From a virus: 29,727 bases of DNA. This document shows, one piece after another, positions 1 to 29,727 of this stretch; positions within the stretch are counted from its first letter, which is position 1, and the number at the start of each line of letters is the position of its first letter. The translations under genes were made by a program, and so were the position numbers. Below the pieces are notes generated by a model. It searched no databases and was not told the origin of the DNA. It was given only the letters and a program-made list of their open reading frames with translations. The DNA lies in IMG/VR virus record IMGVR_UViG_3300030012_000451, positions 1-29,727 of that record, one strand, 5' to 3'.

Positions 1-99
1 ACAAAACTAAGTGAATTACAAAAACTATCTAAAAGCAAGTTAAGAAGAATAATTAAGGTAGAGGATCAAAAATTTGGTTTTCACCCTAATTTAGAAGAT
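1..99. repeat. Left copy of 99-bp terminal redundancy
   Basis: These 99 bases are identical to the last 99 bases of the window (29629-29727). The repeat lies inside a coding sequence, and the reading frame runs unbroken through the join. An exact 99-base overlap is the usual mark of a circular contig closed by a de Bruijn assembler with an odd k-mer, so it probably reflects a circular or circularly permuted genome rather than a biological direct terminal repeat. Confidence 0.95.
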
Positions 100-432
100 A
101 TAACATTAGGTGAATGGGCAGATATAGAACATTACATAAAATTAGGTGTAGAGAAATTTATGCCACAAATTATGGCAGTTTTATATAGACCAATAGTAGA
201 ACAAAGAAATGATAAATATAGTATTGAAGCATATAATGGTAATATTGATGTCAGGGCAGAATTGTTCAAGAAGATGAAAGCAGAAGATGTACAAGGTGCT
301 ATGGTTTTTTTTTATCATTTAGGAAACGAATTACTGAAGATTTTGCCATTATATTTAACACAAGCTATGACACAAATGGAGAAGGAGATAAAGGACAAAG
401 TTTTGCAGAAAAATGGGGTTACTTTGGCATAA
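1..432 (+). CDS. Tail assembly chaperone, 3' part (gene wraps across the window ends)
   Basis: This is the 3' part of a gene that starts at 29419. Joining 29419-29727 to 100-432 gives a 213-residue protein. It is largely helical and charged, with no signal peptide or membrane segment. It sits between the large terminase and the tail genes, upstream of the tape measure gene, and has a second overlapping frame at its 3' end. Together these match the G/GT-type tail assembly chaperones of siphoviruses, which coat the tape measure before tube assembly. The zero frame stops with TAA at 430-432. A 9-T run at 305-313 contains a canonical -1 slip site, so a longer product ending at 566 is expected. 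The role is inferred from context, the overlapping frame and general resemblance. Confidence 0.7.
   Translation, partial: TKLSELQKLSKSKLRRIIKVEDQKFGFHPNLEDITLGEWADIEHYIKLGVEKFMPQIMAVLYRPIVEQRNDKYSIEAYNGNIDVRAELFKKMKAEDVQGAMVFFYHLGNELLKILPLYLTQAMTQMEKEIKDKVLQKNGVTLA
306..312 (+). other. Probable -1 ribosomal frameshift site T_TTT_TTT
   Basis: Nine Ts occupy 305-313. In the zero frame the codons are GTT (304), TTT (307), TTT (310), TAT (313), so bases 306-312 form the X_XXY_YYZ heptamer T TTT TTT. A -1 slip there moves ribosomes into a frame open from 249 to 566. That frame encodes a well-formed conserved-looking segment (AEKWGYFGIMYRL, then a helical stretch) already before its first ATG, which argues for frameshifting rather than independent initiation. 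I see no clear downstream pseudoknot. Confidence 0.65.
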
Positions 433-566
433 TGTATAGATTGTGTAATGGAGATATAAGTAAATTAGAAACAATAACTAAACTAAATTTATTAGAAGCA
501 TTTACTTGGTTAAGTTATGAAACAGATTTAGAAAGTACAACAAAAGTAAAAATAAATGGTCAATAA
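312..566 (+). CDS. -1 frame extension of the tail assembly chaperone (GT-like product)
   Basis: After a -1 slip at 306-312, translation continues from codon 312 to the TAA at 564-566 and adds about 84 residues. The fusion is about 258 residues against 213 for the zero-frame product. The extension contains a Gly/Asp-rich linker, then AEKWGYFGIMYRL and a helical C-terminus with GDISKLETITKLNLLEAF. This resembles the downstream-frame domain of tail chaperone pairs, which recruits the tail tube protein. An alternative is reinitiation at the ATG at 432-434, which overlaps the zero-frame stop (TAATG). That would give only 44 residues and lose the conserved-looking KWGY stretch, so I favour frameshifting. 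Confidence 0.6.
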   Translation, partial: LSFRKRITEDFAIIFNTSYDTNGEGDKGQSFAEKWGYFGIMYRLCNGDISKLETITKLNLLEAFTWLSYETDLESTTKVKINGQ

Positions 567-1047
567 TAAAACGTATAACAACGTAATAGATACACTTAAA
601 AATTTAGGTACAAATCACTTACAAATAAGCACAACAACAGTAGGTGATATATTTGATATAGATTTAGAAAAGAATACACTTTATCCATTAATGCACCTTA
701 ACCCTGTAAATGTAACAACAAGAAGAACAGAACTTGTATATAACTTTCAAGTTTTTATAATGGATCTAGTAGAACCTGATGGAAGTAATGAACAAGAAGT
801 TTATAGTGATGTATTACAAATATGTATAGATATTATTGGTATATTAAGTAATTCTAAATGGCAAGCACAATTAGCATTAGATATTAATGCACCTGTATAT
901 TTTGCAGAAGGTGATTTTACTTGTGAACCATTTAAAGAAAGATTTGACCAATCAGTAACAGGTTGGGTATTTAATATAGGTTTAACAGTACAAAATAGCT
1001 TTCAAACTTGTGAAGTACCAATGACAAATACATTTATAGGAGAATGA
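556..1047 (+). CDS. Tail completion/terminator-like protein
   Basis: This 163-residue mixed alpha/beta protein has no membrane segments. It starts with ATG at 556, overlapping the end of the frameshifted chaperone frame (stop at 566) by 11 bases, so the two are translationally coupled. The sequence alternates beta strands and polar turns (VTTRRTELVYNFQVFIMDLV) around a central helix, the general look of tail terminator and tail completion proteins that cap the tube. Proteins of this type recur next to the chaperone in Bacteroidetes siphophages. The assignment rests on position and style, with no diagnostic motif. Confidence 0.45.
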   Translation: MVNNKTYNNVIDTLKNLGTNHLQISTTTVGDIFDIDLEKNTLYPLMHLNPVNVTTRRTELVYNFQVFIMDLVEPDGSNEQEVYSDVLQICIDIIGILSNSKWQAQLALDINAPVYFAEGDFTCEPFKERFDQSVTGWVFNIGLTVQNSFQTCEVPMTNTFIGE

Positions 1048-1112
1048 TAAAATTTAAAATAGGCAAATTAACAATACAACTAATACCACCAAAAATATCT
1101 TATGGATTATAA
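1044..1112 (+). CDS. Possible 22-residue peptide
   Basis: A short frame starts at an ATG overlapping the previous stop (ATGA, 1044-1047) and ends at TAA 1110-1112, eleven bases into the next gene. The peptide begins MIKFKIGKLTIQLIPP and is basic and beta-prone. The tight overlaps at both ends are typical of real genes in this genome and it fills an otherwise empty 54-base gap. It could equally be a leader that couples translation of its neighbours. I do not recognise it. Confidence 0.3.
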   Translation: MIKFKIGKLTIQLIPPKISYGL

Positions 1113-1458
1113 CGAACTATTAGAAAAATTAGAAGCAATAAGTATAGGGTTAAAAAGCTATACAGATTATCCACAAGCAGCAACTAACAATGCTAAACGT
1201 GCAAGAAAATGGAAAGAAGAAAATGGTAGTGATTGTGGTACAAGAGTAGGGTGGACAAGATCAGCACAATTAGCAGATAGAAAACCAATAAGTAGAGATA
1301 CAATAGCACGTATGGCATCATTTAAAAGGCATCAACAAAATAAAGATGTACCTTATAGTGAAGGTTGTGGTGGTTTAATGTGGGATGCTTGGGGTGGTTC
1401 TAGTGGTATAAATTGGGCAATTAGTAAATTAAAACAAATAGATAAAGAAAAAAAATAA
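1102..1458 (+). CDS. Stand-alone head-morphogenesis-type domain protein
   Basis: This 118-residue basic protein shows a recognisable phage domain: ATNNAKRARKWKEENGSD, then GWTRSAQLA, an RMASFKRH motif, and C-terminal GGLMWDAWGGSSGINWA. The same layout (A-K-AL-W, S-x-T-I-x-RM-x-SF-x-RH, aWalWGGd-G-W) is known as an accessory domain attached to prohead proteases and portal-neighbouring head proteins in many phages. Here it stands alone among tail genes. Its molecular role is not established. The start is ATG 1102 and the 4-base gap to the next gene indicates one operon. Confidence 0.5.
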   Translation: MDYNELLEKLEAISIGLKSYTDYPQAATNNAKRARKWKEENGSDCGTRVGWTRSAQLADRKPISRDTIARMASFKRHQQNKDVPYSEGCGGLMWDAWGGSSGINWAISKLKQIDKEKK

Positions 1459-1461
1459 ATT

Positions 1462-1911
1462 ATGGCAGATTTAACAACAACAATTACTGAAAGTGTTACC
1501 TTAAATGGTGCAACTAGAGGTACAACAAATGTAATAAACACAACAGGTATAGTAGATGTATTTGAACGTATATTAACTTGTGCTCATTCTAATACAACAA
1601 CTATTGCAGTATTTGGTTCTACACCTCATGCTTCAGCAGGTGCATTAGATGTAGAAAACTGTAAGTATCTTAGGGTAACAAATCTTAGTACAACTGATGA
1701 TATTAAATTAGCACTTATAACTACTAATACTAATTATCAAGTAACAGTAAGAGCAGGTGCATCTCATGTATTATTTCAAGCAGAAAACGTTGCAATAGGT
1801 GAAACTGATACATCACCAGCTTATGGTACGTTGGAAGATATAACAAGTGTACAAGTAAGACCAGCAGCATCAACAGATGTACAAGTAGAAATATTTGCAG
1901 GACTTGTTTAA
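1462..1911 (+). CDS. Small beta-rich virion protein
   Basis: This 149-residue protein is rich in Thr, Ala and Val and starts MADLTTTITESVTLNG. It is predicted to be nearly all beta strand, like decoration or tail-tip accessory proteins of Bacteroidetes phages, with the pattern CKYLRVTNLSTTDDIKLAL and AGASHVLFQ. There is no signal peptide or catalytic motif. It starts 4 bases after the preceding gene, and its stop overlaps the next start (TTTAATGG), so it is translated with its tail-gene neighbours. A structural role is inferred from composition and context. Confidence 0.45.
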   Translation: MADLTTTITESVTLNGATRGTTNVINTTGIVDVFERILTCAHSNTTTIAVFGSTPHASAGALDVENCKYLRVTNLSTTDDIKLALITTNTNYQVTVRAGASHVLFQAENVAIGETDTSPAYGTLEDITSVQVRPAASTDVQVEIFAGLV

Positions 1912-2459
1912 TGGCACAATCTTTTGATAATATAGAAAGATATTTAGAAAGTTTTGGTAAATATGTAGTAAAACAAGCAAAAACAAATTTAACTAAAGCT
2001 AGAAAAAACGTATCTAAAGATTTATACAACTCTATCAAGTTTAAACTAAAACAACAGGGTAGTAGTTATGATGTAGAGTTTTATATGTTAAATTATGGTA
2101 CGTTTGTAGATAAAGGTGTAAGTGGTAATAAAAAAATACAAAACTTTACAACGTATGATGGTAGAAAGGTAGAAAGTCCTTTTAAATATACAAATAAAAT
2201 GCCACCTACAAGTATATTAGCAAAATGGATAAGTGCAAGAAGAATAAAAGGAAGAGATAAAAAAACAGGTAGGTTTATTAGCAATAAATCTTTAGCATAT
2301 CTAATAGCAAGTAAAATAAAAAGAGATGGTATAAAAAGCACAAGTTTTTTCCAAAGACCATTAGGATTAGGTTTAGATAGATTTGGTGTAGGTCTTTTAG
2401 GTGCAATTAAAGAAGATGTTACAACTGCATTTTCAGATATGTATAAAACAACAGTATAA
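1911..2459 (+). CDS. Tail completion protein, HK97 gp10-like
   Basis: This basic 182-residue protein has N-terminal helices (SFDNIERYLESFGKYVVKQA) followed by beta segments around NYGTFVDKGVSG and a C-terminal SLAYLIASKIKRDGI...FF motif. The segment GTFVDKG followed by a helix and FFxRPL is typical of gp10-like and related neck/tail completion proteins, where the mature virion has a ring joining head and tail. It overlaps the previous gene by one base and is followed two bases later by a large tail gene. The family link is by general resemblance; role confidence is moderate. Confidence 0.5.
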   Translation: MAQSFDNIERYLESFGKYVVKQAKTNLTKARKNVSKDLYNSIKFKLKQQGSSYDVEFYMLNYGTFVDKGVSGNKKIQNFTTYDGRKVESPFKYTNKMPPTSILAKWISARRIKGRDKKTGRFISNKSLAYLIASKIKRDGIKSTSFFQRPLGLGLDRFGVGLLGAIKEDVTTAFSDMYKTTV

Positions 2460-2461
2460 TT

Positions 2462-3973
2462 ATGGCAAATTTACAATTAGAACAACAACCAAAATTAAAT
2501 CCATTTCCTGCTGCACAAGATGTAATATTTGCAGTATCAGAAAATACAGTAGTAGCAAATCAAACTAAAGTTAAATTTATAGCTAATGTTTATGTTGATT
2601 GGAATAAAACGGCATTAGGTACTGCTAACACTTTAGTTGCTACACTTAAAACAACACCTAATAATGCAGGTGTAGGTATATTTGACCTAAGACCTATTGT
2701 AGAAAGTTTTGTCAATTCAGATAACATACCTGAACATGCAATAGATACAACATACTCTTTAATCCCTGGATGGAATAATGGGCAACCTAAATTTAAAAAT
2801 AGTGTATATAGCAATCAAAATCAATTTCCTATACATTTAATAGACAAATATAGTTGGGCAAAGCATACTGTGAAGTGGTTAAAAGTTAAATTTCAAATAG
2901 AATATTTAGGTGCAGATGCAACTGAACCTAATAATGTAAATATAGATACAGATTTTTTATTTACAGGTTCTTATCTTTATTATAATGGTTATCTTAGTAA
3001 ACAAGACACTTTAGATTTTGGACAATTTTCTAACAATTTTGGTTGGGATTTAGAAAAAGCAGGTTTTGATTTAGCAGGTAATACTATTAGTTATATACAA
3101 AATTCACCTACATCTAGGTTTTTATCTAATTGTCCTACCGATCAATATGCTAGAATAGGAGATTATGGAACTATACCAATGTTTAATACAATGGATAGAA
3201 GTTTCACAACAGGTTCACCACAATCAGGTACTTGTAGAATAGATTATATAGAAATAAAAATGTATAATGCTTCTGGTTCACCAATAGGTAGTACAATACA
3301 AGTTGATAATTTAAATACAACAGGTGGTTATCAAAACAAAGAACCATATGCTTTGACAAAGTATTTATTTGCAGGTGTATTTCCTGCTAATTTAAGAGGA
3401 TGGAGTACAGATTTTCAAGGACAAATAAACAATATTAGTTATTATACAGTACAAGCATTTGGTGCAAACCATACGGCAGTAACAAAAATTTACAACATAC
3501 ACATTATATGTGATAGTTCTTTTGGATATGAAGGAATAAGATTAGCATGGTTAAACAAATTTGGTGGTTGGGATTACTATACTTTTAATCAAAAGTCAGT
3601 TAGGTCAATAACTACAAGCAAACAACAATACACACAAAATAATGGTACTTGGAATAAATCATTTTATAGACCACATGGTTTTAAAGGTGGCATGAAAAAC
3701 TTTAGAGTAAATGCTAAAGAAAGATTACAAATTAATACAGATTTTTTAAATGATATAGAAAGTACATGGATAGAAGAATTAATGAATAGTCCTGAAGTTT
3801 ATATAATAAATCAATATTCTGATGATGATACTGCTGGAATAATAAACAAATATGTAGAACCTGTAATATTAACAACAAGTTCATTTACAAGAAAGACAAA
3901 AGCAAATGATAAGCTAATACAATATACATTTGAAATAGAACGTAATAGTGATTTAAGAACACAAGCAGTATAA
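2462..3973 (+). CDS. Large tail protein, 503 residues
   Basis: This long, mostly beta protein is rich in Asn, Tyr and Gly, has no membrane segment and contains few cysteines. It begins MANLQLEQQPKLNPFPAAQD. Early on it has a DLRPIVESFV helix, and later alternating strands typical of tail-tip proteins. Homologues of this general form sit just before the hub-like gene in Bacteroidetes siphophages. It is one base from the next gene and clearly co-transcribed. I cannot name a family; a tail or distal tail structural role is inferred from size, composition and order. Confidence 0.45.
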   Translation: MANLQLEQQPKLNPFPAAQDVIFAVSENTVVANQTKVKFIANVYVDWNKTALGTANTLVATLKTTPNNAGVGIFDLRPIVESFVNSDNIPEHAIDTTYSLIPGWNNGQPKFKNSVYSNQNQFPIHLIDKYSWAKHTVKWLKVKFQIEYLGADATEPNNVNIDTDFLFTGSYLYYNGYLSKQDTLDFGQFSNNFGWDLEKAGFDLAGNTISYIQNSPTSRFLSNCPTDQYARIGDYGTIPMFNTMDRSFTTGSPQSGTCRIDYIEIKMYNASGSPIGSTIQVDNLNTTGGYQNKEPYALTKYLFAGVFPANLRGWSTDFQGQINNISYYTVQAFGANHTAVTKIYNIHIICDSSFGYEGIRLAWLNKFGGWDYYTFNQKSVRSITTSKQQYTQNNGTWNKSFYRPHGFKGGMKNFRVNAKERLQINTDFLNDIESTWIEELMNSPEVYIINQYSDDDTAGIINKYVEPVILTTSSFTRKTKANDKLIQYTFEIERNSDLRTQAV

Positions 3974-3974
3974 A

Positions 3975-6851
3975 ATGAGTACACAGTTAATATTATATCC
4001 ACAAAACTATAATAGCTATTCATTTAATAATGTACAACTTATAAATGAATACGCATCTAATAACACATTTGTAACACCTGCAATAAGTACAACAGGTATG
4101 AGTTCAGCAGGTTTAAATTGGGCAGTTTCATTATCAGGTTCAGTTCCTGCACAATTTGGTAATTGGAGATTGTTTTATACTGATACTACTACTGCAATTT
4201 TTAATGCAACTACAATACCTTCTATAAGTACATCAGCTAATACTTTAACTTTATATTCTAGTAGTGGTTCAGGTTCAAATGGTAGTTTAGCAGGTGCATA
4301 TCAAAAAATAAGTGGTTTAAGTATAGGTGGACAATATACGTTAACAATAGAACATAATGCGTTACCATCAGGTTCTGAAGTTCAAATAGGTTGGAAAGGT
4401 GCAGGTATTGTTAATTTTGATGGTTTAGTTGTAGGAACACTTAGTAATACATTTTCTTCATCATTTAATACAGGTAATACTACAACAGTTTTTAATTTTG
4501 TTGCACAAGTAGTTGATCCTATAATATCAATAGCTTATAAAAACACTACAAATCAAACTATAACTATATCTAAAATAAGTGTTACAGAAAACCCTGCTTT
4601 TGTACCACAAACACCTATTGATTTATCTGATGGTCAAGTTATATGTGATTTATATCAAGAAGAAGATATACCATTAAGTTTAAGTATTGATAACTTTAAA
4701 AATGCAGCAGAAAAAACACAAAGCTATTCTAAAGATTTTGATTTACCTGCAACTAAAAGAAACAATAAAATATTTACACATATATTTGATGTACAAAAAA
4801 CAATAAATAATGTATTTGATTTTAATCCATATTTAAGAACTAAAGCAGTATTAAAACAAGATGGTTTATTAATTTTTGAAGGACAATTAAGATTAATAGA
4901 AATAAAAGACAATAATGGTGAAATAAGTTATAATGTAAACTTATTTGCTGAAACTGTTGCACTTAAAGATGTTTTAGAAGGCAGGACTTTTTCACAATTA
5001 AATTTAGAAGAATTAAATCACAATTATAATTACAATAATATTGTTAATTCTTGGGAAGGACAATTAGAATTATTATCAAATTTAGCAGCAGATAGTTTTG
5101 CAAAAAAACCTACACTAGCTGCAAATGAAACTAATGTATTAAAATATCCTTTTATAGATTGGACAGGTAACATAGATTGTACAGGTAGTGAACCATTATT
5201 AAATAGATTAGAAGATGCTTTTAGACCTTTTATACAATGTAAATATTTATTAGATAATATAGCTAGAGAAGCAGGATATACTTTTGTATCAGAATTTTTT
5301 GATAGTGTAGAATTTAGTAAATTATATATAGATTTTAATTGGGGTGCAACTGAAGGCCCTGCTAGTTGGTCAGATAGTGGTTCGACATTTTATCGATTTA
5401 ATGATCCTGATTATTTTGCAGGAACAACAAGTACTGTATGGCAATTTGAACATAATGGTTCATTATTAGGTTATTCTGATTTTGGTGCTAATTCAGGATG
5501 GGATTTAGCAACAAATAAATTTACTTGTCAGCAACAAAATACATATTATAAATTGGGAATAAGATGTCACATAACAAACACAAATATTGGTATAACACAT
5601 ACATTAAATTATTTAAGAATAGTTAGAAACAATGTAAGTGGTACATTTGGTGCAGCAGGTACTAAAGATTATTGGAATATAGCACCACCTAATACAAGTT
5701 TATCAGGAACAAGTGGTAGTAATGACCACTTGTTTACATTTACAAATCTTAGTACACCTGGAATACCATTAGGATTAAATGATGAATTATATATAGAATG
5801 GGAAGCAGCTAATGCTTCAGTATTAAAACAAATGAATGATGATCCTGATCTTTTATCAAATAGTTCAATAGCAGGTTATGCCTATAACAATGCTACTGCC
5901 GTTACATCAGGTAATTTTAACACAAAAAGAGGTGAAACGAAACAATGGGAATTTCTAAAGGGTATAATGACAATGTTTAATTTAATTAGTATGCCTGATC
6001 CAAAAAATGCTAATAATATAATTTTTGAACCTTATGCTGATATGTTTGTTAGTGATACGTCAGGTACTACATTAAATGAAAGAAGCATACAACATGATTG
6101 GACAGATAAAATAGATATATCAAAAATTGATTTAAAACCTATGGAATTAAATCGAATGGTAAAGTTTAAGTATGTACATGATGAAGAAGATTATTCTTTA
6201 CACACTTATAAAATAGCTAGTAATGGTTTTGAATATGGTACTAAAGAGTTAAATGGTTCTTCAGCTATAATAGGATCAAACCAAATAACTAATTTAGTAG
6301 GTGTAGAAGAAATAGTAGCTGAACCTTTTGCACCTACAATAATAAAGCCTATACAGGATGTATTTCCTAACTTTATAATACCTGTTATATATGGTTCAAA
6401 AGGTAATAATACTTTTGATAGTATTGATAATGCACCAAGAATATTATATAATAATGGTAGAGTAAATGGTAATTATGACGTACCAGGACAAAATGGTGTA
6501 GCAGGAGGTGTAAAACCTGATTATTTACAATTCTCACATTTTAATCCATCTGTACCTGCTGACAATACATCTTATGATTATAATTTTGGCTCATGTCAAT
6601 TATTTCCTGGTGTAGCACCTGTATCACAACCTGTAAACAATTTATACAACATATATCATGCACCTTATTATAATGAACTTTATGATGTTAATACTAGAAT
6701 AATGACTTGTAAGGTTTATTTAAATGCTGCTGATGTCAATACATTTGATTTTAGAGATAAAGTAATAATAAAAAATAAAGTATATAGAGTAAATAAAATT
6801 GACTACAAACCTAATGCTTTATCAACTGTTGAATTTATACTATTACCATAA
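3975..6851 (+). CDS. Tail hub/tail-tip protein with N-terminal carbohydrate-binding-like domain
   Basis: At 958 residues this is the largest protein encoded. About residues 25-210 are Ser/Thr/Gly-rich beta strands with a jelly-roll look, like a carbohydrate-binding module. From about residue 225 the sequence changes to hub-like: IDLSDGQVICDLYQEED, SYSKDFDLPATKRNNK and LIFEGQLRLIEI, a pattern seen in tail-tip proteins that mimic baseplate hubs. A second adhesin-like stretch (about residues 470-600) contains Trp/Asn-rich loops before the C-terminal DFRDKVIIKNKVYRVNKID. It is probably the central tail-tip structure with host-binding parts. It overlaps the next gene by one base (TAATG). Confidence 0.5.
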   Translation: MSTQLILYPQNYNSYSFNNVQLINEYASNNTFVTPAISTTGMSSAGLNWAVSLSGSVPAQFGNWRLFYTDTTTAIFNATTIPSISTSANTLTLYSSSGSGSNGSLAGAYQKISGLSIGGQYTLTIEHNALPSGSEVQIGWKGAGIVNFDGLVVGTLSNTFSSSFNTGNTTTVFNFVAQVVDPIISIAYKNTTNQTITISKISVTENPAFVPQTPIDLSDGQVICDLYQEEDIPLSLSIDNFKNAAEKTQSYSKDFDLPATKRNNKIFTHIFDVQKTINNVFDFNPYLRTKAVLKQDGLLIFEGQLRLIEIKDNNGEISYNVNLFAETVALKDVLEGRTFSQLNLEELNHNYNYNNIVNSWEGQLELLSNLAADSFAKKPTLAANETNVLKYPFIDWTGNIDCTGSEPLLNRLEDAFRPFIQCKYLLDNIAREAGYTFVSEFFDSVEFSKLYIDFNWGATEGPASWSDSGSTFYRFNDPDYFAGTTSTVWQFEHNGSLLGYSDFGANSGWDLATNKFTCQQQNTYYKLGIRCHITNTNIGITHTLNYLRIVRNNVSGTFGAAGTKDYWNIAPPNTSLSGTSGSNDHLFTFTNLSTPGIPLGLNDELYIEWEAANASVLKQMNDDPDLLSNSSIAGYAYNNATAVTSGNFNTKRGETKQWEFLKGIMTMFNLISMPDPKNANNIIFEPYADMFVSDTSGTTLNERSIQHDWTDKIDISKIDLKPMELNRMVKFKYVHDEEDYSLHTYKIASNGFEYGTKELNGSSAIIGSNQITNLVGVEEIVAEPFAPTIIKPIQDVFPNFIIPVIYGSKGNNTFDSIDNAPRILYNNGRVNGNYDVPGQNGVAGGVKPDYLQFSHFNPSVPADNTSYDYNFGSCQLFPGVAPVSQPVNNLYNIYHAPYYNELYDVNTRIMTCKVYLNAADVNTFDFRDKVIIKNKVYRVNKIDYKPNALSTVEFILLP

Positions 6852-7741
6852 TGAGTAAAACAATACAAACAAAAAAAGGATTAGTTTTAAAACCTGAAAG
6901 CATATCAGATTTAGGTCACGTAACATTTACTGATGGTACTCTTACAGGTTTATTTGCAGATCAAAAAACTTGTGAAGCGTATGGATATAAATACAATTTA
7001 GCAACAGGTACTTGTAGTGCATTCACAACAAATTTTAATATAGTAGGTTCTGTAACTGAAAGAAATAAAATTAATTTAGGAACAAATAATGAAATACCTG
7101 CAAATACACAAAATAATTTTGTTATAGGTACGAATAATTTACAAGATGGTTTTAATAATAATACTTTTATTTTAGGTAATGAACATGAAATAGAAGCAAA
7201 AATAAAAAATGCTTCTATATTAGGTGGTTCAAGAGCAACAGTAAATAGACAATCAGAAGTAGCAATAGGTGGTGGTGCAAGAGCAATATCAGATAGCACA
7301 AATGCAGTAACATTTAATAGTAGAAGAAAAACATCAACATTAGAACTTAGTTGTGTTACAATAGATAATACTGCAACTAATATGACAATACAAGGTGATG
7401 GTGAAAGTTTTATAAATGTAGAAAATAATTCTATAATAGGTTATGATATTTATATAACAAGATTAGAACTAGGTGGTAGTAGTGGTACGGCTGGTAATTA
7501 CTCATATAGAAATATTAGAGGTGCAGTCAAAATTAACCAAGTTGGTGTAATGCGTTTTGACGTTGGTTTTAGTAGAAATATATCAAAAGTAGGAGTAAAT
7601 GGTACGTGTATAATGGCTGACAGTACAACTGGTAGCGTTCCGTCAATAAGTGTAAACGTACAAGATAGAAATAACGTACATAATTTATGGAGTGCAAGCG
7701 TAACACTACATGAAGTAATAAGTGAAACAAATATAGTATAA
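6851..7741 (+). CDS. Tail fibre-like protein with beta-helical repeats
   Basis: This 296-residue protein has a middle section (about residues 70-150) made of short repeats such as NKINLGTNNEI, NNFVIGTNNL, NTFILGNEHEI, ASILGGSRATV and EVAIGGGARA. The spacing resembles the left-handed beta-roll repeats of trimeric YadA-type adhesin heads. The C-terminal half looks like a globular beta domain. It follows the hub gene with a one-base overlap and precedes the tape measure, a fitting place for a receptor-binding fibre or tail-tip spike. The repeat pattern is visible; trimerisation and receptor binding are inferred. Confidence 0.5.
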   Translation: MSKTIQTKKGLVLKPESISDLGHVTFTDGTLTGLFADQKTCEAYGYKYNLATGTCSAFTTNFNIVGSVTERNKINLGTNNEIPANTQNNFVIGTNNLQDGFNNNTFILGNEHEIEAKIKNASILGGSRATVNRQSEVAIGGGARAISDSTNAVTFNSRRKTSTLELSCVTIDNTATNMTIQGDGESFINVENNSIIGYDIYITRLELGGSSGTAGNYSYRNIRGAVKINQVGVMRFDVGFSRNISKVGVNGTCIMADSTTGSVPSISVNVQDRNNVHNLWSASVTLHEVISETNIV

Positions 7742-7742
7742 T

Positions 7743-9194
7743 ATGGCAAAGCAAGAAATAGTAGAAGCAATAGTAAAATCAAATATAGGTGAAGTAGCTG
7801 AAGGACTTGATAAAGCTAAAAAAAGCACAAAAGAATTAGCAGATAGCACAAAAAAAGCTGATAAAGGTTTTGGTAGAGTAGGTAAAGCAGTAAAAGGTAT
7901 AGGTAATGCACTAAAAGCAGCAGGTATAGGTTTAGTAGTAGGTTTATTTGTAAAATTAGCTGATGTATTTAGACAAAATCAAAAAGTAGTAGATATATTT
8001 AATACTGCTATGGAGTTTTTAAGCATTACATTTAATGACTTTTTTAAGTTTTTATCTAACAATATAGATACTGCATCAGGTTTTATAGACAAAATATTTG
8101 GTAATGAAACTGTACAAAATGTTTTAGAGTTTGGTAAAATGTTAGGTCTTGAAGTAATAACAAGAGTTAAAAATCTTATACAAGGTATAGGTGGTTTAGG
8201 TAAAGCAGTATCATTAGTATTTAAAGGTGAATTTGAAGAAGCAGGAAATGTAGCAACAGATGCAGTTAAAAATTTAGGTGATGCAGTAGTAGGTAATACT
8301 GCTGAAACTGTAAAAATGGAACAACAGATAGATAAAGTTACAAAAAAAATAAAAGAATATACCAAATCTACATTTGACAATGCAAAAGCACAAGTACAAT
8401 TAAGAAAGGATAGTGATTTAGCAGCAGTAAAAGTACAAGGTTTAATAGAAGAATATGATAGACAAGCAGAAAAATTAAGACAAGTTAGAGATGATGAAAC
8501 TTTAACATTTGAAGAAAGAATTGCAGCTAACGAAAAATTAGGTGAAGTTCTGAAAGAGCAAGAACAGGAAATGTTAAAACTTATTGATATTCAAATAGAA
8601 GCAGCAGAAGCTGATTTAGCCAAAAATGATAGTTTAGAAAATCAAATAAGATTACAAGAATTGTTAAATGAACGTAAAGGAGTAGAAGCACAGATAACAG
8701 GTTTTCAATCAGAACAATTAACAAATCAAGTATCATTATTAAAAGAAAAAGAAGAAGCAGATAAAGAAGCAGCACAAGTTGCTCAAGACAATGCACAAGC
8801 ACAATTAGAAGCGTATGGACAACTAGCAGGTGCATTAAGTGGTTTAGCAGGAGAAAACAAAGCGTTAGCAGTAGCAGGTGCAATAATCGATACTTATGCA
8901 GGTGCAAATAAAGCGTTTCAAGTAGGTGGTCCTACGGGTTTTATTACAGGTGCAGCTATAATAGCGCAAGGTTTAGCTAATGTTAGAAAAATGATGGAAC
9001 AAGATGTAGGTAGTGGTAGTGGTGGATCAGTACCTAGTGCATCAGCACAAGCACCAGCACCTCAAATGTTAAGTGGTGCATTTGATTTAGGTGGACTACA
9101 AGCACCTGAACCTGTACAAGCATTTGTAGTAACTGATGATATGACAAATAGTCAAGATAAGTTAGCAACGATAAGAAGAAGGGCAACAATTTAA
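7743..9194 (+). CDS. Tape measure protein
   Basis: This 483-residue Ala/Lys/Glu-rich protein is almost wholly helical. It has a hydrophobic stretch near residues 55-76 (AGIGLVVGLFVKLADVF), long coiled-coil segments (about 180-345) and a C-terminal hydrophobic region about 360-420 containing GGPTGFITGAAIIAQGL, the usual last element of tape measure proteins in this group. The tape measure sets tail length and helps eject DNA. By the rough rule of 0.15 nm per residue, 483 residues would suit a tail near 70 nm. It follows the tail-tip genes rather than directly following the chaperone. Confidence 0.8.
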   Translation: MAKQEIVEAIVKSNIGEVAEGLDKAKKSTKELADSTKKADKGFGRVGKAVKGIGNALKAAGIGLVVGLFVKLADVFRQNQKVVDIFNTAMEFLSITFNDFFKFLSNNIDTASGFIDKIFGNETVQNVLEFGKMLGLEVITRVKNLIQGIGGLGKAVSLVFKGEFEEAGNVATDAVKNLGDAVVGNTAETVKMEQQIDKVTKKIKEYTKSTFDNAKAQVQLRKDSDLAAVKVQGLIEEYDRQAEKLRQVRDDETLTFEERIAANEKLGEVLKEQEQEMLKLIDIQIEAAEADLAKNDSLENQIRLQELLNERKGVEAQITGFQSEQLTNQVSLLKEKEEADKEAAQVAQDNAQAQLEAYGQLAGALSGLAGENKALAVAGAIIDTYAGANKAFQVGGPTGFITGAAIIAQGLANVRKMMEQDVGSGSGGSVPSASAQAPAPQMLSGAFDLGGLQAPEPVQAFVVTDDMTNSQDKLATIRRRATI

Positions 9195-9216
9195 AATCAA
9201 ACAAATATTAAAAATG

Positions 9217-9232
9217 TCTATATATAAATATG
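9217..9232 (+). promoter_or_regulatory. TCTAT-type late motif overlapping a start codon
   Basis: TCTATATATAAATATG ends on the ATG of the following gene. It matches 15 of 16 positions of the element at 29406-29421 and resembles those at 10734, 13162 and 27886. It lies in one of the few late intergenic gaps (9195-9229). It may be a promoter -10 region or a conserved translation-initiation context; because it abuts the ATG, any transcript starting here would be leaderless or would serve downstream genes. Confidence 0.35.
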
Positions 9233-9745
9233 CCGTGTAAAAAATGTCCAGATGGAAAATATAAGTATGGTAATACAGGAGAATGTAAATACGATACTAA
9301 AGAAGAATGTGATAAAGCTAATCCTAATAAATATAATAAAATGAAAGAATATCCTACACCATTAGGTAAAAAAACCTATGAAGAATATGCTAAAGAATTA
9401 AAAGAGTTTAATTTAAGTGCAGAACCTAAATTAGAAAAAGTAGAATTAGCATCTATACAAGATTTTGACAAATTATTTAAAGATGCAGAAAAACAAATAA
9501 CAGTAGCAGAAGGTAAATCTTTAGCAGATGTAAGAAAAGCAGTAATAAAAGCAGATACTGAATTTTTAAAGTTATCAAGAATAGTAAGTGAAGCATTAGA
9601 TATGTCAGAAAAAATAGAAAAAGCTGCAAAAGAGTTAGGAATAGATTTAGGTAATGAAATACAAGGTAAGGTTAATGTACTTAAAGGTGCAGATGATAGA
9701 GCTGAATATTGGGTAAAGGAACTTAATGCTGACCAATTTAGATAA
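9230..9745 (+). CDS. Head-module protein with N-terminal Cys cluster and helical C-terminus
   Basis: This 171-residue protein starts MPCKKCPDGKYKYGNTGECK and carries four cysteines in the first 27 residues (C3, C6, C19, C27), suggesting a small metal- or disulfide-stabilised knuckle. Residues about 70-165 are a helical domain with KVELAS, then EKAAKELGI about 60 residues later. The next gene, the protease, carries a matching domain at its C-terminus (KVELGS and EKAAKELGV). The shared domain suggests a common partner in the procapsid, possibly as a scaffold-like or minor head protein. No enzymatic motif is visible. It stands at the head of the capsid gene group. Confidence 0.5.
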   Translation: MPCKKCPDGKYKYGNTGECKYDTKEECDKANPNKYNKMKEYPTPLGKKTYEEYAKELKEFNLSAEPKLEKVELASIQDFDKLFKDAEKQITVAEGKSLADVRKAVIKADTEFLKLSRIVSEALDMSEKIEKAAKELGIDLGNEIQGKVNVLKGADDRAEYWVKELNADQFR

Positions 9746-9756
9746 AATAAGATAAT

Positions 9757-10704
9757 ATGAAAAAGAAACCTACAAAAATAGTTGAATTAGTTATAGAAGA
9801 AAACAACGAAATGTTAGCAATAGATGCTATTAGTTTAGTATCAGCACCTGCAATAGAAGAAAACTTTGTATATTTTGGTAAAGAAAAACACAATCTTACA
9901 TTTGCAAAAGTAGATGAAGATAAGCGTATGTTAGTAAGTCCTGCATTAATACCTAATAAACAAATATTTAGATACAATCCACAAACTGATAGTGAGTATT
10001 ATGTGTATTTTAGTAAAGATACTGTAAGACAAGCAGCAGAACTATATTTAAAGCATAACAATCACCACAAAGCAACGTATGAACATCAAGATAGAGTATC
10101 AGGTGTATTGACTACTGAAAGTTGGATAAAAGAAGGTGATATGGACAAATCTAAAATGTATGGTTTTGATTTACCTAATGGCACTTGGTTTGTTAAAATG
10201 AGAATTGATAATGATGATTTATGGAATAAGATAAAAGAAGGTGAATTAAAAGGACTTAGTATAGAAGGGTACTTTGTAGATAAAATGCAAAAGATGTCAG
10301 ATAATAAACCTACTAATCACGAAATATTAAGTGCTTTAAATGAGATTATAAGAGAAACTAATAAACCACAGAAGGTAGAGTTAGGAAGTGTAGCAGAATT
10401 ACAAGATAGGGCTAAAAAACTTATAAAAGCTATGAAAGATGCAGATACTACTTGGAGAAAGTACCAAGATTATCTTACACGAGCAGATAAACCTTATGTA
10501 AAAATGATTGATGCATACGATGAATTAGATCCTGCTATTGCTTTTGCAGAAGGAACGTTAAAAAGATTTGAAAAAGCAGCAAAAGAATTAGGTGTAAAAG
10601 CAACAGATAATAAAGATTTTAAAAAATTAGAAGCAGATATAAAAGAAGCAAGAGGTATAATTAATATAATTAGTAGCTTTGAAGATCCTTCTAATTTTCA
10701 ATAA
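9757..10704 (+). CDS. Prohead protease, XkdF-like, with C-terminal helical domain
   Basis: The 315 residues include an N-terminal domain (about 1-178) that matches the XkdF-like putative phage serine protease family: EMLAIDAISLVSAPAIEE, HHKATYEHQ, GTWFVKMRIDNDDLW and ELKGLSIEGYF. Ser168 in GLSIEG and a histidine in the HHKATYEH segment are the candidate catalytic residues. Residues 206-302 repeat the helical domain of the preceding gene and may act as an internal scaffold released on cleavage. It is followed by the acidic scaffold and the major capsid gene, the usual maturation set. It begins at ATG 9757, eleven bases after the previous stop. Confidence 0.75.
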   Translation: MKKKPTKIVELVIEENNEMLAIDAISLVSAPAIEENFVYFGKEKHNLTFAKVDEDKRMLVSPALIPNKQIFRYNPQTDSEYYVYFSKDTVRQAAELYLKHNNHHKATYEHQDRVSGVLTTESWIKEGDMDKSKMYGFDLPNGTWFVKMRIDNDDLWNKIKEGELKGLSIEGYFVDKMQKMSDNKPTNHEILSALNEIIRETNKPQKVELGSVAELQDRAKKLIKAMKDADTTWRKYQDYLTRADKPYVKMIDAYDELDPAIAFAEGTLKRFEKAAKELGVKATDNKDFKKLEADIKEARGIINIISSFEDPSNFQ

Positions 10705-10733
10705 TATTTAAAAATCAAATAAATATATAATTA

Positions 10734-10749
10734 TTCTATCATATAGTAT
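10734..10749 (+). promoter_or_regulatory. Candidate late promoter before scaffold and capsid genes
   Basis: TTCTATCATATAGTAT lies in the 70-base gap before the scaffold gene, 41 bases upstream of its ATG. It fits the pattern TTCTATnnTATAnTAT also found at 27886 and 13162. A 12-base palindrome CTTTAATTAAAG follows at 10753-10764 and could be an operator or a symmetric transcript-start region. I see no matching -35 element. Position and sharing of the motif support a promoter, but no experiment does. Confidence 0.4.
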
Positions 10750-10774
10750 AAACTTTAATTAAAGAGAACACATT

Positions 10775-11473
10775 ATGGATTTAAAAAAGCAAATTAAAAT
10801 AGCATTAGGTTTGGAAACTGAAGAAGAAGTAAAATTAGGTTATCAAGCTAAAACAGAAGATGGTACAATTATTGTATCACAATCAGATACATTAGAAGTA
10901 GGTGTAGATATTTCAGTATTAACTGAAGATGGAACTACAATACCATTACCTGTTGGATTATACGTAATGGAAGATGGTACTAAGGTTAAAGTAGAAGAAG
11001 AAGGTAAAGTAGCTGAAATTATGGAAGGTGAAGCTGAAGAAACAGAAGAAGAAGTTGAAGAAGTAGAAGCATCAGAAGAAGAATTAAAGCACAAGCCAGA
11101 CCATAAGTATGAGAAAATAGAAGAAAGAATGACTAAGCTAGAAAAAGCAGTTGAAGAACTTGTAAAAGAGTATGGTAAGGACAAAGAAGAAATGAGTGAA
11201 GAAACTACTGAAGAAGAAGTAGTAGAAGAACTAAGAGGTGATAGTCCTAAGACAGTTACAACTAAAACAACTGAAGTAGTTGAGTTTTCAGCAGAAGATG
11301 AAATTAAAAAGTTAAAAGAAGAAAACGAAAAACTAAAAACTGAATTAGCAGAAAGTCCAGCAGAAGCACCTGTTAATACAAATAAATTTAGTACAAACAA
11401 ACCTGTACTAACAACTAAACAATATAAAAGGCTTTCTAAACAAGAAAGATTTTTATACAACTTAAATAGATAA
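10775..11473 (+). CDS. Capsid scaffolding-like acidic protein
   Basis: This 232-residue, very acidic protein has Glu runs at about residues 85-105 and 140-155, predicted coiled coils (EIKKLKEENEKLKTELAE) and a basic C-terminus (TTKQYKRLSKQERFLYNLNR). An acidic helical body with a basic tail just upstream of the major capsid gene is the classic form of a scaffolding protein, whose basic end binds the capsid shell. The N-terminal half has a beta-rich part with DGTIIVSQSDTLEVG. The C-terminal basic segment is visible; scaffold function is inferred from composition and place. Confidence 0.65.
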   Translation: MDLKKQIKIALGLETEEEVKLGYQAKTEDGTIIVSQSDTLEVGVDISVLTEDGTTIPLPVGLYVMEDGTKVKVEEEGKVAEIMEGEAEETEEEVEEVEASEEELKHKPDHKYEKIEERMTKLEKAVEELVKEYGKDKEEMSEETTEEEVVEELRGDSPKTVTTKTTEVVEFSAEDEIKKLKEENEKLKTELAESPAEAPVNTNKFSTNKPVLTTKQYKRLSKQERFLYNLNR

Positions 11474-11502
11474 TAAAAATAATAATTAAAAAAAATTAAA
11501 AA

Positions 11503-12417
11503 ATGGCGTTTACTACAACATCAAATTTTAGTGGAAAAGCAGCTGGTTTTTACATCAGTGCAGCACTAAAAGAAGCAACATCATTAGATTTTTTAACAAT
11601 CATTGAGAATGTTAAATTTAAATCTAATATTCAAAGAATGGCAGGTTCAGGAGTAGTTGCAGATGCAACTTGTGATTTTACAGATGCAGGTACATTAGCA
11701 CTTACTGAAAAAGTATTAGAACCTAAAAATTTACAAATTAACTTAGACCTTTGTAAGAAAACTTTATTAGATAGCTGGGAAGCTCTACAAATGCGAGCAG
11801 GTGCAGGTGCACCACCACCACCATCTTTTGAAGATTATGTAATATCTTACATGGGTGAAATTATTGCAGATGCAACAGAAGAAAGCATTTGGGAAGGAAC
11901 TGCAGTAGCAGGTAAATTTAATGGTTTCTTAGGTGCAGCAACAGGTTACTTACTACCAGGTGTAGATGCAACAGTTGTACAATCATCAGCTTCAGCAGCA
12001 TATAGTGCAGATAACATTATTGCAAACTTACAAACATTAACTGCGGATATGGCAGCTAATATATCACCAATTTTAAGAAAGGAAGATTTATATATTTATA
12101 TGAACTCTAAAACTTATGCATTCTATGTATCAGCAGTATCTACATTAGGATATGTAAATGCTTACAACATGAATGGTGATTATGAGCCTGTATTTGAAGG
12201 TTATAGAATTGCAGTATGTCCAGGAATGGCAGATAACCAAGTAGTAGCTGCAAGAAAATCAAACCTATTCTTTGGAACTGATTTAGTATCAGATCACACA
12301 AGAATTACATTAATGGATATGGCTAATCTTGATGGTTCAGATAACATGAGATTGGTAGCAAGATATTCAGCAGGTGTACAAACTGGTGTAGGTGCAGATA
12401 TTGTAAGACAATCATAA
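11503..12417 (+). CDS. Major capsid protein (HK97 fold)
   Basis: This 304-residue protein follows the protease and scaffold. It shows the layout of short HK97-type capsid proteins without a long N-terminal delta domain: an N-arm (MAFTTTSNFSGKAAGFYI), a long helix followed by FEDYVISYMGEIIADATEE, a P-domain-like beta region, a YIYMNSKTYAFYV strand, and an A-domain end with FEGYRIAVCPGM and RYSAGVQTGVGADIV. Codon use is clean and the leader is A-rich. A hairpin lies between it and the tail tube gene. The assignment rests on position and sequence style shared with Bacteroidetes phage capsid proteins. Confidence 0.8.
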   Translation: MAFTTTSNFSGKAAGFYISAALKEATSLDFLTIIENVKFKSNIQRMAGSGVVADATCDFTDAGTLALTEKVLEPKNLQINLDLCKKTLLDSWEALQMRAGAGAPPPPSFEDYVISYMGEIIADATEESIWEGTAVAGKFNGFLGAATGYLLPGVDATVVQSSASAAYSADNIIANLQTLTADMAANISPILRKEDLYIYMNSKTYAFYVSAVSTLGYVNAYNMNGDYEPVFEGYRIAVCPGMADNQVVAARKSNLFFGTDLVSDHTRITLMDMANLDGSDNMRLVARYSAGVQTGVGADIVRQS

Positions 12418-12431
12418 TAAACTAGAAATAT

Positions 12432-12455
12432 GGTAGGGGTGTAAAAACCTCTACC
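12432..12455 (+). terminator. Hairpin between capsid and tail tube genes
   Basis: GGTAGGGGT (12432-12440) pairs with ACCTCTACC (12447-12455), giving nine base pairs with one G-U and a 6-base loop. The following bases are only weakly T-rich (TTAACTTT), so it is more likely a partial terminator or a transcript-stabilising hairpin that sets the expression ratio between the capsid and the next gene than a full terminator. Confidence 0.55.
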
Positions 12456-12476
12456 TTAACTTTAAAATAAATAAAT

Positions 12477-13073
12477 ATGGCTTGTACAAGTTTAACAAAA
12501 GGAAGGGAACTACAATGTGATAGAATTGCAGGTGGTATAAAGAATGTTTATTTTGGAGTTTATGATGATTTTAATGCAAATGCTACAACAGGTGAAATAT
12601 TAGGTACAGGTATAGTTATATCAGCTGGTTCTGTTACAGATATTGAAATGGGTGGTAATGATTTATATAGATATACATTACCAAGAGGTGAAAGTAGTTT
12701 AACAGAAACTATTGTAGGTTCAACAGAAAATGGTACTATTCATTATACACCACAAATAACAATTAAACTAAATCATTTATCTACTGCTGACCAAAACCAA
12801 GTTAGATTGTTAGCATTAAGTAAATTAGTTATATTTGCCGAACTAAATCAATTAAACAGTTCAGGTAAAAATGTTATACTTTGCATGGGTGTTAAAAATG
12901 GAATGAGATTAAATAGTGGTACTAATTTAAGTGGTGCAGCATTTGGAGATCATAATGGTTATTCATGGACTTTTGATGGTATGGAAGAAGCACCAATGAG
13001 TACAGTTGCAGATTACACTACATCACCATTTGACAATACTGCATTTACAATAAACAGTATAGTAATATCATAA
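12477..13073 (+). CDS. Probable major tail tube protein
   Basis: This 198-residue beta-rich protein starts MACTSLTKGRELQCDRIAGG and contains VYFGVYDDF, then TIHYTPQITIKLNHLS and KNGMRLNSGTNLSGAAFGD, with a C-terminal FTINSIVIS. An N-terminal 'C-x-L-x-x-G-R-x-x-x-C-x-x-x-x-G-G-I/L-K' pattern directly downstream of the capsid gene is typical of abundant tail-tube or second major virion proteins of Bacteroidetes siphophages. The gene is bracketed by a hairpin upstream and a strong terminator downstream, consistent with high-level expression. A head decoration role cannot be excluded. Confidence 0.55.
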   Translation: MACTSLTKGRELQCDRIAGGIKNVYFGVYDDFNANATTGEILGTGIVISAGSVTDIEMGGNDLYRYTLPRGESSLTETIVGSTENGTIHYTPQITIKLNHLSTADQNQVRLLALSKLVIFAELNQLNSSGKNVILCMGVKNGMRLNSGTNLSGAAFGDHNGYSWTFDGMEEAPMSTVADYTTSPFDNTAFTINSIVIS

Positions 13074-13109
13074 ACTCTAACATTAGTGTTTTTATATATT
13101 TTCTTAATT

Positions 13110-13137
13110 AAGGTGGTTTTATACCACCTTTTTTTTT
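13110..13137 (+). terminator. Strong intrinsic terminator
   Basis: AAGGTGGT (13110-13117) and ACCACCTT (13123-13130) form a perfect 8-bp stem with loop TTTAT, followed by Ts to 13137. It closes the capsid/tail tube transcription unit 37 bases after the stop codon. Genes from 13176 on then need read-through or their own promoter. Confidence 0.85.
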
Positions 13138-13161
13138 AGAATACAAATAAATTCTACAATT

Positions 13162-13177
13162 TTCTATATTATAATAT
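13162..13177 (+). promoter_or_regulatory. TCTAT-type late motif after the terminator
   Basis: TTCTATATTATAATAT runs into the ATG of the gene at 13176 and matches TTCTATnnTATAnTAT perfectly. It comes directly after the strong terminator, where a new promoter would be expected. Because it overlaps the start codon it would give a leaderless or start-less transcript for that gene, so it may instead be a conserved initiation context. Confidence 0.35.
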
Positions 13178-14294
13178 GATACAACTAACTTACAATACAG
13201 TTGCAAAACCTGAAAACATTTATTTAGTAACAGAAGATGAAAGAATAGATACAACTGTTGCTAAAGATCAGTTAGATTTTTTGTTTAAATTAACTAATGA
13301 TATGACAGGTAACATTATATATGTTTATAGTGCAAGTGTTAGTGTATTTAATAGATATACAAAATTAAATTTAGCAGCAACAGATATTACAAATCAAAAT
13401 TTGTTTAATGGTTTTTTTCATGGCTTACCTGTTGGATATTATGGATATGAACTATATGAATTAACAAAAGAAAGTTCAGCAACAATAGCTAAAACTTGTT
13501 CTACTGCACCAAAAGAAAATTCAGGTATTATTGGAGTAGTAAATTTTAGTTTTAGTGGTACAATATTATTTACACAAAATTTAACAGGTTTAAATGATGT
13601 GTATAATCAAAAAGTAACAGATTTAGATGCTGGTATATATGCTTTTAACATAGATAATCAATGCGGTGATAATATACATACAGGCGGTACAGAACTTTTT
13701 TCTATAAACTCACAAATCGATAACACAAGATTTTTAGAAATTACAAGTGTAACACAAACTTCAACAGGTATAAATGTAACAATACTTTCTAAAATGCCTA
13801 TTGGACATTCTTATAGTTTTGTACAAGGTAGTACTAATCCTGAAACACAAATCACTAACATTACTACTAATCCGCAAACTACTACACATAGTTTTACACA
13901 AGTAGGCAATCCTACTTTAAGTGCTAATTTAGTTGAATGTAAACAATATGCAGATACAGGTGGTGCAGCAGGTGGTGGTTTAGTTGTTGGTTCAACACTA
14001 AATATAAGACCATTAAGCAATCCTAGTAGTTATTTTGGTATTACAATAGTTCTAGCTATTAATGATGTATTATTAGAACATGGAACAAGTACAGTAAAAG
14101 AGAAAGGTAATGTTTTTATAAGTGCAATTTATGGTGCAACATCTACAAGTACAACAAAAGGTTATTATACATTACAAGGTAAAGTTACAGAAGGTAAAAT
14201 GTATATTAGTCAAGGCGAAGAAACACTTAAAGAAGTAACATATAAAGAGCATGAAGAACCAGCAGGAACGAATTATATATATTATGGACAATAA
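13176..14294 (+). CDS. Virion surface protein with possible inserted domain
   Basis: This 372-residue, beta-rich protein has an N-terminal domain (about 1-115; MIQLTYNTVAKPENIYLV, FKLTNDMTGNIIYVY, GLPVGYYGYELYEL) and a short C-terminal element ending EEPAGTNYIYYGQ. Both are familiar from one small structural protein of Bacteroidetes phages, where the YG-type tail follows the N-domain closely. Here about 200 residues of Thr/Asn/Gly-rich strands lie between them, suggesting an inserted surface or fibre domain. It is the first gene after a terminator. Role: virion surface or fibre attachment, inferred from composition and location. Confidence 0.45.
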   Translation: MIQLTYNTVAKPENIYLVTEDERIDTTVAKDQLDFLFKLTNDMTGNIIYVYSASVSVFNRYTKLNLAATDITNQNLFNGFFHGLPVGYYGYELYELTKESSATIAKTCSTAPKENSGIIGVVNFSFSGTILFTQNLTGLNDVYNQKVTDLDAGIYAFNIDNQCGDNIHTGGTELFSINSQIDNTRFLEITSVTQTSTGINVTILSKMPIGHSYSFVQGSTNPETQITNITTNPQTTTHSFTQVGNPTLSANLVECKQYADTGGAAGGGLVVGSTLNIRPLSNPSSYFGITIVLAINDVLLEHGTSTVKEKGNVFISAIYGATSTSTTKGYYTLQGKVTEGKMYISQGEETLKEVTYKEHEEPAGTNYIYYGQ

Positions 14295-14305
14295 AAATTA
14301 AAAAA

Positions 14306-14578
14306 ATGATAGAAAACGTACAACAATTATTAGTAGAACAATTAGGTAAAAATGGTAGTACAGAAATATTTACTACTGCTGCACAAACAGGTAAAGATTT
14401 TTATGCAGTATATTTTCCTGTAACATCAGTAGTTAGTGCTATAACAGTTGCAGATGCAACAGGTGAAAGTGCATTGCAAACTACATTACCAGCAGGTACT
14501 ACTTTATTTATGAATATAACTGCAATTACTTTAACATCAGGTATTGGCATAGGTTATCATGAAGGTGCTACAACATAA
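14306..14578 (+). CDS. Small beta-rich virion protein
   Basis: This 90-residue protein is beta-rich, with DFYAVYFPVTSVVSAITV in the middle and LPAGTTLFMNITAITLTSG near the end. The pattern 'S-x-I-T-V/F ... LPAGTT-[IL]-x-x-x-I-T-x-[IL]-x-L-x-SG' is common in small decoration-type proteins of Bacteroidetes phages. It lies 11 bases after the preceding gene and 3 bases before the lectin-like gene. It has no charge clusters or cysteines. The exact place in the particle is unknown. Confidence 0.45.
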   Translation: MIENVQQLLVEQLGKNGSTEIFTTAAQTGKDFYAVYFPVTSVVSAITVADATGESALQTTLPAGTTLFMNITAITLTSGIGIGYHEGATT

Positions 14579-14581
14579 GAT

Positions 14582-15286
14582 ATGTTAGGATTAAAATTAG
14601 GTAATAGCATTAATAATACTAAAACAGGATATAATATATATTCTGTTGATTTAGATGGTGTTGATGCTTATATTGATATTGCAGAAAGCAAAACATTAAT
14701 TAGTGGACAACGTGGTTCATGTAGTGCTTGGTTTAAAATAGATACTACAAGTACAAGTTCGACAATATGGCAAGCCAGAGTAGATAGTAACAACTATGTA
14801 AATGTATTCTATCATAATGGTACAACTGAATTAAGAATAGCTTATAGGTTAGGTGGATCAACAAAATTAGCATCACATACAGTAGATTTTGAAGATGATG
14901 GTAAATTTCATCATATTTTAGCAACTTGGACACCTACAAGAATAGAACTATTTATAGATGGTATATCACAAGCAGTTAATACTTTTAGTGGAACATTTAC
15001 AGGAACTTTTGCAAATAACATGATAGGACAAAACACATTAGGTGGTAATTTTTTACATGGTAAAGTAGCACAACTAGGTTTATTCAATGCAGTTGTTGGG
15101 ATATCAGATGTATATGTTGCTAATAGTGAACCAATAGATTTAACAAGTAATAGATTTTTAGTTGCATACTATAAGTTAGATGAAGGTAGTGGTACTGTTG
15201 CAATAGATAGTAGTGGTAATCAAAAAAATGGTATTTTAAACAACAATGCAACTTATAGTACAGATGTACCTTTTAAAGCAGGATAA
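14582..15286 (+). CDS. LamG/concanavalin-like lectin-fold virion protein
   Basis: These 234 residues begin MLGLKLGNSINN, a short anchoring-type N-terminus, then a laminin-G-like jelly roll: VDLDGVDAYIDIAES, SCSAWFKIDTTS, FHHILATWTPTRIELFIDG and AYYKLDEGSGTVAIDSSGN. The pairs 'YxL-DEGSG-D-SG' and 'W-x-x-x-x-x-LYIDG' are the hallmarks of LamG/concanavalin A-like domains that bind glycans. It is probably a capsid- or tail-surface decoration that binds host or environmental polysaccharide. The fold is clear from the pattern; the ligand is unknown. Confidence 0.65.
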   Translation: MLGLKLGNSINNTKTGYNIYSVDLDGVDAYIDIAESKTLISGQRGSCSAWFKIDTTSTSSTIWQARVDSNNYVNVFYHNGTTELRIAYRLGGSTKLASHTVDFEDDGKFHHILATWTPTRIELFIDGISQAVNTFSGTFTGTFANNMIGQNTLGGNFLHGKVAQLGLFNAVVGISDVYVANSEPIDLTSNRFLVAYYKLDEGSGTVAIDSSGNQKNGILNNNATYSTDVPFKAG

Positions 15287-15505
15287 ATGAAATATACAAT
15301 ACTAAATACAGAAGAATTAAATAGTGTAAATTTTGATGAAGTTTTAGAAACATCACAAAATACTTTACGATATAATAATCAAAAAACTAAATTTGTGTTG
15401 AAATTTAAAGGGAATACACCAAGTTTTTTAGTTGATAAACAACTATATGATTATGATGGTATAATGGAAATACTAAACAGTCCTGATTGGACACAAGAAG
15501 ATTAA
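15287..15505 (+). CDS. Small protein upstream of the portal gene
   Basis: A 72-residue protein, beginning MKYTILNTEELNSVNFDEVL, that starts directly after the lectin-like gene stop (TAA then ATG with no gap) and ends two bases before the portal ATG. It is acidic and mixed alpha/beta, with KTKFVLKFKGNTPSFL in the middle. The tight spacing shows a shared operon. Similar short proteins are common before portals in this phage group, but no function is known to me. Confidence 0.5.
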   Translation: MKYTILNTEELNSVNFDEVLETSQNTLRYNNQKTKFVLKFKGNTPSFLVDKQLYDYDGIMEILNSPDWTQED

Positions 15506-15507
15506 TT

Positions 15508-17661
15508 ATGAAAGAAATTATTAATATTGATTTATCAGCACAAACTGCACCACAAGTACAAGAAGTACGTGGTAAAGATTATATAGAATATGGTACTGAA
15601 AATTGGAGGAATTTATATCCACAATTTTTAATTGATTTGTACTACAATAGTTCTACTAATGCAGCTATAATAAATGCTACAAGTGAATTAATCGCAGGTG
15701 AAGAAATAGTAATAGATGATGAAGATGAACGTAATTTAGATGCTATGGTTAAGCTAAAGCAATTTATGTCTAATCCTAATTCAAATGAAACTTTACATGA
15801 GTTAGTTAAAAAGGTATCTTTTGATTTTAAATTACAAGGTGCATTTGCTTTAAATATTATATGGAGTAAAGATAGAACACAAATAGCAGAAATATATCAT
15901 ATACCTGTTGAAAAAATACGTTGTGAAAAACCTGATGCTTTTGGTAAAGTATGTGCATATTATGTAAGTGCAGATTGGAGTAATACAAGAATAAACAAAC
16001 CTTATAGAGTACCAGCATTTAACGTAAATGATAGAACATCAGCAAACCAAATACTTTATACAGGTCTTTATTCACCTAACATGAATAGTTATTTTACACC
16101 TGATTATTTAGCTGGAAATAATTGGAGTTTAATAGATCAAAAAGTATCAGAATATCACCTTAATAATATATCTAATGGGTTTAGTGGTTCTTATTTTATA
16201 TCTTTTGCGAATGGTGTACCTACACAAGAGGAACGCTTTCAAATAGAGAATAGTTTAAAAGAAAAGTTTACAGGTAGTGAAAGTTCAGGTAGATTTGTAC
16301 TCACCTTTAGTGAAGATAGAAATAGAGTACCTGAAATTACACCTATTGCAGTAAGTAATGCAGATAAACAATATTTAGCTTTACAAGAGTTATTAGTTCA
16401 AAATATACTAACTGCACATCGTGTTACATCACCAATGCTAATGGGTATTAAAAATGAAACAGGATTAGGAAGTAATGTAGATGAACTTAATAGTGCTGCT
16501 AACTACTATTTAAATACAGTATGTAAACCTTACCAAAATCACATTATTAAGGTATTAAGAAAACTGTTTAGAGTTAATAATATGGATATGCCTATTAGCT
16601 TTGTACAACTCAAACCAATAACAGTACAATTTACATCAGAAGATTTAAAAGGTGTTTTAACAGAAGATGAACTAAGAGAAGAAATGGGTTTATCACCATT
16701 AAATGAAGAAGTTAATGTTAGAGAAGATTTTGCTAAGGTAGGTAGTATGGTTACAGAAGGTAAAGATGGTGAAATAGATTTACCTTTATTTGATACAATA
16801 GAAGAAGCAGAAGCAGAAGCTGAAAGATTAGGTTGCAAAGGTTATCATGAACATACATTAGATGGTAAAACAGTTTATATGCCATGTGAAGATCATGAAC
16901 AAATAACTAACTTAGATTGTAATTGCAAAGAAGAATTTATTACACCTAATCCATGTCAGCCAGGATATGAAGCAATAGGAACAAAAATAAAAGATGGTAG
17001 AGAAGTACCTAATTGTGTACCTATAAAAGCAGAAAAAGAAAATTTAGAATTAACAAAATTTATAGAAGAATTTGGTGAAGATATACCTGAAGATTGTGAA
17101 CTAATACATGAAGAAAAAGTAGGTGATGAACACGCTGAATTTGATTTTGAAAATATGCTAAATGATTTAGTAGATGAAAAAATACAATTAGCAAGTACAG
17201 GTAAAGCATTACCAAGTAGAAAATCAGAACAAGATGGTATATCTAAAAAAACATACGATTATTATAGAGTACGTTATGTATATGCTGAAGATGAATTTTT
17301 AACTAGAAAATCAGGTAAAAAAAGAGCTTTTTGTACACAAATGATGGGTGCAAAAAAAGTGTATCGTAAAGAAGATATTATAAGAATGTCAAAAATGCCT
17401 GTAAATAAAGGTTGGGGTAAAGGTGGTGCAGATACTTATTCTATATGGCTCTATAAAGGTGGTGGTAATTGTCATCATTTTTGGCTAAGACAAATATACA
17501 AAACTACATTAGGTGTATCTAAAACAACTAAAATAGAAGATGCAGATATAATAGGTTATACTAAAGCAAGAAGTGAAGGTTTTACTGCAAAGAAGAACAA
17601 TGTAAAAGTTGCAAAGCCACCAAAAAGAATGAAGAATAAAGGATTTATAAATAAAAGATAA
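15508..17661 (+). CDS. Portal protein with long C-terminal extension
   Basis: The first ~400 residues are portal-like: YPQFLIDLYYNSSTNAAIIN at the start, a wing region with a YHIPVEKIRCE strand, and the long helix with AHRVTSPMLMGIKNETGLG. The portal is the 12-fold ring through which DNA enters and leaves. About 300 more residues follow: an acidic stretch, GCKGYHEHTLDGKTVYMPC, a second Cys group, then a C-terminal domain with YRVRYVYAEDE, YRKEDIIRMSKM and YSIWLYKGGGNCHHFW, which look like head-protein accessory motifs fused on. ATG 15508 is chosen over an upstream TTG because it falls just after the previous stop. The protein has 717 residues. Confidence 0.75.
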   Translation: MKEIINIDLSAQTAPQVQEVRGKDYIEYGTENWRNLYPQFLIDLYYNSSTNAAIINATSELIAGEEIVIDDEDERNLDAMVKLKQFMSNPNSNETLHELVKKVSFDFKLQGAFALNIIWSKDRTQIAEIYHIPVEKIRCEKPDAFGKVCAYYVSADWSNTRINKPYRVPAFNVNDRTSANQILYTGLYSPNMNSYFTPDYLAGNNWSLIDQKVSEYHLNNISNGFSGSYFISFANGVPTQEERFQIENSLKEKFTGSESSGRFVLTFSEDRNRVPEITPIAVSNADKQYLALQELLVQNILTAHRVTSPMLMGIKNETGLGSNVDELNSAANYYLNTVCKPYQNHIIKVLRKLFRVNNMDMPISFVQLKPITVQFTSEDLKGVLTEDELREEMGLSPLNEEVNVREDFAKVGSMVTEGKDGEIDLPLFDTIEEAEAEAERLGCKGYHEHTLDGKTVYMPCEDHEQITNLDCNCKEEFITPNPCQPGYEAIGTKIKDGREVPNCVPIKAEKENLELTKFIEEFGEDIPEDCELIHEEKVGDEHAEFDFENMLNDLVDEKIQLASTGKALPSRKSEQDGISKKTYDYYRVRYVYAEDEFLTRKSGKKRAFCTQMMGAKKVYRKEDIIRMSKMPVNKGWGKGGADTYSIWLYKGGGNCHHFWLRQIYKTTLGVSKTTKIEDADIIGYTKARSEGFTAKKNNVKVAKPPKRMKNKGFINKR

Positions 17662-17663
17662 TT

Positions 17664-18230
17664 ATGGCATACGTATTATTTATATCAGAAAATAAGCTAA
17701 AAGAAAGCACTGCAATCAATATGAATGTAGATGTAGATTTACTTTTACCTTATGTAAGACAAGCACAAAAGTTATATGTAGAACCAAAACTTGGTACTGA
17801 TTTATATAAGAAACTAGAAGCAGATATAACTGCTGGTACACTAACAGGCGTATATAAAACTTTAGTAGATGAATATATTGGTGATATGTTACCTAATTGG
17901 GCATTTTATCATTGCATACCGTTTTTGCGTTTTAAGGTCGAAAATGGTAACATCTATGCTAAGACATCAGAAACAGGTACTGCGTTGAGTACAGAAGAAG
18001 CGCAACACCTTAGAGAGGAAGTTAGAAATACTGCTGAATACTATACAGAAAGGTTAATAGAACACCTTAGAAACAATATATCTAGCTTTCCTGAATACAG
18101 TACAAATAGTGGTGAAGATATATCACCTGATAAAAATGCTTATTATGCAGGAATGAATTTAGAAAGACCATCACAACAAGATACTAAATTAAGATTAAGA
18201 AATTTCTTAACACCTGATATTAGTTACTAA
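17664..18230 (+). CDS. Head-tail connector/adaptor protein
   Basis: This 188-residue helical protein has LLPYVRQAQKLYVEPKLGTDLYKKL near the start, then VDEYIGDMLPNWAFYHCIPFL and a conserved-looking end with NAYYAGMNLERPS. The layout, an N-terminal helix pair with 'I-R-x-A-Q-x-x-Y-x-x-x-x-L-G', is typical of the connector-type proteins found after portals in Bacteroidetes phages. It starts 3 bases after the portal stop, which supports a neck role. It overlaps the next small frame by one base. Confidence 0.6.
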   Translation: MAYVLFISENKLKESTAINMNVDVDLLLPYVRQAQKLYVEPKLGTDLYKKLEADITAGTLTGVYKTLVDEYIGDMLPNWAFYHCIPFLRFKVENGNIYAKTSETGTALSTEEAQHLREEVRNTAEYYTERLIEHLRNNISSFPEYSTNSGEDISPDKNAYYAGMNLERPSQQDTKLRLRNFLTPDISY

Positions 18231-18352
18231 TGAAAAAGTATTACAAAGTAAAAGAAGTAAATAAAATAAAATTAAAAACTTACATTAAGAGTAAGGATAA
18301 TAAAAAGAAGAATGAAAGAAATACAAGACACCGCACAAGTAACGCTAGCTAA
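18230..18352 (+). CDS. 40-residue very basic peptide
   Basis: The ATG overlaps the connector stop (TAATG) and the frame runs to TAA 18350-18352. The product (MKKYYKVKEVNKIKLKTYI, then a Lys/Arg/Asn-rich end) is strongly basic. It overlaps the following holin-like gene by 41 bases. The overlap style matches its neighbours, but the composition could arise by chance in A-rich DNA, so it is only a candidate. I do not recognise it. Confidence 0.35.
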   Translation: MKKYYKVKEVNKIKLKTYIKSKDNKKKNERNTRHRTSNAS

Positions 18353-18479
18353 TGGTACTGCAATAGGTATTAGTTTAGTTGAGGTAAACGAAATATTAAC
18401 ACTTATATCTTTGACTTTAGCAATAGCATTTAGTATATATAAATTTGTAAAGTATGGCGAAAAAAAACAAGCTAAATAG
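18312..18479 (+). CDS. Holin-like small membrane protein
   Basis: These 55 residues have a short soluble N-terminus (MKEIQDTAQVTLANGTAIG), a hydrophobic segment at about residues 28-46 (LTLISLTLAIAFSIYKFV) and a charged end (KYGEKKQAK). The single-span form with a basic tail, next to the lysis gene, suits a holin or spanin-like component that lets the lysis enzyme reach the wall. Similar proteins with an 'NGxAIG(I/L)S-x-x-E-x-NEIL' pattern recur in Bacteroidetes phages. The start is ATG 18312. Confidence 0.55.
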   Translation: MKEIQDTAQVTLANGTAIGISLVEVNEILTLISLTLAIAFSIYKFVKYGEKKQAK

Positions 18480-18585
18480 CAGAAACCCTAAATACAAAAA
18501 ACAAGATGAACAAGTTGTTAAATTACGTAAAGAATTTGTACATGAGGTTAAAGGGGTTAAGGTGTATAAAATTCACTACATATAA
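18454..18585 (+). CDS. 43-residue basic protein in the lysis cassette
   Basis: This frame starts at ATG 18454 within the end of the holin-like gene and stops at TAA 18583-18585. The product begins MAKKNKLNSRNPKYKKQDEQ and ends VHEVKGVKVYKIHYI: a basic helix followed by a beta-like tail. Its codons fit the genome better than the competing frame over the same bases (which uses AGG and TTG often), so I take this frame as real and let the next gene begin after it. No function recognised. Confidence 0.5.
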   Translation: MAKKNKLNSRNPKYKKQDEQVVKLRKEFVHEVKGVKVYKIHYI

Positions 18586-18586
18586 T

Positions 18587-18997
18587 TTGGACAGTATAAA
18601 TCTTTTAATAATAAGAGATACATTTACAAAAAATTCTACTATTGGTAAACTGTATCTAAATGGTGAACAAATGTGCGATACATTAGAAAACCCATACTTA
18701 AATAATCAAAAGAATATATCTTGCATACCTGCTGGAGAATATAAAGTAAGAATAAGAGTAGCAAGAGAAAGTGCAACAAGAGATTATGTGCATTTATTAG
18801 TACAAGATGTGCCTAATAGAAGCTATATACTATTTCATAGAGGTAATACTGCTAAAGATACAAGTGGTTGTATTCTAGTAGGATTAAAACGTAAACAGGA
18901 CTTTGTTAGTAACTCTACTTTAGCTATGAATTTACTAATGAAAGAAATTATAAATTTAGGCGGTGAAAATATTAATTTAATAATTAAAAACAAATAA
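18587..18997 (+). CDS. DUF5675-family, probable lysis-associated protein
   Basis: The core reads GKLYLNGEQMCDTLENPYL, ISCIPAGEYKVRIR, VPNRSYILFHRGNTAKDT and SGCILVG. This is DUF5675, a family found in phage lysis regions with a cysteine/histidine arrangement like a peptidoglycan-acting fold. There is no signal peptide, so export would need the holin-like neighbour. Family members start close to 'LLIIRDTFT', which points to the TTG at 18587, two bases after the previous stop. A longer form from ATG 18506 is possible but would overlap the preceding gene by 80 bases. Catalysis has not been shown for this family to my knowledge. Confidence 0.65.
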   Translation: MDSINLLIIRDTFTKNSTIGKLYLNGEQMCDTLENPYLNNQKNISCIPAGEYKVRIRVARESATRDYVHLLVQDVPNRSYILFHRGNTAKDTSGCILVGLKRKQDFVSNSTLAMNLLMKEIINLGGENINLIIKNK

Positions 18998-18998
18998 T

Positions 18999-19193
18999 AT
19001 GAACAATTTACTAAAAAACTTTTTACTAGGTAAAATTTTAAAATCAAAAAAAGCGTGGTACACAATAGCAGGTATTATTGTACAACTATTGCACGAAAGT
19101 TTTGGACTTGATCCACAAGAAACACAATCTATATTATATTCTATAATAGCATTAGTAATAGGTCAAGGTATAGCTGATAGTGCAAAGAAATAA
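18999..19193 (+). CDS. Small membrane protein, holin-like
   Basis: These 64 residues contain two hydrophobic segments: AWYTIAGIIVQLLHESFGL (about 20-38) and ILYSIIALVIGQGIADSAK (about 45-63), separated by a polar DPQETQ turn. The KSKKAWY entry and GQGIAD end are a recurring pattern in Bacteroidetes phage lysis regions. Two spans fit a class II holin. It starts one base after the lysis protein stop and its end overlaps the metallophosphatase start by 14 bases. Confidence 0.55.
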   Translation: MNNLLKNFLLGKILKSKKAWYTIAGIIVQLLHESFGLDPQETQSILYSIIALVIGQGIADSAKK

Positions 19194-19902
19194 TAGATAC
19201 AGATTAAAGCCACACGAAATAGTGGCACTAAAAAGAATGAGGGAAACCGAAACTAGAAATGTTCTAGTTATCGGTGACCTTCATGAACCATTTTGTTTAG
19301 ATGGATATTTAGATTTTTGTATTGAACAATATGAAACCTGGAACTGTAATGAAGTAGTTTTTATTGGTGATATTGTTGATAATCATTATAGTTCTTTTCA
19401 TGAGATAGATATAGAAGCTGAATATACAGGTAAAGAAGAATTAGAAGTAGCTATTAAAAGAATAGCACGTTGGTATAAAGCATTTCCAAAAGCTAATGTA
19501 GTTTTAGGTAACCATGATAGAATGATTATGAGAAAAGCACAAACATCATTAATACCAAGTAAATGGATAAAATCATATAAAGAAGTTTTAGAAGTACCTA
19601 ATTGGAACTTTGTAGATAGATTAGAAATAGATGGTGTACAATATATTCATGGTGAAGCAGGAACAAGTAGAAGTAAATGTCGTGCTGATATGATGAATAC
19701 AGTACAAGGACACCTACACACACAATGTTATATAGAACACTATGTAGGACAAAATTTCAGAGTATTTGGTATGCAAGTAGGTTGTGGTATAGATCATGAT
19801 AGTTATGCTATGGCTTATGCTAAACGTGGTAAAAAGCCTTCTATTGCTTGTGGAGTTATTTTAGGTGGCACTACACCTATAAATCTTTTAATGCCTTTAT
19901 AA
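19180..19902 (+). CDS. Calcineurin-like metallophosphatase
   Basis: This 240-residue enzyme shows all motifs of the metallophosphatase fold in order: GDLHEP (32-37), GDIVDNH (63-69), GNHD (110-113), a lone HG (157-158) and GHLH (177-180). These bind two metal ions for phosphoester cleavage. Phage versions may act on nucleic acid ends, nucleotides or phosphoprotein; the substrate is not visible. The start is a GTG at 19180, chosen because LKPHEIVALKRM upstream of the first ATG looks like real protein. It is the last gene before the early control region, so it may be expressed late with lysis genes. Confidence 0.8.
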   Translation: MQRNNRYRLKPHEIVALKRMRETETRNVLVIGDLHEPFCLDGYLDFCIEQYETWNCNEVVFIGDIVDNHYSSFHEIDIEAEYTGKEELEVAIKRIARWYKAFPKANVVLGNHDRMIMRKAQTSLIPSKWIKSYKEVLEVPNWNFVDRLEIDGVQYIHGEAGTSRSKCRADMMNTVQGHLHTQCYIEHYVGQNFRVFGMQVGCGIDHDSYAMAYAKRGKKPSIACGVILGGTTPINLLMPL

Positions 19903-19976
19903 TGAAGCCTAAGCACCAATTACCTATAATAATAGTATGGGCATTTGTTCTTATTATATTAGCAACCTTTATATAA
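19902..19976 (+). CDS. 24-residue membrane peptide
   Basis: The ATG at 19902 shares a base with the metallophosphatase stop (TAATG). The product is MKPKHQLPIIIVWAFVLIIL plus ATFI: a short basic head and one hydrophobic span. It ends just before the early control region. Such one-span peptides are often missed by annotation; the start overlap and clean amphipathic layout support it, but at 24 codons chance is possible. Confidence 0.4.
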   Translation: MKPKHQLPIIIVWAFVLIILATFI

Positions 19977-19993
19977 CTTTTTTAACATTATAA

Positions 19994-20048
19994 TTGTTAA
20001 TAACTTTCTAACCAAATTATGTTAGTAATTAATTTTATTGTATATTTG
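19994..20048 (+). promoter_or_regulatory. Early promoter with upstream 13-base element
   Basis: In the 100-base gap before the early genes, TATATTTG (20041-20048) is a perfect match to the Bacteroidetes -7 box TAnnTTTG, 36 bases before the ATG at 20077. The 13-mer TTGTTAATAACTT (19994-20006) lies exactly 47 bases upstream of it and recurs at the same distance before another TATATTTG at 24800. It contains the interrupted palindrome GTTA-A-TAAC. The octamer ATAACTTT occurs at 19973 and again at 20000. No good TTTG -33 box is visible. Confidence 0.6.
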
Positions 20049-20076
20049 CTATACGTTAAACAATAAAAATAAGAAA

Positions 20077-20367
20077 ATGTATAAATTAATTAACAAGAAA
20101 ACAAAAGCAGTTTATTTATTAAACAATGAACAGTACAAAAAGTTCTTTGAACTAAAAAAAGCAACTAAGCAAAGAAAGGTATCATACGAACATATAGGAG
20201 ATAAATATTATAGTTATGATGTATCATGGTTTGCTAATAACTATGAAGATTATGATATTATAAATCTTAAAGATGAAATGTATAATGATATAGTAAATAT
20301 TGCATTAGCAGTAGCAACTGTTACTGTCGTAGTAGCTATAACAAAAATAATAATGTTATGGATATGA
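20077..20367 (+). CDS. First early gene, C-terminal membrane anchor
   Basis: This 96-residue protein begins MYKLINKKTKAVYLLNNEQY. The start is ATG 20077, not the upstream TTG at 20038, because the promoter box lies between them. The soluble part is basic and Tyr-rich (YYSYDVSWFANNYEDYDII), and the last ~25 residues are hydrophobic (IALAVATVTVVVAITKIIM), a tail anchor. As the first early gene it may act on the host membrane or exclude other phages; that is speculation from position. The stop overlaps the next start. Confidence 0.6.
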   Translation: MYKLINKKTKAVYLLNNEQYKKFFELKKATKQRKVSYEHIGDKYYSYDVSWFANNYEDYDIINLKDEMYNDIVNIALAVATVTVVVAITKIIMLWI

Positions 20368-20648
20368 TAGTAGAACAATATACATTTTACAATAATGGTA
20401 ATATATATACTAATAAACAAAAATCATTAGGTAAAAGACAATATGAAGATATACCTGAAAAAGCAGATTTATCTATTATAATTGTAGGCACAGAAACACA
20501 AACAGATAAACTATTTAAAAAGTATATAAAAAAACACAATTTAGCATTAGATGAATGTTATGATATAACTGATGATATACCTAAAAATAAAATGGATATA
20601 GTAAAAAACAGATATATTAATAACAATAAAAAAGCATTTATAGTATAG
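20358..20648 (+). CDS. Early hypothetical protein
   Basis: This 96-residue charged protein begins MDMIVEQYTFYNNGNIYTNK, with a KADLSIIIVGTETQTDKLF core that reads like a beta strand followed by a helix, then Lys/Asn-rich helices. It overlaps the preceding gene by ten bases and is followed by a 47-base leader before the SSB-like gene. No family recognised. Small early proteins of this sort often bind host factors. Confidence 0.5.
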   Translation: MDMIVEQYTFYNNGNIYTNKQKSLGKRQYEDIPEKADLSIIIVGTETQTDKLFKKYIKKHNLALDECYDITDDIPKNKMDIVKNRYINNNKKAFIV

Positions 20649-20695
20649 GTTAAAATTGTTTACCTTAAAAAACAATAAATATTAAATATATAAAA

Positions 20696-21133
20696 ATGGC
20701 ATTATTAAAAACAAGTAAAGTTAAAAGTGTACAAGCAAATGGTACATGGGATAGTAAATTTGGTGGTACGTTCTACAAATTTGAAGTAGAAATGGAAAAT
20801 GGAAATGCAGGTGAATATTCATCAAAAACAAAAGATCAAGATAAATTTGTTGTAGGTGAAGAAGTACAATATGAATTTGAAGATGGTAGATTTCCTAAAA
20901 TTAAACCTTATTACAACAAAGGTAATTTAATATTAGGTAGTAAAGGTGGTTATACAGATGCTGATAAAATGCGAATGGCAAAAAGTGTTGCTATTAAATC
21001 AGCTTCTATTTATTTTCAAAATAAAGAAGTAGAAAAAGAAAAAATAAAATCATTTGCAGATTTTTGTTATAATTACATTGTAGGAGAAGATAAAAGTAAG
21101 TTAAACGAAAATACAGATGATTTACCATTTTAA
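20696..21133 (+). CDS. Single-stranded DNA-binding protein-like, DDLPF C-terminus
   Basis: These 145 residues have a beta-rich N-terminus (TWDSKFGGTFYKFEVEMENG, GEEVQYEFEDGRFPKIKP) compatible with an OB fold, a basic helical middle (MRMAKSVAIKSASIYF) and the acidic tip ENTDDLPF. The DD[IL]PF tip is how SSB proteins dock host and phage replication partners. The core is not a standard SSB sequence, so this is an SSB-like protein of a phage type. Its location next to DnaA-like and initiator genes fits replication. Confidence 0.7.
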   Translation: MALLKTSKVKSVQANGTWDSKFGGTFYKFEVEMENGNAGEYSSKTKDQDKFVVGEEVQYEFEDGRFPKIKPYYNKGNLILGSKGGYTDADKMRMAKSVAIKSASIYFQNKEVEKEKIKSFADFCYNYIVGEDKSKLNENTDDLPF

Positions 21134-21138
21134 ATTAT

Positions 21139-21224
21139 AAGAGGTGTAGATATTGATAAACAACAACAGAAATTAGTATTAACATAAAATTAATTTTACA
21201 ATTTGGTACTACACCTCTTTTTTT
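21139..21224 (+). terminator. Long-loop hairpin with T-run after the SSB-like gene
   Basis: AAGAGGTGTAG (21139-21149) pairs perfectly with CTACACCTCTT (21209-21219); seven Ts follow (21218-21224). The 59-base loop is unusually long for a terminator and includes the AT palindrome AAAATTAATTTT. It may be an attenuator or small structured RNA between the SSB-like gene and the replication genes. Confidence 0.6.
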
Positions 21225-21236
21225 AAACACTTAATT

Positions 21237-21755
21237 ATGAATGAATTACAAAAAATAGATAGAGTATTAAATATTACAAGCAAAGTTTGTAATGTAGATT
21301 ATAAACTATTAAAAACAAGAAGCAGAAAATTTGAATTAAATTTAGCTAGACAAATTGCTTGTGTATTATCTATGAAACATTTAGGAATACATAAAGTAAA
21401 AGTTGCAAAACGTATTAATAGAGATAGAACAAGTATGAACCATTATATGAGAAACCATAAAAACAATTATGATGGTTGGAAAATATACCAAGATAAATAT
21501 GATGAAGTATTTGCAAAGCTATTAAAAGGTAATAGAAAACGTAAAATTTTACATAAAAATAAATTTACTAATATTGTAAGAAAAATACAGATAACTAATT
21601 GTAAAGCACCTGATGTTACAATTACAGTTACTTGTGGTAAATATAAACATGAATTTTATGTAGGTGTATTTAATTTTGAAAGAGATATAAATACTATAAA
21701 AAAAGCATTTGAAAAATACGATTATAAAATAGATTATAAAACTTATGAAGGATAA
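21237..21755 (+). CDS. DnaA domain IV-like DNA-binding protein
   Basis: In this 172-residue protein, residues about 12-78 match the C-terminal DNA-binding domain of DnaA: ITSKVCNVDYKLLKTRSR, then LARQIACVLSMKHLG, VAKRINRDRTSMNHY. That is the helix-turn-helix with the R-x-x-x-x-x-x-x-ARQ and RDRTS-x-x-H signature that reads DnaA boxes. There is no AAA+ ATPase part. It may bind the phage or host origin, or repress initiation. The basic linker and beta-rich C-terminus (ITVTCGKYKHEFYVGVF) are unfamiliar. It overlaps the initiator gene by 11 bases. Confidence 0.65.
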   Translation: MNELQKIDRVLNITSKVCNVDYKLLKTRSRKFELNLARQIACVLSMKHLGIHKVKVAKRINRDRTSMNHYMRNHKNNYDGWKIYQDKYDEVFAKLLKGNRKRKILHKNKFTNIVRKIQITNCKAPDVTITVTCGKYKHEFYVGVFNFERDINTIKKAFEKYDYKIDYKTYEG

Positions 21756-22359
21756 ACCTACTTTTTGGGCAGTAATACCTGCTAATGTACGTTATGCAGA
21801 TATAACACCAAATGCTAAATTATTATATGCAGAAATTACTGCATTACAACAAATGAATGGTGAATGTTATGCTTCAAATAGATATTTTTCAAAGTTATAT
21901 AATAAAAACAAAGTAACAATATCACGTTGGATTAAAGAATTAAGAGATAAGGGTTTAATTAATGTTACAATAGTATATAAAGAGGGTACAAAAGAAATTG
22001 CAAATAGGTATATAGATATTTGTGATGGGGGTAATAGCATTAATGTTAAGCAGGTATTAACAAAAAAGTTAAAGAATAATAATACAAGTAATAATAATAA
22101 TACTACGTATAGTAATAAAAGGCGTTTTGTAAAACCTTCTATTGATGATATTATTGTTTATTGTCAAGAACGTAATAATAATATATGTGCTGAAACATTT
22201 TATGATTTTTACGAAACTAAAGATTGGAAAGTAGGAAAAAACAAAATGAAAGATTGGAAGGCTTGTGTACGAACTTGGGAAAAAAGAGATACTAAAAACA
22301 ATAAATCTAAAATAGATAGTCAAATAGATGAATATTTAAAAGGCAAAGAATTATTATGA
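21745..22359 (+). CDS. Replication initiator-like protein
   Basis: The 204 residues have three parts. The N-terminal winged helix (1-95: FWAVIPANVRYADITPNAK, NKVTISRWIKELRDKGLI) is typical of phage replisome organisers. An Asn/Thr/Ser linker (about 108-125) follows. The C-terminal helical domain (128-180: PSIDDIIVYCQERNN, FYDFYETKDWKVGK, MKDWKACVRTWEKR) recurs in phage initiators, probably to load the host helicase. The linker DNA is almost pure A/T with repeated AATAATAATA and a TACTA-CGTA-TAGTA hairpin, so an origin could lie inside this gene, as in lambda O. Confidence 0.7.
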   Translation: MKDKPTFWAVIPANVRYADITPNAKLLYAEITALQQMNGECYASNRYFSKLYNKNKVTISRWIKELRDKGLINVTIVYKEGTKEIANRYIDICDGGNSINVKQVLTKKLKNNNTSNNNNTTYSNKRRFVKPSIDDIIVYCQERNNNICAETFYDFYETKDWKVGKNKMKDWKACVRTWEKRDTKNNKSKIDSQIDEYLKGKELL

Positions 22360-22724
22360 AACAAATAAAAGAATATAATCTAAAAGAACTATCATTAAAA
22401 ATATATGATTTAGTTAGTATTACATCAGTAGAGATAGGACACAAAACAGATGGCAAAACAATGGCAGCTTTATCTAAAATATTTGCTAGTGATCTTATAA
22501 AAGAAAATAGATTTAAAAACTTATACTTATATCAAATACAAGATGCTTTTAGATTAGGTGTAAGATTTGGTAAAGATGAACCTTTTTTAAATATTAGAAC
22601 TTTTTACAAATGGGTATATGCACATAAGAAGGTTATAGATCAAGCATATTATCAAGTACACACATTAAATCAACCAGCAGCAGAAGTACCATATTATCAA
22701 GAACCTAAAAAATTATTAAAATGA
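22356..22724 (+). CDS. Probable replication accessory protein
   Basis: This 122-residue, mostly helical protein (start overlaps initiator stop, ATGA) has TDGKTMAALSKIFASDLI, then YLYQIQDAFRLGVRFG and FLNIRTFYKWVYAHKKVID. The layout is shared with small phage proteins between the initiator and downstream enzymes, possibly a helicase loader or initiator partner. I cannot assign a family. It overlaps the methyltransferase gene by four bases, so it belongs to a tightly coupled early operon. Confidence 0.5.
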   Translation: MKQIKEYNLKELSLKIYDLVSITSVEIGHKTDGKTMAALSKIFASDLIKENRFKNLYLYQIQDAFRLGVRFGKDEPFLNIRTFYKWVYAHKKVIDQAYYQVHTLNQPAAEVPYYQEPKKLLK

Positions 22725-23143
22725 AAAACAGAAATTTAAATCATGTTGATGATTGGGCAACACCTGAATATATATATGACGAACTAAATAATGAATTTAA
22801 TTTTGATTTTGATCCTTGTCCTTTACAACATGATATAAATAAATGGAATGGTTTAGATATAGAATGGAAACAAAGAAACTTTATTAATCCACCTTATTCA
22901 AGAAAATTAAAAAAAGCATTTGTATTAAAAGCAATAGAAGAAAGTAAAAAAGGTAAATTATGTGTTATGCTTTTACCTGTATCTACATCTACAAAATTGT
23001 TTCATCATCATATTTTACCTAATCAAAAAGAAATAAGATTTGTATATAAAAGAATAAAATTCAAAGGTGTAAATACTTTTGGTGAATATGTAAGTGATAA
23101 AGCAGGTATGCACGACAGTATGGTAATAATTTTTAAAACATAA
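22721..23143 (+). CDS. Phage DNA N6-adenine methyltransferase (Dam-like)
   Basis: These 140 residues begin with DDWATPEYIYDELNNEF, then FDPCP (30-34) and NPPYS (56-60), the signature of the phage N-6-adenine methyltransferase family. NPPYS is the catalytic motif IV and 'TPxxIxxxLxxEF' the substrate/cofactor lead-in. The protein is shorter than most, which suggests a minimal core. Methylation could protect phage DNA from host restriction. It starts four bases before the preceding stop. Confidence 0.75.
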   Translation: MKNRNLNHVDDWATPEYIYDELNNEFNFDFDPCPLQHDINKWNGLDIEWKQRNFINPPYSRKLKKAFVLKAIEESKKGKLCVMLLPVSTSTKLFHHHILPNQKEIRFVYKRIKFKGVNTFGEYVSDKAGMHDSMVIIFKT

Positions 23144-23146
23144 AAC

Positions 23147-23518
23147 ATGAAAACAAAAGAAATTATAAAAACATTATTAGAACAAAGTCCACAATTAAGA
23201 GATAGTGATGCAAAACTAAAATGTAGGTTTTGGACAAACGAATTAAAAACAAGAGGTATAGACACAAAACAAATTACTGCACATGAATTTTTAGTAATGC
23301 TATCACAAAACAAATTACATAATGCAGAAGGACTTACTAGAATGAGAAGAAAGGTACAAGAAGAAAATGAACATTTAAGAGGTGAATTGTACAAAGAAAG
23401 ACAAACTACACAACAAAATAAAATGAAAGCTAAACTAGGATATAATATAAAAATGAGTTGTGAAATACCAAAAAAAGATAATAAACCTTATGTAATAGGT
23501 AAATACGATGAGTATTAA
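23147..23518 (+). CDS. Early hypothetical protein
   Basis: This 123-residue basic helical protein begins KEIIKTLLEQSPQLRDSDAK and has NAEGLTRMRRKVQEENEHLRG, a long helix typical of small phage proteins that precede NinG-type genes. A 'H-x-x-x-L-x-x-x-P-x-L-R-x-x-D-x-x-L' start suggests a DNA-associated helix bundle. No catalytic motif is visible and I know no function. It overlaps the PP-loop gene by 11 bases. Confidence 0.5.
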   Translation: MKTKEIIKTLLEQSPQLRDSDAKLKCRFWTNELKTRGIDTKQITAHEFLVMLSQNKLHNAEGLTRMRRKVQEENEHLRGELYKERQTTQQNKMKAKLGYNIKMSCEIPKKDNKPYVIGKYDEY

Positions 23519-24386
23519 AACAGTAAACAGTTTAAGTGGTGGTAAAACATCAAGTTATATTGCAATTCATTATCCTGCTGATTATAATGTGTTTTCATTA
23601 GTAAGAACAAATGATAAATTATGTAAATATCCTGATAAAAAAGTCAGACAAATAGTATCAGATTTGATAGGTTGTGAATTTGTTGGTACAACTGAACAAG
23701 ATAATATTATTAAAATTATGCTTAATCTATCAGAAAAAATAGATGTTACTTGGTTAAGTGGTAAAACATTTGAAGATATAATAAGAGGTGGTGCAAATAA
23801 TAATAAAGGTAAAAATGGTAAATATTATTTACCTAATATTATGGTAAGATATTGTACAACACATTTAAAAATGAAACCTATATTTGATTGGTGGCAAAAA
23901 GAAATAAATCAAGTTTGTGAAATGAGAATAGGTTTTAGAAAGGGTGAAGAAAAACGTGCAAATAGAATGTTAGATAAATTAAATAGCAATGGTAATGAAG
24001 AAATAAAAGTTGTAATAGGCAAACACAAAAACAATAATAACAAATGGGGTGTTGTTGAGTGGAGAAAACCAAAATTTCCATTAATAGAAAATAATATTAA
24101 AGCAATAGATATAAATAAGTTTTGGAGTAAAAATAATTATTTAGGTTTTGAAAAAGGTTATTATAATAATTGTGTTGGTTGTTTTCATCGTTCACCATTA
24201 TTTTTAAATAAAATGGCACAAGAACATAAAAATAAGATGGAATGGTTTGCAAAAATAGAGGAAGAAAATATGCCAAATACATTTAGAAAAGATTGTACAT
24301 ATAGAGAAATTATGAATTGGAATGTACAAACAGAATTATCTTTTGATGATTTTAACGAATGTGATAGTGGTTATTGTGGATTATGA
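23508..24386 (+). CDS. PP-loop (PAPS reductase-like / DndC-like) protein
   Basis: These 292 residues open with NSLSGGKTSSYIAI, the SGGKTS PP-loop (10-15) of adenine-nucleotide alpha hydrolases, which adenylate a substrate. Later come RYCTTHLKMKPIFDWW (114-129) and RIGFRKGEEKRANRM. C222-x-x-C225 and a C285-x4-C290 pair near the end could bind iron-sulfur or zinc. PAPS reductases, DndC (DNA phosphorothioation) and related enzymes share this layout. Next to two methyltransferases, a nucleic-acid or nucleotide modifying role is plausible, but sulfur metabolism is equally possible. It overlaps NinG (ATGA). Confidence 0.65.
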   Translation: MSIKTVNSLSGGKTSSYIAIHYPADYNVFSLVRTNDKLCKYPDKKVRQIVSDLIGCEFVGTTEQDNIIKIMLNLSEKIDVTWLSGKTFEDIIRGGANNNKGKNGKYYLPNIMVRYCTTHLKMKPIFDWWQKEINQVCEMRIGFRKGEEKRANRMLDKLNSNGNEEIKVVIGKHKNNNNKWGVVEWRKPKFPLIENNIKAIDINKFWSKNNYLGFEKGYYNNCVGCFHRSPLFLNKMAQEHKNKMEWFAKIEEENMPNTFRKDCTYREIMNWNVQTELSFDDFNECDSGYCGL

Positions 24387-24790
24387 AAAAATCAATAAGT
24401 AAATTAAAAAAAGAATTAGATAAGTGGTTTAGTTTGTATATACGTTTACGTGAAGCAACAAACGAAGGAATAGCACAATGTTTCACTTGTGGTAAAATAG
24501 ATCATTATAAAAAACTACAATGTGGACACTTTCAAAGTAGAAGACATCATGCAACAAGATGGAATGAATGGAATTGTCAAGTTCAATGTGTCAAGTGTAA
24601 TATGTTTCAGCAGGGTGAACAATGGAAATTTGGTTTAAATATAAATGCTAAATATGGTGATGGTACAAGCAAAGAATTAGAATTTTTAGCACAAACTTCT
24701 ATAAAGAAAATGAGGGTTGAATATGAAGAAGATATACGATATTATAAAACACTTGTTAATAACTTAAAAAAAGAAAAAGGAATAGAATAA
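24383..24790 (+). CDS. NinG/Rap-family recombination protein
   Basis: The 135 residues (from ATG 24383, overlapping the previous stop as ATGA) hold the full NinG pattern: KLKKELDKWFSLYIRLREA, QCFTCGK, LQCGHFQSRRHHATRW and NCQVQCVKCNMFQQG. Paired cysteines and histidines form a zinc/HNH-like site. NinG (lambda Rap) resolves Holliday-type junctions in phage recombination. A TTG nine bases upstream is less likely. The 13-base element of the next promoter (24753) lies within this gene's 3' end. Confidence 0.85.
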   Translation: MKKSISKLKKELDKWFSLYIRLREATNEGIAQCFTCGKIDHYKKLQCGHFQSRRHHATRWNEWNCQVQCVKCNMFQQGEQWKFGLNINAKYGDGTSKELEFLAQTSIKKMRVEYEEDIRYYKTLVNNLKKEKGIE

Positions 24791-24807
24791 ATAATTTTTT
24801 ATATTTG
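24753..24807 (+). promoter_or_regulatory. Second early/middle promoter with the shared 13-base element
   Basis: TTGTTAATAACTT (24753-24765, in the end of the NinG gene) lies exactly 47 bases upstream of TATATTTG (24800-24807). The same pair with the same spacing occurs at 19994/20041. The TAnnTTTG box ends five bases before the ATG at 24812, so the transcript would begin about at the start codon and be nearly leaderless. No -33 box is obvious; the 13-mer may bind an activator or phage factor instead. Confidence 0.55.
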
Positions 24808-24811
24808 AGAT

Positions 24812-25168
24812 ATGAAAAAAATAATATATGCTAACAAAGAACATCAAGTTATAGTTAGCAATTATATTACAATGATAAAAGAATTTGTTAAAGATGTATC
24901 TAATGATGTAAGATGGAAAAATTATAACCAAGTGTATGATTTGATTGTAGATTATCATAACAACTATGGTAAAAGCACAAAAGAAAATAATTATTGGGAT
25001 TGGTTAATGATATTGCCAATTAACCTTTCTGTAATGACAAATGGCTTTTTTGCTGCAATAGAAACGAAAAGAAATAAAACATTAGTAAATTCATATAGAG
25101 TTTTAATAAATGAAATGCTGCATGATGTAGTAGAGAAAATAGAAAAATTAGAACCTTACAATGAATGA
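24812..25168 (+). CDS. Hypothetical protein ahead of the sigma-like gene
   Basis: This 118-residue protein begins MKKIIYANKEHQVIVSNYIT, helical with aromatic residues (NNYWDWLMILPINLSVM). A hydrophobic middle stretch could be a buried core or weak membrane segment. It follows the second TATATTTG promoter and overlaps the sigma-like gene by eight bases. No family recognised; co-expression suggests a partner in transcription control. Confidence 0.45.
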   Translation: MKKIIYANKEHQVIVSNYITMIKEFVKDVSNDVRWKNYNQVYDLIVDYHNNYGKSTKENNYWDWLMILPINLSVMTNGFFAAIETKRNKTLVNSYRVLINEMLHDVVEKIEKLEPYNE

Positions 25169-25712
25169 TATATATAATATATTAGCAAAACTATTACCTA
25201 AATATAAAGATATTGCTGGTTTATATACAAAAGATAAAAACGAAATAGATGATAGTGTACAAGAACTTTTCTTGTATTTGATGCAAATGAACATACAAGT
25301 ATTAAAAGATATATATTTAAGAGATGGTGAAGAAGGATTATTAAAATATGGAGCAGTTGCTTTAAAAAGAGCATTAACAAGTAAAAGATCAGCATACTAT
25401 TATAAATATAAAAAGTATTATGCAAATCTTATAAATTTAAGTTACAAAACAACCACAACACAAAAGAATTTTCACAAAAGTATATATAATATAGCACAAG
25501 AAGTAGAAGAAGATATTAAAGAACAAAAGATACAAAAAATAGAAGCAGAACTAAGTAAATTACATTGGTACGATAAAAAAGTTTTTGAACTATACTATGA
25601 TGGACATACATTAGATAGTTTAGCTAAAGAAACAAAAATAAGTAGAAATAGCTTATATACTACAATAGATAAAGTAAGAACTATATTAAAAAAAGAATTA
25701 GTAGGTGAATAG
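25161..25712 (+). CDS. Sigma-factor-like transcription regulator
   Basis: These 183 residues show IDDSVQELFLYLMQM (29-43), which resembles the sigma region 2 helix 'D-L-V-Q-E-x-F-L-x-L', and a C-terminal helix-turn-helix: LHWYDKKVFELYYDGHTL, then SLAKETKISRNSLYTTIDK (region 4-like). The layout, with a variable middle, suggests a phage sigma factor or RinA-like late activator that redirects host RNA polymerase. A candidate target is the TCTAT-type motif before several late genes. It overlaps the next gene by eight bases. Confidence 0.6.
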   Translation: MNDIYNILAKLLPKYKDIAGLYTKDKNEIDDSVQELFLYLMQMNIQVLKDIYLRDGEEGLLKYGAVALKRALTSKRSAYYYKYKKYYANLINLSYKTTTTQKNFHKSIYNIAQEVEEDIKEQKIQKIEAELSKLHWYDKKVFELYYDGHTLDSLAKETKISRNSLYTTIDKVRTILKKELVGE

Positions 25713-26106
25713 GTTTTTTACATCTGATGAAGTATATAAAGATAGGTTAGATATATGCAGAAGTTGTATATATTATTTTAAACCAACAGGACAATGTAAA
25801 AGATGTTTATGTTTTATGAAAATTAAAGCACGATTAGCACCAATGGCTTGTCCTGAAAAATATTGGAATAAAACAACTACAATAGAAACACCTGAAGGAT
25901 TACCTGAAGAAATAATAGAAGAAGTAAAAAAAGTATATCCTGATATAAAAAATGGTAGAGCAAAAAATATAGAAGTAAAAAAAAGAATGATAGAACTATA
26001 CAATACAATATATCAAACTAATTATAGTACAGGAACTAATTGTAGTAGTTGTTTAAGTAGTTGTTTAAATGGAATAAAAGATATATATATAAAGTATGGT
26101 AAGTAG
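25705..26106 (+). CDS. Cysteine-rich zinc-binding-like protein
   Basis: These 133 residues start RFFTSDEVYKDRLDICRSC and hold a Cys group (CRSCIYY..GQCKRCLCFM, then MACPEKYW) like a zinc ribbon, and a second at the end (NCSSCLSSC). Between them lies an acidic helical segment. The 'R-x-x-I-C-x-x-C-x-x-x-x-x-x-x-C-x-x-C-x-C' pattern is common in short Bacteroidetes phage proteins of unknown role. The start is a GTG at 25705 overlapping the previous stop. The end is inside a hairpin terminator. Confidence 0.55.
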   Translation: MNRFFTSDEVYKDRLDICRSCIYYFKPTGQCKRCLCFMKIKARLAPMACPEKYWNKTTTIETPEGLPEEIIEEVKKVYPDIKNGRAKNIEVKKRMIELYNTIYQTNYSTGTNCSSCLSSCLNGIKDIYIKYGK

Positions 26107-26168
26107 TTATTTTAGTTTTTCATTTTTTTATTGTTTTATACATTTCTACTATTTACCATACTTTTTTT
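26092..26168 (+). terminator. Terminator-like hairpin with 42-base loop
   Basis: AAGTATGGTAAGTAG (26092-26106) pairs with CTATTTACCATACTT (26149-26163): 15 base pairs including one G-U, then seven Ts (26162-26168). The left arm contains the stop codon of the Cys-rich gene. The long T-rich loop is unusual and parallels the element at 21139. The gap 26107-26180 holds nothing else that I can see. Confidence 0.65.
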
Positions 26169-26180
26169 AAAATTTAAGAT

Positions 26181-26306
26181 ATGATAGAATTTTTAAGACA
26201 TTTTACAGGACTATGTGGTGAACCACACCCAAGTTTATTGACTTTACTTTTTGGTACACCAATATTAGGATATTTATTAATTAAATTTAAAAACAAAAAC
26301 AAATGA
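26181..26306 (+). CDS. 41-residue membrane protein
   Basis: The frame starts with ATG 26181 and ends at TGA 26304-26306. The product MIEFLRHFTGLCGEPHPSLL continues with a hydrophobic span (TLLFGTPILGYLLI) and a Lys-rich end. The 'LCGEPHPS' element before a membrane span recurs in small Bacteroidetes phage proteins. It is coupled to the next small gene by an ATGA overlap. Function unknown; it might alter the host membrane. Confidence 0.55.
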   Translation: MIEFLRHFTGLCGEPHPSLLTLLFGTPILGYLLIKFKNKNK

Positions 26307-26455
26307 GTATATTTTTTGGAATAATAGTAGGTTTTTTTGTGTTTGCATTTATTATTATAAGTTATTTAGAATATAGAGCAGACCTACACGAAATGCACAA
26401 AATAAAAGAAAATTTAAAGAAATATGAAGAACAAGAGAAAATTAAAAATACCTAA
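26303..26455 (+). CDS. 50-residue membrane protein with charged tail
   Basis: ATG 26303 overlaps the previous stop (ATGA). The product has one strong hydrophobic span near the N-terminus (MSIFFGIIVGFFVFAFIII) and a charged coiled tail (HEMHKIKENLKKYEEQEKI). A small bitopic protein with cytoplasmic coiled coil is likely. It overlaps the DUF3310-like gene by 32 bases, an extensive overlap that raises some doubt about one of the two starts. Confidence 0.5.
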   Translation: MSIFFGIIVGFFVFAFIIISYLEYRADLHEMHKIKENLKKYEEQEKIKNT

Positions 26456-26648
26456 TTACTATATAGGTAAAGTTTATGGTTATGAAGCAAGAAAGATTGT
26501 AGAAGATTTCAATTTAGGTTTTAATGTTGGTAATGCAGTAACATATTTGTTAAGAGCAAACAATAAACATAAAACACCAAAAGAATGTATAGAAAAAGCA
26601 ATTAACCATTTATATTTTGAATTAGATGTTATAAACAATAAGAAATGA
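26424..26648 (+). CDS. DUF3310-like small protein
   Basis: These 74 residues contain YYIGKVYGYEARKIVEDFNL, GNAVTYLLRA and TPKECIEKAINHLYFEL. The 'GN-A-x-x-Y-L-L-R-A ... K-x-x-x-x-x-x-x-I-x-K-A-x-x-x-L' pattern is that of DUF3310, a family often found in phage early regions and sometimes linked with nucleotide kinase-type functions. It overlaps both neighbours, so all are translated together. The biochemical role is unknown. Confidence 0.55.
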   Translation: MKNKRKLKIPNYYIGKVYGYEARKIVEDFNLGFNVGNAVTYLLRANNKHKTPKECIEKAINHLYFELDVINNKK

Positions 26649-26899
26649 CTTTATATAAATGCGAATGTTGTGAAATAGAAAAAGAAATAAGTAAATCTAC
26701 TATCGTACTAAGGAAAGGTAGATGGGTAGTAAAAGAAGCGTTATGTGATTGTGGTAAGTATATGAAAAGTGAAATAGTAGAAGGTATGCCTGATTTAATA
26801 AGAACAGAACCTACATTAAGCAAAAAACGTGATATGTTATGGGATAGTGCAAAAGAAAAACTAATAGGAGAAAGAGGTGTTAATGAAGATTTTAAATAA
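26645..26899 (+). CDS. Small zinc-knuckle-like protein
   Basis: In this 84-residue protein the first 40 residues carry YKCECCEIEKEISK and ALCDCGKYM: two CxxC/CxC-type pairs that suggest one zinc site. The rest is helical with MPDLIRTEPTLSKKRDMLW. It overlaps the previous gene by four bases and the methyltransferase by one. Similar CxCC...CxCG small proteins are frequent in Bacteroidetes phage early regions, with no known role. Confidence 0.5.
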   Translation: MTLYKCECCEIEKEISKSTIVLRKGRWVVKEALCDCGKYMKSEIVEGMPDLIRTEPTLSKKRDMLWDSAKEKLIGERGVNEDFK

Positions 26900-27504
26900 T
26901 GAACATAACTAACGAATGTAATATGCAATTAATGTCAAGATATGAGGATAATTACTTTGACCTAGCAATAGTAGATCCACCTTATGGGATTGGAAATTGG
27001 GTTCAACAAGGTGGTAATATAAGAGGTAAAAAGGTAGAATGGAATGATAAAATACCTAATAAAAAATATTTTAATGAATTAGAAAGAGTAAGTAAAGAAC
27101 AAATAATATGGGGTGCTAATTATTATAATTGTTTTAATAATAAAGGTGGTGCTATAATTTGGGATAAAAAAAATCCAAATCCAAAATTTAGTAAATGTGA
27201 AATCGCAAGTTATAGCAGATTAAAAAGAGTTGATTATATATGTATTGAACATTATGGATTTGTTTGTAGTGATGATTATAATATTCATCCTTGTCAAAAA
27301 CCTGTTAAATTATATGAATGGTTATTAATGAACTACGCAAAAAAAGGATATAAAATTTTGGATACACATTTAGGTGGTGGATCAATAGCTATCGCTTGTC
27401 ATAACTTAGGTTTTGATTTAACTGCTTGTGAATTAGATAAGGAGTATTATAATGCAGCTATAAAACGAATAGAACAACATAAAACACAAAAAAGAATATT
27501 TTGA
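26899..27504 (+). CDS. Beta-class DNA adenine/cytosine-N4 methyltransferase
   Basis: In these 201 residues, motif IV comes first (DPPYGIG, 26-32) and the S-adenosylmethionine-binding motif I comes late (ILDTHLGGGSIAIAC, 153-167). This order, with the target-recognition part between, marks a beta-class amino-methyltransferase. IHPCQKPVKLYEWLL (129-143) is motif X-like. Motif I has DTHLGGGS where DPFMGSG is usual. The product is short for its class and has no restriction partner nearby, so it is probably a phage orphan methylase that protects DNA. Confidence 0.8.
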   Translation: MNITNECNMQLMSRYEDNYFDLAIVDPPYGIGNWVQQGGNIRGKKVEWNDKIPNKKYFNELERVSKEQIIWGANYYNCFNNKGGAIIWDKKNPNPKFSKCEIASYSRLKRVDYICIEHYGFVCSDDYNIHPCQKPVKLYEWLLMNYAKKGYKILDTHLGGGSIAIACHNLGFDLTACELDKEYYNAAIKRIEQHKTQKRIF

Positions 27505-27884
27505 AGTTTGTAATAAAGGATAATAAAGATAAGCAAAGTCTGATAAACTATCTTAAAGAATTAGGCAATGATTATACAGTTGAGGTTAAGAAACAAAAAA
27601 ACAATAGATCAATGATGCAGAACAATTATTATTGGAAATGTATAGTACAAGTATTAGCAGAAGAACTTGGTTACTTTAATGATGAAATGCACGATACACT
27701 AAAAGTTAAATTTGCAAGTGAGTGGTCAAGTATAGAAGTAAACAATAAAACAGTAGGACTACAAACAGTTAATAGTACTGCAAGAATGAATACTAAAGCA
27801 TTTGAGATATATACAGAAAATATACGTATATGGGCATTAAGTGAATTAAATATAAGATTAATGTTACCAAATGAATATAATTAA
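27501..27884 (+). CDS. NinB-like recombination protein
   Basis: These 127 residues include KNNRSMMQNNYYWKCIVQVL, ELGYFNDEMHDTLKVKF and TARMNTKAFEIYTENIRIWA. The 'R-S-x-x-Q-N-x-x-Y-W ... H-x-x-L-K-x-x-F ... T-x-x-M-x-x-x-x-F-x-x-Y' pattern is that of phage NinB/Orf-like proteins, which aid loading of recombinases on SSB-coated DNA. No ATG lies upstream of this core; the TTG at 27501, overlapping the previous stop as TTGA, is the best start. It fits with the SSB-like and NinG genes. Confidence 0.6.
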   Translation: MKFVIKDNKDKQSLINYLKELGNDYTVEVKKQKNNRSMMQNNYYWKCIVQVLAEELGYFNDEMHDTLKVKFASEWSSIEVNNKTVGLQTVNSTARMNTKAFEIYTENIRIWALSELNIRLMLPNEYN

Positions 27885-27885
27885 T

Positions 27886-27918
27886 TTCTATAATATAATA
27901 TAGAATTGATTAATCAAT
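27886..27918 (+). promoter_or_regulatory. Candidate late promoter and palindrome before the terminase genes
   Basis: TTCTATAATATAATAT (27886-27901) matches the pattern also found at 10734 and 13162 and sits 44 bases before the small terminase ATG. Its ends form a small inverted repeat (TTCTATA...TATAGAA). Next is a perfect 14-base palindrome, ATTGATTAATCAAT (27905-27918), then a short T-run. The palindrome may be an operator or a terminase recognition site. The gap between the NinB-like gene and the ATG is 45 bases. Confidence 0.45.
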
Positions 27919-27929
27919 CTTTTTCAATT

Positions 27930-28202
27930 ATGGATAAACGAATAAACAATGGTGGTGCTAGAAAAGGTGCAGGTCGTAAAAGCAAATCAGAAGAACAAAA
28001 GCTAATAGAGAATTTAACACCTATGAATGATATGGCTTTAAATTCTTTAAAACAAGGTTTAGAGAAAAAAGAACAATGGGCAGTAAAGTTATTTTTTGAA
28101 TACTTTTATGGTAAACCACAACAAAGAGTAGATGTAACTACAAATGATGAAAGTATTAATATGCCTATAATAAACTTTGTAGAAACTGAAACTGAACAAT
28201 AA
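27930..28202 (+). CDS. terS: Terminase small subunit
   Basis: These 90 residues start at ATG 27930 (not the TTG at 27906, which lies in the palindrome). The N-terminal NGGARKGAGRKSKSEEQKL is the standard 'N-GG-R-x-GAGRK' start of many terminase small subunits, followed by helices and FEYFYGKPQQRVDV, a typical oligomerisation end. TerS selects phage DNA for packaging. It directly precedes the large subunit, whose reading frame begins inside this gene's 3' end. Confidence 0.8.
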   Translation: MDKRINNGGARKGAGRKSKSEEQKLIENLTPMNDMALNSLKQGLEKKEQWAVKLFFEYFYGKPQQRVDVTTNDESINMPIINFVETETEQ

Positions 28203-29388
28203 ATATAAATTACTATTTAATTCTGATGCACGTTATTATATAATAACAGGTGGTAGAGGATCAGGTAAATCATTTGCAGTAACAGTATTTCTAACATTAC
28301 TGACAATGAGTAAAAACATTAGAGTATTGTTTACTAGATATACAATGGTATCAGCACATTTATCTATTATACCTGAATTTTTAGAAAAAATAACATTACT
28401 AGGTTTTGAAAATATATTTAGTGTAAACAAAGCAGAAGTATTAAATTTAAGTAATAAATCAGATATACTATTTAGAGGTATAAAAACATCAGCAGGTAAC
28501 CAAACTGCAAGTTTAAAATCATTACAAGGAATATCTTGTTGGGTACTAGATGAAGCAGAAGAACTAATAGATGAAGATATATTTGATACTATTGATTTAA
28601 GTATTAGAGAAAAAGATGTACAAAATAGAATTATACTAATACTTAATCCTGTTACTAAAGAACATTGGATATACAATAGATTTTTTCAAGATAAAGGTGT
28701 AGAAGCTGGTTTTAATGGTGTTAAAGACAATGTATGCTATATCCATAGTACATACCTAGACAATAAAGAAAATCTTTCTAAGAGCTTCTTAGAACGTATT
28801 AGGACTATAAAAGAACGTAATATAAAAAAGTATAAACATAAAATACTTGGTGGTTGGCTTGATAAAGCAGAAGGTGTAGTATTTGATAATTGGACAATAG
28901 GACAATTTAATCCTGATGGACTACAAACATCTTGTGGTATGGACTTTGGATTTAGTGTTGATCCTGATAGTTTAATAGAGGTGGCTATTGACAAAAAGAA
29001 AAAGAAAATGTATGTTAAAGAACATATATACAAGAATGGTTTAAAGTCGCATGAATTAGCTAAGATAGTATTAGATAAAGTAGATAATAAACTTATAATA
29101 GCTGATAGTGCTGAACCTAGATTAATAGAAGATTTAAAACACTTAGGAGTAAATATAAAACCTGTAAAAAAAGGTACAATAGAAAGTGGTATAACTAGAA
29201 TGCAAGATTATGAATTAGTTGTATGTCCTGAAGCAACTAATATTGCAAAAGAACTTAACAACTATGTATATGCAGATAAAGGTTCTAAGCTATATGTAGA
29301 TGCTTACAATCATGCTATTGATGCTATAAGATACAACGTAATTTATCATTTAGATAATCCTAATTATGGTAAGTATTTTGTACAGTAA
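28186..29388 (+). CDS. terL: Terminase large subunit, non-ATG start
   Basis: The frame opens after a TAG at 28180-28182 and has no ATG before 28306, yet the Walker A motif GGRGSGKS lies at 28249-28272. So translation must begin at a non-ATG codon: CTG 28186 or CTG 28192 are the only near-cognate choices before the conserved NSDARYYIITGG segment. From 28186 the protein has 400 residues: Walker A 22-29, Walker B VLDEAEE 120-126, NP coupling motif at about 154, and nuclease aspartates in GMDFG (253), IADSAEP (307) and HAIDAIRY (379). It pumps DNA into the prohead and cuts it. Confidence 0.85.
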   Translation: MKLNNKYKLLFNSDARYYIITGGRGSGKSFAVTVFLTLLTMSKNIRVLFTRYTMVSAHLSIIPEFLEKITLLGFENIFSVNKAEVLNLSNKSDILFRGIKTSAGNQTASLKSLQGISCWVLDEAEELIDEDIFDTIDLSIREKDVQNRIILILNPVTKEHWIYNRFFQDKGVEAGFNGVKDNVCYIHSTYLDNKENLSKSFLERIRTIKERNIKKYKHKILGGWLDKAEGVVFDNWTIGQFNPDGLQTSCGMDFGFSVDPDSLIEVAIDKKKKKMYVKEHIYKNGLKSHELAKIVLDKVDNKLIIADSAEPRLIEDLKHLGVNIKPVKKGTIESGITRMQDYELVVCPEATNIAKELNNYVYADKGSKLYVDAYNHAIDAIRYNVIYHLDNPNYGKYFVQ

Positions 29389-29404
29389 ACTAAATATTAA
29401 TTTT

Positions 29405-29421
29405 TTCTATATATAATTATG
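29405..29421 (+). promoter_or_regulatory. TCTAT-type motif at the tail chaperone start
   Basis: TTCTATATATAATTATG runs into the ATG at 29419. Its last 16 bases match the element at 9217-9232 in 15 of 16 positions. It lies in the 30-base gap after the large terminase gene and contains TATAAT. Its function as promoter or translation context is unproven. Confidence 0.35.
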
Positions 29422-29727
29422 AAAATAAATGTTAGGAAAAAAGGTAAGGTAAAAACCTTTAACTTAATAAAAAGCTGGTCAGATGTTACAGTTGAAAAGT
29501 GGGTTAAGTTAGTAAATTTACACAAAGGTAGTAGAAGTAAAGAAGCATTAGAAACAATAAGTGCATTATCAGATATACCTAAGAATTTAATAAATGAGTT
29601 AGGAATACAAGATGTTGCATTAATACTAACAAAACTAAGTGAATTACAAAAACTATCTAAAAGCAAGTTAAGAAGAATAATTAAGGTAGAGGATCAAAAA
29701 TTTGGTTTTCACCCTAATTTAGAAGAT
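29419..29727 (+). CDS. Tail assembly chaperone, 5' part (continues at base 100)
   Basis: The first 103 codons of the tail chaperone gene. They begin MKINVRKKGKVKTFNLIKSW, a short beta stretch, then helices (ITPK-like turns, LSELQKLSKSKLRRIIK). The coding frame runs through the terminal repeat and continues at base 100 of the window. The start is ATG 29419, 31 bases after the terminase stop. The gene lies directly between packaging and tail genes. Its 3' part carries the frameshift site and overlapping frame. Confidence 0.7.
   Translation, partial: MKINVRKKGKVKTFNLIKSWSDVTVEKWVKLVNLHKGSRSKEALETISALSDIPKNLINELGIQDVALILTKLSELQKLSKSKLRRIIKVEDQKFGFHPNLED
29629..29727. repeat. Right copy of 99-bp terminal redundancy
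   Basis: Identical to bases 1-99. The two copies fall in the same codon phase of one gene, so removing one restores a single uninterrupted reading frame and a circular map of 29,628 bases. Confidence 0.95.

Follow-up and report, generated by a model that had tools for sequence, protein, structure and literature searches.

Interchangeable helical modules behind conserved leaders on two phage head genes: candidate internal head cargo

Introduction

The closest described counterparts of the locus analyzed here are the internal proteins (IPs) of phage T4. In the sections of PMC9026906 cited here, the IPs are targeted to the core by propeptides, which gp21 cuts off; they are described as basic, vary among T4 relatives, and include an anti-restriction protein, IPI. 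A second relevant case is the head-maturation protease of SPN3US, which, according to the part of PMC10052503 drawn on here, removes its own 64-residue C-terminal propeptide.

Here, we analyze a 29,727-base stretch of viral DNA, referred to as the window (IMG/VR record IMGVR_UViG_3300030012_000451), in which two neighboring head genes end in a helical module. By our reading, each product would comprise a constant carrier (a Cys domain or a protease) linked through a short leader and a K-V-E-L-G joint to a helical module of ~100 residues. The literature that we searched contained no description of such a cassette system, a weak negative with most subscription papers outside its scope.

Results

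Two head genes of the window end in related modules

The features of the locus are listed below, all on the + strand, with the basis for each assignment.

9230..9343 (+), Cys-cluster N-terminal domain, residues 1–38 of gene 9230-9745; constant in relatives
9353..9436 (+), leader 1, residues 42–69, PTPLGKKTYEEYAKELKEFNLS..., proposed targeting peptide; leader-1 HMM
9437..9742 (+), helical module A (KVELAS...); member of a 34-member cluster, AF2
9440..9450 (+), DNA joint A (GTAGAATTAGC), putative 5′ exchange boundary; onset of DNA identity among relatives, codon bias
9757..10305 (+), XkdF-like head-maturation protease domain, residues 1–183; Pfam PF14550, P12024L alignment
10306..10371 (+), leader 2, residues 184–205, KPTNHEILSALNEIIRETNKPQ; kept in module-less proteases and at the N-termini of stand-alone ORFs
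10372..10701 (+), helical module B (KVELGS...); member of a 41-member cluster, AF2
10375..10385 (+), DNA joint B (GTAGAGTTAGG), putative 5′ exchange boundary; same basis as joint A
10775..11473 (+), separate scaffold-like gene, 232 aa, VKLG at residues 19–22; P12024L similarity
11503..12417 (+), downstream major capsid protein candidate; PHROG/Pfam matches

Gene A (9230-9745, the Cys gene) encodes 171 residues, with KVELAS at residue 70 (DNA 9437) and EKAAKELGI at residue 130; gene B (9757-10704) encodes 315 residues, with KVELGS at residue 206 (DNA 10372) and EKAAKELGV at residue 272. A sequence-only reading of this DNA had drawn attention to these motifs and had proposed a shared C-terminal domain; its spacings of 60 and 66 residues are correct, and its residue numbers are off by one. 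Its call of gene B as an XkdF-like protease holds at the level of family profiles, with residues 48–172 matching Pfam Peptidase_S78_2 (PF14550; E 1.1e-16, 61.4 bits) above the curated cut-off of 24. The Cys gene gave nothing above noise against Pfam and PHROG; a 171-aa protein identical to it is deposited in BFVD (A0A516M6T7). The capsid candidate matches phrog_11320 (E 7.3e-24, unknown function) and phrog_1623 (virion structural protein, E 1.7e-5), and reaches E 0.0013 against Pfam Phage_capsid, under the family cut-off. For gene 10775-11473, ‘scaffold-like’ is our own reading from position and make-up, and not a family match. Elsewhere in the window, 15508-17661 encodes the portal protein, with a Cys-rich stretch, and a conserved [IL][EQ]LAST site that precedes a C-terminal domain of ~150 residues; 23508-24383 resembles a phosphoadenosine phosphosulfate reductase gene (phrog_424, E 7.3e-17), and 25161-25709 has a weak sigma-factor family match (phrog_1740, E 1.2e-5).

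The similarity of the two C-termini is evident at several levels. Their local alignment scored 65 against a shuffle mean of 32.5, a score reached by 1 of 2000 shuffles, and BLASTP gave E=0.004 as a single comparison. Profiles of modules A and B with their relatives aligned in hhalign at 97.5% probability; profiles of whole modules from all members of both clusters reached 99.1% (reversed control, 24.5%), and body-only profiles, with the first 12 residues cut, 96.8% (reversed control, 49.3%). More broadly, 36 of 171 profile pairs (19 clusters with at least three members) exceeded 90%, as did none of the reversed pairs. Modules A and B are thus, by alignment, true relatives, beyond chance and beyond a generic coiled coil, which bears out the proposal of a shared helical module on two neighboring genes. 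The sequence-only reading would have been refuted by profiles aligning no better than random coiled-coil proteins, and the profiles withstood that check.

In the AF2 model of gene A (mean pLDDT 75.5; ~85 over residues 1–30; below 50 in the linker, residues 60–71), the module is predicted to form three helices (residues 73–94, 96–136 and 141–165), with AKELG at the end of the second. Gene B gave a poor model (mean pLDDT 51.1; linker 188–211 below 50; module blocks mostly 56–82), with predicted module helices at 212–277 and 286–309. The two predictions agree in layout, with the model of B too weak for a firm comparison.

Searches against families and structures assigned the modules no function. 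Across the 63 module clusters described below, Pfam and PHROGs returned family matches in single members only, mostly of coiled-coil types, and none to inhibitor, anti-defence, decoration, receptor-binding or toxin families. A PDB profile search returned mostly designed helical bundles and coiled coils, Foldseek against the PDB nothing below E 0.001, and a second structure comparison generic helical hairpins only (best Z 10.0), a result that is not diagnostic. Module B and the whole Cys gene had no match in the phage collection.

Census of leaders, carriers and modules

Relatives were gathered from IMG/VR (four scans) and from GTDB contigs (one scan), yielding 214 loci including the window, or 139 groups after merging those that shared exact 400-base stretches; because the queries were window proteins or profiles of their relatives, the set does not sample phages at random. 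Two short leaders recur. Leader 1 (PTPLGKKTYEEYAKELKEFNLS) follows the Cys cluster, and leader 2 (PTxEEILSALNEII) ends the protease. Leader profiles matched 286 ORFs across the 214 loci: 76 with the Cys cluster and leader 1, 18 with leader 1 alone (94 leader-1 ORFs by HMM), 106 with the protease and leader 2, 41 with Cys cluster, protease and leader 2, and 45 with leader 2 alone. A recognized domain before the leader was missing in only 63 of the 286; the rest carried a Cys cluster, a protease or both. Direct fusion of the Cys cluster to the protease was seen in 41 of the 147 leader-2 protease ORFs (L195:149-1171, L174:804-1814 and 39 others), and fused and separate forms interchange ~20 times on the protease tree. 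The second leader-1 ORF of one locus (L003:714-1166) has a protease-like start (MKKKPTKIVE) followed by leader 1 and a module, and looks like a remnant of a cassette insertion.

Modules of at least 40 residues were present in 240 of the 286 leader ORFs, 237 of them complete at the 3′ end, and typically span ~100 residues behind the fixed joint. They are hosted by the Cys gene, by the protease gene, where they lie C-terminal to the protease in 104 ORFs (2 cut off at the 3′ end), or by stand-alone ORFs bearing the same leaders; a pattern search added three stand-alone modules with unrecognized leaders. The 46 module-less leader ORFs comprise 41 full-length proteases (27 Cys-fused, 14 not), one full-length Cys plus leader 1 ORF, and four cut off by contig ends. 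Over 208 unique sequences, the commonest letters at the joint are [KR][VI]EL[GAS][LSAVI][IVA][DK][DE], and an (E)LG[VI]-type motif lies at a fairly constant distance from the C-terminus in 221 of 226 unique modules, being absent in five. The composition is distinctive: Lys reaches 16.4% versus 5.7% in other ORFs, and among 24,787 module residues from all loci, including the window modules, there is no Cys and 0.15% His. The protease domain likewise lacks cysteine. The pI exceeds 7.5 in 71.7% of the 226 unique modules; those of the two window modules are 5.1 and 6.6.

Modules move between carriers and turn over rapidly

Single linkage grouped the 226 unique modules into 63 clusters, 28 of them singletons and 35 with several members. 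These 63 clusters share the two leaders, as T4-type internal proteins share an N-terminal leader. Both leaders occur in 18 of the 35 multi-member clusters, with bodies up to 100% identical, and 126 of 394 good module pairs are cross-leader pairs. The clusters of module A (34) and module B (41) span several gene contexts, A’s including Cys genes, proteases and stand-alone ORFs. The best matches of module A lie on protease genes of three other loci (L019, L034 and L026; E 3.2e-27 to 2.5e-25, L019 at 3.2e-27), versus E 7.2e-10 for its best match on a Cys gene. Simple duplication inside this phage, as the sequence-only reading had supposed, is thus not supported: close relatives of the modules sit on other genes of other phages, and A and B therefore more likely arrived by exchange, as judged from these alignments.

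The boundaries of exchange can be read in the DNA. In cross-gene pairs of 80–98% identity, of which 12 of the 13 listed were examined, identity drops off at the joint or slightly ahead of it, and again at the stop codon or slightly past it, with two exceptions: L192/L209 is out of register through motif calling, and in L002/L010, whose copies both follow leader 2, both flanks match. Among 37 pairs of proteases at least 97% identical, 32 carry modules of different clusters. A protease tree of 133 rows shows 74 changes of module cluster, versus 84–89 in 20 label shuffles; on trees of the window clusters, the leader label changes 8 times (41 rows) and 7 times (34 rows), as counts without a shuffle control. 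In these comparisons, modules show exchange between carriers at the joint and are replaced faster than the protease itself changes. Within lineages, close copies are under purifying selection: across 130 module pairs with at least 75% identity and at least 8 differences, the median dN/dS was 0.14 and none exceeded 1. Unfiltered within-cluster values (median 0.73; 246 of 1572 above 1) were discarded, as such pairs are too distant to align well. Exchange, turnover and low dN/dS together argue that the modules are conserved proteins replaced whole. Related modules do not avoid one another inside a phage, since the same cluster occurs in 8 of 138 within-locus pairs (5.8%) versus 6.4% between loci.

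A DNA word at the joint

Codon choice is shifted at the joint. When each cluster contributes a single module, GAG encodes the motif glutamate in 37 of 52 cases, versus 197 of 1360 at other positions of these ORFs (p 5e-19); for the motif leucine, TTG is used in 21 of 55 cases versus 108 of 1149 elsewhere. Of 190 module starts, 79 carry the word GTTGAGTT, which codes for V-E-L, and 81 further copies lie elsewhere in 1.08 Mb counted on both strands; the window’s own joints read GTAGAATT and GTAGAGTT. Conserved glutamates of the leaders are mostly GAA, like the background; in leader 2 contexts, GAG is partly used for the glutamate immediately ahead of the joint. Information content per position does not peak at the joint, though codon choice is shifted there. 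The codon signal could stem from a recombination joint, or from frequent exchange that keeps the joints alike. We regard as doubtful the further-reaching proposal that the joint is both a protein joint and a dedicated DNA exchange site. Exchange at GTTGAGTT would then pass head cargo genes from phage to phage and from one carrier to the other, the population sharing one pool of injected inhibitors.

The joint in Nonlabens phage P12024L and in other head proteins

Phage P12024L (JQ823123, L215:179-1228), isolated on a marine Persicivirga/Nonlabens strain, encodes one 349-aa protein in which a protease is followed by a scaffold-like domain starting at VKLG. Its protease is 42% identical to the window protease over 171 aligned columns, and the domain after it is 42% identical to window gene 10775-11473 over 62 columns from VKLG (E 2e-9). 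By this alignment, the helical modules take the post-protease place that the scaffold-like domain holds in P12024L, which argues that it is a place for things acting inside the procapsid. The three matches among genome contigs lie on MAG contigs with conflicting labels, and therefore no host was drawn from them. Leader 2 was considered as a copy of the scaffold N-terminal helix and rejected (hhalign 4.1–10.5%, not significant).

The conserved joint falls in the low-pLDDT linker; elsewhere among the window head proteins, its motif shows no enrichment over a reversed control. Among 1604 leader-less ORFs, an initial pattern search gave 12 matches, with 7 at a single position in portal orthologues; in a weight-matrix scan of the other window head proteins, the portal site scored 8.3 bits against a reversed-protein maximum of 11.8. 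The [IL][EQ]LAST site of the portal thus resembles the module joint, though not above the reversed control. In the absence of an excess over reversed proteins, portal and scaffold were dropped as carriers of the same cleavage motif, and a general protease site is unsupported.

Discussion

The modules are probably small proteins carried inside the virus head. We give about an even chance to a fuller reading, in which a targeting leader and interchangeable cargo cassettes would function inside the head by analogy with the T4 internal proteins. The leaders would direct their proteins to the procapsid, the place where the protease has to act. At the joint, which lies in a linker predicted to be disordered, the protease would free the module; freed modules would stay inside the head until they pass into the cell together with the DNA; and in the cell they would bind and block varying host factors, such as defence proteins. 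Rapid replacement of modules would then follow from the variability of their targets. The acidic to near-neutral pI of both window modules, unlike the basic T4 IPs, counts against this reading, as do the motif scan of the window head proteins, the lack of significant similarity between leader 2 and the scaffold N-terminal helix, and the absence of inhibitor or anti-defence matches in Pfam and PHROGs.

The sequence-only reading had instead made the modules scaffold or capsid-docking parts, targeting their N-terminal partners into the procapsid. That they are internal scaffold or core parts, helping procapsid assembly and keeping the protease and the Cys protein in the core, is in our view unlikely. 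They are helical, attached to the protease and adjoin scaffold-like and capsid genes, and P12024L has its scaffold-like domain at the same position, but the module varies or is absent while the N-terminal parts and leaders stay constant, and a scaffold-like gene exists separately. A scaffold would be expected in every phage of the group; because 41 full-length proteases lack the module, it is, judging by these genes, not an essential scaffold. Nearly identical proteases also bear unrelated modules, which is odd for a part fitting conserved capsid proteins. If there is a targeting element, it is more likely the leader before the joint than the helical module. The same module-less proteases speak against a propeptide or regulator that restrains the protease or times its activation and is then discarded. 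The C-terminal position in 104 protease ORFs fits this role, and another prohead protease loses a C-terminal propeptide (in the cited part of PMC10052503), but these modules are also found on the Cys gene and in stand-alone ORFs, making the role distinctly improbable.

The lysine-rich, cysteine-free and histidine-poor composition and the mostly high pI would also suit DNA-packing or charge-balancing filler of the head, with little constraint on sequence. Selection within lineages is strongly purifying, however, and some members, including window module A, are acidic; filler strikes us as quite unlikely. Rapid replacement is typical of host-contact proteins, and the modules could be exposed decoration or host-binding parts; their fusion to a maturation protease acting inside the procapsid and the absence of similarity to decoration or receptor-binding families in Pfam and PHROGs leave this very improbable. 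Finally, every module-bearing relative found is an uncultivated contig, so the swapping might be thought an artefact of chimaeric metagenome assembly. This is scarcely credible, as the same carrier-module combinations recur across metagenomes (L027/L030; L046/L024), the ORFs keep their frame, divergence separates the cross-gene copies, and dN/dS is low among close copies.

Were the internal-cargo proposal true, marine phages of this group would load modular, fast-turning small proteins through the head protease itself, and the 63 clusters would form a large natural collection of candidate injected proteins against host defences. It would also offer a tag system, supplied by nature, with which proteins could be loaded into capsids, as well as a clear example of cassette exchange in which both boundaries can be read.

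Comparison with known systems

As described in the cited sections of PMC9026906, T4 IPI, IPII, IPIII and Alt, which bear capsid targeting sequences cut by gp21, resemble the present products, candidates for packaging into the head, in having a short conserved leader before a small, variable, dispensable protein, in their link to the head protease, and in strong variation between related phages. They differ in that an entire domain, the Cys cluster or the protease, often precedes the leader here, the modules seem to form a single helical superfamily, and the exchange joint is visible in the DNA. In SPN3US and phiKZ, a head protease likewise removes propeptides from ejection proteins, and the SPN3US prohead protease gp245 loses a C-terminal propeptide; these are giant phages with long propeptides, and module shuffling is not described in the parts of PMC5694885 and PMC10052503 cited here. 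Polymorphic toxin systems, as outlined in the cited part of PMC3482391, share the constant N-terminus, the swappable C-terminal modules and the stand-alone cassettes, but the modules here are all of one helical type and matched no toxin domain in Pfam or PHROGs. The closest cultivated comparison, P12024L, has a 42%-identical protease domain and a VxLG joint at the same place, and differs in what follows: a scaffold-like domain stands there instead of a helical module.
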